Shown here one piece after another: positions 1 through 64,000 of a DNA stretch of 64,000 nucleotides. Each line of letters opens with the position of its first letter. The first letter of the stretch is position 1. A program made the translations under genes and the position numbers. A model generated the notes under the pieces. It was not told the origin of the DNA. It made no database searches and saw nothing but the letters and a program-made list of their open reading frames with translations. Source of the stretch: Achromobacter sp. MYb9 (GTDB lineage: Bacteria; Pseudomonadota; Gammaproteobacteria; Burkholderiales; Burkholderiaceae_B); the NCBI RefSeq assembly GCF_002975275.1, contig NZ_PCOQ01000021.1, positions 1-64,000 of the forward strand, given 5' to 3'.

Positions 1-821
1 CTCCTCCTCCCAGGCCCGAACCCGAGGTTCAGCCCAAGACCGAGGAAGTGGATCCCGAGATCGCGATCCAGGAAGCGAAGAAGAAGCGCGAGCAGGAAGA
101 GAAGGCACGTCAGGCCGCTGAAGCGGCCAAGGAAAAGGCGCGCCTGGAAGAAGAACGCAAGCAGGCTGAATTGAAGGAAAAGAAGCGCCTGGAGCAGGAA
201 CGCCAGGCTGCCGAGAAGGCGGCCGCCGAAAAAGCCGCGGCTGACAAGGCCGCCGCCGACAAGGCTGCCGAGAAAGCCGCTGCCGACAAGGCCGCTGCCG
301 AGAAGAAGGCCAAGGACGACGCTGCCAAGAAGGCCGCCGCGGAAAAGGCCGCTGCCGACAAGGCGGCCGCCGAGAAAGCGGCCGCTGACAAGGCCGCGGC
401 TGAAAAGGCCGCTGCCGAGAAGGCCGCCGCCGCCAAGAAAGCCGCTGCCGACAAGGCCTTGAAGGATGCGTTCCGTAATGACGCGCTGGGCGCCGCAGGC
501 ATCCCCGGCGGCACGGCAGACCGCAACCAGGCTGGCGGTGGACGCGATAACGGCTATGCCGCCAAGGTGCGCGCCTGCATCCTTCCGGGCGTGGCTTACC
601 AGCCTCCGCCACGCAGCGGATCCGGAAATCCGACCGCACAATACCGGGTACAGTTAGGTACTGACGGGAAGGTTAACGGCGTATCGCTGACCCAATCCTC
701 CGGCAATCCGGCGTTCGACCGCGCGGTCGAGACCGGCATCCGCCGCTGCAACCCATTCCCGAAGCCCTCCACGGGCGGCTACGACAAGTTCATTGACGTA
801 GTGCACAAAATGTATGATTGA
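1..821 (+). CDS. tolA: TolA, 3' part (5' end lies outside the window)
   Basis: TolA is the inner-membrane energy transducer of the Tol-Pal system, linking TolQR to TolB/Pal across the periplasm during cell division. The reading frame is open from base 3 to the TGA at 819-821, so the N-terminal membrane anchor is cut off by the window edge. What is visible is a Pro/Glu stretch, a long Ala/Lys/Glu/Asp-rich helical domain II (to about base 465), and a C-terminal domain III with Cys-Ile-Leu-Pro and paired cysteines, ending HKMYD. It is followed directly by tolB. The GTG at base 48 is internal and should not be taken as the start. Confidence 0.93.
   Translation, partial: PPPRPEPEVQPKTEEVDPEIAIQEAKKKREQEEKARQAAEAAKEKARLEEERKQAELKEKKRLEQERQAAEKAAAEKAAADKAAADKAAEKAAADKAAAEKKAKDDAAKKAAAEKAAADKAAAEKAAADKAAAEKAAAEKAAAAKKAAADKALKDAFRNDALGAAGIPGGTADRNQAGGGRDNGYAAKVRACILPGVAYQPPPRSGSGNPTAQYRVQLGTDGKVNGVSLTQSSGNPAFDRAVETGIRRCNPFPKPSTGGYDKFIDVVHKMYD
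211..456 (+). repeat. Degenerate 15-bp coding repeats in tolA domain II
   Basis: Many imperfect units encode Ala-Ala-Ala-(Asp/Glu)-Lys. The DNA repeats are GCC/GCT-rich with scattered synonymous changes. Such repeats form the long alpha-helix of TolA and can vary in number by slippage. The same low-complexity DNA leaves spurious open frames on the opposite strand. Confidence 0.85.
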
Positions 822-831
822 CAGGAGATTG

Positions 832-2160
832 ATGAATATGACTCCCGCTTATAGCCGACGAGGTTCCCTCCTCGCTCTCTGGCGATCGTATGGGCTCGGT
901 TTGCTGATGCTTACACTGGCCTGCCTGATGGCGATGAAACCGGTCCACGCCCAATTGCGCGTTGATATTTCCGGCACGGGCGCGACGCAGTATCCGGTCG
1001 CCATTGCCGATTTCGCGGTGGACGACACCCACGGCCGCGCCCTGGCTGAAGTGATCCGCGCCGACCTGACCCGCACGGGCCAGTTCCGCCTGATCAATGC
1101 CGCCGGTTCCGGCCTGAACGTCGATTCGCCCATCGCCCATGACGACTGGCGCGGCAAAGGCGCCGACTTCCTGGCTTATGGCAGCATCACCCGTGGGGCC
1201 GATGGCCGCTACGACGTGCGCTACCGCCTGGCCGACACGGTGAAGAAGGGGCAATTGGACGGCGTGGCTTTCTCGGGCACCGAGCAGGAACTGCGCCGTG
1301 TGGCCCACCAGATCGCTGATCGCATCTACGAAAAGATCACCGGCGTTCGCGGCGTGTTCTCGACCCGTATCGCATATGTGCTGAAGAAGGGCGCCACCTA
1401 CGAACTGCAAGTGGCCGACGCCGACGGGCAGAACCCGCAAGTGGCGCTGCGTTCGCGCGAGCCCATCATTTCGCCGTCCTGGTCGCCCGATGGCGCCAAG
1501 CTGGCGTACGTGAGCTTCGAGTCCGGCAAGCCGGTCGTGTACGTGCACACCCTGGCCACCAGCGCCCGCGTGCCCGTCGCCAACTTCAAGGGCAACAACA
1601 GCGCCCCCGCCTGGTCGCCCGACGGCTCCAAGCTGGCCGTGGCGTTGACGCGTGACGGTTTGTCGCAAATTTACATCGTTGGCGCGTCCGACGGGTCGAA
1701 TCCCACCCGAGTTACGCGTTCTCCCGGGATTGACACCGAACCGACCTTTACGCCAGACGGTGCTTCCATTATCTTTACGAGTGACCGCAGCGGCGGGCCG
1801 CAAATCTATCAGACCGGCTCGACAGGTGGCGAAGCACGCCGCCTCACGTTTAATGGTGGTTACAACATATCACCCCGAATTTCCCCCGATGGATCGACGC
1901 TGCTGTACGTTGCAAGACGCGACGGCGCGTTTCGAATCGCGTCGTTGAACCTGTCCTCAGGCTCCGAATCCTTGATCACTGATGGTCGTGACGATCAGTC
2001 GCCAAGTTTCGCGCCGAATGGCATGCAAGTCCTTTACGCCGCCATCCAAAATGGACGTAGCGTACTTGCGGGTGTTTCGAGCGATGGCCGCGTACGGCAG
2101 ACGCTTTCGGTACTGAACGGGGAAATACGTGAACCGACTTGGGGCCCATTTACCCGATAA
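832..2160 (+). CDS. tolB: TolB, periplasmic beta-propeller of the Tol-Pal system
   Basis: TolB binds Pal and TolA in the periplasm. The protein has a signal peptide (start near residue 1, cleavage likely after the VHA at about 41), an N-terminal alpha/beta domain, and a beta-propeller built of repeats with the pattern SPSWSPDG, APAWSPDG, EPTFTPDG and SPRISPDG. I chose ATG 832 because AGGAG at 822-826 sits 5 nt upstream. The in-frame ATG at 814 overlaps the tolA stop and lacks such a site. It lies between tolA and pal in the normal tol-pal order. Confidence 0.95.
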   Translation: MNMTPAYSRRGSLLALWRSYGLGLLMLTLACLMAMKPVHAQLRVDISGTGATQYPVAIADFAVDDTHGRALAEVIRADLTRTGQFRLINAAGSGLNVDSPIAHDDWRGKGADFLAYGSITRGADGRYDVRYRLADTVKKGQLDGVAFSGTEQELRRVAHQIADRIYEKITGVRGVFSTRIAYVLKKGATYELQVADADGQNPQVALRSREPIISPSWSPDGAKLAYVSFESGKPVVYVHTLATSARVPVANFKGNNSAPAWSPDGSKLAVALTRDGLSQIYIVGASDGSNPTRVTRSPGIDTEPTFTPDGASIIFTSDRSGGPQIYQTGSTGGEARRLTFNGGYNISPRISPDGSTLLYVARRDGAFRIASLNLSSGSESLITDGRDDQSPSFAPNGMQVLYAAIQNGRSVLAGVSSDGRVRQTLSVLNGEIREPTWGPFTR

Positions 2161-2191
2161 CACGTGTGACTCTCTTTGCAAAGGAACTATC

Positions 2192-2692
2192 ATGAAGTCG
2201 CGCATTGCCAAAAGCCTGACCATTGCCGCTCTGGCTGCCACTCTGGCAGCTTGCAGCTCCGTCCCTCTCGACGATAAAGCGGGTCAGGGCGGAGGCGCTG
2301 GCCAAGGATCTTCGGCCTCTGGCCAAATCCTTGATCCCTTTAACCCCCAAAGCATCCTGGCGCAACAGCGCTCGGTGTACTTTGATTTCGACAGCTACAC
2401 CGTGTCGGACCAGTACCGTGGCTTGGTCGAAACCCATGCCCGCTACCTGGCTTCGCACCAGCAGCAGAAGGTCAAGATCGAAGGCAACACCGACGAACGC
2501 GGCGGTGCTGAGTACAACCTGGCCCTGGGCCAGCGTCGTGCAGACGCCGTGCGTCGCATGATGACCCTGCTGGGCGTCAGCGACAACCAGATCGAAACCA
2601 TCAGCTTCGGCAAAGAAAAGCCGAAGTCGACGGGAACGTCGGAAGCCGACTTTGCTGAAAACCGCCGCGCCGATATCAACTATCTGCGTTAA
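2192..2692 (+). CDS. pal: Pal, peptidoglycan-associated outer-membrane lipoprotein
   Basis: Pal anchors the outer membrane to peptidoglycan and is the partner of TolB. A short signal peptide ends in the lipobox LAAC (Cys at about residue 21), followed by a Gly/Ser linker and an OmpA-like domain starting at YFDFDSY, with the NTDERGGAEYN segment expected for diaminopimelate binding. ATG 2192 is preceded by AAAGGA. The frame is open back to 2129, but the upstream part overlaps tolB and would spoil the signal peptide. Confidence 0.96.
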   Translation: MKSRIAKSLTIAALAATLAACSSVPLDDKAGQGGGAGQGSSASGQILDPFNPQSILAQQRSVYFDFDSYTVSDQYRGLVETHARYLASHQQQKVKIEGNTDERGGAEYNLALGQRRADAVRRMMTLLGVSDNQIETISFGKEKPKSTGTSEADFAENRRADINYLR

Positions 2693-2723
2693 GCTTTTCG
2701 TATAGTCCAAGAGCCCTACCACG

Positions 2724-2763
2724 CGTCGGGACGGTCAGCCGGCCGTCCCGACGTTTGTTTTTA
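2724..2763 (+). terminator. Rho-independent terminator between pal and cpoB
   Basis: A perfect 11-bp stem (CGTCGGGACGG with CCGTCCCGACG, 8-nt loop) is followed by TTTGTTTTTAT. It ends 16 nt before the cpoB start codon, so it would separate tolB-pal transcription from cpoB or allow partial read-through. Confidence 0.85.
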
Positions 2764-2778
2764 TACCCGGGAATATTC

Positions 2779-3465
2779 ATGCGCGATAACGTTCTGTCCC
2801 TGCGTCCTCTGATTGTGGCCACTGGCCTGGTGCTTGCGGCCCTGACGGCGCCCGCTCACGCTTTTTCCGATGATGAAGCCCGTAAGGCCATTCTGGATTT
2901 GCGCCAGCAGGTGCAGCAGCAGAACGAGCAGAGCCAACGCGCCAAGCTGCAATTGGCCGACCAGATTCAATCCCTGCAGCAGGAAGTGGCGCAACTGCGC
3001 GACCAGCTGGAACTGGTGTCTCGCCAGCAGCCCAGCGCCAAGCCGGGCGCGCCCAACGGCACGAATCCCCCGGGCACCGCGGCTGGCGATCCGCAAGAGC
3101 AAGCCGCCTATGACGGCGCGATGGACCTGTTCCGCAAAGGCCAGTACAAGGACGCCGCGGAATCGCTGGCCGCCTTCACCGCGCTCTACCCGAACAGCCA
3201 GCTGGCCCCCAGCGCGCAGTTCTACCTGGGCAGCAGCCGCTACGGCATGAAAGACTTCAAGGGCGCTATCGAGCAGCTGACCAGCATGGTCCAGAAGTCG
3301 CCCGACAACGCCCGCGCGCCGGACGCCCTGCTGATCATCGCCGGCGGCCAGATCGAACTGAACAACCGCGCCGGCGCCAAAGCCACGCTGCAGCGCATTG
3401 TTCGCGATTATCCGAACGCGCCGGCTGCCGGCACGGCCAAGAGCCGCCTGCAACTGCTGCAGTAA
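2779..3465 (+). CDS. cpoB: CpoB/YbgF, Tol-Pal coordinating periplasmic protein
   Basis: CpoB coordinates peptidoglycan synthesis with outer-membrane constriction through Tol-Pal and PBP1B. The protein shows a signal peptide ending near AHAFSDDEA, a Gln-rich coiled coil (about residues 35-80, the trimerisation region), a Pro/Gly linker, and C-terminal TPR repeats (YDGAMDLFRKGQYKDAAESL and later units). ATG 2779 gives a clean signal peptide. The upstream TTG at 2755 lies inside the terminator's T-run. Its stop overlaps the next gene's start (TAATG), so the two are translationally coupled. Confidence 0.93.
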   Translation: MRDNVLSLRPLIVATGLVLAALTAPAHAFSDDEARKAILDLRQQVQQQNEQSQRAKLQLADQIQSLQQEVAQLRDQLELVSRQQPSAKPGAPNGTNPPGTAAGDPQEQAAYDGAMDLFRKGQYKDAAESLAAFTALYPNSQLAPSAQFYLGSSRYGMKDFKGAIEQLTSMVQKSPDNARAPDALLIIAGGQIELNNRAGAKATLQRIVRDYPNAPAAGTAKSRLQLLQ

Positions 3466-4508
3466 TGCTGCCCGCCGCAAGCGCGGTCAGCGCCTACCGG
3501 CACATCCTGCGCCGCCGCGCAGGGCTTATCGCCCTGCTGCTGGCGGCGATTTTCATTGCGCTGCTGATCGACTTCACGGTGGGGCCGTCCGGCCTGCCGT
3601 GGCGCGACCTGTGGCGGACCCTGACCTCGCCCGCCTCGGCCGATGCGACCTACCGCGTGATCGTGTGGGACATCCGGCTGCCCTCCGCGCTGATGGCCGC
3701 GCTAGTCGGCATGGCGCTGGGCCTGGCGGGCGCCGAAATGCAGACCATCCTGAACAATCCGCTGGCCAGCCCCTTTACGTTGGGGGTTTCGTCCGCCGCC
3801 GCGTTCGGGGCGTCGCTGGCGATCGTGCTGCAACTTGGGCTGCCCGGGGTATCCAGCAGTTGGCTGATCGCCGGCAACGCGTTCCTGTTCGCCGTGCTGG
3901 CGGCCTTGATGCTGGACGCCGTGGCCCGCTGGAGCGGCATGAATACGTCGGGCGTCGTGCTGTTTGGCATCGCCATGGTGTTCACCTTCAATTCGCTGGT
4001 GTCGCTGGTGCAATTCCTGGCCAGTGCCGAAGCGCTGCAAAACCTGGTGTTCTGGACGATGGGCAGCCTGTCGCGGTCCAGCTGGACCACGGTGAGCGTG
4101 CTGGCGCTGGCCGTTGCGCTGGCCTTGCCGCTGGCGATGCGCCAGTCCTGGAAGCTGACGGCGCTGCGCCTGGGCGAAGAACGCGCCGCCAGCTTCGGCG
4201 TGGACGTGCGCCGGGTGCGCGTCGCGGCGCTGGCGCGGGTCAGCCTGCTATCGGCGCTGGCCGTTGCGTTTGTCGGCACCATCGGATTCATCGGGCTGGT
4301 GGCGCCGCACATCGCGCGCAGGCTGTTCGGCGAGGACCATCGCTTTTACTTGCCTGGCAGCGCGCTGGTGGGCGCGCTGATCCTGTCGCTGGCGTCCGTC
4401 GTTTCCAAGAACCTGCTGCCCGGCGTCGTCGTGCCCGTTGGCATCGTGACGGCACTGGTGGGCATCCCCTTCTTCGTATCCGTGCTGTTGCGCCGGCAAT
4501 TGCCATGA
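3465..4508 (+). CDS. FecCD-family iron/siderophore-type ABC transporter permease
   Basis: A 347-residue polytopic protein of the FecCD/BtuC family, which imports iron-siderophore complexes, haem or cobalamin. Family marks include RLPSALMAALVG, GLAGAEMQTILNNPLASP and, near the C-terminus, GFIGLVAPHIAR followed by PVGIVTALVGIPFF. ATG 3465 overlaps the cpoB stop by one base, and the ATPase gene overlaps its 3' end (ATGA). No substrate-binding protein or TonB-dependent receptor lies nearby, so the substrate cannot be told from the sequence. Confidence 0.9.
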   Translation: MLPAASAVSAYRHILRRRAGLIALLLAAIFIALLIDFTVGPSGLPWRDLWRTLTSPASADATYRVIVWDIRLPSALMAALVGMALGLAGAEMQTILNNPLASPFTLGVSSAAAFGASLAIVLQLGLPGVSSSWLIAGNAFLFAVLAALMLDAVARWSGMNTSGVVLFGIAMVFTFNSLVSLVQFLASAEALQNLVFWTMGSLSRSSWTTVSVLALAVALALPLAMRQSWKLTALRLGEERAASFGVDVRRVRVAALARVSLLSALAVAFVGTIGFIGLVAPHIARRLFGEDHRFYLPGSALVGALILSLASVVSKNLLPGVVVPVGIVTALVGIPFFVSVLLRRQLP

Positions 4509-5302
4509 CACGCGACGCCGTATTGGACATCCACGGACTCACCGCCGGCTATGGCCGGAGCGACGTGCTGCACGCGCTGTCGATCCCGGCGCTTGCCGCA
4601 GGCCAGGTGACCGCCCTGCTGGGCCCCAACGGCAGCGGCAAGTCCACGTTGCTGAAGGCGCTGGCCGGACTGGTCCGCGCGCGCGACGGCAGCGTCTTGC
4701 TGGAGGGGCATGACATGACCCGGCTGGGCGTGGGTGAACGCGCCCGACATATGGTCTACCTGCCGCAGAGCCTGCCTGCCGCCGTGCATCTGCGGGTATT
4801 CGAATCGGTGCTGGTTGCCGCGAACGCCAGCCGCGACGGGCTGCCGGCCGGTGCGGGAATGGCCGACATCGAACGCCTTCTGGACCGATTGGGCATCGGG
4901 CATCTGGCGCTGCATTACCTGGATGCCTTGTCGGGTGGGCAGAAACAGCTGGTGGGCCTGGCGCAGGCGCTGATCCGCCATCCCCGGGTGCTGCTGCTGG
5001 ACGAACCCTTATCCGCCCTGGACCTGAATTATCAGTTCCATGTGATGCGGTTGCTGAAGCAGGAGACGCGCGAGCACGGCCTGATCAGCGTCATCGTGCT
5101 GCACGACCTGAACGTGGCGTTGCAGCACGCGGATCGCGCCGTGATGATCCAGGCTGGCCGGCTGCATGCCGAAGGCGCGCCGGCAGACGTGATCACGCCC
5201 GCATCGCTGGCCGCAGTCTATGGGGTGCAGGGGCGTGTGGAAGCGTGCTCGCGCGGGCGGCGGCAGGTGCTGATCGACGGGCTGGACGAACATCCGCGCT
5301 GA
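4505..5302 (+). CDS. FepC/FecE-type ABC transporter ATP-binding protein
   Basis: The ATPase partner of the upstream FecCD permease. Walker A is GPNGSGKST (about residues 39-47), the signature is LSGGQKQLV, Walker B is RVLLLDEPLSALDL, and the H-loop lies in VLHDLNVAL. ATG 4505 overlaps the permease stop by four bases, so the pair is one unit. A longer open frame runs upstream through the permease gene but is a different-frame artefact. The substrate is iron-siderophore-like by family, but the operon lacks its binding protein. Confidence 0.92.
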   Translation: MTRDAVLDIHGLTAGYGRSDVLHALSIPALAAGQVTALLGPNGSGKSTLLKALAGLVRARDGSVLLEGHDMTRLGVGERARHMVYLPQSLPAAVHLRVFESVLVAANASRDGLPAGAGMADIERLLDRLGIGHLALHYLDALSGGQKQLVGLAQALIRHPRVLLLDEPLSALDLNYQFHVMRLLKQETREHGLISVIVLHDLNVALQHADRAVMIQAGRLHAEGAPADVITPASLAAVYGVQGRVEACSRGRRQVLIDGLDEHPR

Positions 5303-5365
5303 ACGGCGCCGACGCCTCGGATGCCGAGCGCCAGATTCGGAATTCTGAGTCTTGAATGCGACCGA

Positions 5366-5863
5366 TCAGGCGCGCAAGGCCACATCGACCACCGGCGCAC
5401 CGGTCATGTCCGCCAGCTGCCGGGGCGTCAGGTTGAACACGGCATGCGGGTGGCCGGCGGCCGCCCACAGGCTGTCGTAGTTGAACAAGTCCGCGTCCAG
5501 CAACATGACCGGCTTGACGGCGTGACCGATGGGGCAGACGCCGCCGATGGCGTAGCCCGTCATGTCGCGCACGAACCTGGCGTCGGCCTTGGCCAAGGCG
5601 CCGACCTGCTCGGCCACCTTGGATTCGTCGACCCGATTCGCGCCGCTGGCGATGACCAGCACGGGCGCATCGTCGGACACCCGGCGAAAGATGATCGACT
5701 TGGCAATCTGCGCCACTTCGCACCCCAGACCCGCCGCCGCTTCGGCCGACGTCTTGCCCGATTGCGGCAGGACGACGACGGGCTTGTCATGCCCGATCTC
5801 GAGCAGCAGGCGGGCGACGCGTTGGGCGGATTCGGGCAAAGCAGCAAGGGACTCGGGGGACAT
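5366..5863 (-). CDS. YbaK/EbsC family aminoacyl-tRNA deacylase
   Basis: A 165-residue protein of the YbaK/ProX editing family, which hydrolyses mischarged tRNAs such as Cys-tRNA(Pro). The conserved core is visible as AKSIIFR near residue 55 (the catalytic-site Lys region), VIASGANRVD, and GYAIGGVCPIGH at about residues 103-114. ATG at 5863 has GGAG upstream. It stands alone, convergent with the iron ABC genes. The exact tRNA specificity cannot be read from the sequence. Confidence 0.87.
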   Translation of the reverse strand: MSPESLAALPESAQRVARLLLEIGHDKPVVVLPQSGKTSAEAAAGLGCEVAQIAKSIIFRRVSDDAPVLVIASGANRVDESKVAEQVGALAKADARFVRDMTGYAIGGVCPIGHAVKPVMLLDADLFNYDSLWAAAGHPHAVFNLTPRQLADMTGAPVVDVALRA

Positions 5864-5973
5864 CGTGGCGGGCTCCGTGAAAGATTGCGAACGAGTTTAT
5901 CAGCGGTGGCCGGTGATGCCCGGCCTTGGCGGCGGGCTAGAATGCGGACCTGGCTTTCCCCTTCCCGACCTCC

Positions 5974-6783
5974 ATGCGTTCCGAACCCGTACTGCCCCTG
6001 CAAACCGCATTGATCAACGGCTACGCCATGTCCTACACCGAGTACGGCAGCGGCACGCCGCTGGTGCTGGTGCACGGATCTTTATCGGACTGCCGTTACT
6101 GGAAGTCGCAGATGGCGCCGCTGGGCAAGTCGTTCCGGGTGCTGGCCGTTTGCCTGCGCCGGTACTGGCCCGAGACCTGGGACGGCGAAGGCGATGGGTT
6201 TTCCATCGAGCAGCATGCCAGCGACGTGCTGGCGTTCATTGAAACCGTCGCTGGCGGCCCTGCCCATCTGGTCGGTCATTCCCGCGGCGGCCGCGTGGCG
6301 CTGGAAGCCGCGCTACGCCAGCCCGACGCGTTGCGCAGCCTGACGCTGGCCGATCCGGGCCTGCCGCTGCCCGGCGGCGACGATTCGCGTGGAGGTTTCC
6401 GCCAGCGCGCCTTGGCGCTGATCCGCCAGGGCGACGTCGAGGAAGGCCTAGCGCTGTTCGTGGACACGGTGACGGGCCCGGACACCTGGCAACGCATGGT
6501 GCCGTGGTTCAAGGAGATGGTGCGTGACAACGTCGGCACGCTTTTCGGCCAGGCGGACGAAAAGCCCGAAGCCCTGACGCCGCAGCAGATCGGCACGCTG
6601 AAGCTGCCGACCCTGTTGATCGGTGGCGCGTTGAGCCCCGCCCCCTACCCCGCCGTGCTGGATGCCCTGTCGCAATGGGTGCCGCACGCGCATCGCGTGA
6701 CGGTCGTGGGTTCGTCGCACGGCATGAACCTGGGCAATCCGCGCGCCTTCAACGGCGCCATCGACGCCTTCATCGGGGGCTAG
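5974..6783 (+). CDS. Alpha/beta hydrolase
   Basis: A 269-residue alpha/beta-hydrolase-fold enzyme. It shows the oxyanion-hole HGS near residue 32, the nucleophile elbow GHSRGG (Ser near residue 109), a likely acid in the C-terminal third, and the catalytic His in SSHGMN near residue 249. There is no signal peptide, so it is cytoplasmic. The substrate is unknown. It could be an esterase or a ring-cleavage hydrolase. Neighbours on both sides are on the minus strand, so it is probably a single-gene unit. Confidence 0.85.
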   Translation: MRSEPVLPLQTALINGYAMSYTEYGSGTPLVLVHGSLSDCRYWKSQMAPLGKSFRVLAVCLRRYWPETWDGEGDGFSIEQHASDVLAFIETVAGGPAHLVGHSRGGRVALEAALRQPDALRSLTLADPGLPLPGGDDSRGGFRQRALALIRQGDVEEGLALFVDTVTGPDTWQRMVPWFKEMVRDNVGTLFGQADEKPEALTPQQIGTLKLPTLLIGGALSPAPYPAVLDALSQWVPHAHRVTVVGSSHGMNLGNPRAFNGAIDAFIGG

Positions 6784-6806
6784 GCCGGGCCTGGCTTCTC
6801 TTAAGG

Positions 6807-7292
6807 CTAGGGCTCCACCGAAGGCGTGTGCTTGAGCCGCCGCAGGACGAAGGTGGAACGGCTGTGGCGCACGCCGCGCAGCTTATACAAGCGTTTGCGC
6901 AGGAATTCCTCGTAGCCCTCGGTGCCCGCCACGGCGACCTTGATCAGATAGTCGTATTCGCCCGTGACCAGAAAGGCTTCAACTACTTCCGGCAGCCGCG
7001 TGATCTCTTCTCCAAAACGCGCCAGGGACTCATCGTCGTGGTGTTCCAGCGTCACCTCGATCATGACGGTATCCGGCAGGCCCAACGCCTTTTGATTCAG
7101 CAAGGCCGCGTAACCCTCGATCACCCCCGCCTCTTCCAGCGCCTTGACCCGATTCCAGCAAGGAGTGGGCGACAGGCCGACGTGTTCGGCCAGTTTCAGG
7201 TTGGTCAGGCGGCCGTCGGCGCGCAATGCGCGAAGGATCTTGCGGTCGGTTTCGTCGATTTTCGGGGTGGCGGACATGGCTGGCGGACCCAT
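6807..7292 (-). CDS. Lrp/AsnC family transcriptional regulator
   Basis: An Lrp-type regulator with an N-terminal winged HTH (IDETDRKILRALRADGRL, then LAEHVGLSPTPCWNRVKALEEAGVI) and a C-terminal RAM ligand-binding domain (GEYDYLIKVAV). ATG 7292 has AGGGA about 10 nt upstream. An internal ATG at 7277 (MSATPK) is equally possible. It is transcribed divergently from an EamA exporter gene at 7522, with an inverted repeat between them. Such pairs usually control amino-acid export in response to the amino acid; that role here is inferred. Confidence 0.92.
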   Translation of the reverse strand: MGPPAMSATPKIDETDRKILRALRADGRLTNLKLAEHVGLSPTPCWNRVKALEEAGVIEGYAALLNQKALGLPDTVMIEVTLEHHDDESLARFGEEITRLPEVVEAFLVTGEYDYLIKVAVAGTEGYEEFLRKRLYKLRGVRHSRSTFVLRRLKHTPSVEP

Positions 7293-7296
7293 AAAG

Positions 7297-7338
7297 AGAA
7301 TATCCCTGCGAATACGAATTCTACAAGGTAGATATTCT
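7297..7338. promoter_or_regulatory. Candidate Lrp operator (inverted repeat)
   Basis: AGAATATC at 7297-7304 and its perfect complement GATATTCT at 7331-7338, separated by 26 nt, lie just upstream of the Lrp gene in an otherwise AT-enriched spacer that also holds GAATTC. The arm centres are about 34 bp apart, close to three helical turns, as expected for two regulator dimers on one DNA face. No binding data. Confidence 0.5.
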
Positions 7339-7521
7339 TCTTTAAACGCTAAATGGGCGTGAATCAGGAAACCTATTTTGTTTCCCCAGCCGTAGACTTT
7401 CCAGCAAGACGAGCCCTATCCCGCCCGTCGGATTTCGACGCCTGCGCCGCGGCACAACCCGGCGTGCGCGTCGGTAGTTCCCACGCAGCAACCCGCGCGC
7501 CGATCCGCGCGGCTGGAAATC

Positions 7522-8478
7522 ATGTCACACGCAGCAGCAGTATCCGCAAGAACCGGTCTGGGCCTGTCCGGCACCGCCATGCTCCTGACCGCCCCGGCGT
7601 TATTCGCGTCGAACATGGTCGCGGCCCGCTGGGCCCACGATGCCAGCCTTCCCCCCGTTTTCCTGGCCTTTGGCCGCTGGCTGCTGGCCTTGCTGATCTT
7701 GCTACCGCTGGCGGCCCCCGCCCTGCGAGCGCATCGCCGCGCGTTGTGGCGCAGCCTGCCCACCCTGCTGCCGCTGGCCGTGCTGGGCATGGGCGTGGCC
7801 GTGGCGCCGCAGTACATTGGCGCGCAAACCACCAGCGCCACCAACATCGCCCTGATCTTTTCATGCAGCCCCATCCTGGTGGCGCTGCTGGAAGCGCTGA
7901 TCTGGCGCAAGCCGCTGTCGGCGCTTCGGGCGGCCGGCCTGGGCCTGGCCCTGGGCGGCGTGCTGGTGGTGCTGTCGCGCGGCGACCTTCAGACGCTGGC
8001 CCGGCTGGCGTTCGGCCAGGGCGACCTATGGGTGTTGCTGGCCGCGACGGGCTGGGCGTTCTATACCGTGCTGCAGAAGCGCCTGACCTTGCCCGCCGTG
8101 CCGGACCACGCACGGCTGGCAACGATGATGCTGGGCGGCGTGCTGGCGCTGGCGCCCTTTGCCGGCATCGAAGCCGCGGCCGGCGCCACGCCCCCCTGGA
8201 CCGATCCGCGCCTGGCGGCCGTGCTGCTGTTTCTGGCGATCGTGCCCAGTCTGGGCGCCTATTACGTCTATGGCCGCCTGATCAGCCAGGCCGGTCCCGC
8301 CACGGCGGGGCTGTCGATGTTCCTGGTGCCGGTGTATGCCGCGCTGCTGGCCTGGCCCCTGTTGGGCGAAACCCCGCAGCTGTTCCACGCCTATGGCTTC
8401 GTGATGATTCTGATGGGCGTGAAGATGGCGTCTATGCGCCTGCGAACCGGGGCCGCCACTGTGGCCGCCCCGGCCTGA
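7522..8478 (+). CDS. EamA/DMT-family transporter
   Basis: A 318-residue inner-membrane protein with about ten hydrophobic segments in two EamA repeats (first from ALFASNMVAARWAHD, second from GQGDLWVLLAATGWAFYTVLQ). Members export amino acids and other metabolites. It is divergent from the Lrp-type regulator, which is likely to control it. A longer open frame across the same DNA in another frame has no membrane character and is an artefact. Substrate unknown. Confidence 0.9.
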   Translation: MSHAAAVSARTGLGLSGTAMLLTAPALFASNMVAARWAHDASLPPVFLAFGRWLLALLILLPLAAPALRAHRRALWRSLPTLLPLAVLGMGVAVAPQYIGAQTTSATNIALIFSCSPILVALLEALIWRKPLSALRAAGLGLALGGVLVVLSRGDLQTLARLAFGQGDLWVLLAATGWAFYTVLQKRLTLPAVPDHARLATMMLGGVLALAPFAGIEAAAGATPPWTDPRLAAVLLFLAIVPSLGAYYVYGRLISQAGPATAGLSMFLVPVYAALLAWPLLGETPQLFHAYGFVMILMGVKMASMRLRTGAATVAAPA

Positions 8479-8493
8479 CCACGCAACGCGAGG

Positions 8494-10605
8494 TCAGCGG
8501 CCCGCGCCTTGGGCCGCGATGACTTCCTGTGCCACCTGGCGCGGCGCTTCGGCGTAGTGCTTGAACTCCATCGTGTAGGTCGCGCGCCCTTGGGTCAGCG
8601 ACCGCAGCGACGTCGAATAGCCGAACATCTCGGCCAGTGGCACTTCCGCGCGCACCACCTTGCCGCCGCCACCCGCGATGTCTTCCATGCCCTGCACCAT
8701 GCCTCGCCGCGACGACAGGTCGCCCATCACGTTGCCGGTGAAGTCCTCGGGCGTCTCGACTTCGACTTGCATCATCGGTTCCAGCAAGACCGGATCGGCG
8801 CGCCGCATGCCTTCCTTGAACGCCATCGAGCCCGCCATCTTGAACGCGTTCTCGTTCGAGTCCACGTCGTGATATGACCCGAAGAACAAGGTCGCCTTCA
8901 CGTCCACGACGGGGTAGCCCGCCAGCACGCCGGCGTTCAGCGATTCGCGGATGCCCTTGTCGACCGCCGGGATGAATTCGCGCGGTACCACGCCGCCCTT
9001 GATGGCGTCGACGAATTCGTAGCCCTTGCCTGGCTCTTGCGGTTCCAGCTTCAGCACCACATGGCCATACTGGCCGCGCCCGCCCGACTGCTTGACGAAC
9101 TTGCCTTCGACTTCGTTGCAGGCCTTGCGAATGGTTTCGCGGTAGGCCACTTGCGGCTTGCCAACCGTGGCCTCGACGTTGAACTCGCGCTTCATGCGGT
9201 CGACCAGGATCTCCAGATGCAGCTCGCCCATGCCAGAGATGATGGTCTGGCCCGATTCCTCGTCGGTGCGCACGCGGAAGGACGGGTCCTCTTGCGCCAG
9301 CCGGTTCAGCGCGATGCCCATCTTTTCCTGGTCGGCCTTGGTCTTCGGTTCCACGGCCTGCGAAATCACGGGCTCGGGGAAGACCATCCGTTCAAGGATG
9401 ATGACGTGCGCGGGATCCGATAGCGTGTCGCCGGTGGTGACGTCCTTGATGCCGACCGCCGCGGCGATATCGCCCGCATACACCTCGGTGATTTCCCGAC
9501 GTTCGTTCGCGTGCATCTGCAGGATGCGGCCCAGCCGTTCCTTCTTGCCCTTGATCGGGTTGAAGACGGAATCGCCCGATTTCACCACGCCGGAATACAC
9601 ACGGAAGAACACGAGTTGCCCGACGAACGGATCCGTCATGATCTTGAAGGCCAGCGCCGAGAACGGTTCGTTGTCGGCAGGATGGCGCTCGATTTCGCGG
9701 TCGCGCTCGTCGTGTCCCTTGATGGCCGGCACGTCGAGCGGCGACGGCATGTAGTCGATGACGGCGTCCAGCATCGCCTGCACGCCCTTGTTCTTGAAAG
9801 CGCTGCCGCACAACATGGGCACGATCTCGTTGGCGACGGTGCGCGCGCGCAAGCCCTGCTTGATTTCGTCTTCCGTCAGGGGTTCGCCCGACAGGTACTT
9901 TTCAAGCAGCGTCTCGTTGGCCTCGGCGGCCTTTTCCACCATCTTGTCGTGCCATTCCTGCGCCTGCTCAAGCATGGACGCGGGGATGTCTTCATACTTG
10001 AACTTCACGCCCTGGCTGGCGTCGTCCCAGATGATGGCCTTCATTTTGACCAGGTCGATCACGCCTTCGAAATGGTCTTCGGCGCCTACCGGAAGCTGGA
10101 TCGGCACGGCGTCGCCCTTCAGGCGTTCGGCGATCTGGCGCTGCACGCGTAGGAAGTCCGCGCCCACGCGGTCCATTTTGTTGACGAAGGCCAGGCGCGG
10201 CACCTTGTATTTGTTGGCCTGCCGCCAGACGGTCTCGGACTGCGGCTGCACGCCGCCCACCGCGTCATAGACCATGACCGCGCCGTCCAGCACGCGCATG
10301 GAGCGTTCGACTTCGATGGTGAAGTCGACGTGCCCCGGGGTGTCAATGATGTTGATGCGGTGTTCAGGGTAATTGCCCGCCATGCCTTTCCAGAAGGCGG
10401 TGGTGGCTGCCGACGTGATGGTGATGCCGCGTTCCTGCTCTTGCTCCATCCAGTCCATCACGGCGGCGCCGTCATGGACTTCGCCGATCTTGTGGGTGAT
10501 GCCGGTGTAGAAGAGGATGCGCTCGGTGGTCGTCGTTTTGCCCGCGTCGATATGGGCGCTGATGCCGATATTGCGGTAAAGCTCGATACGCGTCTTGCGA
10601 GTCAT
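8494..10605 (-). CDS. fusA: Elongation factor G (stand-alone copy)
   Basis: A 703-residue translational GTPase that drives ribosome translocation and recycling. Motifs are G1 AHIDAGKT (residues 17-24), RGITIT, G3 DTPGH, G4 NKMD, and domain IV-V signatures [11 protein letters not shown] and [23 protein letters not shown] 10605 follows AGGAAGAGG. An upstream in-frame extension is leader sequence. It does not sit with rpsL, rpsG or tuf, so it is probably a second EF-G gene besides the str-operon copy, though this window cannot show the other copy. A fusA2 label would fit if so. Confidence 0.93.
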
Positions 10606-10860
10606 GGCCTCTTCCTTGCAGTGAACCACTATGCATATACGGCAAGCCCGACCGGGCGCTGCCGCGGCGGGCGCCATGCCGCGTGTGGTACCTGAGGAAT
10701 GCGGAACCGCGCCCGCGCTGATGCGTAAATATTACGCGCCGCGCGGCAAGATACAAGGACCAATCGGCCGCGTGCGGTGAAAAATATCTTCATGGCCGCG
10801 ATAGGGAAAACAAGCCCCCACGCCGCGCACGTGGCACGTGCTTGCTGGCCCGGGCGGCGT

Positions 10861-10888
10861 TTTTGTCTTGATAGGGCCCAAGACAAAA
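10861..10888. repeat. Perfect 10-bp inverted repeat beside the uspA terminator
   Basis: TTTTGTCTTG and CAAGACAAAA are separated by 8 nt. The A-run is shared with the terminator's poly-U tract, so two hairpins sit back to back. The role is unknown; it could be a second terminator or a leader structure for the EF-G mRNA. Confidence 0.6.
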
Positions 10889-10914
10889 AAAGCCCCTCGC
10901 GATGGAGGGGCTTT
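10884..10914 (-). terminator. Rho-independent terminator of uspA
   Basis: On the minus strand, AAAGCCCCTC pairs with GAGGGGCTTT around a 6-nt loop and is followed by a run of seven or more T. It lies 37 bp past the uspA stop. Confidence 0.88.
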
Positions 10915-10950
10915 GCGGCGCATGCGCCGGCCTGGCGCGGGGCCGGGTGC

Positions 10951-11415
10951 TTACTTCTTTTCTTCCTTGACGCGGTAGACCAGCACGGCGGTGCTGGCCA
11001 GCGACAGCACCTTGGCCGTGACGCTGCCCAGCAGCAGGCGCGACAGGCCGCTGCGGCCGTGGCTGCCGATGAAGATGAGGTCGCAGCCGGCATCGGTGGC
11101 GGCCTGCACGATGCCGTCGGCCACGTTGAAGTTGGACACGGCGCGCGACTCGGACTTGACGCCAGCGGTGTCGGCGCGGTCGGTGATCTGCTTCAGGTAT
11201 TTGTCGGCTTGTTCGGCCGAGGCCTTTTCGTAGTCCTCGTCGGTGATGGCGTAGGCGGCGGCCATGCCGTCAAAGCCGATCGTGGCCGCAAAGGGTTGCG
11301 TCACGTACAGGGCGACAACTTCGGCGCCAACCGAACGCGCGAAGGAAATGCCCGCGTTGGCGGCTTGGGCCGACAGCGGCGAACCGTCGGTGGGAATCAG
11401 GATCTTCTTGAACAT
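10951..11415 (-). CDS. Universal stress protein (UspA family)
   Basis: A 154-residue single-domain Usp. It starts FKKILIPTDGS and ends with the ATP-binding signature GSHGRSGLSRLLLGSVT (G-2x-G-9x-G-S/T), so it is probably an ATP-binding member. It acts in the cytoplasm during stress or starvation. A good Shine-Dalgarno (AGGAG) lies upstream of the ATG at 11415. It has its own terminator, so it appears monocistronic. Confidence 0.92.
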   Translation of the reverse strand: MFKKILIPTDGSPLSAQAANAGISFARSVGAEVVALYVTQPFAATIGFDGMAAAYAITDEDYEKASAEQADKYLKQITDRADTAGVKSESRAVSNFNVADGIVQAATDAGCDLIFIGSHGRSGLSRLLLGSVTAKVLSLASTAVLVYRVKEEKK

Positions 11416-11514
11416 CTTGCCTGCTCCTGTTTGAGAGGAATCTTTATGCTACCGGAAAGCCGCCAGGTTCACATCAAGGGAACCGGGCGGTATTGACCTG
11501 CGTCAAGCGCCGTG

Positions 11515-11859
11515 TCAGCCCAGTTGCTGAGCGGCGGCGAAGAGATTGGTGCAGCGGGTGCCGGTGCGGCAATAAGCCAGCACGGGGCCCGGCAGGGTCT
11601 TGAGCAGTTCGGCGAAGCGCACCACGTCGGACACGGTCATGGCGCTGCCCACCACGGGCTGGTATTCCACCGCCAGGCCGGCGGCGGCGGCGGCCTTGGA
11701 CACGTCGGCGGCGGTGGGCTGGTCGGGGCCGCCTTCAAAGTCGGGGCGGTTGATGATGACGCTCTTGTAGCCGGCGGCGGCAACATCGGCCATGTCGTCG
11801 GGACCCAATTGAGGCGCGACGGCAAAGCTTTCGGTCAGGGGCTTGATGGGTGCGGACAT
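11515..11859 (-). CDS. TIGR01244/DUF442 family phosphatase-like protein
   Basis: A 114-residue protein resembling the small phosphatase/rhodanese-like domain that is often fused to or encoded beside beta-lactamase-like sulfur dioxygenases. The tyrosine-phosphatase-type P-loop is YCRTGTRC near the C-terminus (Cys then Arg six residues on). No metallo-hydrolase partner is present here. Sulfur transferase annotation is by family name only. Substrate unknown. Confidence 0.8.
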   Translation of the reverse strand: MSAPIKPLTESFAVAPQLGPDDMADVAAAGYKSVIINRPDFEGGPDQPTAADVSKAAAAAGLAVEYQPVVGSAMTVSDVVRFAELLKTLPGPVLAYCRTGTRCTNLFAAAQQLG

Positions 11860-11888
11860 GGCGGTTCCTTCAGATAGATAGCTGCATA

Positions 11889-13349
11889 TTATTGATTGTA
11901 GGAGCCGTTTTGCGCGAAGAGTTTTTCCAATTCTGTCCAGACGCCGCGATCATCCGCGATGGAAACCGAGAACCGCAGCATGGTCGAAGGCGCCTGCGAC
12001 GGTGAAAACAGCGTGCCTGGCGCCAGCAGCATGCCCCGGTCGGCGGCTTCGCGCGCCAGCACTTCGGTGTCGCGCCCGCAGTCAGCCCACACGAACATCC
12101 CTGCGTTGGGCTCGTGGGGCACCGTCAGCCCCAGCTTCAGCAGCCCCCGCATGCACCGCTGGCGGGCGTCGTCCACCCGCGCGCGCACGCGCTCGATGTG
12201 CCGCCGGTATTGCCCTTCCATCAGTACGCGATGCACCACGCGTTCGCCCAGCTCGGGCGAGGTCAGCCCGGCCAGCATTTTCAGGTCGGCCAGCTTTTGG
12301 AGAATGTCGGGGTTGGCCGCCACATAGCCCACGCGCAGGCTCGCGGCCAGCATCTTGGAATAACCGCCGACGAGAATCACACGGTTCAAGCGGTCCAGCA
12401 CCGCCAGCTTCATGGCGCCGCCGGGGTGCAGCTCGCCGTAGGTGTCGTCTTCGACCACCATGAAATCGTGGCGCTCGGCGATCCGCAGGATGTCGTAGGC
12501 CACGCCGGCCGACAAGGTGTGGCCGGTCGGGTTATGCACGGCGCTGTTGATGATGAAGAGTTTCGGTTTGTGCTCGGCCGCCAACTGCTCCAGCATGGCG
12601 ATGTCCGGGCCGTCCGGCCCGCGCGGCACGCCGATCAGCCGCGCGCCAAACGCCACCAGCCGGCCGAAGATGACGAACCATGCCGGGTCTTCGACCAGTA
12701 CGGTGTCGCCCGGCTTGACCAGGTGGCGCGCGATCAGGTCCAGCCCATGGGTGACGCCATTGGTGGTCAGGAGGTTCAGCTCCGGGTGCGCCGGCACCCC
12801 GTCGTTCTGTAGAGACGCGGCAATTTGCTGGCGCAAGGGCGCAAAACCCTGTGGATGGCCATAGCTGACCAGATTGGCGCGCACCGACCGCCCCACCGCG
12901 CGCACCGCCCCTGCCACCATATCCGGGTCCAGCCACTCGGCCGGCAACAGGCCGGCCCCGCCGGGCATGCCCGGGGCATTGGTTTCGCGAAACATGCTGC
13001 GCAGCAGCCAGGCGATGTCCACCCGTGCCGGCGGCGCCAGCGTCGTGGCGGGCGCCGTGGCCACCGCCGCCAGCGGGCCGCTGCGCGCACGGACGAAAAA
13101 ACCCGCGCCGCGACGCGATTGGACCAGGCCACGGGCCACCAGCCGGTCGTAGGCTTCGACGACGGTAAAGCGGCTGACGCCGGACTGTTCGGCCATTTTG
13201 CGGATGGATGGAAGGCGAGTACCGGGCCGCAGCCCCTGTTCGTCGATGCGGCGGGCCAGGCCATCGGCCAATTGCGTCACCAGGGAAGCATCGGCCTGGC
13301 GCACGGGCAGCCACGGCATGGAGGGTGCGGAAGCAGGAGCAACTGTCAT
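11889..13349 (-). CDS. MocR-type regulator (GntR HTH fused to aminotransferase)
   Basis: A 486-residue MocR/PdxR protein with an N-terminal GntR winged helix (residues about 20-90; LPSIRKMAEQSGVSRFTVVEAY) and a C-terminal fold-type I aminotransferase domain. The PLP lysine lies in VGGYSKMLAASLRVGYV, and VHNPTGHTLS and VEDDTYGEL are further PLP-pocket motifs. Members sense PLP or PLP-amino-acid adducts. It is divergent from an EamA plus LysE exporter pair and so is likely to control amino-acid export or vitamin B6 metabolism. Confidence 0.92.
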   Translation of the reverse strand: MTVAPASAPSMPWLPVRQADASLVTQLADGLARRIDEQGLRPGTRLPSIRKMAEQSGVSRFTVVEAYDRLVARGLVQSRRGAGFFVRARSGPLAAVATAPATTLAPPARVDIAWLLRSMFRETNAPGMPGGAGLLPAEWLDPDMVAGAVRAVGRSVRANLVSYGHPQGFAPLRQQIAASLQNDGVPAHPELNLLTTNGVTHGLDLIARHLVKPGDTVLVEDPAWFVIFGRLVAFGARLIGVPRGPDGPDIAMLEQLAAEHKPKLFIINSAVHNPTGHTLSAGVAYDILRIAERHDFMVVEDDTYGELHPGGAMKLAVLDRLNRVILVGGYSKMLAASLRVGYVAANPDILQKLADLKMLAGLTSPELGERVVHRVLMEGQYRRHIERVRARVDDARQRCMRGLLKLGLTVPHEPNAGMFVWADCGRDTEVLAREAADRGMLLAPGTLFSPSQAPSTMLRFSVSIADDRGVWTELEKLFAQNGSYNQ

Positions 13350-13390
13350 GGGGATTCGACCAGGCCAGTGATTAAAGTGATATGCCTAAG

Positions 13391-13410
13391 TGTACCGGTA
13401 CTGTACCGAT
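13391..13410. promoter_or_regulatory. Candidate MocR operator
   Basis: TGTACCGG (13391) and TGTACCGA (13402) are direct repeats 11 bp apart, one helical turn. The first also forms the palindrome GTACCGGTAC (13392-13401). MocR/PdxR operators characteristically combine direct and inverted half-sites in the divergent spacer, so the position and form fit. Binding is not shown. Confidence 0.6.
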
Positions 13411-13509
13411 AACTATGCGTAGAGTGACAGCAATACGGAAAGCTCGCAACTGCGGGCACCCCGATTCCCCGGCCCACCCATCGCCCCCTCGCGTTCCCTG
13501 GCAACTGTC

Positions 13510-14430
13510 ATGACCCGATCCACGCTCTATCCGTCCCCCCAGACGGCACCCATCGCGCCTCCTTCCGTCTGGGAAGGTTATGGCTACGGTTTCCTGGGCG
13601 TGCTGGTCTTTTCGTTGACGCTGCCGATGACGCGGCTGGCGGTATCCGAACTGACGCCGTTGCTGGTGGGGCTGGGGCGCGCCCTGGTCGCCGCGGTGCC
13701 GGCGATCGCCCTGCTATGGCTGACGCGCAGCCGGCGGCCGAACCGCCACGAGTGGCCTGGCGTCATCCTGGCCGCGCTGGGCATCGTCGTGGGCTGGCCG
13801 CTGGCCTCGACCCTGGCGATGCAAAGCGTGTCGTCTTCGCACGGCGCGGTGTTCAACGGCTTGTTGCCGCTGTCGACGGCCGCTTTTGCGGCGTTGCGCA
13901 GCGGTGAACGCCCGTCGGCTTCGTTCTGGGGCTGGGCGGTGGTGGGCGCCGCGCTGGTCACGACTTTTGCCTTGCGCCAAGGCCACGGCACGCTGTCCAC
14001 CGGCGACCTGTGGCTGCTGGTGGCCGTGGTGCTGGGCGGCATGGGTTATGCCGAAGGCGCCCGCGCGGCACGCACGCTGGGCGGTTGGCGCACAATATGC
14101 TGGGCGCTGGCAATCAGTGCGCCCGTCGTGCTGGCGCCGGTTGGCTGGATGGCCACGCAAGCCCAGTGGCCCAGCGCCACGGTAGTTTCCGCCTGCGCCT
14201 ACCTGGCGTTCGGCTCGATGTTCCTGGGATTCTTCGCCTGGTACCGCGGCCTGGCCGTGGGCGGAATCGCCAGGGTGGGTCAAGTGCAGTTGTTGCAACC
14301 GTTCCTAACGGTCGTGGCGGCGGCATGGTTGTTTGGCGAATCCGTGGAGCCGTCGACATTTTTGTTCGCCGCCGCCGTGATCGCCGTTATCGCCGGCGGA
14401 CGCCGTGCCATTGTCAGGACCAAAAAATGA
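13510..14430 (+). CDS. EamA/DMT-family transporter, MocR-linked
   Basis: A 306-residue membrane protein with about ten hydrophobic segments and two EamA halves (GFLGVLVFSLTLPMTRLAV, and TGDLWLLVAVVLGGMGYAEGA). It probably exports a small metabolite. It is divergent from the MocR regulator and its stop overlaps the start of a LysE-family gene (ATGA at 14427-14430), so both exporters are probably made together under MocR control. Confidence 0.9.
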   Translation: MTRSTLYPSPQTAPIAPPSVWEGYGYGFLGVLVFSLTLPMTRLAVSELTPLLVGLGRALVAAVPAIALLWLTRSRRPNRHEWPGVILAALGIVVGWPLASTLAMQSVSSSHGAVFNGLLPLSTAAFAALRSGERPSASFWGWAVVGAALVTTFALRQGHGTLSTGDLWLLVAVVLGGMGYAEGARAARTLGGWRTICWALAISAPVVLAPVGWMATQAQWPSATVVSACAYLAFGSMFLGFFAWYRGLAVGGIARVGQVQLLQPFLTVVAAAWLFGESVEPSTFLFAAAVIAVIAGGRRAIVRTKK

Positions 14431-15071
14431 ATCTGCTTCCCACCAACTGGGCCGACGTGCCCTTGGCTTCCGCATCCTTGCTGGGTCCGCTGGCGCTATT
14501 TGCGCTGGTCAGCTCGATTACGCCGGGGCCCAACAACGTCATGCTGGCGTCGTCCGGCCTGAACTTCGGCTTCCGCCGCAGCATGCCGCATCTGCTGGGC
14601 GTGAACCTGGGCTTCACGCTGATGATCTTCCTGGTGGGCATCGGCCTGGGTTCGGTGTTCCAGCAAGTGCCCGCGCTATACACCATCCTGAAGTACGCCG
14701 GCGCCGCGTACCTGCTCTACCTGGCCTGGAAGATCGCCAATTCCGGCGGCATGGAGGACGGTGAAGCGCGCGGCAAGCCGTTCACCTTCCTGCAAGCCGC
14801 GGCGTTCCAGTGGGTCAATCCGAAAGCGTGGGTCATGGCGGTGGGCGTGGTGGCGACCTACACGCCGCAAAACGGCTTCTTCGCCAATCTCGTCATCGCC
14901 ACGCTGGTGTGCGGCATCGTCAACCTGCCCAGCATCGGCGTCTGGGTGACGTTCGGCACCGCGCTGCGCCGGGTGCTGCACAAACCCTGGGCCGTCCGCG
15001 CATTCAATGTGGGCATGGCGCTGCTGCTGGTGGCATCGCTGTACCCGGTGGCGCTGGAGCTGATGCACTGA
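14427..15071 (+). CDS. LysE/RhtB-family amino-acid exporter
   Basis: A 214-residue translocator with six hydrophobic segments. The family hallmark SITPGPNNVMLASSG lies near residues 31-45 and FQWVNPKAWVMA at mid-protein. It exports amino acids such as homoserine, threonine or lysine in characterised members. ATG 14427 overlaps the EamA stop, and the much longer open frame upstream of it belongs to another frame of the EamA gene. Substrate here unknown. Confidence 0.93.
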   Translation: MNLLPTNWADVPLASASLLGPLALFALVSSITPGPNNVMLASSGLNFGFRRSMPHLLGVNLGFTLMIFLVGIGLGSVFQQVPALYTILKYAGAAYLLYLAWKIANSGGMEDGEARGKPFTFLQAAAFQWVNPKAWVMAVGVVATYTPQNGFFANLVIATLVCGIVNLPSIGVWVTFGTALRRVLHKPWAVRAFNVGMALLLVASLYPVALELMH

Positions 15072-15080
15072 CGCATCGCG

Positions 15081-15773
15081 TCAGGCCAGCAGGCCGACGA
15101 CGACGGCGGGGGTGATCAACACGTTGAACAGTCCCGCCATCACCATCACCAGGCCCGCGACGGCGCCCTCTTCGGCCGCCAGTTCGCGGGCCTTCGCCGT
15201 TCCGGCGCCGTGCGCGCCCATGCCGAACAGCGCGCCCCGCGCCAACGCGGAGCGCAGCGGCAGCCAGCGACGCATCAGTTGGCCGATGGCCGCGCCGAAC
15301 ACGCCGGTCACGATCACGAACACCGCGGTCAGGTCCGGCACGCCGCCCACATGGGACGAGACCGCCACTGCGAAGGGCGTGGCGACCGAGCGCGGCAGCA
15401 GGCTCAGTCGCAGATCCGGCGGCAGGTCGAGCAGGCTGCCCAGCATCCAGGCGCTGACGCCGGCGATCAGGCTGCCCACCGCCACGCCGGCCACCAGCAC
15501 GGGCCAGTAGCGCCGGATCAGCACGCGCTGCTCGTACAACGGCAAGGCGAAGGCCACGATGACCGGCCCCAGCATCGCCATCAACCAATGCGAGCCGGAC
15601 ATGTAGTCCCGATACCCGGTGTGCAGGACGATCGCCAAGGCCAGCAGCAGCGCGGGCGCCACGACCAGGGTCGATGTCCACCAGTACGCATGGCGGCGGT
15701 AGAACAGGCGCGCACAGACGTAGGCCGCGACCGTGGCCGCCGGCCAGAAGAGCTGGTTGAATTCAAGCGGCAT
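15081..15773 (-). CDS. CidB/LrgB-family membrane protein
   Basis: A 230-residue protein of the LrgB/CidB family with about seven hydrophobic segments and the conserved SLLPRSVATPFAVAVSSHVGG and GMGAHGAGTAKARE blocks. It works with the holin-like CidA/LrgA partner in control of murein hydrolase activity, programmed lysis or metabolite export. Its start overlaps the cidA-like gene by 11 bp. It converges on the LysE gene. Confidence 0.92.
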   Translation of the reverse strand: MPLEFNQLFWPAATVAAYVCARLFYRRHAYWWTSTLVVAPALLLALAIVLHTGYRDYMSGSHWLMAMLGPVIVAFALPLYEQRVLIRRYWPVLVAGVAVGSLIAGVSAWMLGSLLDLPPDLRLSLLPRSVATPFAVAVSSHVGGVPDLTAVFVIVTGVFGAAIGQLMRRWLPLRSALARGALFGMGAHGAGTAKARELAAEEGAVAGLVMVMAGLFNVLITPAVVVGLLA

Positions 15774-16167
15774 GGCGGTTCATCCAGCGATAGCAAAGGT
15801 CGATGGTCAGGGCAGTGCCGGCCATGACCAGCGCGGTGCCCAGCAGGATGACAACCAGCAGCTTCACGCCCAGCATCCCCAGGAACTCGCGGTGGTCCAG
15901 CAGCGACATCACGGCGGGCACGAAGAACAGCAGCATTTCACCCAGCAGCCAGCTCGCCCCGCGATGGACGTTGCGCACATGCAGCCGTCGCGTTGCCAGC
16001 AACGCCAGCACCAGCGCCATGCCGATGACGCCGCCCGGCACGGGCAGGCCGAAGGCATTGGCCAGGACTTGGCCCAGCAAGGAGAACAGGACGATCAGGG
16101 CGATTTGCAACAAGCGGCTGCGGCGCAGTGCAAGGCGCAATACGAGGGCGGTACGAGGGCGAGACAT
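15763..16167 (-). CDS. CidA/LrgA-family holin-like protein
   Basis: A 134-residue protein with four hydrophobic segments and the family block FGLPVPGGVIGM, then LLFFVPAVMSLLDHREFLG. I place the start at ATG 16167 (MSRPRT). An in-frame ATG at 16209 would add a Cys/Trp-rich stretch unlike the family. It is translated together with the LrgB-like gene and is divergent from a LysR regulator, the usual cid arrangement. Confidence 0.9.
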   Translation of the reverse strand: MSRPRTALVLRLALRRSRLLQIALIVLFSLLGQVLANAFGLPVPGGVIGMALVLALLATRRLHVRNVHRGASWLLGEMLLFFVPAVMSLLDHREFLGMLGVKLLVVILLGTALVMAGTALTIDLCYRWMNRHAA

Positions 16168-16262
16168 CAGACGGTTCCAGCAACAAGCTGGTGTTTTACG
16201 CCTGCTCACCCCATAGATAAAATGAATTCGAAGAATCCAACTTATTCCATATAGGCATACCC

Positions 16263-17150
16263 ATGGACCTGCGCCCCTTGCGCGCCTTGGTGGAAGTCGT
16301 CCGCCAAGGCGGCTTTTCCCAGGCAGCCAAGACCATCTACGCCACGCAGCCCACGGTCAGCAAGGCCGTGCGCCAGTTGGAAGACGAGCTTGGCCTGCCG
16401 TTGCTGGACCGCCAGGCGCAGCCCGTCCGCCTGACGGAGGCGGGCGAAATCGTCTACCGGCGCGCCGTGGCGATGTTGGCCGAACGCGACGACCTGTACG
16501 CCGAACTGGACGACCTGAAGGGGCTCAAGCGCGGCGTACTGCGCCTGGGATTGCCGCCGCTGGGCAGCAGTTCGCTGTTCGCGCCGATGTTCGCGCGCTT
16601 TCGCAGCCGCTATCCGCAGATCGAGATCAGCCTGGTCGAGCATGGCAGCCGCCGGCTGGAGGAAATGGTGATGACGGGCGAGATCGAACTGGCGGCATCG
16701 CTGCAGCCCGTGCCCGACAACGTGGAATGGCAGCCGGTGGCGCGCGAACCCTTGATCGCGTTGCTGCCGGCCGACCACCCGAGCGCGCGCGCCGCCTCGG
16801 TCGGCCTGCATGACCTGCGCGCGTCTCCGTTCATCCTGTTCGAGACGGGCTTTGCCCTGAACCGCATCATCCACGACGCCTGCCAACGCGCGGGCTTCAC
16901 GCCCGCCATCGCGGCGCGTAGCGGCCAGATCGATTTCATCGTGGCGCTGGTAGCGGCCGGGCTGGGCGTGGCCTTTCTGCCGCGGCTGAAGGCCGACGAT
17001 GCCTTGCCTGCCGGCGTCTGCCGCGTGCCCTTGCGCGACCCGGGCACCGATTGGGAAATGGTGCTGGTGTGGCGGCGCGGCGGTTACCTGTCGCATGCCG
17101 CGCAAGCGTGGCTGGCACTGACGCGAGAGGCGCATCCCGGAGTATCCTGA
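16263..17150 (+). CDS. LysR-family regulator, CidR-like by position
   Basis: A 295-residue LysR regulator with an N-terminal winged HTH (residues about 1-60, QAAKTIYATQPTVSKAVRQLEDELG) and a C-terminal effector domain. It is divergent from the cidA/lrgB pair, with a 95-bp AT-rich spacer between, so it likely regulates them. In characterised systems the matching regulator responds to acetate or glucose overflow; that is inference here. Its stop codon overlaps the next gene's start (TGATG). Confidence 0.92.
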   Translation: MDLRPLRALVEVVRQGGFSQAAKTIYATQPTVSKAVRQLEDELGLPLLDRQAQPVRLTEAGEIVYRRAVAMLAERDDLYAELDDLKGLKRGVLRLGLPPLGSSSLFAPMFARFRSRYPQIEISLVEHGSRRLEEMVMTGEIELAASLQPVPDNVEWQPVAREPLIALLPADHPSARAASVGLHDLRASPFILFETGFALNRIIHDACQRAGFTPAIAARSGQIDFIVALVAAGLGVAFLPRLKADDALPAGVCRVPLRDPGTDWEMVLVWRRGGYLSHAAQAWLALTREAHPGVS

Positions 17151-18076
17151 TGCCGGAACCCAACCGGCCCGACAGGGTCATAGCTTTCATGCCCGCCCTG
17201 CCCCGATTCTCCATCCGCCGGCTTTTCGTCGCCGCCCTGCTTGCCGCTGCCGGCGTGGTGGGGTGCTCGCACCTGGACTCCTGGCAGCGCCAGACGATCT
17301 TTTCCCCTCAGTCCGAACCGCAGACGTGGTGGCGCGAACCCGCCGCCGGCACCGAGGTCTACGACCTGGCGCTGGCCAATGGCGACAAGGTGCGCGCCTG
17401 GTATTGGCAAAGCCCCAAGACGGGTGCGCCCACGGTGCTGTACCTGCATGGCGCGCGCTGGAATCTCAACGGCAGCGCCTTCCGCATCGACGGCTGGACC
17501 CGCATGGGATATTCCGTCCTGGCCATCGACTACCGCGGCTTCGGCGCCTCCACGCCGCGCCTGCCCTCCGAGGAAAGCGCGTTGGAAGACGCGATGGCCG
17601 GGCTGAAAGAACTGGCACGGCTTCAGCCTGACGCCGCCCGCCGCTTCGTGTATGGGCACAGCCTGGGCGGCGCCATCGCCATCGATCTGGCCGCCCGCCC
17701 CGAACAGCCTGATTTCGCCGGCCTGATCGTGGAATCCAGCTTCACCAGCATCGGGGCCATGCTGGGCACCCTGCGCTGGGGCAAGGTGCCGGGCGCGGGC
17801 CTCTTGGTGACGCAGCCTTTCGATTCGGTGGACAAGCTGGCCCGCATGCACACGCCCATGCTGTTCATGCACGGCACTGCCGACCGCGTGGTGCCCCACA
17901 CGATGAGCGATGAGCTCTTCGCCGCCGCGCGCAACGTGGCGCCAGACCTCAAGCGGCTGGTGAAGATTGAAGGCGCGTCGCACTCGGGCGCCTTCCGCAG
18001 CGGTCCGCAGTACGACGCCGCGGTCAAGACGTTCATGCAGGACGCGACCCGGGCCTACAAGCGCAAAGCCGGCTGA
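17150..18076 (+). CDS. Alpha/beta hydrolase, probable lipoprotein
   Basis: A protein of about 308 residues with the hydrophobic segment LFVAALLAAAGVVGC ending in a lipobox-like Cys, then a hydrolase domain with the YLHGA oxyanion region, nucleophile GHSLGG, acid in GTADRVV and catalytic His in SHSGAF. It is therefore predicted to be membrane-anchored and periplasmic. ATG 17150 has GGAG 7 nt upstream and overlaps the LysR stop; ATG 17189 would give a shorter, more usual lipoprotein signal. It resembles the YfhR/BEM46-like group. Substrate unknown. Confidence 0.85.
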   Translation: MPEPNRPDRVIAFMPALPRFSIRRLFVAALLAAAGVVGCSHLDSWQRQTIFSPQSEPQTWWREPAAGTEVYDLALANGDKVRAWYWQSPKTGAPTVLYLHGARWNLNGSAFRIDGWTRMGYSVLAIDYRGFGASTPRLPSEESALEDAMAGLKELARLQPDAARRFVYGHSLGGAIAIDLAARPEQPDFAGLIVESSFTSIGAMLGTLRWGKVPGAGLLVTQPFDSVDKLARMHTPMLFMHGTADRVVPHTMSDELFAAARNVAPDLKRLVKIEGASHSGAFRSGPQYDAAVKTFMQDATRAYKRKAG

Positions 18077-18096
18077 CGGTCCAGCGCCGCCTTGCC

Positions 18097-18124
18097 GCCC
18101 CGCCGCCGCGCGGGGCTTTTTCTT
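18097..18124 (+). terminator. Rho-independent terminator after the lipoprotein hydrolase
   Basis: GCCCCGC pairs with GCGGGGC around a 6-nt loop and is followed by TTTTTCTT. It lies 20 bp past the stop at 18076. Confidence 0.82.
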
Positions 18125-18174
18125 GCCTTCCGTTCATCGTGCCTGCCGGGAAAACCCGATCTCGGGAAACTCCC

Positions 18175-18219
18175 ATATAAAAATATCTATTAAATATATT
18201 TAACGAATATTAGACTTTA
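18175..18219 (+). promoter_or_regulatory. AT-rich promoter/leader of the DapA-like/Liv operon
   Basis: About 45 bp of nearly pure A/T with repeated AATAT-type words, in a genome that is otherwise very GC-rich, ending about 50 bp before the TTG start at 18272. It probably carries the operon promoter and possibly the operator of the GntR regulator encoded at the far end. I cannot assign -35/-10 boxes or a half-site with confidence. Confidence 0.45.
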
Positions 18220-18271
18220 CTTCAGCTCGCCGCTCCGCCATTGAAGCGTCGGCATCCTGAGGAGAAGCCAG

Positions 18272-19183
18272 TTGAGTAACGTGCGTTGGCAGGGCGTATT
18301 TCCTGCCGTAACCAGTAAGTTCCATGCCGACGAATCCCTCGACTTCGACGCAATGCGCAAGCATTTCGGCTTTCTGATCGACAACGGGGTCCACGGCCTG
18401 GTCACCTGCGGCTCGCTGGGTGAAGCCAGCACTTTGACGCTGGAAGAAAAGCTCGACGTCACGCGGTGCGCCGTGGAAGTCAGCGCCGGCCGCATCCCCG
18501 TGCTGGCCAATGTGTCGGAAACCAGCACCCGCGAAGCCCTGCGCTTCATCAAGGCCGCCGTCGAACTTGGCGTGGACGGCTTCATGCTGATGCCGTCGCT
18601 GATCTACGTGGCGGATGCGCGCGAAGCGATGCAAAGCGTCCGCACCATGGCGGAAGCGGCGCAAAAGCCCTGCATGATCTACAACAATCCGGTCGCCTAC
18701 CGTGTCGACCTGAAGACCGAGCACATGGCCGAACTGGCCGATTGCCCCTGGCTGGTCGCCATCAAGGAAAGCAGCGACGACATCCGCCGCCTGACCGACC
18801 TGCGCAACGCGTTGGGCACGCGCTACCAGCTGTTCATCGGCGTGGACGACCTGTCGTTCGAAGCGCTGGCGCTGGGCGCGGACGGGCTGCTGGCCGGGCT
18901 GGTCACCGCCTTCCCGCGTGAAACCGTGGCGCTGTACGACCTGATGAAGGCCGGCCAGTGGCAAGACGCGCTGGCGCTGTATCAATGGTTCACGCCGCTG
19001 CTGCATCTGGACGTGTCCACCAAGCTGGTGCAGAACATCAAGCTGGCCGAGACCCTGGCCGGCGTCGGCAACGAACATGTGCGCCGGCCCCGCCTGCCGC
19101 TGGTCGGCGCGGAACGCGAACGCTGCACCGCCATCATCCAGGCCGCGATGGCCAAACGCCCCAAGCAATACCAGTCGACGTAA
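18272..19183 (+). CDS. DapA-like aldolase/lyase (dihydrodipicolinate synthase family)
   Basis: A 303-residue class I aldolase of the DHDPS/NAL superfamily. The Schiff-base Lys is K165 in VAIKESSDD, the Tyr is Y137 in MIYNNP, and GSLGEASTL is the pyruvate/keto-acid loop. The start is TTG 18272 with AGGAG 8 nt upstream. As first gene of a unit with a Liv-type importer and GntR regulator it is more likely catabolic (cleaving or condensing a keto acid) than lysine biosynthetic. The substrate cannot be read from the sequence. Confidence 0.87.
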   Translation: MSNVRWQGVFPAVTSKFHADESLDFDAMRKHFGFLIDNGVHGLVTCGSLGEASTLTLEEKLDVTRCAVEVSAGRIPVLANVSETSTREALRFIKAAVELGVDGFMLMPSLIYVADAREAMQSVRTMAEAAQKPCMIYNNPVAYRVDLKTEHMAELADCPWLVAIKESSDDIRRLTDLRNALGTRYQLFIGVDDLSFEALALGADGLLAGLVTAFPRETVALYDLMKAGQWQDALALYQWFTPLLHLDVSTKLVQNIKLAETLAGVGNEHVRRPRLPLVGAERERCTAIIQAAMAKRPKQYQST

Positions 19184-19269
19184 GCGCCCGTTCCCGGACG
19201 CGACTCGCCGCAGCACGAACCCTCCGCCGGGCGCGGGGGGCCTGTCCCCCTGCACGCCTAACGGACACC

Positions 19270-20025
19270 ATGCACAGCGACATCATCCTTCAGACCCGGG
19301 GCTTGACCAAGGAATTCCGCGGATTCGTGGCGGTCAACAACGTCGACCTGAACGTGCGGCGTGGCGCCATCCACGCGCTGATCGGCCCGAATGGCGCAGG
19401 CAAGACGACGTTCTTCAATCTGCTGACCAAGTTCCACATTCCGACGCGCGGTCAGATCGTGTACGACGGCGTGGACATCACGCAGGAACGGCCCGCGCAG
19501 ACCGCGCGGCGCGGCATCGTGCGTTCGTTCCAGATATCGGCCGTGTTCCCGCAGTTGTCGGTGCGCGAGAACGTGCGCGTGGCCCTGCAACGCAAACTGG
19601 GCGTGGACTATTGCTTCTGGCGGTCGGAAAGCACGCTGGAAAGCCTGCACCACCGCGTCGAGGAACTCCTGGACCAGGTTGGCTTGCGCACGCATCTGGA
19701 CGTGGCAGCGGGCGACCTGCCCTATGGCCGCAAGCGCACGCTGGAAATCGCGACCACGCTGGCCCTGGAGCCCGAGTTGCTGCTGCTGGACGAACCCACG
19801 CAGGGCATGGGCCACGAGGACGTGGACCGGGTCAAGCACCTGATCAAGCAGGTGTCCGCCGGACGCACGATCCTGATGGTCGAACACAACATGAAAGTGG
19901 TGGCGGACATCTCCGACACCATCACCGTTCTGCAACGGGGCGAGATCCTGGCCGAAGGCCCCTACGCGACGGTGTCGGAAGACCCCGCCGTGCGCGAAGC
20001 CTACATGGGAGCCGAAGATGAATGA
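19270..20025 (+). CDS. LivG-type ABC transporter ATP-binding protein
   Basis: A 251-residue ATPase of a branched-chain-amino-acid-type (HAAT) importer. It has an intact Walker A GPNGAGKTT, the LivG-style signature LPYGRKRTLEIATTLAL and Walker B LLLLDEPTQGMG. ATG 19270 gives the family length; an upstream in-frame extension overlaps the DapA-like gene and is not protein-like. It overlaps livF by 8 bp, so the two ATPases are translationally coupled. Confidence 0.93.
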   Translation: MHSDIILQTRGLTKEFRGFVAVNNVDLNVRRGAIHALIGPNGAGKTTFFNLLTKFHIPTRGQIVYDGVDITQERPAQTARRGIVRSFQISAVFPQLSVRENVRVALQRKLGVDYCFWRSESTLESLHHRVEELLDQVGLRTHLDVAAGDLPYGRKRTLEIATTLALEPELLLLDEPTQGMGHEDVDRVKHLIKQVSAGRTILMVEHNMKVVADISDTITVLQRGEILAEGPYATVSEDPAVREAYMGAEDE

Positions 20026-20743
20026 AGCCGTGGCCGGCGCCGCCGCGAACATGCTGGAAATCCGCGACCTGCACGCCTGGTACGGCGAATCGCACATCCT
20101 GCACGGCATCGACCTGGACGTGAAACCCGGCGAATGCGTGACGCTGCTGGGCCGCAACGGCGCAGGCCGCAGTTCGACGCTGAAAGCCATCCTGGGCCTG
20201 GTGGGCCGTCGCAGTGGTTCGATCAAAGTCCAAGGGCAGGAAACGGTGGCGATGCCCACCCACAATATCGCGCGCCGGGGCATCGGCTATTGCCCCGAAG
20301 AACGGGGCATCTACGCGTCGTTGACCGCCGAGGAAAACCTCATGCTGCTGCCCTCGGTCGGGCCGGGCGGGATGTCGGTGGAAGAGATCTACGCGATGTT
20401 CCCCAACCTGAAAGAACGCGCGCACAGCCCCGGCACCCGGCTGTCGGGCGGCGAACAGCAGATGCTGGCGATGGCGCGCATTCTGCGCACCGGGGCCCGC
20501 TTGCTGCTGCTGGACGAAATCACCGAAGGCCTGGCTCCCGTCATCGTGCAATCGCTGGGCCGCGTGATCCGGCAATTGAAAGCGCGCGGCTACACCACCG
20601 TGCTGGTCGAACAGAATTTTCGCTTCGCCCAGCATCTGGCCGATCGCCATTACGTCATCGAGCACGGCCAGGTGGTTGCCGTGATCGACCGCGCCGAAGT
20701 CCAGCAATCGCAAGACAAGCTGAACGCCTTGCTTGGCATTTGA
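20018..20743 (+). CDS. LivF-type ABC ATP-binding protein with Arg in Walker A
   Basis: A 241-residue partner ATPase. Its Walker A reads GRNGAGRSS (residues 45-53), so the catalytic Lys is replaced by Arg51, and Walker B reads LLLLDEITEGLAP with Ile in place of the usual Pro. The signature LSGGEQQMLAMAR and H-loop region are normal. The codon is CGC, so it is not a one-base slip from AAA/AAG. From memory, similar variants occur in some Burkholderiales LivF proteins. ATP hydrolysis may depend mainly on LivG. Confidence 0.9.
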   Translation: MNEAVAGAAANMLEIRDLHAWYGESHILHGIDLDVKPGECVTLLGRNGAGRSSTLKAILGLVGRRSGSIKVQGQETVAMPTHNIARRGIGYCPEERGIYASLTAEENLMLLPSVGPGGMSVEEIYAMFPNLKERAHSPGTRLSGGEQQMLAMARILRTGARLLLLDEITEGLAPVIVQSLGRVIRQLKARGYTTVLVEQNFRFAQHLADRHYVIEHGQVVAVIDRAEVQQSQDKLNALLGI

Positions 20744-20800
20744 TGTCCCGCTGTATTCCTTCCGACCGCAGTCCCCCATTCCTACACGGAGCGTAGTCAG

Positions 20801-22006
20801 ATGAAATTGAATCGAATCGCAGCAGCGCTGCTTACCCTCGGCGCGGCCGGCGCGGTCCACGCGCAAGCCAAGATCAGCGACGACGTCGTCAAGGTTGGCG
20901 TGCTGACCGACCTGTCGGGCGTCTATTCCGATCTGGCGGGCAATGGCTCGGTGATCGCCGCCCGGCTGGCTGCCGAAGAGATGGGCAACAAGGTGCTGGG
21001 CAAACCCGTGGAGGTGGTTGCCGCCGATCACCAGAACAAGCCCGACGTGGCCGCCAACCTGGCCCGCGAATGGTTCGACCAGGGCAAGGTCGACATGATC
21101 ACGGACTTTCCCACCGCGTCCACCGCGCTGGCCGTGATGGAAATCGCCAAGCAGAAGAACCGCGTGACGATGCCGTCGGCAGGCCTGTCCACGGCGATCC
21201 TGGGCGAAAAGTGTTCGCCGCTGAATGCGCAATGGACCACCAACACCTACGCGCTGGCGGCCGGCACGGCGCGCGCGCTGGTCCAGGAAGGCAAGAAAAC
21301 CTGGTACTTCATCACCGCCGACTACACCTTCGGCCACTCGCTGGAAAAGGACGCCACCGAAGTCATCAAGGAAAACGGCGGCACCGTCGTCGGCGTGTCG
21401 CGCCACCCGTTCCCGGGCAACGACTTCTCGTCGTTCCTGCTGAAGGCGCAAGCCTCGAAGGCCGATGTGATTGCGCTGGCCAACGCCGGCAACGACACGG
21501 TCAACGCCGTCAAGCAGGCCAACGAATTCGGCATCAACAAGAAGCAGATCGTGGCGCCGCTGCTGACGTATATCTCGGACGTGCACAGCATGGGCCTGGC
21601 CAAGGCGCAGGGCATGTATCTGACCGAAGCGTTCTACTGGGACTACGACGACGCCTCGCGGGCCTGGGCCAAGAAGTTCTTCGAGAAGGCCAAGAAGATG
21701 CCGACGGCGTCGCAGGCCGGCGTGTATTCCGCCACGCTGTCGTACCTGAAGGCGATCGAAGCCGCGGGCACGGACGACGCGCCGGCCGTGATGGCCAAGC
21801 TGCGTGAAATGACCATCAATGACGCCGTGATCCGAAACGGCAAGCTGCGCGCGGACGGCGCCCTGGTGCATGACATGCTGCTGTTGCAGGTGAAGACGCC
21901 GGCGCAGTCCAAGGCCCCGTGGGACTACTACAACGTGAAGTCGGTGCTGAAGGGCGAGGACGTGTTCCCCAAGCCGCAGGCCGCCTGCCCGTTGAACAAG
22001 TCGTAA
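20801..22006 (+). CDS. Periplasmic substrate-binding protein, Peripla_BP_6 type
   Basis: A 401-residue binding protein with a Sec signal peptide (cleavage near VHAQA) and the leucine-binding-protein fold: VKVGVLTDLSGVYSD at the start of the mature protein, then a two-lobe domain. This family binds amino acids, urea, amides or aromatic and keto acids. It feeds the LivHM channel encoded directly downstream. The ligand is unknown; the DapA-like enzyme upstream suggests a keto- or hydroxy-acid or an amino acid that gives pyruvate-like products. Confidence 0.92.
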   Translation: MKLNRIAAALLTLGAAGAVHAQAKISDDVVKVGVLTDLSGVYSDLAGNGSVIAARLAAEEMGNKVLGKPVEVVAADHQNKPDVAANLAREWFDQGKVDMITDFPTASTALAVMEIAKQKNRVTMPSAGLSTAILGEKCSPLNAQWTTNTYALAAGTARALVQEGKKTWYFITADYTFGHSLEKDATEVIKENGGTVVGVSRHPFPGNDFSSFLLKAQASKADVIALANAGNDTVNAVKQANEFGINKKQIVAPLLTYISDVHSMGLAKAQGMYLTEAFYWDYDDASRAWAKKFFEKAKKMPTASQAGVYSATLSYLKAIEAAGTDDAPAVMAKLREMTINDAVIRNGKLRADGALVHDMLLLQVKTPAQSKAPWDYYNVKSVLKGEDVFPKPQAACPLNKS

Positions 22007-22033
22007 CGCCACCCACGCCGCCCGCTACCCGCC

Positions 22034-22936
22034 ATGTTCGACATCTCCCTTCCCGCCCTGCTCGCCCAACTGCTGGTGGGGCTGATCAACGGCTGCTTCT
22101 ACGCCATCCTGAGCATGGGGCTGGCCATCATCTTCGGCCTGCTCAATATCGTCAATTTCACGCACGGCGCCCAGTTCATGATGGCGGCGTTCCTGGCGTG
22201 GATCGGTTTCACGCAGCTGCCGCAGTTGCTGGGGCCCGGGGTGCAGATCAATTTCTGGGCCGCATTGATCCTGGCGCCGCTATTGGTGGGCGCGGTCGGC
22301 GTCGTCATCGAAAAGACGCTGCTTAAACGGCTGTATCACCTGGACCACCTGTACGGGCTGCTGCTGACCTTTGGCATCGCGCTGATGATGGAGGGCGGGT
22401 TCCGCTACTTCTACGGCATCTCGGGCGTGGGCTACGAGCCGCCCGAGATCCTGCAGGGTGGCTTCGACCTGGGCTTCATGTTCCTGCCTGCGTACCGGGG
22501 ATTCGTGGTGGTGGCGTCGCTGACGCTATGCATCGCAACCTGGTACCTGTTCGAACGCACCCGGCTGGGGGCCATGCTGCGCGCCGGCACCGAGAACCCG
22601 AAGCTGCTGCAGGCCTTCGGCGTGAACGTGCCGGTGATGATCACGCTGACCTACGGTTTCGGCGTGGCGCTGGCCGGCGTGGCGGGCGTGCTGGCGGCGC
22701 CCGTCATGCAGATCAACCCGCTGATGGGCTCCAACTTGCTGAACATCGTGTTTGCCGTGGTGGTGATCGGCGGCCTGGGCTCCATCATGGGCGCCATCGT
22801 CACCGGCCTGGCGCTGGGCCTGCTGGAAGGCCTGACCAAAGTGTTCTATCCCGAAGCGTCCACCGTGGTCGTGTTCATCGTGATGGCCGTCGTGCTGCTG
22901 ATGCGCCCCGCCGGCCTGTTCGGCAAGGAGAAATAA
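22034..22936 (+). CDS. LivH-type ABC transporter permease
   Basis: A 300-residue inner-membrane permease. Family marks are QLLVGLINGCFYAILSMGLAIIFG at the N-terminus (about residues 11-34), RNxNF-like early segments, and LGSIMGAIVTGLALGLLEGL near the C-terminus. It lies between the binding protein and LivM genes. One bp separates its stop from the GTG of livM. Confidence 0.93.
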   Translation: MFDISLPALLAQLLVGLINGCFYAILSMGLAIIFGLLNIVNFTHGAQFMMAAFLAWIGFTQLPQLLGPGVQINFWAALILAPLLVGAVGVVIEKTLLKRLYHLDHLYGLLLTFGIALMMEGGFRYFYGISGVGYEPPEILQGGFDLGFMFLPAYRGFVVVASLTLCIATWYLFERTRLGAMLRAGTENPKLLQAFGVNVPVMITLTYGFGVALAGVAGVLAAPVMQINPLMGSNLLNIVFAVVVIGGLGSIMGAIVTGLALGLLEGLTKVFYPEASTVVVFIVMAVVLLMRPAGLFGKEK

Positions 22937-22937
22937 G

Positions 22938-23903
22938 GTGCCGCGCATTCCCCTTTCGATCCGCATCCTGGCGCTGCTGCTGGTGCCCGCGATGCTGGTG
23001 CCCTTCTTTCCCCAGATCGTCTACCCCGTGTTCGTCATGAAAGTGCTGTGCTTTGCGCTGTTCGCGCTGGCCTTCAACCTGCTGACGGGGTTTACCGGCC
23101 TGGTGTCGTTCGGACATGCGGCGTTCTTCGGCTGGGCCGGCTACGCCGCCGGTGAAATGATGATTCTCTTCGGCGCGCGCGGCTTGCCGCCCGAAATCGC
23201 CATGCTGTGCGGCGTGGCGATGGCCGCGGCCATCGGCTATGCGATCGGGTGGCTGGCCATCCGGCGCACCGGCATCTATTTCGCGATGATCACGCTGGCG
23301 CTGTCGCAGGTCGCCTATTTCATGGCGGTGCAGGTGGGCTGGACGCGCGGCGAGGACGGCATGCAGGGCATCCCCCGCGGCAAGTTCCTGGGCCTGGTGG
23401 ACCTGAGCGTCGATACGAACATGTATTACTTCGCGCTGGCGGTGTTCGTGCTGGGCTTCCTGTTCGTCTACCGGGTGATCCATTCACCGTTCGGCCAGGT
23501 GCTAAAGACCATCCGGGACAACGCGCCGCGCGCCATTTCGCTAGGTTACGATACGGATCGGTGCAAGCTGCTGGCCTTCGTGCTGTCCGCGGCGGTGGCC
23601 GGCCTGGCCGGGTCGCTCAAGGCGCTGGTGCTTCAATTGGTGGCGTTGAACGACGTGTCGCTGTCCACCTCCACCGAGGTCCTGCTGATGACGCTGCTGG
23701 GCGGTATCGGCACGGTATGGGGCCCGGTGGTCGGCGCAACGCTGGTCGTCAGCTTGCAGAACTACCTTGCCACCCTGGGCGATGTCGTCACGATCGTCAT
23801 CGGGCTGATTTTCGTGTTGTGCGTGTCGTTCTTCCGACGCGGGTTCGTCGGCGAATGGCTGGCCTACACGCAGTGGCGCAAAACGAAGGAAAACAATAAT
23901 TGA
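22938..23903 (+). CDS. LivM-type ABC transporter permease
   Basis: A 321-residue permease beginning at GTG 22938. Marks are LAFNLLTGFTGLVSFGHAAFFG and the cytoplasmic loop GQVLKTIRDNAPRAISLGYDT, then GGIGTVWGPVVGA. It completes a full five-component importer with the two ATPases, the binding protein and LivH. Its stop overlaps the regulator start (TGATG at 23901-23905). Confidence 0.93.
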   Translation: MPRIPLSIRILALLLVPAMLVPFFPQIVYPVFVMKVLCFALFALAFNLLTGFTGLVSFGHAAFFGWAGYAAGEMMILFGARGLPPEIAMLCGVAMAAAIGYAIGWLAIRRTGIYFAMITLALSQVAYFMAVQVGWTRGEDGMQGIPRGKFLGLVDLSVDTNMYYFALAVFVLGFLFVYRVIHSPFGQVLKTIRDNAPRAISLGYDTDRCKLLAFVLSAAVAGLAGSLKALVLQLVALNDVSLSTSTEVLLMTLLGGIGTVWGPVVGATLVVSLQNYLATLGDVVTIVIGLIFVLCVSFFRRGFVGEWLAYTQWRKTKENNN

Positions 23904-24553
23904 TGGCAGGAGCAGAACCCAAACGGCGCGCCGCGGATGTCGCCTACGACCAGATCGAGAGCATGATCGCCACGCTGCAGTTGCAGCCTGGCCGCGCGGT
24001 CGTGGAAGCGGATCTGGTGGAAAAGACCGGCCTGGGGCGCACGCCGCTCCGCGAGGCGCTGCTGCGCATGGTGGCGGCCGGGCTGATTCGCCAGGAGCCC
24101 CGGCGCGGCCTGCGCGTGTCGATGATCCAGCTGGCGGAACACATGGACCTGATCCAGACCCGCCGCGCCCTGGAACAGTTGATCGCCGCCAGCGCGGCGC
24201 GGCGCGCCACGCCCGCGCAACGCACCCAGATCGTGGACTGCGCGGCGCAGATGATCCGCGCCTCGGAAGGCGGCAACCTGGACGACTACATGCACGCCGA
24301 CCAGTTGCTGGACTACGTTTGCCACGAAGCCTGCCGCAACCTGTCCGCCGTGAACGCCGTGGAACCGCTGATCATCCAGTGCCGGCGCTTCTGGTACGCC
24401 TATCAGCACGAGGGCGATATCGCCGAGGGCGCCCGCCGCCACATGCTGATGGCCCAGGGCATTGCCACGGGCAACGAAGCCGCGGCCATCAAGGGCGCGG
24501 ATTCCTTGATGGACTACCTGGAGATGTTCACGCGCAAGGTCATTGACGCGTAG
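23903..24553 (+). CDS. GntR-family regulator, FCD type
   Basis: A 216-residue regulator with an N-terminal GntR winged HTH (residues about 8-75, VVEADLVEKTGLGRTPLREALLRM) and a C-terminal FCD helical ligand domain containing His and Asp residues (DDYMHADQLLDYVCHEACRN). ATG 23903 overlaps the livM stop, so it is the last gene of the aldolase/ABC unit and probably its autoregulator. FCD regulators commonly sense organic or keto acids. Confidence 0.9.
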   Translation: MAGAEPKRRAADVAYDQIESMIATLQLQPGRAVVEADLVEKTGLGRTPLREALLRMVAAGLIRQEPRRGLRVSMIQLAEHMDLIQTRRALEQLIAASAARRATPAQRTQIVDCAAQMIRASEGGNLDDYMHADQLLDYVCHEACRNLSAVNAVEPLIIQCRRFWYAYQHEGDIAEGARRHMLMAQGIATGNEAAAIKGADSLMDYLEMFTRKVIDA

Positions 24554-25025
24554 CGGCCGGCACCGCAACCGGGGACACGGCGCCCGCCTTGCCCCGGTTC
24601 AGCCATTGCATGACGCGCGGACGCGACCGGTCGTAGGCCAGGTTGTACAGAAACGCATAGGGCAAATAGAACAGCACCAGCGCGATATCCAGCACGAAGG
24701 CTTCCCAGAGGCTGATGCTAAGCCACCAGGCCGCCAGAGGGATCACGATCAGGATCAGGCCCAGTTCGAATCCGAAGGCGTGCAAGATGCGCACGCGCAG
24801 GTTGCGGGTCCAGCCGAAACGGTTCTCGACGCGGTCGAAGCCGGCGTTGTAGATCATGTTCCAGACCAGCGCGATCCAGGCGATGACCGCGGTCAGCACG
24901 CCCATTTCAAACAGGGACTTGCCCATGGCCCAGGCGGCGGCCGGCGCGCACAGGCCGATGGCCAGGATTTCAAACAGAAAAGCGTGGAAGAAACGTTCTT
25001 TTAGGGTTTTCGTGGCTTGCGTCAT
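24540..25025 (-). CDS. PACE-family multidrug efflux transporter (AceI-like)
   Basis: A 161-residue protein with four transmembrane helices in two bacterial transmembrane pair repeats. Repeat 1 has ERFFHAFLFE with a membrane Glu (E19, matching the essential Glu of AceI) and WNMIYNAGFDRVE; repeat 2 has ILHAFGFELGL and YAFLYNLAYDRSRP. The family exports biocides such as chlorhexidine and short diamines. ATG 25025 has AGGTGGG upstream. It is divergent from a LysR regulator, as in the characterised aceI/aceR pair. Confidence 0.92.
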   Translation of the reverse strand: MTQATKTLKERFFHAFLFEILAIGLCAPAAAWAMGKSLFEMGVLTAVIAWIALVWNMIYNAGFDRVENRFGWTRNLRVRILHAFGFELGLILIVIPLAAWWLSISLWEAFVLDIALVLFYLPYAFLYNLAYDRSRPRVMQWLNRGKAGAVSPVAVPAATRQ

Positions 25026-25128
25026 GACCCACCTGAGGTCGGTTGCTACAGAGTGGGAGCGATTTTCGACGATATTTCCGGTACGATAAAGATTGAATCC
25101 ATCGGAAAAACCGATAGCCCGCCTGCCC

Positions 25129-25992
25129 ATGCGCCACTCCCTTGATTCCCTGGCCGCGTTTGCCCAAGTCGCGTCGGAAGGCTCGTTTTCCGCCGCTGCG
25201 CGAAAAATGGGTAAAAGCCAATCCACCATCAGCGAAACCATCGCCAACCTGGAAGTGGACCTGAACGTCACGCTGTTCGACCGCAGCCAACGCCAGCCCG
25301 CACTGACCGAAGCCGGCCAGGTGCTGCTGGGCCAGGCCCTGCAAGTGCTGGCCGCGAACGACCGGTTCAACCGCAGCGCCAGTCAATTGGCCGACGGGCT
25401 GGAGCCCCGCCTGACCGTGGTGCTGTCCGACACGTTCCAGTCCGAGACGTTCGAGACTATGCTCAGCCAAATCGACCGGCGCTACCCCACGCTGCGCTTC
25501 GAATGCCTGATCGCGGAATACGAAGACGTGGTGGCGCTGGTGCAGCAAGGCCGCGCGCACGTCGGCCTGATGGCGGCGCAAGACAGCTACCCGCCCGACG
25601 TCGCGCACGCCACGTTGACGGAACTGTCTGAAATCGTCCTGTGCGTGGGGCGCAATCATCCGCTGGCGGGCCGGGCACGCATCACGCGCGGCGACCTCGA
25701 TGCCGAACGCGAACTTCGCCTTAGCACCTACGAACTGGATGACAAGGACGCCGCGCCGCCTAACTCGACCTGGTCGGCGCCGGGTTATCTGATGCTGCTG
25801 GAAATGGCCAGCCTGGGCTTCGGCTGGGCGGAGTTGCCGCGCTGGATGATCCAGCGCTTCGGGCGCAATCAACTGGTGGAACTGACCGTGCCGGGCTGGC
25901 CGCGCCATATTCGCGTGGATGTCGTGTGGTCCACGCGCCGCCCCCTGGGGCCCGCGGGCGCCTGGCTGCTGGACAGCCTGACGCGCGGGTAG
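25129..25992 (+). CDS. LysR-family regulator, AceR-like by position
   Basis: A 287-residue LysR protein with an N-terminal winged HTH (LAAFAQVASEGSFSAAARKM, then SQSTISETIANLEVDLNVTLF) and an effector domain. I prefer ATG 25129 (MRHSLDS). The in-frame TTG at 25093 would add 12 residues. The 103-bp spacer to the PACE gene holds a small inverted repeat, ATCGG-AAAAA-CCGAT at 25101-25115. It probably activates the efflux gene; the inducer is unknown. Confidence 0.9.
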   Translation: MRHSLDSLAAFAQVASEGSFSAAARKMGKSQSTISETIANLEVDLNVTLFDRSQRQPALTEAGQVLLGQALQVLAANDRFNRSASQLADGLEPRLTVVLSDTFQSETFETMLSQIDRRYPTLRFECLIAEYEDVVALVQQGRAHVGLMAAQDSYPPDVAHATLTELSEIVLCVGRNHPLAGRARITRGDLDAERELRLSTYELDDKDAAPPNSTWSAPGYLMLLEMASLGFGWAELPRWMIQRFGRNQLVELTVPGWPRHIRVDVVWSTRRPLGPAGAWLLDSLTRG

Positions 25993-26011
25993 CCGGCGTC
26001 AGGCTGCGGGG

Positions 26012-26824
26012 TCAGCGCGCGGCAGCCGGCAGGCGCGCGATGCGCACGCCGTTTTCGCTCAACCAGTCGCCCAGCTTGGGGCAGGCCAGCACATCGAATT
26101 CGGCGCGGCGCTGGCGCGACATGGGGCTGCCATCCCGGCAATCCATCGCGGGATGGCACATCAGCAAATCGCCGTCATGCGCATTGAACAGCCAGTTCTG
26201 CAACAAGTCCGCATAGCGGCGCTTGCCGCCGTCGAAGCCATATACGCCCAGCAGCCGGCGATTGGTACGCAAGCCGTCCTGCCGGGCCCGACGGGCCAGC
26301 GCCGCCGCGCCCAAGGCGCCGATGATCCGCGCCTTGATCGATTCCTTGAGCGGAATGCCGCATAGCGCGCCGGGCGCCGTCTGCCGCAGCCAGGGCTGCC
26401 TATCGCCGTAGCGGCGCTTCAGTTGCGATAGCACCTGGTCGCGAATGCCGGGCAGCTGATGCACGTGCTGATGGCCATCCACATAGTCGGGCGCGCGTCC
26501 CAACGCGGCTTCGAACGCGTCGAATTGGCGGTTCAGGCACGCGTCGATCCATGCGCGGTCCAGCCGGCCGGCATACGCGCGCAGGATCAGCCTGCTCAAG
26601 GAGGGCATGGGCTCGGCATCGTCCAGCGATTCCGAGAAATTCACATGCAGGCCGATATCGACGTCATGCGCCGACAGGCGGGCTGCATTGCGGGCAAACG
26701 TGGGCCCCTGCGACAGACAACTGACCGCACTGATGCGGCCCATGCCCGCCAACGCGATCATGCCTTCATCGATGTCGGTATTCATGCCAAAATCGTCACC
26801 GCAGACGACGATTCGTTTGCTCAT
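26012..26824 (-). CDS. ChbG/HpnK family (YdjC-like) deacetylase
   Basis: A 270-residue carbohydrate deacetylase family member. Metal-site motifs are CGDDFGMN at the N-terminus (Asp-Asp), DIGLHVNFSE and DGHQHVHQLP (His cluster). ATG 26824 has GAGGTG upstream. A long in-frame N-terminal extension overlaps the divergent GtrA gene and is not real. Next to a GtrA flippase and a GT2 transferase it most likely removes an N-acetyl group from a lipid-linked sugar. Confidence 0.88.
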   Translation of the reverse strand: MSKRIVVCGDDFGMNTDIDEGMIALAGMGRISAVSCLSQGPTFARNAARLSAHDVDIGLHVNFSESLDDAEPMPSLSRLILRAYAGRLDRAWIDACLNRQFDAFEAALGRAPDYVDGHQHVHQLPGIRDQVLSQLKRRYGDRQPWLRQTAPGALCGIPLKESIKARIIGALGAAALARRARQDGLRTNRRLLGVYGFDGGKRRYADLLQNWLFNAHDGDLLMCHPAMDCRDGSPMSRQRRAEFDVLACPKLGDWLSENGVRIARLPAAAR

Positions 26825-26860
26825 TGCATCACCTCGAATTTCCATTTCACCACGGCTTCC

Positions 26861-27256
26861 ATGCGCGCCTTGCTTCAGCAGATCAGCCTTTTCGTCGTCG
26901 TCGGCTGCGCTGCCGCTGCCACGCACTGGGCCATTGCCGTCGGCTGCGTCGAAGTCTTCCACTTGCCACCATTGGCCGCCAACCTGGTGGGCTGGCTGGT
27001 CGCCTTCGTGGTTTCGTTCTCGGGACACTACCGACTTACCTTCCGACATACCCGCACATCCTGGACCGTAGCAGCCCGTCGTTTCTTCTTGATTTCAGCC
27101 ATCGGTTTCGTCATCAACGAATCGGCCTATGCCTTGCTGCTGCACACCACGGCCATTCCCTATGACGTGCTGCTGGCGCTGATCCTGGTGGGATTGGCGT
27201 TCGCCACGTTCGCCGCTAGCCGGCTCTGGGCATTCCGCCACAAACCCGCCGCCTGA
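26861..27256 (+). CDS. GtrA-family membrane protein (putative undecaprenyl-sugar flippase)
   Basis: A 131-residue protein with four hydrophobic segments, starting at ATG 26861. GtrA marks include FVVVGCAAAATHWAIAVG, NLVGWLVAFVVSFSGHYRLTF and a C-terminal SRLWAFRH. The family is thought to flip undecaprenyl-phosphate sugars made by GtrB-type enzymes. It is divergent from the deacetylase and convergent with the GT2 gene. An upstream in-frame extension overlaps the deacetylase and is discounted. Confidence 0.88.
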   Translation: MRALLQQISLFVVVGCAAAATHWAIAVGCVEVFHLPPLAANLVGWLVAFVVSFSGHYRLTFRHTRTSWTVAARRFFLISAIGFVINESAYALLLHTTAIPYDVLLALILVGLAFATFAASRLWAFRHKPAA

Positions 27257-27325
27257 AGGCGTGGCGCGCCGCGCACCGCCACGGCGCCGCGTGCGATCCG
27301 CTGGGCAGCCTGTACCGGGCGAGGC

Positions 27326-27361
27326 CTGCGTAGAGTTCTGCGTAGAGGCCTGCGTAGAGGT
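27326..27361. repeat. Three tandem 12-bp repeats between gtrA and the GT2 gene
   Basis: CTGCGTAGAG occurs at 27326, 27338 and 27350, an exact 12-bp period with two variable bases per unit. It lies in the 128-bp spacer where two genes converge. No hairpin with a T-run is obvious around it. The function is unknown; copy number may vary between strains. Confidence 0.75.
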
Positions 27362-27384
27362 CCTTCACCGGCCATCGGCCATGC

Positions 27385-28443
27385 TCAACCCGTGCCCGTG
27401 GCCTTGTCCGCGCGCGAGGCCACGCCCTGGCGCCGGCGCACGACGTATAGCGGCCGGCCCTTCACCTCGTCGAAGATGCGGGCGACGTATTCGCCCACCA
27501 CGCCCAGGGAAATCAGGTTGACGCCGGCAAAGAACAGTACGGCGGTGACGATCGTGGTCCAGCCAGACACCGGGTTGCCCGACAGCAGGTATTCGCCGAC
27601 GAGGTACGCGGCATACGACATCCCCAGCATGGCGAAGACGACACCGACCAGGCTGACCAGTCGCAAGGGCCAGGTGGTGAACGCGGTCAGGCCATCCAGC
27701 GCCAGGCGGAACAGGCGCATGCCGCTGAACCGGCTATCGCCATGCAGGCGTTCGTCGGGGGTATACGGCAGCGCTTCGCCCTTGAAACCGACCCAGGCAT
27801 ACAAGCCCTTCATGAAGCGCGTGCGTTCGGGCAAGGCGATCAGCGCGTCGACCACGCCGCGGTCCATCAAGCGGAAATCGCCCGCGTGCGCCGGCACGTC
27901 CACGCCGCGCGCGCTGCTCAGCAGTTTGTAGAACCAGCGTGCGCCAGAGCGCTTCACCCAGGATTCATCGGCGCGGGTTTCGCGCACCGCATAGACCATT
28001 TCGGCGCCGGCGGCCCAGCGCGCCAGCATCTGCTCGATCAACGCGGGCGGATGCTGAAGGTCCGCATCCAGGCAGATCACGGCATTGCCCGTGGCGGCTT
28101 CCAGGCCCGCGCTCAGCGCAGCTTCCTTGCCGAAATTGCGCGACAGCTGCACGTAGCGAAAGCCGCGATGCTGCGTCCATTCAGCCATCAGCGCTTCGGT
28201 GCCATCCGTGCTGCCGTCATCGGCCACGATGATTTCCCAGCTGGTGCACAAGGCCGACAGGCGGCTGCGCAACAGCGGCAACAGGATGCGCAGGTTCTCG
28301 GCCTCGTTCAGGCACGGGATGACGCAGGTTACGCAAGTGTCATAGGGCACGGCCGCCGCCTTGGAAGACCAGAGCGAATCCAAGGGATACGTTTTGGCCA
28401 ACACTTGCTGCGGGATCGGATCGGACCGGAATTGGATGTGCAT
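27385..28443 (-). CDS. GT2 glycosyltransferase, GtrB/ArnC/DPM1-like
   Basis: A 352-residue family-2 glycosyltransferase with VIPCLNEAENL, DDGSTDGT and DADLQHPP (metal-binding DxD) in the catalytic domain, then two C-terminal hydrophobic segments (LVSLVGVVFAMLGMSYAAYLV and a GVNLISLGVVGEYVARIF block). It is expected to load a sugar onto undecaprenyl phosphate on the cytoplasmic face. ATG 28443 (MHIQFRS) is preferred over the in-frame extension to 28563, which reads through the promoter area. Confidence 0.92.
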   Translation of the reverse strand: MHIQFRSDPIPQQVLAKTYPLDSLWSSKAAAVPYDTCVTCVIPCLNEAENLRILLPLLRSRLSALCTSWEIIVADDGSTDGTEALMAEWTQHRGFRYVQLSRNFGKEAALSAGLEAATGNAVICLDADLQHPPALIEQMLARWAAGAEMVYAVRETRADESWVKRSGARWFYKLLSSARGVDVPAHAGDFRLMDRGVVDALIALPERTRFMKGLYAWVGFKGEALPYTPDERLHGDSRFSGMRLFRLALDGLTAFTTWPLRLVSLVGVVFAMLGMSYAAYLVGEYLLSGNPVSGWTTIVTAVLFFAGVNLISLGVVGEYVARIFDEVKGRPLYVVRRRQGVASRADKATGTG

Positions 28444-28693
28444 AAGACGCTTGACTCGGAATACAGGACGATATGGCGAGCAGTATGCGTAGGGCGTCGT
28501 CGAATTTTCATGAAATGCGGCACAACCGCCGCTTGCTGGAACTTGAGCGAATTCTAGGGACACGCACCGCGAAAACTATGAAGTCGCGTGCAAGCCTCGT
28601 TAACCTATGTCCCTGATTTGTGAAACCTCGTAAAGCAGCACCCAACCGGACGCCGGTAAAATGCGCCGGCTTTTCTTGTTTTCACAGGTTGTC

Positions 28694-29221
28694 ATGCAAT
28701 ACCGAGTCCGCCCTATGCTGGCCAGCGACGTGGACGGCATTCTGGATGCCCAGACCCTGGCCTACCCCGGCTTTCTGCTTGAAAGCGCGGAGTTCTTCCT
28801 CAATCGCCTGACGCTTGCGCCCGCCTATTGCTGGGTGGCGCGCGCAGCCGCCGACGACTCCCTGCTGGGTTACCTGGTTTCGTACCCCTGGGATGACGGC
28901 CTGCCTCCCGCGCTGGACGTGGCGTTGGCTGCGCTGCCGCCGCAGGCCGACCACTGGTTCCTGCATGACTGCGCCGTGGTGCCGTCCGCGCAAGGGCTGC
29001 GCGTGGGCCAGACGCTGCTTCGGACCGCTGCCAGCCAGGCCATGGAAAGCGGCATGCGCCGCGCCAGCCTCGTGTCGCTGGAGTCTGCCGTGGGCTATTG
29101 GCGGCGTCACGGCTATCAGGCGGTGTACGGCGAAGGCCGCTCGCTGCCCGCCGGACTGGCGGACAAGCTGGCCGGATACGGTCCGCAAGCCAGTTACATG
29201 TCGCGCGTGTTTCCGCTTTAG
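28694..29221 (+). CDS. GNAT-family N-acetyltransferase
   Basis: A 175-residue acetyl-CoA-dependent acyltransferase. The acetyl-CoA loop region is VVPSAQGLRVGQTLLRTA (R/Q-x-x-G-x-G/A type), and ESAVGYWRRHGYQ is the usual C-terminal strand-turn. ATG 28694 (MQYRVRP) gives the typical N-terminus; an ATG 33 bp upstream is less likely. Substrate unknown. It stands alone. Confidence 0.85.
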   Translation: MQYRVRPMLASDVDGILDAQTLAYPGFLLESAEFFLNRLTLAPAYCWVARAAADDSLLGYLVSYPWDDGLPPALDVALAALPPQADHWFLHDCAVVPSAQGLRVGQTLLRTAASQAMESGMRRASLVSLESAVGYWRRHGYQAVYGEGRSLPAGLADKLAGYGPQASYMSRVFPL

Positions 29222-29383
29222 GCGGCGCTTGCACCCGGCCTCCTGACGGGGCCACGCGCGTTGCCGCGCCCATATACATCGCTGCGATCACGGCCGTAAT
29301 ATAGGGCCACAGTCTGAACGATGTGGCGGCAACGGTTCCCCCCTGCTTTGCATTGCTGCGCCCGTCGGGGCGCGAAGGCCCAT

Positions 29384-30592
29384 ATGATTTCGCTTTCGCC
29401 CGTTCAATCCCTGCTTGCATGCTGCCTGGTGCTGGTCATCGGCCGGGTGCTGACCTCGCGCATCGGCATCCTGTCGCGCTACAGCATCCCCGATCCGATC
29501 GTGGGCGGCCTGCTGTTCGCCGTGCTGGCCTACTTGCTGTCGACATGGGGCGGCGTGTCGATTTCGATGGAAACCAGCATCAAGCCCACCTTGCTGCTGC
29601 TGTTCTTCGGCTGCATCGGGCTGACCGCGAACCTGAAGCTGCTGGCCAAGGGCGGCCCGCGGTTGATCGCCTTCCTGCTGGCGCTGATTCCCTTCCTGGT
29701 CCTGCAGAACGCCGTGGGCCTGGGCATGGCCTGGCTGCTGGACATGCATCCGCTGATGGGTCTGCTGGGCGGCACCATCACCCTGGTGGGCGGCCACGGC
29801 ACCGGCGCGGCCTATGCCACGCGCTTTGCCGACTTCAACAACATCCAGGACGTCATGGCGCTGGCGATGACCTCGGCCACGCTGGGCCTGGTGCTGGGCG
29901 GCGTGGTGGGTGGCCCGGTGGCGGAATGGATCATGCGGCGGCACAAGCTGGCCGGCAGCCTGGACCACCCGGCGCAGACCGGGCATGCCGCGCCGGATCT
30001 GGCCGAAGAGGCCGCCCCCGCCACGGCTGGCTCGTTCATCGTGTCGCTGACCGCCGCCTTCGTGTGCCTGGTCGTCGGCGGCTACCTTGCGATGCTGGTG
30101 GAAGGCGCACCGGTCAGCCTGCCCAACTTCCTGTGGTGCCTGGCAACCGGCGTGCTGATCCGCAACGTCGGCGTGCGCGTGGGCCTGAAGCTGGACGACC
30201 GCGCCACCGAAATCATCGGCACGATCTCGCTGTCGCTATTCCTGGGCATGACCATGATGACGCTGGACCTGTCCAGCGTGGCGCGATTGGCGGGCCCGCT
30301 GGCCCTGATGCTGATCGTGCAGACGCTGTTCTGCGCGTTGTATGCCACCTGGGTGGTGTTCCGGATGCTCAAGAGCGATTACGAAGCCGCCATCATGTCG
30401 GCCGCTTTCTGCGGATTCGGGCTGGGCGCCACGGCCACCGCCATCGCCAACATGCAGGCCCTGACGCGCCGCCACGGGCCCGCGCCGGAAGCCTTCATCG
30501 TGGTGCCGGTGACGGGCGCGTTCCTGGTCGACATCCTGAACGTGATCGTGCTGACGTCCTTGATTTCGCTGCCGTTCGTCGGAGGGATGTAA
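29384..30592 (+). CDS. gltS: GltS sodium/glutamate symporter
   Basis: A 402-residue inner-membrane symporter of the ESS family. The two inverted halves carry the re-entrant loop motifs GGTITLVGGHGTGAA (about residues 126-140) and AAFCGFGLGATATAIANM near residue 345. It takes up glutamate with sodium. ATG 29384 has GAAGG upstream. Only 2 bp separate its stop from the start of a TAXI-family binding lipoprotein, so the two are likely expressed together. Confidence 0.93.
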   Translation: MISLSPVQSLLACCLVLVIGRVLTSRIGILSRYSIPDPIVGGLLFAVLAYLLSTWGGVSISMETSIKPTLLLLFFGCIGLTANLKLLAKGGPRLIAFLLALIPFLVLQNAVGLGMAWLLDMHPLMGLLGGTITLVGGHGTGAAYATRFADFNNIQDVMALAMTSATLGLVLGGVVGGPVAEWIMRRHKLAGSLDHPAQTGHAAPDLAEEAAPATAGSFIVSLTAAFVCLVVGGYLAMLVEGAPVSLPNFLWCLATGVLIRNVGVRVGLKLDDRATEIIGTISLSLFLGMTMMTLDLSSVARLAGPLALMLIVQTLFCALYATWVVFRMLKSDYEAAIMSAAFCGFGLGATATAIANMQALTRRHGPAPEAFIVVPVTGAFLVDILNVIVLTSLISLPFVGGM

Positions 30593-30594
30593 GC

Positions 30595-32103
30595 ATGAAC
30601 CTGTCCATCCTAAAGCGTATTGCCCTGATCGGGCTGTGCCTGGTCCTGGCGGCCTGCGGCCGCGCGCCCGATACCGACGCCCTGCGCGCCGACGTCGAAC
30701 GCGGCCTGAACGCCACTTATGGTCAAGGCGTGTTCCGCATCGCCGAACTCACGCGCATGGGATCGGCCGCGGACAGCAACGCGCCCCCCGGCGAAACCCG
30801 CCGCGTGGTCTATTACGACGTCGAACTGGATTTGGGCCGCGACATCGCGCTAGGCGCCTGGGACCAGCCGGGCGCGGCGTCGCTGGTGACACTGCTGGGC
30901 GCGGGCCCGCGCAGCATCAGCGGCGTGAAGTCGGGCGGCAACCAGACGGGCGACCGCATCGTCGCCCACGCCAGCGCCATCTATCGTCAGGAAGGCGACG
31001 CCTGGAAACTCGTTACGCCGGCGGGTTTCAAAGCCGCCGAAGCGCCATCGCTGGATACGGGCGCCCCGCCTCCCGTCACGCAGCAGCTGCTGGACACGCT
31101 GGATCAGATCACCCACTCCGTCGCCTACAGCGCGTCCAGCACGGCGCAGCATGTCGTGCAGCAGGAGTTGGAGCGCTCGGTGTCCCGCATCAACGGCCGG
31201 CTGGCGCGAATGCAGCGGGGCTACCCGCTGGCTGGCGGCCCCGACCGCGGCGAGTACGTGGCCTTTGCCCGTGCGCTGGCCGCCGTGGGGCGCGCCCGGC
31301 AGATCCGCGTGACGCCGCTGATCACCGGTGGCGGCGCCGAGAACATCGCACTGCTGCGCAACGGCGACGCCGTCGTCGGCCTGGCGCAAGCCGACACCGC
31401 CCGCCTGGCCTATGAGGGCCGCGGCCCCTTTGCGGCGCAAGGCCCCTTCGTGGGGCTGCGTGCGCTGGGCAGCCTGTATCCCGAACTGGTCCACATCGTG
31501 GTCCGCGACGACCCGGCGCTACGCGGGGTGCGCGACCTGAAGGGCAAGACGATCGCGTTGGGGCCTGAAGGCTCCGCGGTGCGCGCCACGCTGGAGGCCG
31601 TGCTGGCAGCCCATGGCTTGCAGGCCGGCCGCGACTACAAGGTGGCGGACACGCCCTTTGCCGCGTCGCTGCCCGCCCTGAACGCGGGCACGGTGGATGC
31701 CGCCGCGCAGGTGATCGGCGTGCCCGCCACACCGCTGCGCGATGCCCTCACCCAGGCCCAACTGAAGCTGCTGCCGCTGGACCCGGCCGCCATCAAGACG
31801 CTGGCGGCCCCGGAGAGCGGGTTGATACCGCTGGAAATCGCGGCGGGCACCTACCCCAACCAGTCGGCGCCGATCCCGACAATCGGTACGGCCGCCCTGC
31901 TGCTCACCACCGCCGACCTGACCCGCGACGAAGCGCTGGTAGTCGTGCGCGCCGTCTACCAGACGGGCCAGGACCTGCTGGCCGCGGGCTCGCCCCAGGG
32001 CGCGCAGGTATCGGTGGCCAATGCCCGGCGCGGCCTGACCGTGCCGCTGCACGACGGCGCCGAAGAAGGATTGGCGCTGCTGGAGCACGCCAAACCGCGT
32101 TGA
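30595..32103 (+). CDS. TAXI-family substrate-binding lipoprotein with N-terminal extension
   Basis: A 502-residue protein with a lipoprotein signal (lipobox LAAC, Cys21), a region of about 185 residues unlike the binding domain, then a TAXI domain from about residue 208 (GPDRGEYVAFARALA, TGGGAENIALLRNGDAVVGLAQAD, LYPELVHIVV, DLKGKTIALGPEGSAVR). TAXI proteins normally deliver substrate to fused TRAP DctQM membrane subunits, but none is present. Here the gene follows gltS by 2 bp. The start ATG 30595 has GGAGGGA upstream. It is inferred to capture glutamate or a relative for GltS. Confidence 0.87.
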   Translation: MNLSILKRIALIGLCLVLAACGRAPDTDALRADVERGLNATYGQGVFRIAELTRMGSAADSNAPPGETRRVVYYDVELDLGRDIALGAWDQPGAASLVTLLGAGPRSISGVKSGGNQTGDRIVAHASAIYRQEGDAWKLVTPAGFKAAEAPSLDTGAPPPVTQQLLDTLDQITHSVAYSASSTAQHVVQQELERSVSRINGRLARMQRGYPLAGGPDRGEYVAFARALAAVGRARQIRVTPLITGGGAENIALLRNGDAVVGLAQADTARLAYEGRGPFAAQGPFVGLRALGSLYPELVHIVVRDDPALRGVRDLKGKTIALGPEGSAVRATLEAVLAAHGLQAGRDYKVADTPFAASLPALNAGTVDAAAQVIGVPATPLRDALTQAQLKLLPLDPAAIKTLAAPESGLIPLEIAAGTYPNQSAPIPTIGTAALLLTTADLTRDEALVVVRAVYQTGQDLLAAGSPQGAQVSVANARRGLTVPLHDGAEEGLALLEHAKPR

Positions 32104-32145
32104 CGCCGGTTGCGCTTATGATTGCGCTCCTAATCAGGAATTTCC

Positions 32146-32412
32146 ATGAATAAATTCGATCTTCAAAAGAACCAGGCCCTGAAGTTGGCCGGCCAACTCA
32201 AGCAGTCCGCCACCCCCGACCGCTTCGGCGTGGCCTCGCAGGCGCCCGACCGCCGCGAACAGCGCAAGCTGGATCAGGCCGCCGGCCTGGTGCCGTTTCC
32301 GCTGAAGCTGTCGCAAGCGCACGCCGACAAGCTGCGTGCCCTGGCGGCCGAACGCGGCGTGTCCACCAACGACATCGTGGCCGACGTGCTGCAGAAAGCA
32401 CTGGGCGAATAA
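32146..32412 (+). CDS. Small hypothetical protein, 88 residues
   Basis: No family recognised. A Lys/Gln-rich N-terminal helix is followed by a C-terminal segment (PFPLKLSQAHADKLRALAAERGVSTNDIVADVLQKALGE) that looks like a short ribbon-helix-helix or Arc-like fold, so a DNA-binding or antitoxin-type role is possible but unproven. AGGAA lies upstream of the ATG. It is followed 6 bp later by a YaiI/DUF188 gene and they probably form a pair. Confidence 0.75.
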   Translation: MNKFDLQKNQALKLAGQLKQSATPDRFGVASQAPDRREQRKLDQAAGLVPFPLKLSQAHADKLRALAAERGVSTNDIVADVLQKALGE

Positions 32413-32418
32413 GCGCTC

Positions 32419-32886
32419 ATGCATATCTGGGTCGATGCGGACGCGTGTCCCGTGGTCATCAAAGACATTCTGTTCCGCGCCGCGCAGCGTTGGCAGGTGC
32501 CGCTGACCCTGGTGGCCAACCAGCCCCTTGCCACCCCGCCCTCGCCGCTGATCCGAGCCGTGCAGGTACCCCGCGGCTTCGACGTGGCGGATGCGCATAT
32601 CGTCGAACGCGCGGAACCGGGCGATCTCGTCATCACCGCGGATATCCCGCTGGCCGCCGAAGTCCTGGAAAAAGGCGCCATGGCGCTGAACCCGCGCGGC
32701 GAACGCTATTCGCCGGAGACCATCCGGGAACGGCTGACGGTGCGGGACATGATGGAAGAATTGCGCGCAAGCGGCGTGGACACGGGCGGCCCGCCTTCGT
32801 TCAGCCAGGCCGACCGCAAAGCCTTCGCGAACCAGCTGGACACCCTGCTGGCCCGCATCGCCCGCCAGCAGGCGCCGAAAAGCTAA
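32419..32886 (+). CDS. YaiI/YqxD family protein (DUF188)
   Basis: A 155-residue DUF188 protein, predicted to have a PIN-like nuclease fold. Conserved blocks are [15 protein letters not shown] at the N-terminus, [24 protein letters not shown] and [13 protein letters not shown]. The acidic residues in DADACP and TADIPL suggest metal binding. No function is established. It is separated by 6 bp from the small upstream gene. Confidence 0.9.
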
Positions 32887-32916
32887 GGCCGCCTTGCCGG
32901 GCGGATCACGGCCACG

Positions 32917-33084
32917 TCAATAGAACGTGATGTAGGCCTTGTACAGGATCGAGCCAATCGCCGTGATCAGGCCCAGGCCCATCAACCCCATCCCGACGTT
33001 GCGGTCGCGCAGCCCGAAACCGACCAGCATCAACGCCACGCCCGTGACGATGATAATCAACATGGTATTTGTGCTGGCATGCAT
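32917..33084 (-). CDS. Small two-helix membrane protein, 55 residues
   Basis: Starting at ATG 33084 (MHASTNTM), with AGGAGA upstream, the protein has two hydrophobic segments (TMLIIIVTGVALMLVGFGL and VGMGLMGLGLITAIGSILY) joined by RDRNV. The frame stays open upstream to 33483 through repeats and the tRNA region, but that part is not coding. No family recognised with confidence. It is convergent with the DUF188 gene. Confidence 0.75.
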   Translation of the reverse strand: MHASTNTMLIIIVTGVALMLVGFGLRDRNVGMGLMGLGLITAIGSILYKAYITFY

Positions 33085-33230
33085 GGACGTCTCCTGTTCG
33101 CGTAGGCGAGCCCCGAGATTTCCTCTTGGCGTTCGCCGCTCAACAATCATAGACATGCAAAGACCCGACGGGACGCAAGCGCCAAAGGCACAATTGCGTT
33201 TGATCAAGCACCCGATCAATAGCGTAGTGC

Positions 33231-33288
33231 GTTTCCCGCCCCAGAAGTTTCCCGCCCCGAAGTTTCCTGCCCAGAAGTTTCCTGCCGC
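33231..33288. repeat. 15-bp tandem repeat, about 3.9 copies
   Basis: The unit GAAGTTTCC(C/T)GCCC(C/A) occurs at 33244, 33259 and 33274, with a truncated copy from 33231. It lies in the non-coding spacer between a small membrane protein gene and the tRNA-Val terminator. It would be translatable in several frames, but there is no sign that it is. Confidence 0.85.
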
Positions 33289-33290
33289 GG

Positions 33291-33323
33291 AAAACAAAAA
33301 AGCCAACCGGTAAAGGTTGGCTT
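33291..33323 (-). terminator. Rho-independent terminator of the tRNA-Val transcript
   Basis: On the minus strand, AAGCCAACC pairs with GGTTGGCTT (6-nt loop) and is followed by TTTTTTGTTTT. It lies about 145 nt past the tRNA 3' end, with no gene between. Confidence 0.85.
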
Positions 33324-33363
33324 GTTTGCTTTGCACCTGGCATCGCATCTTGCGATACGGTGT

Positions 33364-33414
33364 GCTGTGCGACTTGCTGTACAGCTTGCTGCTGTACCAC
33401 TTGCTGTACCGCTT
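33364..33414 (-). repeat. Four 12-nt repeats in the tRNA-Val 3' trailer
   Basis: Reading on the minus strand, the units are AAGCGGTACAGC, AAGTGGTACAGC (followed by an extra AGC), AAGCTGTACAGC and AAGTCGCACAGC. They lie between the tRNA CCA end and its terminator and so are expected in the primary transcript. The role is unknown. Confidence 0.8.
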
Positions 33415-33468
33415 GTAGACAGTTCCGGCTTGTTGGATATTGGGCCTGCGCTGCCTTTCAAGGGTCTT

Positions 33469-33543
33469 TGGTGGGTGGTACAAGTTTCGAACTTGTGACC
33501 CCTGCCGTGTGAAGGCAGTGCTCTACCACTGAGCTAACCACCC
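33469..33543 (-). tRNA. tRNA-Val (anticodon CAC)
   Basis: Complete cloverleaf on the minus strand: acceptor GGGTGGT with ACCACCC, D-arm GCTC/GAGC, anticodon arm CTGCC-TTCACAC-GGCAG (anticodon CAC, reads GUG), T-arm ACAAG-TTCGAAA-CTTGT, discriminator A and an encoded CCA (33469-33471). It is followed by a long trailer and a terminator, and lies downstream of dnaQ on the same strand. Confidence 0.95.
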
Positions 33544-33604
33544 TGAAAGAGGCGAAATAATAGCATGTTTTTTAAAACGTGCGCAAGTCGCCTTGGGAAA
33601 TTAA

Positions 33605-34327
33605 TTACGCTGCCGTCACCGGCGCGTCCAGCTTGCGCCACACGCACTCGCCGCCCACGGACTTGTCCAGCGCGGCCAGGTAGGTTTCGTGCTCGGCCAG
33701 TTCGTCATCGCTGGCCTTCACGACCACCAGGCCCGACGCGTCGAACTTGGCCAGCACGATGCCGTCGCTGCCGGCGCCGTCATTGTCGTCCACGTCGATC
33801 AGCAGCGCATCCTGGCCGCGCGTCATGGCCAGCCAGACTTCCGCCAGCAACTGCGAGTCAAGCAACGCGCCGTGCAACGTACGGTGCGCGTTGGAAATGC
33901 CGAAGCGGTCGCACAGGGCGTCCAGCGAATTGCGCTTGCCGGGGAACAGAGACCGGGCATGCAGCAGCGAATCGGTGACCGTGTCGCAGTAGTCGGTGAT
34001 GGGGCCACGGCCCGTCTTGGCCAGTTCGGCGTTGAAGAACTTCACGTCGAACGCCGCGTTGTGCGCGATCAGTTCCGCGCCCTGGATGAATTTGACGAAT
34101 TCGTCCGCGACGTCCGCGAAGCGCGGCTTGTCGGACAGGAATTCCGTCGTCAATCCGTGCACCGCCAAGGCCTCGGGATCGCTGTCGCGATCCGGGTTCA
34201 GGTAGAGGTGCAGGTTGTTGCCGGTGGACATCCGGTTGACCATTTCCACGCAACCGATTTCAACGATGCGGTGGCCCTGGGCAGGGTCCAGTCCGGTGGT
34301 TTCCGTGTCAAAGATGATCTGGCGCAT
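33605..34327 (-). CDS. dnaQ: DNA polymerase III epsilon subunit (proofreading exonuclease)
   Basis: A 240-residue DEDDh exonuclease that proofreads for the replicative polymerase. ExoI is FDTETTG (D7, E9), ExoII is HNAAFDVKF, and ExoIII is HGALLDSQLLAEV with the catalytic His and Asp. The C-terminal tail should bind the alpha subunit. Its ATG at 34327 lies 3 bp past the RND pump stop on the same strand, so translation of dnaQ may depend on the pump gene's transcript. Confidence 0.96.
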   Translation of the reverse strand: MRQIIFDTETTGLDPAQGHRIVEIGCVEMVNRMSTGNNLHLYLNPDRDSDPEALAVHGLTTEFLSDKPRFADVADEFVKFIQGAELIAHNAAFDVKFFNAELAKTGRGPITDYCDTVTDSLLHARSLFPGKRNSLDALCDRFGISNAHRTLHGALLDSQLLAEVWLAMTRGQDALLIDVDDNDGAGSDGIVLAKFDASGLVVVKASDDELAEHETYLAALDKSVGGECVWRKLDAPVTAA

Positions 34328-34330
34328 GAC

Positions 34331-37300
34331 TTATTCCGACGCTGCATTGGCCGAGGCCGGCGGCGTCTGGGCGCCCGGCGGGTGGGCCGGGGGATGCTCT
34401 GCGCTGCCGGCATGGCCGGGTTTCTGGCGCGCGGTGGCAATCAGCGTGTACGCCACCGGCACGACGAACAAGGTCAGTAGTGTACCCAGCATCAGCCCGC
34501 CCACCAGCACCCAGCCGATCTGCTGGCGCGATTCCGCCCCCGCGCCCGTGGACAGAGCCAGCGGCACCGTGCCCAGCACCATGGCGCCGGTCGTCATCAA
34601 AATGGGGCGCAGCCGCAGCACGCTGGCCTCGGTGACGGCGGCGAACAGCTCGCGGCCTTCGTCGCGCAGCTGGTTGGTGAACTCTACGATCAGGATGCCG
34701 TGCTTGGTGATCAGCCCCACCAACGTGATGAGTCCGATCTGGCTGTAGATGGACAGCGTGCCGCCCGTCAGCCACAAGGCCAGCAGCGCGCCCGTCATGG
34801 ACAGCGGTACCGACAGCATGATGATGAAGGGGTTGCGCCAGCTTTCGAATTGCGCGGCCAGCACCAGGTAGATGAAGGCAAGCGCCATGGCGAAGACCAG
34901 GTAGATGCTGCCCGATGAATCGCGGAATTCGCGCGACTGGCCGTCCAGGTCGGTCACGATGGTGTTGGGCAGCACGTCGCGCGCGACCTGGTGCATGTGG
35001 GTCAGGACCTCGCCCAGGGCATAGCCCGGCGCGACGGCCGCGTCGATCTTCACGGCGCGCAGGCGGTTGAAGTGGTTCAGCGACTGCGGCGACACGCCTT
35101 CGTGCACGCCCAGCAGGTTATCCAGCTGCACCATGCTGCCGTCGCGCGCCCGCACGTAGATGCCAGAGATGTCGGTGGGGTTGGCGCGGTCGCGCGGCGT
35201 CACCTGCACGATCACGTCGTATTGCTCGCCTTCATCCTTGTAGCGGGTGACCTGGCGGCCGCCCAGCATCGATTCCAGCGTGCGGCCCACGGTGTCCACG
35301 TTGGCGCCCACGTCGGCCATCTTGTCGCGGTCCACGCGTACCCGCAGTTCGGGGGTGTTCAGGCGCAGGTCGGTGTCCAGATTGAGCAGGCCGGGGTACT
35401 TGCGCAGCTCGGTCAGGAACACGTCCGTCAAGCGGGCCAGCTCCTCGTAGGAGGCCTGGCTCATGATGATGAATTCCACCGGCTTGGAGCGCGCCGACTG
35501 GCCCAGCGATGGCGGGTTGGTCGGGAAGGCGCGCACGCCGGGCAGCGACGCGAACTGCGGCTGCAACTGCTGGGTGATGGCCTGCTGCTTGCGGTCACGC
35601 GCTTCCCATGGCTTCAAGCGCAGGATGGCGGTGCCGTCGGTCACGGTCGGAAAGCCCACGGTGACCTGGCTGCCGCTGGCTTCGGGGATCGCGGAATAGA
35701 ACTTCTCGATGCCCAGCATGCTGTCTAGCGTGTAGTTCAGCGTGGCGCCTTCCGGCGAACTGACGATGCCGAACACCACGCCGCGGTCTTCGATGGGCGC
35801 CAGTTCGCTTTTGACCACCTTGAACAGGACGCCGCTGCCGGCGGCCACGGCCACCCCGATCACGACGACCAGCCAGCGGTGGCGCAACGACGCCCCCAGC
35901 AGACGGCGGTAGCCGTTGCTCATGCCGTTCAGCCAGCCTTCGATCAGGTTGTACCAGCGGCTGTGGCTGCTTTGGTGGCGCAGCAGCACCGAGCACATCA
36001 TGGGCGTCAGCGTCAGGGCGACAAAGCCCGACACCAGCACGGCGCCGGCCAGGGCCAGCGCGAATTCGATGAACAGCCGGCCCGTCCGTCCGGTGGCGAA
36101 CGCCAACGGTGCGTACACGGTGACCAGCGTCATGGTCATGGCGACCACCGCGAACCCGATTTCCTTCGAGCCGCGCAGCGCGGCTTCCTTGCGCGGCATG
36201 CCCTCTTCGATATGGCGGTAGATGTTCTCGAGCACCACGATGGCGTCATCCACCACCAGGCCGATGGCCAGCACCATCGCCAGCAAGGTCAGCGTGTTGA
36301 TCGAAAAGCCAAAGAAGTACATCAGCGCGCAGGCGCCCACCAGCGACACCGGGATGGTGACGATGGGAATGATGCTGGCGCGCAGATTGCGCAGGAAAAA
36401 GAAGATCACCAGCACCACCAGGACGATGGCTTCGCCGATGGTGTGGAAGACGGAATCGATGGAACGTTCGATGAACACCGACGAGTCGTAGGCGATGTTC
36501 AGCTTCATGCCCGCCGGCAGCGTCTCGTTCAGGCGCTCGACTTCCAGGCGCGCCGCCTTGGACAATTCAAGCGGGTTGGCGGTGGATTGCCGCGTCACGC
36601 CGATGTTGATCGCCGGCTTGCCGTTGAAGCGCGACAGCACGCGGTCGCTGGCCGCCGCGATCTCGACCTTGGACACATCGCGCAGGCGGACGGGATAGCC
36701 CTTCACGTTAGCCACAATCACGTCTTCGAACTGCGCGGGCGTCTGCAGGTCGGTGGACGAGACCACCGAAAACTCGCGCGCGCGCGACTCAATCCGGCCG
36801 GCCGGAATCTCCACGTTCTGGCTGCGCAAGGCGGCTTCGACGTCCTGCACGGTCAGGCCGTAGGCGGCCAGCTTGTCGCGGTCGACGTAGATGCGCATGG
36901 ACGGCAGGCGCTCGCCGAAGACGCGGACTTCGGCCGCGCCCGGCAGCACGGACAGCCGGGTCTTGATGTATCGGTTGATGTAGTCGGAAGTCTGGATCGC
37001 CGAGTACGTGCCGGACTCCACCGCGATGTAGATGATGGGCTGGGAGTCGGCCTCGACCTTGCCGATGATGGGCTCGTCGATCTCGTCGGGCAGGAAGCGC
37101 CGGGCGCGCGACACCTTGTCGCGCACTTCGGCCGCCGCGGCGTCCGGGTTGCGGGACAGGTTGAATTTGATGTTGATCAGACTGCGTTCGGAGCGGCTGC
37201 GCGAGGTCATCACGTCCACGCCTTCGATGCCGGCCAACTGGTCTTCCAGCGGCTTGGTCACCTGCGATTCGATCACCTCGGGCGAGGCGCCCTTGTAGGT

Positions 37301-37447
37301 GGTGTCCACCGACACGATGGGCTCGTCGATCTTGGGATATTCGCGCACGGTCAGGCGCGAATAGGAAATCAAGCCGATCAGCACGATGATCAGCGACAGG
37401 ACCGACGCGAACACCGGCCGCTTGATGCAGGTTTCCGAGATACGCAT
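34331..37447 (-). CDS. RND multidrug efflux pump, inner-membrane subunit
   Basis: A 1038-residue HAE-type RND transporter with 12 hydrophobic segments. The proton-relay Asp pair D400-D401 lies in VLAIGLVVDDAIVVLENIYRH, and the large periplasmic loops and C-terminal VGLITKHGILIVEF block are typical. It pairs with the membrane fusion protein gene 33 bp upstream. No outer-membrane channel gene is nearby, so it presumably uses a TolC/OprM-type channel from elsewhere. A long open frame on the other strand is an artefact of codon bias. Confidence 0.95.
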   Translation of the reverse strand: MRISETCIKRPVFASVLSLIIVLIGLISYSRLTVREYPKIDEPIVSVDTTYKGASPEVIESQVTKPLEDQLAGIEGVDVMTSRSRSERSLINIKFNLSRNPDAAAAEVRDKVSRARRFLPDEIDEPIIGKVEADSQPIIYIAVESGTYSAIQTSDYINRYIKTRLSVLPGAAEVRVFGERLPSMRIYVDRDKLAAYGLTVQDVEAALRSQNVEIPAGRIESRAREFSVVSSTDLQTPAQFEDVIVANVKGYPVRLRDVSKVEIAAASDRVLSRFNGKPAINIGVTRQSTANPLELSKAARLEVERLNETLPAGMKLNIAYDSSVFIERSIDSVFHTIGEAIVLVVLVIFFFLRNLRASIIPIVTIPVSLVGACALMYFFGFSINTLTLLAMVLAIGLVVDDAIVVLENIYRHIEEGMPRKEAALRGSKEIGFAVVAMTMTLVTVYAPLAFATGRTGRLFIEFALALAGAVLVSGFVALTLTPMMCSVLLRHQSSHSRWYNLIEGWLNGMSNGYRRLLGASLRHRWLVVVIGVAVAAGSGVLFKVVKSELAPIEDRGVVFGIVSSPEGATLNYTLDSMLGIEKFYSAIPEASGSQVTVGFPTVTDGTAILRLKPWEARDRKQQAITQQLQPQFASLPGVRAFPTNPPSLGQSARSKPVEFIIMSQASYEELARLTDVFLTELRKYPGLLNLDTDLRLNTPELRVRVDRDKMADVGANVDTVGRTLESMLGGRQVTRYKDEGEQYDVIVQVTPRDRANPTDISGIYVRARDGSMVQLDNLLGVHEGVSPQSLNHFNRLRAVKIDAAVAPGYALGEVLTHMHQVARDVLPNTIVTDLDGQSREFRDSSGSIYLVFAMALAFIYLVLAAQFESWRNPFIIMLSVPLSMTGALLALWLTGGTLSIYSQIGLITLVGLITKHGILIVEFTNQLRDEGRELFAAVTEASVLRLRPILMTTGAMVLGTVPLALSTGAGAESRQQIGWVLVGGLMLGTLLTLFVVPVAYTLIATARQKPGHAGSAEHPPAHPPGAQTPPASANAASE

Positions 37448-37480
37448 TGCGCTATCGCCAAGAAAGAAGAAGAGCCGGCG

Positions 37481-38563
37481 TCACGAGCCGCCGCCGACGA
37501 CGTCCACGGTGGCGCCGTCCGTCACGCGCTGCATGCCCGCCACCACCAGCTTATCGCCGACCGCCACGCCTGTGAGGATCTCGACGCGGCCTTCGCGGCG
37601 CTCACCGATCGTGACCTCGCGCCGCTCGGCGCGGCCGTCCTTGATGCGGTAAACGTACTGCGTTTCGCCCGAGGGAGACAACGCGGCCTCTGGCGCGACC
37701 AGCGCCTTGTCCTGATTGAACAGCAGTTGCACGCGGGCGAACATGCCCGGACGCAGCACCGCATCCTTGTTGGCAACGGTGGCGCGCAGCAGAATGGACC
37801 GGCCGCCCGCGTCGATCAGCGGGCTGACGGCGTAGACCATCCCCTGGCGCTCCTGGCCGGGCAGCGCGTCCAGGCGCAACGTCAGCTGCTGGCCAACGCC
37901 GACCTTGCTGAGATACATCTCCGGCACGCGGAAATCCACTTTCAACGGGTCGATGGCCTCAAGCGGCGCCAGGTCTTGCCCCTGGTTGACGTAATCGCCC
38001 ACGGACACGCTGCGCAACCCCACGATGCCGCCAAACGGCGCCGAAATCGTCATCTTGTCCAGCCGGGCCTGCGCCAGCGCCACCGCCGCCTCCTGGACCT
38101 TCAACGTACTGGCGGATTCGTCACGGGCCTGCTGGCTGACGAAGCCCTTGCCCTGCAATTCCACCGCGCGGCGGTAGTGGCTCTGGGCCAGGGTCAGGTT
38201 GGCGCGAGCCTGCGCCAGTTCGGCCCGCGGCACGGAGTCATCCAGCCGGATCAGCGTCTGGCCGCGCGCGACCGGCTGCCCTTCCTTGAATTCGATGGTC
38301 TGGATGCGCCCGGTTACTTCGGGCCGCAGCACCACGGACTCGTCGGAACGCAGGCTGCCCACGGCGGACAAGCCGCGCGCGAACGGAATTTCCTGGACGG
38401 CCGCCACCTCGACGCGCACGGGACTGGCCGGCGCCACTTTCGGCGGGGTAACGGTCTGGCTGGTGGTGACCCCGGGCGCGAGCCAGCGCGGCACAAAAAC
38501 GCCAAGTGCGGCCCCCGCGGCCAACCCGGCCGCGACGGCGGCCAGCAGTACAGCTTTTTTCAT
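37481..38563 (-). CDS. RND membrane fusion protein (HlyD/AcrA family)
   Basis: A 360-residue periplasmic adaptor. It has an N-terminal membrane anchor (KKAVLLAAVAAGLAAGAALG), the lipoyl-type motif VTGRIQTIEFKEGQPVARGQTLIRLD, an alpha-helical hairpin, then APFGGIVGLRSVSVGDYVNQGQDL and a beta-barrel/membrane-proximal region. ATG 38563 (MKKAV) is chosen over an in-frame extension upstream. It forms a two-gene efflux unit with the RND gene. Confidence 0.93.
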   Translation of the reverse strand: MKKAVLLAAVAAGLAAGAALGVFVPRWLAPGVTTSQTVTPPKVAPASPVRVEVAAVQEIPFARGLSAVGSLRSDESVVLRPEVTGRIQTIEFKEGQPVARGQTLIRLDDSVPRAELAQARANLTLAQSHYRRAVELQGKGFVSQQARDESASTLKVQEAAVALAQARLDKMTISAPFGGIVGLRSVSVGDYVNQGQDLAPLEAIDPLKVDFRVPEMYLSKVGVGQQLTLRLDALPGQERQGMVYAVSPLIDAGGRSILLRATVANKDAVLRPGMFARVQLLFNQDKALVAPEAALSPSGETQYVYRIKDGRAERREVTIGERREGRVEILTGVAVGDKLVVAGMQRVTDGATVDVVGGGS

Positions 38564-38739
38564 GCGCGAATGTGGCGGTGGTGCGGCGCGGGCCGTTTTC
38601 CCCACATGGCCGATGCCGCAGGAACTGGAATGGGGATGGCACTGTAGCACCCGAATTTACATACTGGAACAATCCAGAAGCCGGATGAAAGAACTAAATC
38701 CGCCCCAAAAGGCGGAATTCAGGGTATATCCCGATGCCG

Positions 38740-39201
38740 TCAGCCCCGCTTGGCCGCTTCCACGCCCATATTGGCCAGTTGGTCGGCGCGTTCGTTGCCG
38801 GGGTCGCCGGCGTGCCCGCGGACCCAGCGCCACGACACCTGATGGCGCTGGACCTGCTCGTCAAGCGCCTGCCATAGCTCGACGTTCTTGACGGGCTTCT
38901 TATCGGCGGTCATCCAGCCCCGGCGCTTCCAGTTCGCCAGCCATTCGGTCATGCCCTTCATCACGTACTGCGAGTCCGTGTGAATGGTGACGACGCAGGC
39001 GCGCTTGAGCGCGCGCAGGCCTTCGATGACCGCCAGCAGTTCCATGCGGTTGTTGGTGGTCTGGAGTTCGCCACCGTGCAGGGTTTTTTCATGGCCGCCC
39101 GCGCGCATCAGCACGCCCCAGCCGCCCGGACCCGGATTGCCCTTGCAGGCGCCGTCGGTCCACATTTCCACTTTCTGATCGTTCGGTTTGTTGTCCTGCA
39201 T
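38740..39201 (-). CDS. rnhA: Ribonuclease HI
   Basis: A 153-residue RNase HI that removes RNA from RNA-DNA hybrids. The catalytic acids are visible: Asp in [13 protein letters not shown], Glu in [10 protein letters not shown], Asp in HTDSQYV and Asp in [10 protein letters not shown], with the His of VRGHAGDPG. In related genomes rnhA and dnaQ are adjacent; here the RND efflux genes lie between them. Confidence 0.96.
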
Positions 39202-39254
39202 GGTGCTGCTTGGTCATCCTTATTCGTGCAAAGTGAGTCCCTGGCCCGGCCCGG

Positions 39255-40034
39255 TCAGGACCGGTCGAAACCGTCGTCGGCCTGGCGGTTGACCACCACC
39301 GACGCGGCGCGCGCCCGTTTGGGCTTGGTTTTCCAGGCGGGCCCGATGATACGCATGCCGGCCACGCGCTTGACGGCCGACACCATGTAGACCGCCCCGC
39401 CCAGGCTCCACCACCGGGCGCCGGCCGATTCCAGGAACCCCCAGCGCTGCAGCCATTTTTCGCTGCGGCAGGCGGGTGCGTAGCAGCCAAACTGGCTGCT
39501 CTGGAGTTCCAGCGACAGCAGCTTGAACCAGTCTTTCAGCCGCGGCACCGACACCTGGGACGACGGCGGCTGCGGCAGCCAGGGCTCCATGCCGGGCATG
39601 CGCGTGCGCGCCCCCCACATGCTCCAGGGGTTGAAGCCCGAAATCACGACACGCCCTTCCGGCACCAGCACGCGTTCGACCTCGCGCAAAACGTTGTGCG
39701 GGTCCGACGTGCATTCGAAGGCATGCGGCAGGATGAGCAGGTCGACGCTCTGGGTTTCGAACGGCAGCGCTTCAGGTTCGGCCAGCACCACGCGGGACTG
39801 CCAGCCGGCGATGCTCTCCGCCGACGGGGTCTCGGTGCCCACGTAGCCCTTGAAGGGCATGCGGTTGGCCCGCAGCAGGTTGATGTCGGCCAACCCGACC
39901 TGCCAGGCGTAATATCCAAACACGTCCGCGACAGCCGCGTCGAACTGGGCCCGTTCCCAGGCCAGCGCGTACTGCCCCGGCGGCGTCTGGAACCATTCGG
40001 CCAGTTCTACAATCGGCGGAGTATCTTCTGCCAC
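39255..40034 (-). CDS. Class I SAM-dependent methyltransferase
   Basis: A protein of about 259 residues with a methyltransferase fold: LPFETQSVDLLILPHAFE (acidic-loop region), HNVLREVERVLVPEGRVVISGFNPWS, then an extended C-terminal part ending in basic residues. It resembles the methyltransferase found between gloB and rnhA in many proteobacteria. The start is GTG 40034, with AAGGA upstream; a TTG at 40061 would overlap the divergent gloB start. The target is unknown. Confidence 0.87.
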   Translation of the reverse strand: MAEDTPPIVELAEWFQTPPGQYALAWERAQFDAAVADVFGYYAWQVGLADINLLRANRMPFKGYVGTETPSAESIAGWQSRVVLAEPEALPFETQSVDLLILPHAFECTSDPHNVLREVERVLVPEGRVVISGFNPWSMWGARTRMPGMEPWLPQPPSSQVSVPRLKDWFKLLSLELQSSQFGCYAPACRSEKWLQRWGFLESAGARWWSLGGAVYMVSAVKRVAGMRIIGPAWKTKPKRARAASVVVNRQADDGFDRS

Positions 40035-40055
40035 GTTTCTTTTCCTTCGAATCTC

Positions 40056-40877
40056 ATGCAAGCCTTGACCGCCCCCGCAGGCGGCCGCGAACGCAGTGCC
40101 GCGGTCTTGCCTCTACCCGCCTTTACCGACAACTACATCTGGGCCATCGTCCATGGTGAAAACGCCGCCGTGGTGGACCCCGGCGAAGCCGGTCCAGTGT
40201 TGCGATGGCTTGAGCAGGAAGGCCTGAAGCTGCGCGCCATTCTACTCACGCACCATCACGCCGACCATGTAGGCGGCGTTCTCGAATTGTCACGCATCGC
40301 GGACATTACCGTATACGGTCCGGCGCGGGAACAACTGCCCCGCTGCGACGTCCCCCTGACGGAAGGCGACCGCGTGGCCCTGCCCGAACTGGACCTGGAC
40401 CTGCGCGTGCTGGACGTGCCCGGACACACCGCCGGGCACATCGCCTACACGGGCCGGGCGGCGGGAATAGAACCCGTGCTGTTCTGTGGAGACACCCTGT
40501 TTGCGGGGGGCTGCGGCCGGCTTTTCGAGGGCACGCCTTCGCAAATGCATGATTCCTTAGGAAAATTTTCTGTTTTACCGGCAGATACACAGGTTTTTTG
40601 CGCGCACGAGTACACTCTAGCGAACTTGCGCTGGGCATTGGCTGTGGAACCCGCCAATCGCACCCTGCAACAGTGGTATCAGCGAGCCCAGCAATTACGA
40701 GCAGAAGGTCTTCCCACGCTTCCGTCGACGATCGGTCAGGAACGCGCGACGAACCCGTTTTTGCGTACGCAGCAAGTCGACGTCGTCCGTGCCGCAGCCA
40801 GCTGGGCCGGACGCAATCAACCTACGCCGGTAGAGGTCTTTGCCTCCCTGCGTGAATGGAAGAACGATTTCAAGTGA
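40056..40877 (+). CDS. gloB: Hydroxyacylglutathione hydrolase (glyoxalase II)
   Basis: A 273-residue metallo-beta-lactamase-fold enzyme that hydrolyses S-lactoylglutathione in methylglyoxal detoxification. The dinuclear metal motif THHHADHVGG (T-H-x-H-x-D-H) and later FCGDTLF and FCAHEYTLANLRWAL are clear. ATG 40056 is chosen; the frame is open further upstream but overlaps the methyltransferase gene. It is followed 7 bp later by the lytic transglycosylase gene, so both may be cotranscribed. Confidence 0.95.
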   Translation: MQALTAPAGGRERSAAVLPLPAFTDNYIWAIVHGENAAVVDPGEAGPVLRWLEQEGLKLRAILLTHHHADHVGGVLELSRIADITVYGPAREQLPRCDVPLTEGDRVALPELDLDLRVLDVPGHTAGHIAYTGRAAGIEPVLFCGDTLFAGGCGRLFEGTPSQMHDSLGKFSVLPADTQVFCAHEYTLANLRWALAVEPANRTLQQWYQRAQQLRAEGLPTLPSTIGQERATNPFLRTQQVDVVRAAASWAGRNQPTPVEVFASLREWKNDFK

Positions 40878-40884
40878 CCGCCTG

Positions 40885-42303
40885 ATGAATCTATCCCGAC
40901 TCCTTCTGCCACTCATGTTGGCAGTCCTCGCCGGTTGCGCAGGAACCAAAGCCCCCGATAGCAAGAACCTCACCACCAATTCCCAAGGGCGCTACATCGC
41001 CCGGGACACGTCGCGAACGGTTGACCTGACCAACCCGCCTTCCGACGCCTGGGACCGCATCCGCCGCGGTTTCGCCATCCCCAACCTGAATACCGACCTC
41101 TCGCAGCAGTGGACCGACTATTACGCGTCCCACCCCGAGGCGGTGCAGCGCATGGCGGAACGCGCGGGCAAGTATCTGTATTTCATCGTCGACGAAATCA
41201 ACCGCCGCGGCTTGCCGACCGAACTGGCGCTGCTGCCGTTCGTGGAAAGCGCCTACAACCCGACCGCGCTGTCGCGCTCGCAGGCATCCGGCCTGTGGCA
41301 GTTCGTGCCCGCCACCGGGCAGCACTTCAACCTGAAGCAGGATTGGTGGCGCGATGAACGCCGCGACCCCATCGCCTCGACCAATGCGGCCCTGGACTAC
41401 CTGGAAAAGCTGTTCGAGATGCAGGGCGACTGGTATCTGGCGCTGGCGTCCTACAACTGGGGCGAAGGCTCGGTGCAGCGCGCCATGGCCAAGAATGAAG
41501 CGGCTGGCCAGAACACCGACTACCTGTCCCTGAACATGCCGGACGAGACCCGCAACTACGTGCCCAAGTTGCAGGCCATCAAGAACATCATCGCGGACCC
41601 GCAGCGCTATGCGGTGGCGTTGCCCCCGGTGGGCAACACGCCCTACTTCGTGACGGTCCAGAAGAACAGCGACATCGACCTGGAAATCGCCGCCAAGCTG
41701 GCCGAAATGCCGCTGGACGAATTCAAGGCCCTGAACCCCTCGTTCAACCGCCCGGTCATCCGTGGCGACCACGGCCCGACCCTGCTGCTGCCGGCCGACC
41801 GCGTCGAGATCTTCAACGCGAATCTGACCAACTACAAGGGCGACCTGAGCGCCTGGAAGGTCTACCATTCGCGCCGTGGCGAATCCTATGCCTCGATTGC
41901 CAAGCGTTTCGGCGTCACGGAAGCCAAGCTGCGCGCCACCAACGACATCGGCTCACGCCAGAAGTCGGCATCGGGCCAGGCCCTGTTGGTGCCCGGAGAT
42001 GCCGGCACCGGCGGCGTGCAACTGGCATCGCTGGCTGCGCCCGTGGGCGCGCTGGATTCGGTCCCGTCCGACAACAAGGCCTCGGCCCCGCGCGCCCGCG
42101 CCGCACAGGCGCCGGCCGCCCGCGTGGCCAGCGCCCGCCCGAACGTGCGCACCCACAAGGTCCGCCAGGGCGACACCCTGTTCTCGCTGGCCAAGCAGTA
42201 CGGCACCTCGATCGAGACGCTGCGCGCGCTGAACAACCTGAAGGGCAGCGCCCTGAAGGTGGGCGCGCCGCTGCGCGTGCCGGGCACCAACGCCCGCGGC
42301 TGA
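40885..42303 (+). CDS. mltD: Membrane-bound lytic murein transglycosylase D
   Basis: A 472-residue outer-membrane lipoprotein that cleaves peptidoglycan. The lipobox is LAGC at about residue 17. The SLT domain holds the catalytic Glu in LPFVESAYNPTALSRSQASGLWQF, and two C-terminal LysM domains are visible (SRRGESYASIAKRFGV and VRQGDTLFSLAKQYG). ATG 40885 starts the lipoprotein signal; a frame extending upstream overlaps gloB. A strong terminator follows. Confidence 0.95.
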   Translation: MNLSRLLLPLMLAVLAGCAGTKAPDSKNLTTNSQGRYIARDTSRTVDLTNPPSDAWDRIRRGFAIPNLNTDLSQQWTDYYASHPEAVQRMAERAGKYLYFIVDEINRRGLPTELALLPFVESAYNPTALSRSQASGLWQFVPATGQHFNLKQDWWRDERRDPIASTNAALDYLEKLFEMQGDWYLALASYNWGEGSVQRAMAKNEAAGQNTDYLSLNMPDETRNYVPKLQAIKNIIADPQRYAVALPPVGNTPYFVTVQKNSDIDLEIAAKLAEMPLDEFKALNPSFNRPVIRGDHGPTLLLPADRVEIFNANLTNYKGDLSAWKVYHSRRGESYASIAKRFGVTEAKLRATNDIGSRQKSASGQALLVPGDAGTGGVQLASLAAPVGALDSVPSDNKASAPRARAAQAPAARVASARPNVRTHKVRQGDTLFSLAKQYGTSIETLRALNNLKGSALKVGAPLRVPGTNARG

Positions 42304-42325
42304 CCCGCCGCCAGACCCGACAGCA

Positions 42326-42354
42326 CGGCGCCCCTCTCGGGCGCCGTTTTTTTT
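42326..42354 (+). terminator. Rho-independent terminator after mltD
   Basis: CGGCGCCC pairs with GGGCGCCG around a 5-nt loop and is followed by eight T. It isolates gloB-mltD from fabI. Confidence 0.92.
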
Positions 42355-42424
42355 CAAGTACGCGAAACCGCCAAAATCCTTAAAATAGACGGTCTTCAGC
42401 AGGTAAGAATCAAAGGAAAAAAAC

Positions 42425-43210
42425 ATGGGCTTTCTCGCCGGCAAGCGCATTCTCGTCACCGGGGTGCTTTCGAACCGATCCATCGCCTACGGCATTGCGC
42501 GCGCCTGTCACCAACAAGGCGCCGAACTGGCGTTCACCTATGTCGGCGACCGCTTCAAAGACCGCGTAAGCGAGTTTGCCGCCGAATTCGGCAGCAAGAT
42601 CGTGCTGCCTTGCGACGTGGCCGAAGACAGCCAGATCGAAGGCGCCTTCACCGAATTGGCCCAGCACTGGGACGGCCTGGACGGCCTGGTCCACTCCATC
42701 GGCTTTGCCCCCCGCGAAGCGATCGCCGGCAACTTCCTGGACGGCCTGTCGCGTGAAGGCTTCCGCATCGCCCACGACATCTCGGCCTACAGCTTCGCCG
42801 CCATGGCCAAAGCCGCGCTGCCGCTGATGGAAGGCCGCAACGCGTCGGTGCTGACCCTCACGTACCTGGGCGCCGAACGCGTCGTGCCCAACTACAACAC
42901 GATGGGCCTGGCCAAGGCCTCGCTGGAAGCCAGCGTGCGCTACCTGGCCACGGCGCTGGGCCCGCGCGGCATCCGCGCCAACGGCATTTCGGCGGGCCCC
43001 ATCAAAACCCTTGCCGCCAGCGGCATCAAGGACTTCTCGGCCATCCTGAAGTTCGTGGAAGCCCAGGCGCCCCTGCGCCGCAACGTCACCATCGACGATG
43101 TGGGCAACGTGGCCGCATTCATGCTGTCGGAACTGGCTGCCGGCGTCACCGGTGAAATCACGCACGTGGACGCCGGCTTCTCGACCGTCGTTCCGGGCAT
43201 GGAAGACTGA
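42425..43210 (+). CDS. fabI: Enoyl-ACP reductase FabI (NADH)
   Basis: A 261-residue short-chain dehydrogenase that performs the last step of fatty-acid elongation and is the usual triclosan target. Marks are the N-terminal [20 protein letters not shown] nucleotide site and the FabI active site Tyr-x6-Lys in [21 protein letters not shown]. Here the Tyr is in [15 protein letters not shown] lies 8 nt before ATG 42425. It stands alone after the mltD terminator. Confidence 0.95.
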
Positions 43211-43256
43211 CCTGCCGTGCAAGGCGGGGCAACGCGCCCCGCCCGGCCGGCCACGA

Positions 43257-43655
43257 TCAGGCCGGCCGCACCACCAGCGTGGACACCTGCACGTCCACCG
43301 CCGTCATCAGCTTGTGGATCGGGCACTTCTCGGCCACCGCCAGCAGCTCATCGATCTGGGCGTCGGACAGTTCTCCGTGCAAGGTCAGCTTGGCCGTCAG
43401 CCGATAGATGCCTTTGCGTTCCTCGCTGGCGTCGCGCACCACTTCCACCCCTACCGATTCCAGCGGCAGTTCCTTGCGCTGCGCGTAGACCATCAGCGTC
43501 ATCGCCTTGCAGCCGCCCAGCGCGGTATCGAAATAGTCGTGCGGATCAGGGCCTTCACCTTGCGGCTGCGGCATCGCCAGCGGCAAATCATGGCTTTCGG
43601 CCGTGGCGGTGAACTGCAACGTCTTGGGCGCATTCTGTCGGACGCGGATACTCAT
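43257..43655 (-). CDS. OsmC-family protein
   Basis: A 132-residue OsmC/Ohr-like protein, a thiol-dependent hydroperoxide reductase family. The two redox cysteines are in ALGGCKAMTL and AEKCPIHKLM. It is closer to the general OsmC/YhfA-type group than to Ohr. It acts in the cytoplasm and is convergent with fabI. Confidence 0.9.
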   Translation of the reverse strand: MSIRVRQNAPKTLQFTATAESHDLPLAMPQPQGEGPDPHDYFDTALGGCKAMTLMVYAQRKELPLESVGVEVVRDASEERKGIYRLTAKLTLHGELSDAQIDELLAVAEKCPIHKLMTAVDVQVSTLVVRPA

Positions 43656-43814
43656 GGGTGGGATCTCCAGGGGAACGAGCGCCCGTCGCGGACGCCCATG
43701 CCACCTTGTAGCATCTGCCGAGACTTGCGCTTACTGACGGAAACCTGAACTTATTGGCACGCGGCTGGTCGGATATCCCTATCCGCGATTCACGCACAGA
43801 CAAAAGGGGGCCGC

Positions 43815-44507
43815 ATGAGCGCCAGACAACTTCTTGATCAATTGCTGCAATCGGGCCAAGGCCTGCTTTCCGACGCCACCAACCGCGTGCAAGGCGCGAC
43901 GGGCGGTTCGGGCGGGGGCAAGGGTTCGTTCCTGACCGGATTGGGCGGCGGCGCGCTGGGCGCAGGCGCGCTGGGGCTGCTGATGGGCAGCAAGAAAGCC
44001 CGCAAGATCGGCGGCAAAGTCGCCATGTACGGCGGCATGGCGGCGTTGGGTGCGCTGGCCTATCGCGCCTATGGCGATTGGCAGCGCAACCAGGCGGGCG
44101 GCGCGCCGGCCACGCCGCCGCAGACGCTGGACCGCCTGCCCGCCCCAGAGGCCGAGCAGCACAGCACTGCCGTCCTGACCGCCATGATCGGCGCAGCCAA
44201 GTCCGACGGGCACATCGGCCCCGAAGAGCGCACCCTGCTGGAAACCGAATTGGCCAAGCTGTCCTCCGACGCCCAGGACCGCCGCTGGCTGGAAACCGAG
44301 CTGTCCCGCCCGCTGGACCCGGCCGCCGTGGCCCAGTCGGCCAAGACGCCGGAAATGGCAGCCGAGATGTATCTGGCCAGCCTGCTCGTCGTGGACGAGG
44401 AAAGCTATATGGAGCGCGCGTACCTGGACGAACTCGCGCGCCAGCTCAAGCTGGCTCCCGATCTGAAGGAACAGCTGGAGCAGCACGCCAAGACGGCTGT
44501 CGCCTGA
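43815..44507 (+). CDS. DUF533/TerB-like membrane-associated protein (YebE type)
   Basis: A 230-residue protein with a Gly-rich hydrophobic N-terminal half (LTGLGGGALGAGALGLLMG, then MYGGMAALGALAYRAYGDW) and a C-terminal TerB-like helical domain (AMIGAAKSDGHIGPEERTLLE, ASLLVVDEESYMERAYLDELA) with acidic residues that may bind metal. E. coli YebE is the nearest characterised name, linked to envelope stress. Function unknown. Confidence 0.87.
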   Translation: MSARQLLDQLLQSGQGLLSDATNRVQGATGGSGGGKGSFLTGLGGGALGAGALGLLMGSKKARKIGGKVAMYGGMAALGALAYRAYGDWQRNQAGGAPATPPQTLDRLPAPEAEQHSTAVLTAMIGAAKSDGHIGPEERTLLETELAKLSSDAQDRRWLETELSRPLDPAAVAQSAKTPEMAAEMYLASLLVVDEESYMERAYLDELARQLKLAPDLKEQLEQHAKTAVA

Positions 44508-44580
44508 CCGGCCCGTTGCGATGCGGCAGTCCGGCGGACAAGCGGACGGGGTTCAGGATCCGCCCCGCCGCCCAGCCGGA

Positions 44581-45567
44581 TCAGTCCGCCCGCAGCCCGA
44601 TTGATTCCGTCAACGCCGTGTAGCGGTCGATGTCGGCATTGATCATCTTCTGAAATTCGCGCGGCGTGCTGCTGGCCGGCGTGAAGCCCTGCTCGCGCAG
44701 CGACGCCTGTACCTCCGGATTCCGCACGATCTTCGCCACGGCGGCATTCAACCTGTCGACCACCGCGGGCGGCGTGGCGGCTGGGGTCAGCAAGCCGTGC
44801 CACTGGTCCAGCGCATAGCCCGCGACGCCCTGCTCGGCCACTGTCGGCACGGTGGGCATCAGCGGAGAGCGCGCCGGTGACGTCACGGCCAACGCGCGCA
44901 GCTTGCCTGCGGCGATGAGCGGCGCGGCACTGGACGCCGTCACGATGCCCATTGCCACCTGTCCCGCCGTCACGTCGGTCAAGGCGGGACCACACCCTTT
45001 GTACGGCACATGTTGCAACACCGCGCCCGTCGCGCGCGCCAGCATCTCGCCCGCCAGATGCTGCGGCGTGCCATTGCCGCAAGACGCGAACGGCAGCGGC
45101 TTGGACGCCTGCGCCGCGGCCAGCGCCTCATCCATTGTCCGCAGCGGCGAGGTTGCCGGCACCACGAAGACCGACGGCACGAACGCCACATTGATCACCG
45201 CGGAAAAATCCCGCTTGGGCGCAAAGCCCAGATTCCGATAGACCCCGGGGTTGATCGCGAACGAGCTGTTCACCATCAACAGCGTGTAGCCGTCGGGCGG
45301 CGCTTCCGCGACGATGCGCGCGCCGATGTTGCCGCTGGCGCCGGGGCGATTTTCCACCACCACCGGCTGGCCCAGTTGCTCTTGCAGGCTGGCGCCGATG
45401 CGGCGCGCCAGCAGGTCGGTGCCACCGCCTGGCGGAAACGTCACGACGATGGTGATGGGGTGCACGGGATAGGACGCGTCACCGGTGGCTTCGCCCGAAG
45501 GCGAATTGCCGCAGGCTGCCAGCGACAGCGCGAACAGCGGAAGAAAGGATCGAAGCAGACGTTTCAT
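44581..45567 (-). CDS. Bug/TctC-family solute-binding lipoprotein (orphan)
   Basis: A 328-residue tripartite-tricarboxylate-type binding protein. The lipobox is LAACGN (Cys near residue 19), then the family marks ITIVVTFPPGGGTDLLARRI, VENRPGASGNIGARIVA and GYTLLMVNSS. The lipid anchor is less usual, since most Bug proteins are soluble periplasmic. No TctAB membrane genes are near. Bug proteins are greatly expanded in Bordetella and Achromobacter; ligand unknown. Confidence 0.92.
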   Translation of the reverse strand: MKRLLRSFLPLFALSLAACGNSPSGEATGDASYPVHPITIVVTFPPGGGTDLLARRIGASLQEQLGQPVVVENRPGASGNIGARIVAEAPPDGYTLLMVNSSFAINPGVYRNLGFAPKRDFSAVINVAFVPSVFVVPATSPLRTMDEALAAAQASKPLPFASCGNGTPQHLAGEMLARATGAVLQHVPYKGCGPALTDVTAGQVAMGIVTASSAAPLIAAGKLRALAVTSPARSPLMPTVPTVAEQGVAGYALDQWHGLLTPAATPPAVVDRLNAAVAKIVRNPEVQASLREQGFTPASSTPREFQKMINADIDRYTALTESIGLRAD

Positions 45568-45615
45568 GTTGCGGGCCTGTAAGCGCCGCGGCCGCGCCTG
45601 TCGGCGCGCCGTGTC

Positions 45616-45638
45616 GTAAGAAAGCCGGCCAAGCCGGC
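45616..45638 (-). terminator. Possible terminator after nadC
   Basis: On the minus strand, GCCGGC-TTG-GCCGGC is followed by TTTCTTA, 9 nt past the nadC stop. The stem is short and the T-run broken, so termination may be partial. Confidence 0.5.
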
Positions 45639-45646
45639 GGAAGGAC

Positions 45647-46531
45647 TCAGGCGTCCAGGCCGATGTCCAGGACCTTGGCGCTATGGGTCAACCAGCCGAC
45701 GGCGATCTGGTCGACGCCGGTCGCCGCCACCTCGGCGGCCGTTTCGGGCGTGATGCGGCCCGACGCTTCCGTGATGGCGCGGCCTCGTGCCATCGCGACA
45801 GCGCGCCGCAGGTCTTCCAGGCTCATGTTGTCCAGCAACACCACGTCCACGCCCAGCGACAACGCCACTTCCAGCTGCGCCAGGGTGTCCACTTCCAATT
45901 CGATCTTGACCATGTGCCCGACACCGGCACGCGCGCGCTGCACGGCCGTGGCCACATCCCCCGCCAGCGCGATGTGGTTGTCCTTGATCAGGACGGCGTC
46001 ATCCAGGCCGAACCGGTGATTGCTGCCCCCACCCACGCGCACTGCGTACTTCTGCACCGCGCGTAGGCCCGGCATGGTCTTGCGCGTGCAGGTCACGCGG
46101 GCGCCGTAGGCCGAGATCGCGCGGGCGATGGAGGCGGTGGCGGTGGCCACGCCGCTCAAGTGGCACAGGAAGTTCAGCGCCACGCGCTCCGCGGTGAGCA
46201 TGGCGCGGGCGTTGCCGCGTATCCGGGCGATCTCCATGCCCGGCCGCAAATCGCTGCCATCGCGCTGGGTCACGGCGAATTCGATGGCCGGGTCCATGGC
46301 CCGAAACGCCAGGCGAGCCAGGTCCAGGCCGGCCAGCACGCCTTCCTGGCGGGACACGAGACGGGTTTCGGCGATGGCGTCCGCGGGCACGATGGCATCG
46401 GTGGTGAGGTCGCCCGCGCGGCCCAGGTCTTCCAGCAACGCCGCCCGCACCAGCGGGTCCAGCATGACGTCCGGCAAGGGGGGGACAGCCAGGCGAGAGG
46501 CAGTCACAGGCGCTTCGGGATTAATGCTCAT
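45647..46531 (-). CDS. nadC: Quinolinate phosphoribosyltransferase (decarboxylating)
   Basis: A 294-residue enzyme that converts quinolinate and PRPP to nicotinate mononucleotide in de novo NAD synthesis. Marks are ALLEDLGRAGDLTTDAIVP, the quinolinate-site TCTRKTMPGLRAVQKYAV and GGGSNHRFGLDDAVLIKDNH, and DVVLLDNMSLEDL. nadA and nadB are not adjacent in the window. Its start lies inside an inverted repeat and a Nudix-type NAD regulator gene is directly upstream on the same strand. Confidence 0.96.
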   Translation of the reverse strand: MSINPEAPVTASRLAVPPLPDVMLDPLVRAALLEDLGRAGDLTTDAIVPADAIAETRLVSRQEGVLAGLDLARLAFRAMDPAIEFAVTQRDGSDLRPGMEIARIRGNARAMLTAERVALNFLCHLSGVATATASIARAISAYGARVTCTRKTMPGLRAVQKYAVRVGGGSNHRFGLDDAVLIKDNHIALAGDVATAVQRARAGVGHMVKIELEVDTLAQLEVALSLGVDVVLLDNMSLEDLRRAVAMARGRAITEASGRITPETAAEVAATGVDQIAVGWLTHSAKVLDIGLDA

Positions 46532-46540
46532 TTTGAGTAT
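46524..46540. promoter_or_regulatory. Candidate NAD-regulator operator 1, over the nadC start codon
   Basis: ATGCTCA-TTT-TGAGTAT, an inverted repeat with one mismatch, overlaps the nadC start codon (46529-46531). Viewed as half-sites it is ATGCT-N7-AGTAT, the same geometry as the second site 55 bp upstream. Confidence 0.6.
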
Positions 46541-46578
46541 TTATGAGTTAAAAAAAGGCGCGCAGAGATTGCGCACCA

Positions 46579-46601
46579 CTTATGCTAAAGACGAGCATAA
46601 G
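46579..46601. promoter_or_regulatory. Candidate NAD-regulator operator 2, upstream of nadC
   Basis: CTTATGCT-AAAGACG-AGCATAAG, a perfect 8-bp inverted repeat, lies between nadC and the upstream regulator gene. Its core ATGCT-N7-AGCAT matches operator 1. The 55-bp centre-to-centre distance is close to five helical turns. Confidence 0.65.
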
Positions 46602-46613
46602 CCTTGTCAAGCG

Positions 46614-47543
46614 TCAAAGCGTGCGTGACAAGGGCAATTTGCTACCGGCGATCGCGCGCTCGAGCAGCACATCGCGGCGGAAACGGAACAGCTTGGCCGG
46701 GCGCCCCGCCGTGCCCGTCGCCATCTCGCCCGTTTCCTCCACCAGCGCCTGCTGCTCGATCAGGCGGCGGAAATTCTGCTTATGCAGGCCCCGGCCAGCC
46801 AGTGCTTCGACGGCCAGTTGCAACTGCAGCAAGGTGAACTGCGCAGGCATCAGTTCGAACACCACGGGGCGGTACTTGATCTTGGCTCGCAGCCTGGCGA
46901 TACCGGTGGCCAGGATACGGCGATGGTCATGCCGCATCGGTTCACCCGGCAGCACCGCGCGGCCACCGCCGCGCCGCGCGGCCTCGGGCACCAGCCCCGC
47001 CTCGAACAAGAGTTCGTAGCGCTGCAGCACCATGTCTTCGTTCCAGGCGGCGCCCTCCAGCCCGAAGGTGATGGCTGCGCGTTGATGGCGGCGCGCGCGC
47101 ACGGCGGCATCGGCGCTGTCTTCGCACCAGGCGGCCAACTGCGGCACGATCTGTTCTTCGACCAGCGCCGGCGTGCCCGCGCGGCGGTCTTCCCAGGGGA
47201 AATAGCGGTACCAGTCCTGCCAACCCACCTGCGCCACGCCGGTCTCGCCGGCCTCGCGGGTCAGGCCCAGATAGCTGACCGACATGACGCGAGCGCCGGA
47301 CTCGTCGGAACGGTCGCCGTCGGCGAAGGTATAGAGCTGCTCGACATAGCCCAGCGGATGATGCGTCTGCGTTTCCACCCACGCGCGCAAGCCCGCCTGC
47401 AACGACCGGTGAGACAGTTCAAACGGCCCGGCCGGCAAGGCCCGCGCGTCGTCCGTCGTCAGCACGCGCGGCTCGCCATGGGTCACCGCGACAAGCACGG
47501 CAACGAGTTCGGCATGGACGGAGCGTTCGACGGATTCGGTCAA
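46614..47543 (-). CDS. Nudix-related NAD biosynthesis regulator (NrtR/NadQ-like)
   Basis: A 309-residue protein. The N-terminal two-thirds looks like a degenerate Nudix domain (LVAVLVAVTHGEPRVL, ARVMSVSYLGLTRE) without a clear GX5EX7REUXEE box. The C-terminal part is the NrtR-type winged helix (FELMPAQFTLLQLQLAVEALAGRGLHKQNFRRLIEQQALVEETGE is typical in pattern). Such proteins repress NAD synthesis genes and sense ADP-ribose or NAD metabolites. It lies immediately upstream of nadC with two candidate operators between. Confidence 0.85.
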   Translation of the reverse strand: MTESVERSVHAELVAVLVAVTHGEPRVLTTDDARALPAGPFELSHRSLQAGLRAWVETQTHHPLGYVEQLYTFADGDRSDESGARVMSVSYLGLTREAGETGVAQVGWQDWYRYFPWEDRRAGTPALVEEQIVPQLAAWCEDSADAAVRARRHQRAAITFGLEGAAWNEDMVLQRYELLFEAGLVPEAARRGGGRAVLPGEPMRHDHRRILATGIARLRAKIKYRPVVFELMPAQFTLLQLQLAVEALAGRGLHKQNFRRLIEQQALVEETGEMATGTAGRPAKLFRFRRDVLLERAIAGSKLPLSRTL

Positions 47544-47774
47544 GTTGGGCGTGGAGGCAGGAAGAGGAGAGGAAAAGGAGCAAGCCGCGCGCCATCGCCG
47601 AACGCGAGGCGCGAACCGAAGGCGCGAACCGAATTATAAGGTTCCGTCCCTGCAACAGCCCCTTGCAAACGTGACAGCGCAATCCACCGCAATGCCCGCG
47701 CGGCGGCCTAAGATAAAAAGCACATCCAGGCGCGTCGCCATCCTGGGACGCGCCGCTTACGCGGAGTCACCGAC

Positions 47775-48005
47775 ATGTTGAAGACCGCCCCTGATACCGT
47801 CACTGAAAAGCCCGCGGCCAGTGAAGAAAAGCCGCAGGCGGCCGATCCCCGCAAGGGCACGGGCATCATGCCCATGCCGGACCAGAGCAAGATGGTCGCC
47901 GGCATGCCCCGGCGCGGACGCGCCATCGAAGAGCCCGGCGAACCCGGCATCATCACGCCGGAAGACGACGTGCTGGACACCTCTTACGAGAATCGCCAAG
48001 GCTGA
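47775..48005 (+). CDS. Small hypothetical protein, 76 residues
   Basis: No family recognised. A short, charged, Pro/Glu-rich and probably disordered protein, ending in ITPEDDVLDTSYENRQG. GGAG lies 8-11 nt upstream of the ATG. It is divergent from the NAD regulator and convergent with the FrnE-like gene. It has the look of a conserved small protein, but nothing more can be said. Confidence 0.6.
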   Translation: MLKTAPDTVTEKPAASEEKPQAADPRKGTGIMPMPDQSKMVAGMPRRGRAIEEPGEPGIITPEDDVLDTSYENRQG

Positions 48006-48079
48006 CCGCATGATGGCCGTGGCCGGGCTGACGCGATCGTCCATGCCTGACGGACACGTCGCGGGCAGCGTTCGGTTGG

Positions 48080-48745
48080 CTAGCCTGCCACCGGTTTGCT
48101 TTCCGAGGCGACCTGGCGCAACGCCTGCTCGAACGTGTCCGGCGGCTGGCCGCCGGACACCAGGTATTCGCCGTTGATGATCACCGACGGCACCGACGTG
48201 ATACCGAGCTTGCGCCATTCGTCCTCTTCCGCCCGGACCTCGTCCGTGTAGCGGCCGGTGGCCAGCACGTCGCGCGCGGCGGCCTCGTCCAGGCCGGCGT
48301 CGCGCACGGCTTCGGCCAGCACGCCCGCATCGCTGGTGTCGCGGTTCTGATAGTGATAAGTCTGCAACAGGCTTTTCTTCAGCGCGATCTGTTGCGCCTG
48401 GCCTTGCAGGCCGGCCCAGTGGATCAGGCGATGCGCATCGAAGGTGTTGAAGGAACGGTTGTCGTCGTCCATGCGCATGGGCATGCCGACGGCGGCGGCC
48501 CGCTCGCTGATGACCTTGCGATTGGCCTGCACGCGCTCGCGGTCGTAGCCATACTTCGCCATCAGCCGTTCGATGGTGTTCTGCCCGCCGGCAGGCATGT
48601 CGGGGTTTAGTTCAAACGGCCGGAAATGCAGCTCGACATCCGCCGTGCCTTCCAGCCGGCGCATCGCTTCCAACAGCCCTCCCAGGCCTACCGCGCACCA
48701 CGGGCAGGCGACGTCGGACACGAAATCGATCGTGATCTTTGCCAT
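48080..48745 (-). CDS. DsbA-family oxidoreductase, FrnE-like
   Basis: A 221-residue thioredoxin-fold protein with the active site CPWC in FVSDVACPWCAVGLGGL near residue 15, an inserted helical domain and the cis-Pro region ITSVPSVIINGEY. There is no signal peptide, so it is cytoplasmic. FrnE proteins catalyse disulfide isomerisation or oxidoreduction and are linked to oxidative-stress tolerance. It stands alone. Confidence 0.9.
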   Translation of the reverse strand: MAKITIDFVSDVACPWCAVGLGGLLEAMRRLEGTADVELHFRPFELNPDMPAGGQNTIERLMAKYGYDRERVQANRKVISERAAAVGMPMRMDDDNRSFNTFDAHRLIHWAGLQGQAQQIALKKSLLQTYHYQNRDTSDAGVLAEAVRDAGLDEAAARDVLATGRYTDEVRAEEDEWRKLGITSVPSVIINGEYLVSGGQPPDTFEQALRQVASESKPVAG

Positions 48746-48984
48746 GGTTTACTCCGGAATTGATTGTCGATACCCCAGAGAGTAAATCATCTTCTTGTGC
48801 CCCAGCTAGCGCACGCCGCCCATCACCGCCACACGGAATTCCTTCATCAGCGGCGACCAGATCGTTGCGCCGGAATGGCAAAGGGCTGTACGACGGCGCG
48901 GTCAAACTCGAAAACTGAAACGCAGGCGGCCTGGAAAGACGGAGGAATCCTCCGCCTATTCCAGGCCGCCGTGCGCCAGACGCG

Positions 48985-50847
48985 TTAAGCGCCTACCGGC
49001 TTCCCATCCTGACGGCGCACCACCACGGTCGCCGAACGCGCGTCGCCGCCGCCAGCCCGCACGGTGTTCCAGGCAGCATTGGGATGCTGGATGTTGATGA
49101 AGAACGTCGTCAGGTCCGGCGTGTAGGCGATGCCGGTGATCTCGCAACCCAGCGGTCCCACCAGGAAGCGCTTGGACTCGCCCGTCTTCTGGTCGATGTA
49201 GTACATCGAGTTATTGCCGAAGATGCTGGTGACGCTGGTACCCGTGCCGGCGTCGGTCTGCACCCACAGGCGTCCCTTCGGATCCACGCGAATGCCGTCA
49301 GGGCTGGAGAACTCGTCGCCCTTGATGTTGCCGGTGATGTTCGACGCCGCGCCATCGGCGGCATCCTGACCCGCCAAAAGCAGCAGTTGCCATTCGAACG
49401 TGGTGGCCAACGGCGAATTGCCGCGCTCGTTCCAGCGCACGATGTGGCCGTGGCGGTTGGTCTCGCGCGGGTTGGCCGCGTTGGTGCGGCGGCGGCTGCT
49501 GTTGTTGGTCAGCGTGCAATAAACCGTCTTGTCCACGCCCACCGTGATCCACTCGGGACGGTCCATCAACGTCGCGCCGGCCACCCGGGCAGCGGCCTTG
49601 GTGTTGATCAGCACGTCGGCCTGGCTGTTGAAATCGATCAGCGTGTTGGTGGGCACGTCGGTCGGAGCGACCTGCGTGTAGTTGCCCGGATCGATGGCGC
49701 CCACGATCAGGTTGTTCTTGCCAACCGTCAGTTCCACCCAGTTGCCGCTGCCATCATCGTTAAAGCGCGCCGCGTACAGCGTGCCCTCGTCCAGCAGCTT
49801 GCTGTTGTTGGCGCGGTTGGCCGGGTCATACGGCTTGCTGGGTACGAACTTGTAGATGCAGCCCGGCGTACCGTCGTCGCCCATGTAGAACGCCACGCGG
49901 TTGTTCTCGTCGACCATGAAGGCCGTGTTCTCGTGGTCGAACCGGCCCATCGCCGTGCGCTTGACGGCGGTCGAACCCGGGGTGCTGGGGTCGATCTCGA
50001 CCACCCAGCCATAGCCGGTTTCAGCTTGCGTGGGGTCCAGGTAGTTGTCGGTCGTCTCTTCGCAGGTCAGGTACGTGCCCCACGGCGTATTGCCGCTAGC
50101 GCAGTTGTTCAGCGTGCCCACGACGGTCGCGCCCACCACCGAGGCGGCCGGGCCGCCCACGTTGTAGACGGTGTTGCCCGTATAGCGCTTGTTGTAGCGG
50201 GAATCCGTCTTGACCGCCCACTTGCCATCCTTGTCGCGCGCGATCTCGACGACCGACACGCCCACGTTGGACAGGCGGGTTTTCACCCCTTCGACGGTAA
50301 CGTCCAGCGTGCTGTTGTCGAGGCTCTCGTGGTTCAGCACCAGCAGGCCGCCCTGGTTGGGGTCCACCCCTTCCAGCGGATAAAAATGCATGCCGTCATG
50401 CTGGCCGCCGGACTGCGTCTCGGTAGCGGGGTACGACTGCGGCACGCCCATGTAGCCGGCAGAACCGATCACGCACTTGTCGCCGGCCGAATACAGCACT
50501 TCGGCCACGTAGCCTTCCGGAACCGTCACCGTGTCCGCAACGATCTTGTCGCCCAGCGGCTTGAACGTGACGGAGTAGTCGGGGCCCGGTTCGGGCGTCG
50601 GGGCGGGCGTCTCGGGGGTGGGTTGCTCAGGCGTCGGCGCCGGATCGTCATTGTCGTCATCGCTGCTACAGCCGGCCAATGCCGACACGCCGAACACCGA
50701 CAGCACCGACAGCCCGAAGCTGTTCTTCAGCAACGTGCGGCGGGTGGGATTGGCGGCGACGATCTCGTCGAACATCTGACCGGGAACAGTGACTTCCCCC
50801 CGGGCTTCACGGTAGGGCGCACGCAATTTGTCTGTAAGGTAGGACAT
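48985..50847 (-). CDS. PhoX-family phosphatase (DUF839), Tat-exported, lipobox-bearing
   Basis: A 620-residue calcium-dependent alkaline phosphatase-like protein. An N-terminal twin-arginine segment (NPTRRTLLKNSFGLSVLSVFG) is followed by LAGC, then an acidic and Pro/Thr-rich linker (SSDDDNDDPAPTPEQP). The PhoX body includes LVLNHESLDN, LTCEETTDNYL, DHENTAFMVDENNRVAFYMGDD and FSSPDGIRVDPKGRLWVQTD. ATG 50847 (MSYLTDK) is preferred to one 48 bp upstream. Predicted as a periplasm-facing, lipid-anchored phosphatase; substrate not shown. Confidence 0.9.
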   Translation of the reverse strand: MSYLTDKLRAPYREARGEVTVPGQMFDEIVAANPTRRTLLKNSFGLSVLSVFGVSALAGCSSDDDNDDPAPTPEQPTPETPAPTPEPGPDYSVTFKPLGDKIVADTVTVPEGYVAEVLYSAGDKCVIGSAGYMGVPQSYPATETQSGGQHDGMHFYPLEGVDPNQGGLLVLNHESLDNSTLDVTVEGVKTRLSNVGVSVVEIARDKDGKWAVKTDSRYNKRYTGNTVYNVGGPAASVVGATVVGTLNNCASGNTPWGTYLTCEETTDNYLDPTQAETGYGWVVEIDPSTPGSTAVKRTAMGRFDHENTAFMVDENNRVAFYMGDDGTPGCIYKFVPSKPYDPANRANNSKLLDEGTLYAARFNDDGSGNWVELTVGKNNLIVGAIDPGNYTQVAPTDVPTNTLIDFNSQADVLINTKAAARVAGATLMDRPEWITVGVDKTVYCTLTNNSSRRRTNAANPRETNRHGHIVRWNERGNSPLATTFEWQLLLLAGQDAADGAASNITGNIKGDEFSSPDGIRVDPKGRLWVQTDAGTGTSVTSIFGNNSMYYIDQKTGESKRFLVGPLGCEITGIAYTPDLTTFFINIQHPNAAWNTVRAGGGDARSATVVVRRQDGKPVGA

Positions 50848-51054
50848 CTGAGTCTCTTGGTTTGACGAAGGATAGGACAAGCCATTTGTCAGCAAATTGA
50901 AAGTTGGCTGACGAACGGCTGAGAGATTACGAGACCGATGTGACAGACTTGAGACGTTCTGATGAATCCTTCATCACGGGCGCCACGGCCGACCATCGCG
51001 AGCGGCCCGGATTTCGTCTAACGTATCGACGACCTATCCGCTGCCGGACGCTTC

Positions 51055-51426
51055 ATGCCTATCTTGCGCACCTACTTCATGAACAGGCTGAGCGACGACG
51101 AACTACAGTCGTTGCTCGGCAAGCGCGATAACTTCTTCCTTGAGAATGTCCTGAATATGGACCGCACCCTGCAGTACGCGCAAGCAACGATCGCCCAGGC
51201 AGGGCTGACCAGCCGTGTCGTGGATGAGCCCGCCAATCCGTTCGCGCACCTGCGTCACGACATCCTCGGCGCGATTCCGCTCATCGGGCCGTTGTGGGTG
51301 TTGGGCTTGAGCGCACTCCGGCTCGGCCAGCCGGCAGCAGACGTGACGCTCAAGCGAACGGCCGCGCAATCCATCAGCGTGATTTTCTCGCGCAACGCGC
51401 GGCGCCGAAATACAGAGGCAGCATGA
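51055..51426 (+). CDS. Hypothetical protein, 123 residues, one possible membrane segment
   Basis: No family recognised. It has a charged N-terminal half (MNRLSDDELQSLLGKRDNFF; the true start could be this ATG at 51079), then a hydrophobic stretch ILGAIPLIGPLWVLGLSALRLG and a basic tail. No good Shine-Dalgarno. It is supported by its length, sensible composition and the terminator 45 bp downstream, but it may not be a real gene. Confidence 0.45.
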   Translation: MPILRTYFMNRLSDDELQSLLGKRDNFFLENVLNMDRTLQYAQATIAQAGLTSRVVDEPANPFAHLRHDILGAIPLIGPLWVLGLSALRLGQPAADVTLKRTAAQSISVIFSRNARRRNTEAA

Positions 51427-51470
51427 ACCGGGCACGAGCGCTGCTCGCCCACGCGCATGATCGACGGAAA

Positions 51471-51509
51471 ACAAAAAGCCCCTGACTTCTTTCGAAGTCA
51501 GGGGCTTTT
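51471..51509. terminator. Strong bidirectional terminator
   Basis: GCCCCTGACTTC pairs with GAAGTCAGGGGC around a 4-nt loop. On the minus strand it is followed by TTTTTGT and ends the tRNA-Ser transcript; on the plus strand by TTTTAAA it could end the hypothetical gene. Confidence 0.92.
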
Positions 51510-51518
51510 AAACATTCT

Positions 51519-51609
51519 TGGCGGACAGAGGGGGATTCGAACCCCCGATACGCTTTTGACGTATACACGCTTTCCAGGCGTGCGCCTTCAACCGCTCGGC
51601 CACCTGTCC
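51519..51609 (-). tRNA. tRNA-Ser (anticodon GGA)
   Basis: A complete class II tRNA on the minus strand: acceptor GGACAGG paired at the 3' end, TGGCCGAGCGGTTGAAGG D-region, anticodon arm CACGC-CTGGAAA-GCGTG (anticodon GGA, reads UCC), a long variable arm (TATACGTCAAAAGCGTA), T-arm GGGGG-TTCGAAT-CCCCC, discriminator G and encoded CCA. Confidence 0.95.
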
Positions 51610-51748
51610 TAATTGCTAATGTCGGGGTGGGTCAGAAACACCACTACGAAATTTGCGAATCCGCGATTCTAGCAGAATCCGGGCAGGCACCACAAGTCGG
51701 CAAAGAAAAAGGGACGCACTAGGTGTCCCTTCCCGCTGCGCGGAGCGC

Positions 51749-53302
51749 CTACGTCGCGGTCGGCGCTTCCTGTTCGCGGTACGAGCTGACCGTGCCGTCC
51801 GGCTCGGTCTCTTCCAACCGGACCTTGAAGCCCCACAGACGCGCCAGGTGCTTCATCACCTGCTCGGCATCGTCGCCCGCCAACGGCCGGCCGCGACTCT
51901 TCAGATGGCGCAACACCAGCGAGCGGTCGGAATCACGGTTGAAGCGCACGACCTGGATGTCCGGCACCTGATTATCGCGGTTGTGCTGCGCGGCCAGCAG
52001 ACGGCGGATGTCGCGGTAACCCTCGTCGTTGTGGATGGCGGCCACTTCCAGCTTCGGATTCGACTGATGGTCCGAAATCGCGAAAAAGCGGAATTCGCGG
52101 ATCAGGCGCGGCGACAGGTATTGCGAGATGAAGGACTCGTCCTTGAAGTTGCGCATCGCGAAGTCCAGCGTCTTGCCCCAATCGCCGCCGGCGATGTCCG
52201 GGAACCACTTGCGGTCCTCGGGCGTGGGCGCCTCGCAGATGCGGCGGATGTCCGACATCATGGCGAAGCCCAGCGCATACGGATTGATGCCGCCGTAGCC
52301 GCGCTCATCGAAACCGCGCTGGCTGACCACGTTGGTATGGCTTTGCAGGAACTCCATCATGAAGCCGTCGTCCACCAGGCCTTTCTCGTGCAGGCGGTTC
52401 AGGATGGTGTAGTGCCAGAACGTGGCCCAGCCTTCGTTCATGACCTTGGTCTGCGACTGCGGGTAGAAGTACTGGGCGACCTTGCGCACGATGCGCACCA
52501 GCTCCTTCTGCCATGGCGCAAGCTTGGGCGAATACTTCTCGATGAAGTACAGCAGGTTCTCTTCGGGTTCAGGCGGGAACACCGAGGCCTCGGCGCGCGT
52601 GTCCTTGTCGGCTTCCAGACGCGGCAGCGTGCGCCACAAATCGTTGTATTGCAGCCGGGCATGTTCCTCGCGTTCTGCCTGGCGCGCGGCCTCGCCCTTG
52701 AACGACATGGGCGTCGGGCGCTTGTAGCGGTCCACGCCATGATGCGACAGCGCATGGCAGGAATCCAGCAGCGCTTCCACCGCATCGATGCCGTAGCGGT
52801 CTTCGCACGACATCACGTACTTGCGCGCGAATACCAGGTAGTCCAACACGCCATCCGCGTCCGTCCACTGGCGGAACAGGTAGTTGCCCTTGAAGAACGA
52901 ATTGTGCCCGTAGCAGGCATGCGCAATCACCAGCGCCTGCATCGTCATGGAATTTTCTTCCATGAGGTACGAGATGCAAGGGTTGGAATTGATGACGATC
53001 TCGTACGCCAGCCCCTGCATGCCGCGGCGGTAGTATTGCTCGTTGCGGATGAACTCCTTGCCGTACGACCAGTGCGGATAGCCGATAGGCAGGCCCGCCG
53101 ACGCATAGGCGTCCAGCATTTGTTCCGAGGTGATGACCTCGATCTGGTTCGGGTAGGTGTCCAGCCCGAATTCCGCCGCGACCTTGGAGATCGCTTCGTC
53201 ATAGGACTGGATCAGCTCGAACGTCCATTCGGAACCTTGGGAGATCGGCCGCGCGCCGCTGGCCGATTCCGGCTCCACGAGAGCACCCACGATGGCATTC
53301 AT
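51749..53302 (-). CDS. SpoVR family protein (YcgB-like)
   Basis: A 517-residue SpoVR/YcgB protein with the family blocks YPNQIEVITSEQMLDAYAS, MPIGYPHWSYGK-like (GLPIGYPHWSYGKEF), VIAHACYGHNSFFKGNYLF and GWATFWHYTILNRL. It is encoded with YeaH and PrkA homologues and is thought to act in starvation or stress adaptation. Its start overlaps the yeaH stop by 4 bp (ATGA), so it is the last gene of the operon. Confidence 0.95.
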   Translation of the reverse strand: MNAIVGALVEPESASGARPISQGSEWTFELIQSYDEAISKVAAEFGLDTYPNQIEVITSEQMLDAYASAGLPIGYPHWSYGKEFIRNEQYYRRGMQGLAYEIVINSNPCISYLMEENSMTMQALVIAHACYGHNSFFKGNYLFRQWTDADGVLDYLVFARKYVMSCEDRYGIDAVEALLDSCHALSHHGVDRYKRPTPMSFKGEAARQAEREEHARLQYNDLWRTLPRLEADKDTRAEASVFPPEPEENLLYFIEKYSPKLAPWQKELVRIVRKVAQYFYPQSQTKVMNEGWATFWHYTILNRLHEKGLVDDGFMMEFLQSHTNVVSQRGFDERGYGGINPYALGFAMMSDIRRICEAPTPEDRKWFPDIAGGDWGKTLDFAMRNFKDESFISQYLSPRLIREFRFFAISDHQSNPKLEVAAIHNDEGYRDIRRLLAAQHNRDNQVPDIQVVRFNRDSDRSLVLRHLKSRGRPLAGDDAEQVMKHLARLWGFKVRLEETEPDGTVSSYREQEAPTAT

Positions 53303-54558
53303 GCGGTCTCCTTCTTGAACAGGTCATGGAACACGGGGAAGATCTCGCCCCGGTCGCAAATGCGCCGCATGACGAAATGCGGCTCCAGCTTCTGTTCATA
53401 CTCGGCCCACAGGCTGCTCTTGCGAGCCTCTTGCGAGTCAGGAATTTCAATGTAGGCGAAATAACGCGTCGATGGCAGCAGGTGCTCGGCCAGGAAACGC
53501 GCGCTCTTGCCCGCGTCGGCTCCGAACGAGTCGCCGTCGCTGGCTTGCGCCGCGTAGACGTTCCACCCCGCGGGCGGATAGCGCTTTTCAAGGATCTCGC
53601 GCATCAACTCCAGCGCGGACAGCACGATCGTGCCGCCGCTCTTGGGGTCGTAGAAGAACGTCTGCTCGTCGACTTCCTCGGCGTTGTCCGTGTGGCGAAT
53701 GAATACCAGGTCCACGTGCTCGTATTTGCGCGACAGGAACAGGTACAGCAGCGTGAAGAAGCGCTTGGCCAGGTCCTTCTTGCCCTCGTCCATGGAACCG
53801 GACACGTCCATGAGGCAAAACATGACCGCGCGCGCCATCGGGATGGCAACCGACACGCGGTTGCGGTAGCGCAGATCCAGGTCATCCAGGAACGGCACGC
53901 GCGCAAGGCGCTCGCGGCAGTCCTCGACGTCCTGCTCCAGCGTGCGGATCTCGGCGGCGGGCGCACCCGCCGCGCGCGCCTTTTCCAGCGCGGCCTCGGC
54001 GTCTTCCAGATCGGCCCGTGCCTTCACGTTCAGCGCCACCCGCCGCGCCAACGACGACTTGAGCGTGCGGCTGATGCTCAACATGCTGGGCGAGCCGGTC
54101 GTGGTGTAGCCGGCGCGTTGCCATTTCTTCTGGCTGACTTCGCCCAGCTGGTTGCGCGCCAGGTGCGGCAGTTCCAGATCCTCGAAGAACAGGTTCAGGA
54201 ATTCGGCCCGCGACAGGCTGAAGGTGAACTGGTCTACCGATTCGCCTTCGCCGGGTTCGGAACCGCCCTCGCCTTGCCCGCCCTGCGGCCGGTCGATGGT
54301 GTCGCCCTTGGCGAATTCACGATTGCCAGGGTGCACCATCTCGCGGTCGCCGCCCGATCCGTGCCGGAATGTCGGCTCGGAAATATCCCGGGCGGGCAGG
54401 TTGATCTCTCCGCCTTGATCCATATCCTGAATCGAGCGGTCGCGGATCATCCCGTGAACCGCCTTGCGGATCTGGTCCTTGTAGCGCCGCAAGAAGCGCT
54501 CGCGATTGACGGCGCTTTTATTGCGCCCATTAAGACGGCGATCGATCAGTGAATTCAT
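53299..54558 (-). CDS. YeaH/YhbH family protein (DUF444, VWA-like)
   Basis: A 419-residue protein whose C-terminal half carries a von Willebrand A-like metal site (MDVSGSMDEGKKDLAKRFF, DxSxS) and HVDLVFIRHTDNAEEVDEQTFF. The N-terminal half is charged (IDRRLNGRNKSAVNRERFLRRYKDQ). It is known to be expressed with the PrkA kinase, and may be its partner. GAGGTG precedes ATG 54558; 12 bp separates it from the prkA stop. Confidence 0.95.
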   Translation of the reverse strand: MNSLIDRRLNGRNKSAVNRERFLRRYKDQIRKAVHGMIRDRSIQDMDQGGEINLPARDISEPTFRHGSGGDREMVHPGNREFAKGDTIDRPQGGQGEGGSEPGEGESVDQFTFSLSRAEFLNLFFEDLELPHLARNQLGEVSQKKWQRAGYTTTGSPSMLSISRTLKSSLARRVALNVKARADLEDAEAALEKARAAGAPAAEIRTLEQDVEDCRERLARVPFLDDLDLRYRNRVSVAIPMARAVMFCLMDVSGSMDEGKKDLAKRFFTLLYLFLSRKYEHVDLVFIRHTDNAEEVDEQTFFYDPKSGGTIVLSALELMREILEKRYPPAGWNVYAAQASDGDSFGADAGKSARFLAEHLLPSTRYFAYIEIPDSQEARKSSLWAEYEQKLEPHFVMRRICDRGEIFPVFHDLFKKETA

Positions 54559-54570
54559 GATTCACCTCGC

Positions 54571-56496
54571 TCAGGAAGACTTCCTCACACGGAGATACCA
54601 CTCGCACAGCAGGCGGACTTGCTTTTCCGTGTACCCCTTTTCCACCATGCGATCCACGAAACTCTGGTGCTTCGACTTGTCCTCGGCCGACGCCTTGGCA
54701 TTGAACGAAATCACCGGCAGCAGATCTTCCGTGTTCGAGAACATCTTCTTCTCGATCACTTCGCGCAGCTTTTCATAGCTGGTCCAGGTCGGGTTGCGGC
54801 CGTTGTTGTTGGCGCGCGCCCGCAGCACGAAGTTCACGATCTCGTTGCGGAAGTCCTTCGGGTTGGCGATGCCTGCCGGCTTTTCGATTTTCTCCAGTTC
54901 GTCATTCAAGGCGCTGCGATCGAAGCTTTCACCGGTTTCAGGATCGCGGAATTCCTCGTCCTGGATCCAGCAGTCGGCAAACGTCACGTAGCGATCGAAG
55001 ATGTTCTGGCCATACTCGGAGTACGACTCCAGGTACGCCGTCTGGATTTCCTTGCCGATGAATTCCGCGTAGCGCGGCGCCAGGAAGCCCTTGATGAACT
55101 CCAGGTAGCGCCGGCGGATTTCCTCGGGGTAGTCCTCGCGGCCGATCCGCTGCTCAAGCACATACATCAGGTGCACCGGGTTGGCGGCCACTTCCGTCTG
55201 GTCGTAGTTGAAGACGCTGGACAGGATCTTGTACGCGAAACGCGTCGACACCCCGTTCATGCCTTCGTCCGTACCGGCGTAGTCCTTGTATTCCTGCAAG
55301 GCCTTGGCCTTCGGGTCCACGTCCTTCAGGCTTTCGCCGTCGTAGACGCGCAGCTTCGAATAGATGCTGGAGTTCTCGGGTTCCTTCAGACGGGTCAGCA
55401 CCGAGAACTGCGCCATCATATCCAGCGTTCCTGGCGCGCACGGGGCGGCCGACAGCGAGCTGTGATGCAGCAGCTTTTCGTAGATGCGGACTTCTTCGGA
55501 CACCTGCAGGCAGTAAGGCACCTTGACGATATAGATACGGTCAAGGAACGCCTCGTTGTGCTTGTTGTTGCGGAAGGTCTGCCATTCGGATTCGTTCGAG
55601 TGCGCCATGATCGCGCCGTTGAACGGAATCGCGGAGAAGCCCTCCGTGCCCTTGAAGTTGCCTTCCTGGGTGGCCGTCAACAGCGGATGCAGCATCTTGA
55701 TCGGGGCCTTGAACATTTCCACGAACTCAAGCAGCCCCTGGTTGGCCAGGCACAAGCCGCCGGAATAGCTGTAGGCGTCCGGATCGTCCTGCGAATGGCG
55801 GTCCAGTTTGCGGATGTCCACCTTGCCGACCAGCGACGAAATGTCCTGGTTGTTCTCATCGCCCGGTTCGGTCTTGGCGATGGCGATCTGGCGCAGCACC
55901 GACGGATTCAGCCGCACGACCCGGAACTGCGAGATGTCGCCGTCGAATTCCTTCAGCCGTTTGACGGCCCAGGGCGACATGATGCCGCTCAGGTAGCGCC
56001 GCGGGATGCCGTATTCCTTTTCAAGCGTGTCGCCGAAGCGTTCGGGATGAAACAGCCCCAAAGGCGTTTCGTTGACGGGCGACCCCTTCAAGGCATAGAT
56101 GGGATAGCTTTCCATCAAGGCCTTCAGACGTTCCGCGATGGACGACTTGCCGCCCCCCACGGGCCCCAGCAGGTAGAGGATTTGCTTGCGCTCTTCCAGC
56201 CCCTGAGCAGCGTGTTTGAAGAACGCGACGATCTGGCCGATCACGTCCTCCATGCCGTAGAACTCCTGGAACGCCGGATAGCGCCGGATGGTCCGGTTGG
56301 AAAACAAACGGGAAAGACGTGGGTCGTTGCGCGTATCCACGATTTCGGGTTCGCCGATCGCCGCCAGCATGCGCTCAGCGGGGCTGGCGTACGCCATGGG
56401 ATCGCGTTTAGCGAGGTTCAGATATTCCTCAAGGGAAAGCTCTGACTCCTGCTCTTTTGCATACTGCGACTTGAAGCCTTCGACGATGTTTTGCAC
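54571..56496 (-). CDS. PrkA/YeaG serine protein kinase
   Basis: A 641-residue PrkA-family protein with an N-terminal AAA domain (Walker A GPVGGGKSSIAERL near residue 114) and a C-terminal kinase-like part. It begins with GTG 56496, preceded by a very strong AGGAGGT. In enterobacteria yeaG-yeaH respond to RpoS, nitrogen limitation and acid. It is the first gene of a prkA-yeaH-spoVR unit. The 1-kb non-coding stretch upstream probably holds its promoter. Confidence 0.95.
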   Translation of the reverse strand: MQNIVEGFKSQYAKEQESELSLEEYLNLAKRDPMAYASPAERMLAAIGEPEIVDTRNDPRLSRLFSNRTIRRYPAFQEFYGMEDVIGQIVAFFKHAAQGLEERKQILYLLGPVGGGKSSIAERLKALMESYPIYALKGSPVNETPLGLFHPERFGDTLEKEYGIPRRYLSGIMSPWAVKRLKEFDGDISQFRVVRLNPSVLRQIAIAKTEPGDENNQDISSLVGKVDIRKLDRHSQDDPDAYSYSGGLCLANQGLLEFVEMFKAPIKMLHPLLTATQEGNFKGTEGFSAIPFNGAIMAHSNESEWQTFRNNKHNEAFLDRIYIVKVPYCLQVSEEVRIYEKLLHHSSLSAAPCAPGTLDMMAQFSVLTRLKEPENSSIYSKLRVYDGESLKDVDPKAKALQEYKDYAGTDEGMNGVSTRFAYKILSSVFNYDQTEVAANPVHLMYVLEQRIGREDYPEEIRRRYLEFIKGFLAPRYAEFIGKEIQTAYLESYSEYGQNIFDRYVTFADCWIQDEEFRDPETGESFDRSALNDELEKIEKPAGIANPKDFRNEIVNFVLRARANNNGRNPTWTSYEKLREVIEKKMFSNTEDLLPVISFNAKASAEDKSKHQSFVDRMVEKGYTEKQVRLLCEWYLRVRKSS

Positions 56497-57506
56497 GGAA
56501 ACCTCCTACAACACGCGAAAAATTCAGCACGTCCCTACGTGTCCCCATTGTGCCTCAGTGCCTACGCTTTACTAGACAAACCAGCGATAAGCATTTGCGG
56601 CCCGGTGTTATGTTGCTTTCGCCACACATCAACCATGAAGCACGATCGGGGGCCCTTTCCATTTAGGCTGCATCCCGCGGACACAAGTTCCGTCAGGGAA
56701 TGCAACTTACGTGAATAAGTTATCTCGCTAGCCTTCAGCATATTGCTATGGCCGGCACGCATGGTGCGGCCGCACATGAAATGGTCAGCAATCATTTGAA
56801 GGGATGAGCGATATCCCGGTGGATTCTTATGATTCGGGCGTAAACCCGATGCGCCCGCTATGCGATGGCAGCGGACGGTCTGAACAGCGCCTTGGCGTAC
56901 TTGTTCAGCAGCGTGCCGGTTCGGTCGTGAAAGGCGCCGATATCGCGGCACGGGAATCCGTGGTGACGAGGGCGCGTAGCACTGTTCGGTGCAGGCCGTT
57001 AGCACGTAGCGCCAAGTCATGTGCCTATGCTAAAGCCAATTGACGCTTTTGTGGCAATTCATTTGGCGCATCGCCGAAAATAGTGATGAGGGTTTTCGCG
57101 ATGAAAACGCCCTGCGCGAATCGCTCGCAAACTTGATGCGATTGCGGCCACGCATGCGTCGCGAGGCCTTTGAGAAAGGCATTTCGCGCGGTTTCAATCG
57201 CACAATTGGCAGCCGCGCATGGCGAGTGCTATTACCCATGGCGCAAGCACGGATACTTCCTGCAAGCGTTGTCATCGACAAGAAACCAAGCCTTGCCGCC
57301 CACGCGGAAAACACGCATCCCGACGCGCGCCGCTTTTTAAACACGCAACTTCAGCAAAAAGGCGGACCAGCAGGTGCCAGCATCTGCCGTGCCATCCACG
57401 CCAGCGCGGGCGTCTTCGCACGACGCCATCGTGCGGCGTCAAGCAGCGTCACGCGGGTCCAAGGTGGGCCGGCGGGCGTGGAAACGAGTGGGGTGAAAAG
57501 AGAGAT
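56497..57506. other. 1-kb gap between prkA and ribD with no recognised gene
   Basis: This stretch is less GC-rich than its surroundings. It contains a 12-bp perfect palindrome GTGCGGCCGCAC (56764-56775) and an inverted repeat GTTTTC-GCGAT-GAAAAC (57092-57108). Open frames of 100-190 codons cross 57030-57618 on both strands. The plus-strand one from 57040 has a protein-like opening (about 60 residues rich in Arg/Glu/Leu) but no ribosome binding site and runs into ribD, so I do not call it. It likely includes the prkA promoter and perhaps decayed coding DNA. Confidence 0.5.
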
Positions 57507-58658
57507 TCAGGCGTCAGCAGGCAAGGCCACGCGCTGCGCCAATTGCCGCCAGGCGCCAGGCACCCTGGCGCGCAGGCGCATGTCCGCGCCCAGCCGCGCG
57601 GCATCGATGAATTCGTAACGCTGGGCGGCGTCCAGGTGCTCAAGCATGGGCAGGCGCACCATGCCCGCCGCGTCGCCCAGCAGCACGGGCGCCAGATACA
57701 GCAGCAGTTCATCCACGCAGCCCGCGGCAACCAATGCGCCGGACAGGCCCGCTCCGGCCTCGACATGGACTTCGTTGAACTGTTCCTGGGCGAACCAGCG
57801 CATCATGGCCGGCAGATCGACGCGGTCCGGCGCCTGCCCGGGCAACACCACCACTCGCGCATTCTTGTCCGCCAGCCGCGCGGCCTTGGCGGCATCTTCG
57901 CGGGCGGTAAAGACGATCACTTCCGCGCCATCAAACAACCGGGCACCCTCCGGGATCTCGAAACGGCCGTCCACTACCGCCTTGCGCGGCTGGCGCGGCG
58001 TTTCCAGGCCGCGCACATTGAGTTGCGGGTCGTCTTTCAATACGGTGCCCATGCCGGTCAGCACCACGCAGCTGCGCGCACGCCAATGATGGCCGTCCGC
58101 CCGGGCCTCGGCACCGGTGATCCACTGCGACATGCCGTTATGCAACGCGCTGCGGCCGTCCAGCGACGCCGCCATCTTCATCCACACCCAGGGCAACGAC
58201 CGGCTCATGCGCGAGATGAACCCCACATTGATCGCCAGGGCTTCCTCGGCGCAGACGCCGGTCACGACCTGGATACCGGCGTCACGCAAGCGCGCCAGGC
58301 CCTGTCCGTTGACGAGCGGATTGGGGTCGCCAATGGCGACGACGACTCGCGCGGGCTTTGCCGCCAGCACGGCGTCCACGCAAGGCGGCGTGCGTCCGAA
58401 ATGGCTGCAGGGTTCCAGCGTGACGTACATCGTCGCGCCTTCCACGGGTTCGTGCCGGGCCTGGGCGTCGCGCAGCGCGCGGATTTCGGCGTGCGGGCCG
58501 CCGGGCGGCTGCGTCGCGCCTTCGCCCAGCACGCGCCCGTCGCGCACGATGACGCATCCGACCCTTGGGTTAGGCGCGGTCGTGAACAGCACGCTCTCTG
58601 CCAGCGCCAGGGCGCGTCGCATCCAGAAGATATCGTCAGGGTGGCTTACGGTCGTCAT
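57507..58658 (-). CDS. ribD: RibD, riboflavin deaminase/reductase
   Basis: A 383-residue bifunctional enzyme for two steps of riboflavin synthesis. The N-terminal cytidine-deaminase-like zinc domain has PHAEIRAL (His, Glu) and PCSHFGRTPPC (two Cys). The C-terminal reductase has KMAASLDGRSALHNGMSQWITG and LLLYLAPVLLGDAAG. It is on the minus strand and other rib genes are not adjacent downstream in this window, where a gap and prkA follow. Confidence 0.95.
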   Translation of the reverse strand: MTTVSHPDDIFWMRRALALAESVLFTTAPNPRVGCVIVRDGRVLGEGATQPPGGPHAEIRALRDAQARHEPVEGATMYVTLEPCSHFGRTPPCVDAVLAAKPARVVVAIGDPNPLVNGQGLARLRDAGIQVVTGVCAEEALAINVGFISRMSRSLPWVWMKMAASLDGRSALHNGMSQWITGAEARADGHHWRARSCVVLTGMGTVLKDDPQLNVRGLETPRQPRKAVVDGRFEIPEGARLFDGAEVIVFTAREDAAKAARLADKNARVVVLPGQAPDRVDLPAMMRWFAQEQFNEVHVEAGAGLSGALVAAGCVDELLLYLAPVLLGDAAGMVRLPMLEHLDAAQRYEFIDAARLGADMRLRARVPGAWRQLAQRVALPADA

Positions 58659-58837
58659 GGCAGGAATTGTATGTCCGGCGGCGCGGCGCAGGGCGTAACG
58701 TGCCTTGACCAGGAGGGGTATGCTTCCTGCATGTCCGTTTTGGGCCGGTCGAGGTCTTTCGACGATCTCGCGGGCGGCTGAAATTCACTTCAGAATGGCG
58801 CTGCACCCCCTGAAATCCTTGGCCTGGAGCCCGGAAC

Positions 58838-59401
58838 ATGAAACAAGCACTGATCGTCATCGACGTACAAGAGTCTTTCCGGCATCGTCCGTTTTGGGAT
58901 GAAACCGAATATCCGGCGTTCCTGGCCCAGATCCAGGGGCTGATCGACGCTGCGTCCGCCCAAGGCATCCCCGTCCTGCAGGTGTTCCACACCAGCAAGT
59001 CGGCCGACCCTGCCAACCCGTTTTCGCTGGCCTCCGGCCACGTCAAGACACTGGAAGAATTGCGCATCGCGCCCACCGCCGTGTTCCACAAAACGGTGCA
59101 CTCGTCGCTGTACGCCGAAAGCGCGGATGGCCACTCGCTGCATGACTGGCTGTGGGAAAACGGCATCGAAGGCATCATCGTCAGCGGCATCCGAACCGAA
59201 CAATGCTGCGAAACGACGTCGCGCCACGCCAGCGACGCGGGCTTCAAAGTCGTCTTCCCGACCGACGCCACGCTGACGTTCGCCATGCAAAGCCCGTCCG
59301 GCAAGCACTACACGCCAGCCGAGATCCGGGACCACACCGAGCTGGTGCTTCAAGGCCGCTTCGCCCGCGTCACGCGCGCCGCCGACGCGCTGGCGGCCTG
59401 A
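58838..59401 (+). CDS. Cysteine hydrolase family protein (isochorismatase-like)
   Basis: A 187-residue isochorismatase-fold hydrolase. The catalytic Asp is in ALIVIDVQESF (residue 9), and the nucleophile region is GIRTEQCCETTSRHASDAGF (Cys near residue 126). Family members hydrolyse amides such as nicotinamide, biuret or ureidoacrylate. It lies 19 bp upstream of a GlxA-type regulator and is probably controlled by it. Substrate unknown. Confidence 0.88.
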   Translation: MKQALIVIDVQESFRHRPFWDETEYPAFLAQIQGLIDAASAQGIPVLQVFHTSKSADPANPFSLASGHVKTLEELRIAPTAVFHKTVHSSLYAESADGHSLHDWLWENGIEGIIVSGIRTEQCCETTSRHASDAGFKVVFPTDATLTFAMQSPSGKHYTPAEIRDHTELVLQGRFARVTRAADALAA

Positions 59402-59420
59402 TCCGGACCAGGAAGGCGCC

Positions 59421-60383
59421 ATGATTCCCGTGTACTTCGTGCTGTCGCGGGGCATCGTCCTGCTGGACCTGGCGGGTCCCGCAGAAGCCTTCCGCGTCGC
59501 CAACAAGCTTTGTCCCGGCACGTTCGAGCAGCACTTCTGCGGCCCTTCCGAGGTCGTGGAAAGCGGCATCGCCGGGCTGCACCTTGCCCATATACGGCCA
59601 CTGCCGGGCGCACTGCCCGCCCATGCGCTTGTCATCATTTCCGGAGTGGTCGGCCAGCCCATCCGGCTGGATAGCCCCGACGCCCACGCCATCATCGACT
59701 GGCTGGCGGTCCGCCATCCGGCGGACGGCTTCACGCTGATGACCGTGTGTGCCGGCGCGTTGTTCGCCGCCTCGGCCGGATTGACCCGGCAACGCGAGTG
59801 CACCACGCACCACTCCTGCCTGACGCAGTTGACGGACATCGATCCGACCGCCCGCGTGCACGACAACCGGATCTTCGTCGAAGACGGCAACCTGGTCAGC
59901 AGCGCCGGCATCACGGCGGGCATCGACCTGGCGCTGCACATGGTGGCGCGCCACTGCGGACCGCGCACCGCCAGCGAGGTAGCGCGCGACATGGTCGTCT
60001 ATCAGCGGCGGGCCGGCACGGACGCCACGCTGTCGCCCTGGCTGGAGCACCGCAGCCACATGCATCCTGGCGTGCACCGCGTGCAGGATGCGGTCGTGCG
60101 CAACCCCGCCGCGCCGTGGTCCGCGCAGTCGCTGGCGGATCAGGCGCATACCAGCGCGCGCCATCTGACGCGCCTGTTCCGCGAACACGCGGGCTGCACC
60201 CCGATGGACTACCTGTATCAGATACGCGTCGCGCTGGCGCGCGACATGCTGCGCGAAACCCGGCTGGACCTGGAGCGCGTGGCGGAAAAATCCGGCTTTG
60301 GCTCGGCGCAGCACATGCGCCGCGTGTGGCGCAAATTCCAGCCCCAGACACCCAGTCTGGCGCGATCGTCGTCAATGCCATGA
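59421..60383 (+). CDS. GlxA-family regulator (DJ-1/PfpI domain plus AraC HTH)
   Basis: A 320-residue regulator with an N-terminal DJ-1/PfpI-like domain (VVGQPIRL; TVCAGALFAASAGL holds the conserved Cys of the nucleophile elbow) and a C-terminal AraC double HTH (SLADQAHTSARHLTRLFREHAG, then LERVAEKSGFGSAQHMRRVWRK). It follows the hydrolase gene by 19 bp. The inducer is likely a nitrogenous metabolite by analogy with GlxA relatives such as GbdR and ArgR of Pseudomonas; that is inference. Confidence 0.9.
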   Translation: MIPVYFVLSRGIVLLDLAGPAEAFRVANKLCPGTFEQHFCGPSEVVESGIAGLHLAHIRPLPGALPAHALVIISGVVGQPIRLDSPDAHAIIDWLAVRHPADGFTLMTVCAGALFAASAGLTRQRECTTHHSCLTQLTDIDPTARVHDNRIFVEDGNLVSSAGITAGIDLALHMVARHCGPRTASEVARDMVVYQRRAGTDATLSPWLEHRSHMHPGVHRVQDAVVRNPAAPWSAQSLADQAHTSARHLTRLFREHAGCTPMDYLYQIRVALARDMLRETRLDLERVAEKSGFGSAQHMRRVWRKFQPQTPSLARSSSMP

Positions 60384-60432
60384 CGGCGCCGAAGCGCCGT
60401 CGTTCATCTTGTCATGCCGAATTCAGCCGGCG

Positions 60433-60912
60433 CTATTCCTTGCGCAGCTTGCCGGGCAGCAAGGGCCCCTGCATTTCCCGGATGGCCTCGACGAATTCGC
60501 CGATGTCCTCGAAGCTCTTGTAGACCGACGCAAAACGCACATAGGCCACCTTGTCCAGCTTGCGCAGCTCGGTCATGACGAGTTCGCCGATGTGTTCGCT
60601 GGGGACTTCCCGCAGTCCGCTCGCCAGCAGCTGTTCTTCGATGCGGGCCACGGCGGCATCCACGTCTTCGGTGCTGACGGGCCGCTTGCGCAGCGCCAGG
60701 CTCAGGCTGGCCCGCAACTTGGCGGGATCGTACTCGCTGCGGCTGCCATTGCGCTTCACCACGGAAGGCAAGGCAAGCTCCACCCGCTCATAGGTGGTGA
60801 ACCGCTTGTCACAGGACAGGCAGCGGCGACGGCGGCGGATGGCGTCGCCCTCTTCCGAGACCCGGCTGTCAACGACCTGTGTTTCGGCATTGCCGCAAAA
60901 TGGACACCGCAT
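60433..60912 (-). CDS. nrdR: NrdR, ribonucleotide reductase repressor
   Basis: A 159-residue repressor of ribonucleotide reductase genes. The N-terminal zinc ribbon is [17 protein letters not shown] with CLSC about 30 residues on (four Cys), and the ATP-cone follows ([23 protein letters not shown]). It lies downstream of glyA on the same strand, a common pairing. Confidence 0.96.
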
Positions 60913-61049
60913 GTGTGTTCCCTAAAGGCACGGATAGCAATAATTGAGCATATTGTAACGATGCGCCCCCGGGGAGGCACCAATACGGCTAATTCGTCCC
61001 CGATATCATGGACAGCCCGGTCGAGGATAGCGCCTGCCGCGCGGAAAGC

Positions 61050-61081
61050 AAAGGGACGGCGCCTTGCGGGGCCGTCCCTTT
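61050..61081 (-). terminator. Hairpin between glyA and nrdR
   Basis: AAAGGGACGGC pairs with GCCGTCCCTTT (11 bp, 10-nt loop), but on the minus strand it is followed only by TTTGCTTTCC. It is a likely partial terminator or processing hairpin 49 bp past the glyA stop. Confidence 0.65.
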
Positions 61082-61129
61082 GGTGTGGCCCCAACGGCGG
61101 ATAGCCTCGGGGCCCGGGGGGATACTGCT

Positions 61130-62380
<1,251 letters not shown>

Positions 62381-62584
62381 GACGGGGGATTCCTGAGGCG
62401 GTAAGAGAGGAGAAAGCCGTGTCGGGTGGGTAAACCCGAAGAATGCTGAATAGTTTACCGCGTCAGGCGGATTCAATTGCCGCCAAAATGCGTCGAAGCG
62501 GAGCAAAATACCGGCGATGGGCGCGAAAACCACGCCAACGCGCCGCGCCCGGAAACCGCTCTCAATCCGACTTGAGAAACTTTC

Positions 62585-63223
62585 ATGCAAACCGCCACCC
62601 TCATAACCTACTCGCTAGTAGCCGCCGCCAGCGTCATCAGCCCGGGCCCCGCCACCATGCTTGCCATCCGCAATGGCGCAGCGGGCGGCGTGCGCGCCGT
62701 CGTGCCGTCCACGCTGGGCAATGTCACCGGGTTGTTCCTGCTGTCCGCCGCCGCGATGCTGGGTCTGGGCGTAGTCCTGCAATCTTCCGCGATGCTGTTC
62801 ATGGCGCTGAAGATCGCCGGCGCCGCCTACCTGATCTACGTCGGACTGCGCCACCTGCTGGGCCGCGCCCACATCGCGCCGCCCGAAGACGCCGCCACCG
62901 GCACCCCGCCGCGCCGGCCCGGCCGCCTGTACCTGGAAGCCACGTTCGTGGCCGCCATGAATCCCAAGCCCATCCTGTTCTTCACCGCGCTGTTCCCGCA
63001 ATTCCTGAACGCGCACGAGCCGCTGCTGCCGCAATTCTTCATCCTGACCGGCATCTTCATGGCCATGTCGCTGGTGTCGCTGCTGACCTACGGCGCCCTG
63101 GCCCGCCGCGCCCGCCGCCTGCTGCGCCAGCCGCGCATCGTGGTCTGGCTGAACCGCCTTGTCGGTTCGATCTTCGTCGCCTTCGGACTGGCGCTGCTGC
63201 GCCTGAAGCGGTCGGCCGCCTGA
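62585..63223 (+). CDS. LysE/RhtB-family translocator
   Basis: A 212-residue amino-acid exporter family protein with the hallmark [17 protein letters not shown] near residues 17-33, six hydrophobic segments and the mid-protein motif [21 protein letters not shown]. It is divergent from glyA with a 204-bp spacer. Substrate unknown. It is a second, separate LysE gene from that at 14427. Confidence 0.92.
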
Positions 63224-63259
63224 TGCGAAGCACGCCCGAGCAACGGGCGCCGCGAACGT

Positions 63260-63285
63260 AAAAAAGGGCCGCGATCGCGGCCCTT
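63260..63285 (-). terminator. Terminator downstream of the YbhB-like gene
   Basis: An 18-bp perfect palindrome GGGCCGCGATCGCGGCCC (63266-63283) with flanking AA/TT; on the minus strand it is followed by a run of T. It lies between the convergent LysE and YbhB-like genes. Confidence 0.82.
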
Positions 63286-63309
63286 CCGAAGTGGCGATAG
63301 CGGCTGGCG

Positions 63310-63963
63310 CTACGCCTCGGTGGTTCCGATCTGCTTGGGCGCCAGCTTCGGGTTGAGCGTGTAGGTGCCCGTGACGGAAGCCTGGGCCAGCACGTGTTTC
63401 TGCATGGCGCGCAGCGCGTCCTCGCCGGTGAAGGACCCGTTCAGGTTCAGGCTATGCACGTCCAGCGCATACAGCGTGAAGACGTAACGGTGCACGATCG
63501 AATCGTTCCAGGGCGGGCACGGGCCGTCGTAGCCGAAGTAGTCGCCGCTCATGTCGTGGTCGTTGGCGAACCACGAGGAATACGAGTTGATGCCCTGGCG
63601 CGCGTCCATCGGCGCCAGCGGGCCACCCTTGCCGCGCGGGGTGATGCCGTTGGAGAAGGCGCCTTCGTCGATTTCGCGCATGTCGGCAGCCAGGTCCACC
63701 AGCACCCAGTGGAAGAAGTCCACGCGGGGCAGGTCGGCCGGGACTTCGCGGCCTTCCTGGTTGACGTCGTCGGGCCTCGAGGGCACGTCCGGATCGTGGC
63801 AGATCAACGCAAACGACTGCGTTCCCGGCGGGACGTCGTCCCACGAAAACTGCGGGTTGTAGTTGTCTGCCAGCGCGACGTGCGATTGCGCATCGATTTT
63901 GCCGAAGGCGTAGCGTTCGGGAATCGACTCGTGATCGGAAAAAGACAAACTCGAAAGTTTCAT
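63310..63963 (-). CDS. YbhB/YbcL family Raf-kinase-inhibitor-like protein
   Basis: A 217-residue PEBP-family protein with the ligand-pocket motifs CHDPDVPSRP and FFHWVLVDL, and then GYDGPCPPWNDSIVHRYVFTLYALD. It has no signal peptide. ATG 63963 (MKLSSLS) follows AAGGAG by 7 nt; an ATG 24 bp upstream is less likely. The bacterial function is unknown. Confidence 0.92.
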   Translation of the reverse strand: MKLSSLSFSDHESIPERYAFGKIDAQSHVALADNYNPQFSWDDVPPGTQSFALICHDPDVPSRPDDVNQEGREVPADLPRVDFFHWVLVDLAADMREIDEGAFSNGITPRGKGGPLAPMDARQGINSYSSWFANDHDMSGDYFGYDGPCPPWNDSIVHRYVFTLYALDVHSLNLNGSFTGEDALRAMQKHVLAQASVTGTYTLNPKLAPKQIGTTEA

Positions 63964-64000
63964 GTCGTGCTCCTTGAAGTGCCGCAAAGGCTTGCCGCCC

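What the first reader, a model, noticed from the sequence alone, without database searches (positions are those of the whole stretch)
29384..32103. GltS symporter coupled to a TAXI substrate-binding lipoprotein without TRAP membrane subunits
Seen: gltS and a TAXI-domain lipoprotein gene are 2 bp apart on one strand, and no DctQ/DctM-like gene is nearby. Known: TAXI proteins normally serve TRAP transporters, GltS normally works without a binding protein, and to my knowledge a glutamate-specific TAXI protein has been described in Vibrio cholerae. Inference: this pair may be a binding-protein-assisted glutamate symporter, with the binding protein tethered by its lipid to the membrane.
Basis: partly seen in the sequence, partly recalled or inferred. 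Interest (0 to 1): 0.7.

Follow-up and report, generated by a model that had tools for sequence, protein, structure and literature searches.

The report
Glutamate pump with tethered binding protein
An Achromobacter-like bacterium carries a sodium-driven glutamate importer gene next to a gene for a lipid-anchored glutamate-catching protein, a pairing already described in the whooping-cough bacterium in 2025, so this is a good example of a known system and not a new one.

Summary
In detail: gltS (29384-30592) and a TAXI lipoprotein gene (30595-32103) lie 2 bp apart on the + strand. The window's TAXI protein is 69% identical to the B. pertussis protein over 494 residues and shares its architecture, lipobox cysteine, dimer leucine and both glutamate-binding residues.

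Added here: the two fused TRAP membrane proteins over cut-off in the genome each sit beside another TAXI gene. Of 39 surveyed genomes with the long TAXI form, 38 have gltS directly upstream; one is cut by a contig end. TAXI-linked GltS form one clade.

Still open: the paper states that coupling to GltS transport needs verification, and my searches found no later test. The residue after the lipidated cysteine is mostly Gly or Ser, which by the recalled E. coli rule points to the outer membrane. Verdict: already known.

The parts
29384..30592 (+). gltS, Na+/glutamate symporter (ESS family), 402 aa
   Evidence: PF03616 4.5e-110; TIGR00210 387.1 bits, cut-off 310.75
29789..29803 (+). GGHGT motif of GltS, residues 136-140
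   Evidence: read; in the 64-row GltS alignment columns 136, 137 and 139 are at least 97% conserved. That it lies in a re-entrant loop near the substrate is recalled
29813..29869 (+). GltS residues 144-162, which hold 5 of the 8 residues diagnostic of TAXI-linked GltS (Y144, A145, N153, Q155, M162)
   Evidence: in residues 136-165 two stand-alone control clades have 1 of 5 and 4 of 37, and the 29-member core of the TAXI-linked group 3 of 17
30581..30586 (+). Shine-Dalgarno-like GGAGGG before the TAXI gene, inside the end of gltS
   Evidence: read; 8 nt before ATG 30595
30595..32103 (+). long (three-part) TAXI binding lipoprotein, 502 aa
   Evidence: 69% identical to the B. pertussis protein P0052 over 494 residues
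30595..30657 (+). lipoprotein signal with cysteine 21 (lipobox LAAC, next residue Gly)
   Evidence: Cys21 in 106 of 106 long proteins, the window's own included
30658..31035 (+). N-terminal alpha/beta domain, residues 22-147
   Evidence: no family above its cut-off in this part; 10-residue blocks from 21 to 140 at pLDDT 76-96, block 141-150 at 56; PilO-like fold is from PMC12344293, not tested here
31075..31218 (+). helical domain, residues 161-208 (helices 161-175 and 182-208), dimer interface by orthology; holds L203 = L201 of BP0403
   Evidence: secondary structure of the model, low confidence here (blocks at pLDDT 52-71); L203 in 106 of 106; dimer role from PMC12344293
31222..32100 (+). 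TAXI substrate-binding domain, residues 210-502
31255..31257 (+). Tyr221, equals Y219 of BP0403 (Y45 of VcGluP according to the paper)
   Evidence: 105 of 106 long proteins; role from PMC12344293
31387..31389 (+). Gln265, equals Q263 of BP0403 (Q93 of VcGluP according to the paper)
   Evidence: 102 of 106 long proteins; role from PMC12344293

Best explanation
This is the Achromobacter ortholog of the TAXI-GltS system. GltS is the Na+-coupled glutamate carrier. The TAXI lipoprotein is exported, lipid-anchored at Cys21 and, by orthology, dimerises through its helical domain; its C-terminal domain closes on L-glutamate (Tyr221 and Gln265 as main contacts) and hands it to the periplasmic side of a GltS dimer, which moves it inward by an elevator motion. 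Shown here: gene order, domains, residues, conservation of the pairing, no spare fused TRAP partner over cut-off. Shown in print for the B. pertussis ortholog: nanomolar L-glutamate binding, the two key residues, the dimer. Inferred in both: the hand-over to GltS, whether it is obligatory or only helpful, and the membrane in which the lipid sits.
Against: No transport data here, and PMC12344293 says that functional coupling needs to be verified. 27 of the 58 gltS-bearing family genomes (one of them with only a 40-residue stub) and 19 of the 21 gltS-bearing genomes of the class sample lack the long TAXI, so GltS in general works without it; whether this clade needs it is unknown. The residue after the lipid cysteine is Gly here and Gly or Ser in 86 of the 102 long proteins in which a lipobox was found; by the E. 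coli sorting rule (recalled) that points to the outer membrane, which fits poorly with an anchor beside GltS. Of 106 long proteins one has Ser for the tyrosine, three have Pro and one a gap at the glutamine. The helical domain is modelled with low confidence (pLDDT 52-71).
Confidence: 0.85

Rival explanations
1. The TAXI lipoprotein is a glutamate sensor or regulator that shares the operon for co-expression but does not feed GltS.
For: Direct hand-over has not been shown. The N-terminal domain has no family match above cut-off, and GltS relatives in the same bacterial family occur without the long TAXI (27 of 58 gltS-bearing genomes).
Against: No signalling family matched. The paper reports TAXI-GltS single-chain fusions in Lachnospiraceae and an AF3 heterotetramer (neither re-tested here). 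Long TAXI found in 0 of 63 family genomes without gltS.
Confidence: 0.08
2. The TAXI protein serves a TRAP membrane protein encoded elsewhere in the genome and sits by gltS for co-regulation.
For: TAXI proteins as a family serve TRAP transporters. 14 weaker TRAP_fused matches exist in the genome, all below the family cut-off; I did not examine them or their neighbours. They are probably DctM of DctP-type systems (recalled, not tested).
Against: The only two TRAP_fused proteins over cut-off each adjoin another TAXI gene. Five reduced genomes have the pair and no TRAP_fused match. gltS is directly upstream in 38 of 39 genomes.
Confidence: 0.03
3. Chance neighbours: two unrelated genes 2 bp apart.
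For: None found.
Against: Conserved adjacency in 38 of 39 surveyed genomes, with the TAXI protein diverged to as little as 28% identity, and in 26 of 26 named Achromobacter loci.
Confidence: 0.01

Closest known systems
TAXI-GltS system, BP0402/BP0403 of Bordetella pertussis (Jaques et al. 2025, PMC12344293)
   Same: Gene order gltS then TAXI, same strand; three-part lipoprotein of about 503 aa; key Tyr, Gln and dimer Leu; no TRAP partner gene; TAXI protein 69% identical
   Different: Genes 2 bp apart here, overlapping by 3 bp in B. pertussis according to the paper; I found no other difference
VcGluP/VcGluQM, glutamate TAXI-TRAP of Vibrio cholerae (PMC11574862)
   Different: VcGluP is predicted soluble (Sec/SPI) and serves a fused TRAP membrane protein (passages)
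Stand-alone GltS (ESS family, TC 2.A.27), such as E. coli GltS
   Same: Same Pfam and NCBIfam families
   Different: No linked long TAXI; 30 GltS of the same bacterial family without it fall outside the TAXI-linked clade

Membership tests
TAXI-GltS system (Jaques et al. 2025) | gltS and a TAXI SBP gene adjacent, same strand, coupled | tested here: met
   2 bp apart, SD-like site inside gltS; adjacency conserved
TAXI-GltS system (Jaques et al. 2025) | long lipoprotein with N-terminal domain, helical domain, C-terminal TAXI domain | tested here: met
   69% identity to the B. pertussis protein over 494 residues without gaps
TAXI-GltS system (Jaques et al. 2025) | glutamate-site Tyr and Gln (Y219, Q263 of BP0403) | tested here: met
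   Y221 and Q265 in the window protein
TAXI-GltS system (Jaques et al. 2025) | no TRAP membrane gene as partner | tested here: met
   tested neighbours and no TRAP_fused match on contig C21; two TRAP_fused over cut-off in the genome, both beside other TAXI genes
TAXI-GltS system (Jaques et al. 2025) | binds L-glutamate, dimerises, delivers to GltS | not testable with these tools
   binding and dimer shown for BP0403 in the paper; delivery stated there as still to be verified
GltS / ESS family | TIGR00210 equivalog over cut-off, full length | tested here: met
   387.1 bits, residues 4-397 of 402
TAXI SBP family | TIGR02122 over cut-off and TAXI fold | tested here: met
TAXI-TRAP transporter | fused TRAP membrane component encoded with the SBP | tested here: not met
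   none among the tested neighbours or on contig C21; the two TRAP_fused over cut-off lie on other contigs beside other TAXI genes

The most novel reading that the evidence does not exclude
The GltS of this clade has become specialised for, and perhaps dependent on, its binding protein: it carries a clade signature behind the GGHGT motif (Y144, A145, N153, Q155, M162) that marks TAXI coupling, and reduced endosymbionts (Kinetoplastibacterium) have kept the two-gene system as a glutamate route while lacking the other binding-protein transporter families tested here.
Probability: 0.3. Interest if true: 0.45.

Novelty: already known. Interest (0 to 1): 0.25.

Why it matters
If the hand-over is real, GltS joins TRAP and TTT transporters as a third family of secondary carriers that use a binding protein, as the 2025 paper argues. 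The window adds a well-conserved example in another genus. The survey shows that the long TAXI form goes with gltS (38 of 39 genomes). The reduced genomes are an independent natural argument that the pair is a unit without TRAP.

Tried and rejected
TRAP partner elsewhere: rejected for proteins over cut-off; the 14 weaker matches were not followed. Chance neighbours: rejected. Conventional TAXI next to gltS: I compared by eye the listed TAXI places with the gltS places for the 27 gltS genomes without a long TAXI and saw none within 5 kb, but the list was truncated (for example the places in G005 and G014 are not shown), so this is incomplete; the paper reports such pairs in other bacteria. Promoter and terminator scan of 29000-32500: nothing found. 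Rfam on 28500-32600: nothing. N-terminal domain fold: the fold comparison was filled by the SBP domain (residues 201-500), so the published PilO-like fold was not tested. A search for papers with the whole words Kinetoplastibacterium and TAXI gave 0; the passages found in PMC3846528 name no glutamate carrier. A search on lipoprotein sorting with Bordetella gave one review whose passages did not help, so the E. coli +2 rule stays recalled.

Caveats of my counts. The four genome samples overlap (G000 is in all, others recur), so genomes are counted once by handle. The order and phylum searches had strict limits (E 1e-70 and 1e-62) and scored at most 5 or 3 candidates a genome, so more diverged long TAXI proteins may be missed. 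The 106 long proteins are those of 480-530 aa among the 120 listed of 193 hits plus the window's own. The loci come from patterns that find close relatives only. Start codons in the gap counts were chosen by script near the alignment start; in L078, a near-copy of the B. pertussis protein, the script took an ATG two codons downstream of the published start, so a gap of 2 there is an overlap by the published start. The tree holds 34 linked and 30 unlinked GltS that I selected; fragments and split copies (G055, G094, G057, G119, G108) and matches below cut-off in G004, G046, G076 and G099 were left out. The output warned of long branches (L124, L103 and others), so the farthest members are less surely placed. 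The signature residues were not tested statistically; conserved regions cluster anyway, and the 29-member core of the linked group has only 3 of 17 of its own marks in 136-165.

Full report
Observation. gltS is 29384-30592 (+), 402 aa, with PF03616 at E 4.5e-110 and TIGR00210 at 387.1 bits over a cut-off of 310.75. The TAXI gene starts with ATG at 30595 and ends at 32103, 502 aa, so two bases lie between them. A GGAGGG at 30581-30586, inside the end of gltS, is placed to serve the TAXI start. TIGR02122 covers residues 210-490 with 191.9 bits (cut-off 84.35); the part before it has no family match above cut-off. The start reads as a lipoprotein signal, LAAC with Cys21. Tested neighbours are a GNAT acetyltransferase upstream and, downstream, a small protein with sub-threshold ribbon-helix-helix matches and a YaiI/YqxD protein.

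What is already in print. Full-text searches gave 2 papers, 1 and 1; the one on topic in all three is Jaques et al., Commun Biol 12 Aug 2025, PMC12344293. I read its abstract, introduction, methods, results and discussion, not its supplement or reference list. [quoted passage not shown] BP0403 is a dimer through the helical domain (L201R makes it a monomer) and binds L-glutamate with Kd 180 nM; Y219A and Q263A weaken binding 167- and 250-fold. Its gene overlaps the end of gltS by 3 bp, with no TRAP membrane gene in the operon or immediate region. The paper reports gltS next to TAXI genes in other bacteria, TAXI-GltS fusions in Lachnospiraceae and an AF3 heterotetramer, and states that functional coupling needs to be experimentally verified. 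The glutamate-specific V. cholerae TAXI it recalled is VcGluP (PMC11574862; search listing and passages only).

Is there a TRAP partner? In the window's genome (6.68 Mb, 59 contigs) three proteins exceed the TAXI cut-off: one on contig C30, one on C22, and this one; 20 weaker matches lie below it. Two exceed the TRAP_fused cut-off, at C30:21935 and C22:88573, each just downstream of one of the other two TAXI genes; both carry a DctM domain. Fourteen weaker TRAP_fused matches fall below the cut-off, none on the window's contig, and were not followed.

Conservation. In a sample of 121 genomes of the same family, gltS was found in 58 and the long TAXI in 31. All 31 are among the 58 and none among the 63 without gltS. 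In 30 of 31 gltS is directly upstream on the same strand; in the 31st (G094) the TAXI gene is cut by the contig end and gltS is a fragment on another contig. Within the genus sample 5 of 6 have the pair and the sixth (G045) lacks both. Of the 58, 27 have gltS without the long TAXI, one of them only a 40-residue stub. Samples of 274 genomes of the class, 300 of the order and 398 of the phylum, overlapping in part, gave full-length matches in 8 further genomes, and gltS is directly upstream in all 8. The total is 38 of 39. In the class sample the other 35 of 37 matched genomes match only from model position 191 on, as ordinary TAXI proteins do, and 19 of 21 gltS-bearing genomes lack the long form. 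Among 54 distinct linked gltS sequences the gap is 2 bp in 35, between -14 and 3 bp in 49, and 13-170 bp in 5 (starts chosen by script).

Tree. In a tree of 64 selected GltS proteins (34 TAXI-linked, 30 not) the TAXI-linked ones form one group, support 95/95, in 96% of 200 bootstrap trees; the label needs 1 change against a mean of 21.5 in shuffles. The output warns of long branches (L124, L103 and others), so the place of the farthest members is less sure. Eight residues mark the TAXI-linked group; five of them (Y144, A145, N153, Q155, M162) follow the GGHGT motif. Two unlinked clades have 1 of 5 and 4 of 37 of their marks in 136-165, and the 29-member core of the linked group 3 of 17. This is a lead, not a test of function.

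Reduced genomes. Five small genomes (four of 0.8 Mb with one genus label, one of 0.9 Mb) keep the pair with a single TAXI match. TRAP_fused was found in 0 of 5, TctC in 0 of 5, SBP_bac_3 in 1 of 5 (G039, 47.1 bits). So in the four 0.8 Mb genomes TAXI is the only one of the binding-protein families tested that is left; other such families were not tested. No paper in the library holds both Kinetoplastibacterium and TAXI as whole words, which is a narrow search.

A caveat not addressed in the paper sections I read. The residue after the lipidated cysteine is Gly here. A lipobox pattern was found in 102 of 106 long proteins, with Gly 75, Ser 11, Glu 6, Asp 4, Leu 3 and Ala 3 after the cysteine. 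By the E. coli sorting rule (recalled: Asp there holds lipoproteins in the inner membrane) most would travel to the outer membrane. The rule may not hold in these bacteria, but the inner-membrane anchor of the published model is an assumption worth testing.

Verdict. The window is a further member of a published system, and I found no feature that departs from it. What remains open is the transport step itself.

Noticed in passing
   Followed up: partly
30655-30660 (Cys21-Gly22) and the long homologues: The residue after the lipidated cysteine is Gly or Ser in 86 of 102, which by the recalled E. coli rule predicts outer-membrane sorting, at odds with an anchor next to GltS.
   Followed up: partly
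29813-29869 (GltS residues 144-162): Five of eight residues that set TAXI-linked GltS apart from unlinked GltS sit just behind the GGHGT motif.
   Followed up: partly
whole genome G000; one copy at window 44593-45408 (-): At least 127 TctC (Bug) binding-protein matches in this genome (127 of 151 candidates were scored), a very large set.
   Followed up: no
L082 (G055:C24:61644-62836): gltS of this relative is split over two frames directly upstream of an intact long TAXI gene; sequencing error or a broken gene, not examined.
   Followed up: no
34331-38650 (-): Long open frames on the minus strand that look like an RND-type efflux pump (1038 aa) and its adaptor, by eye from the translations; not searched.
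   Followed up: no
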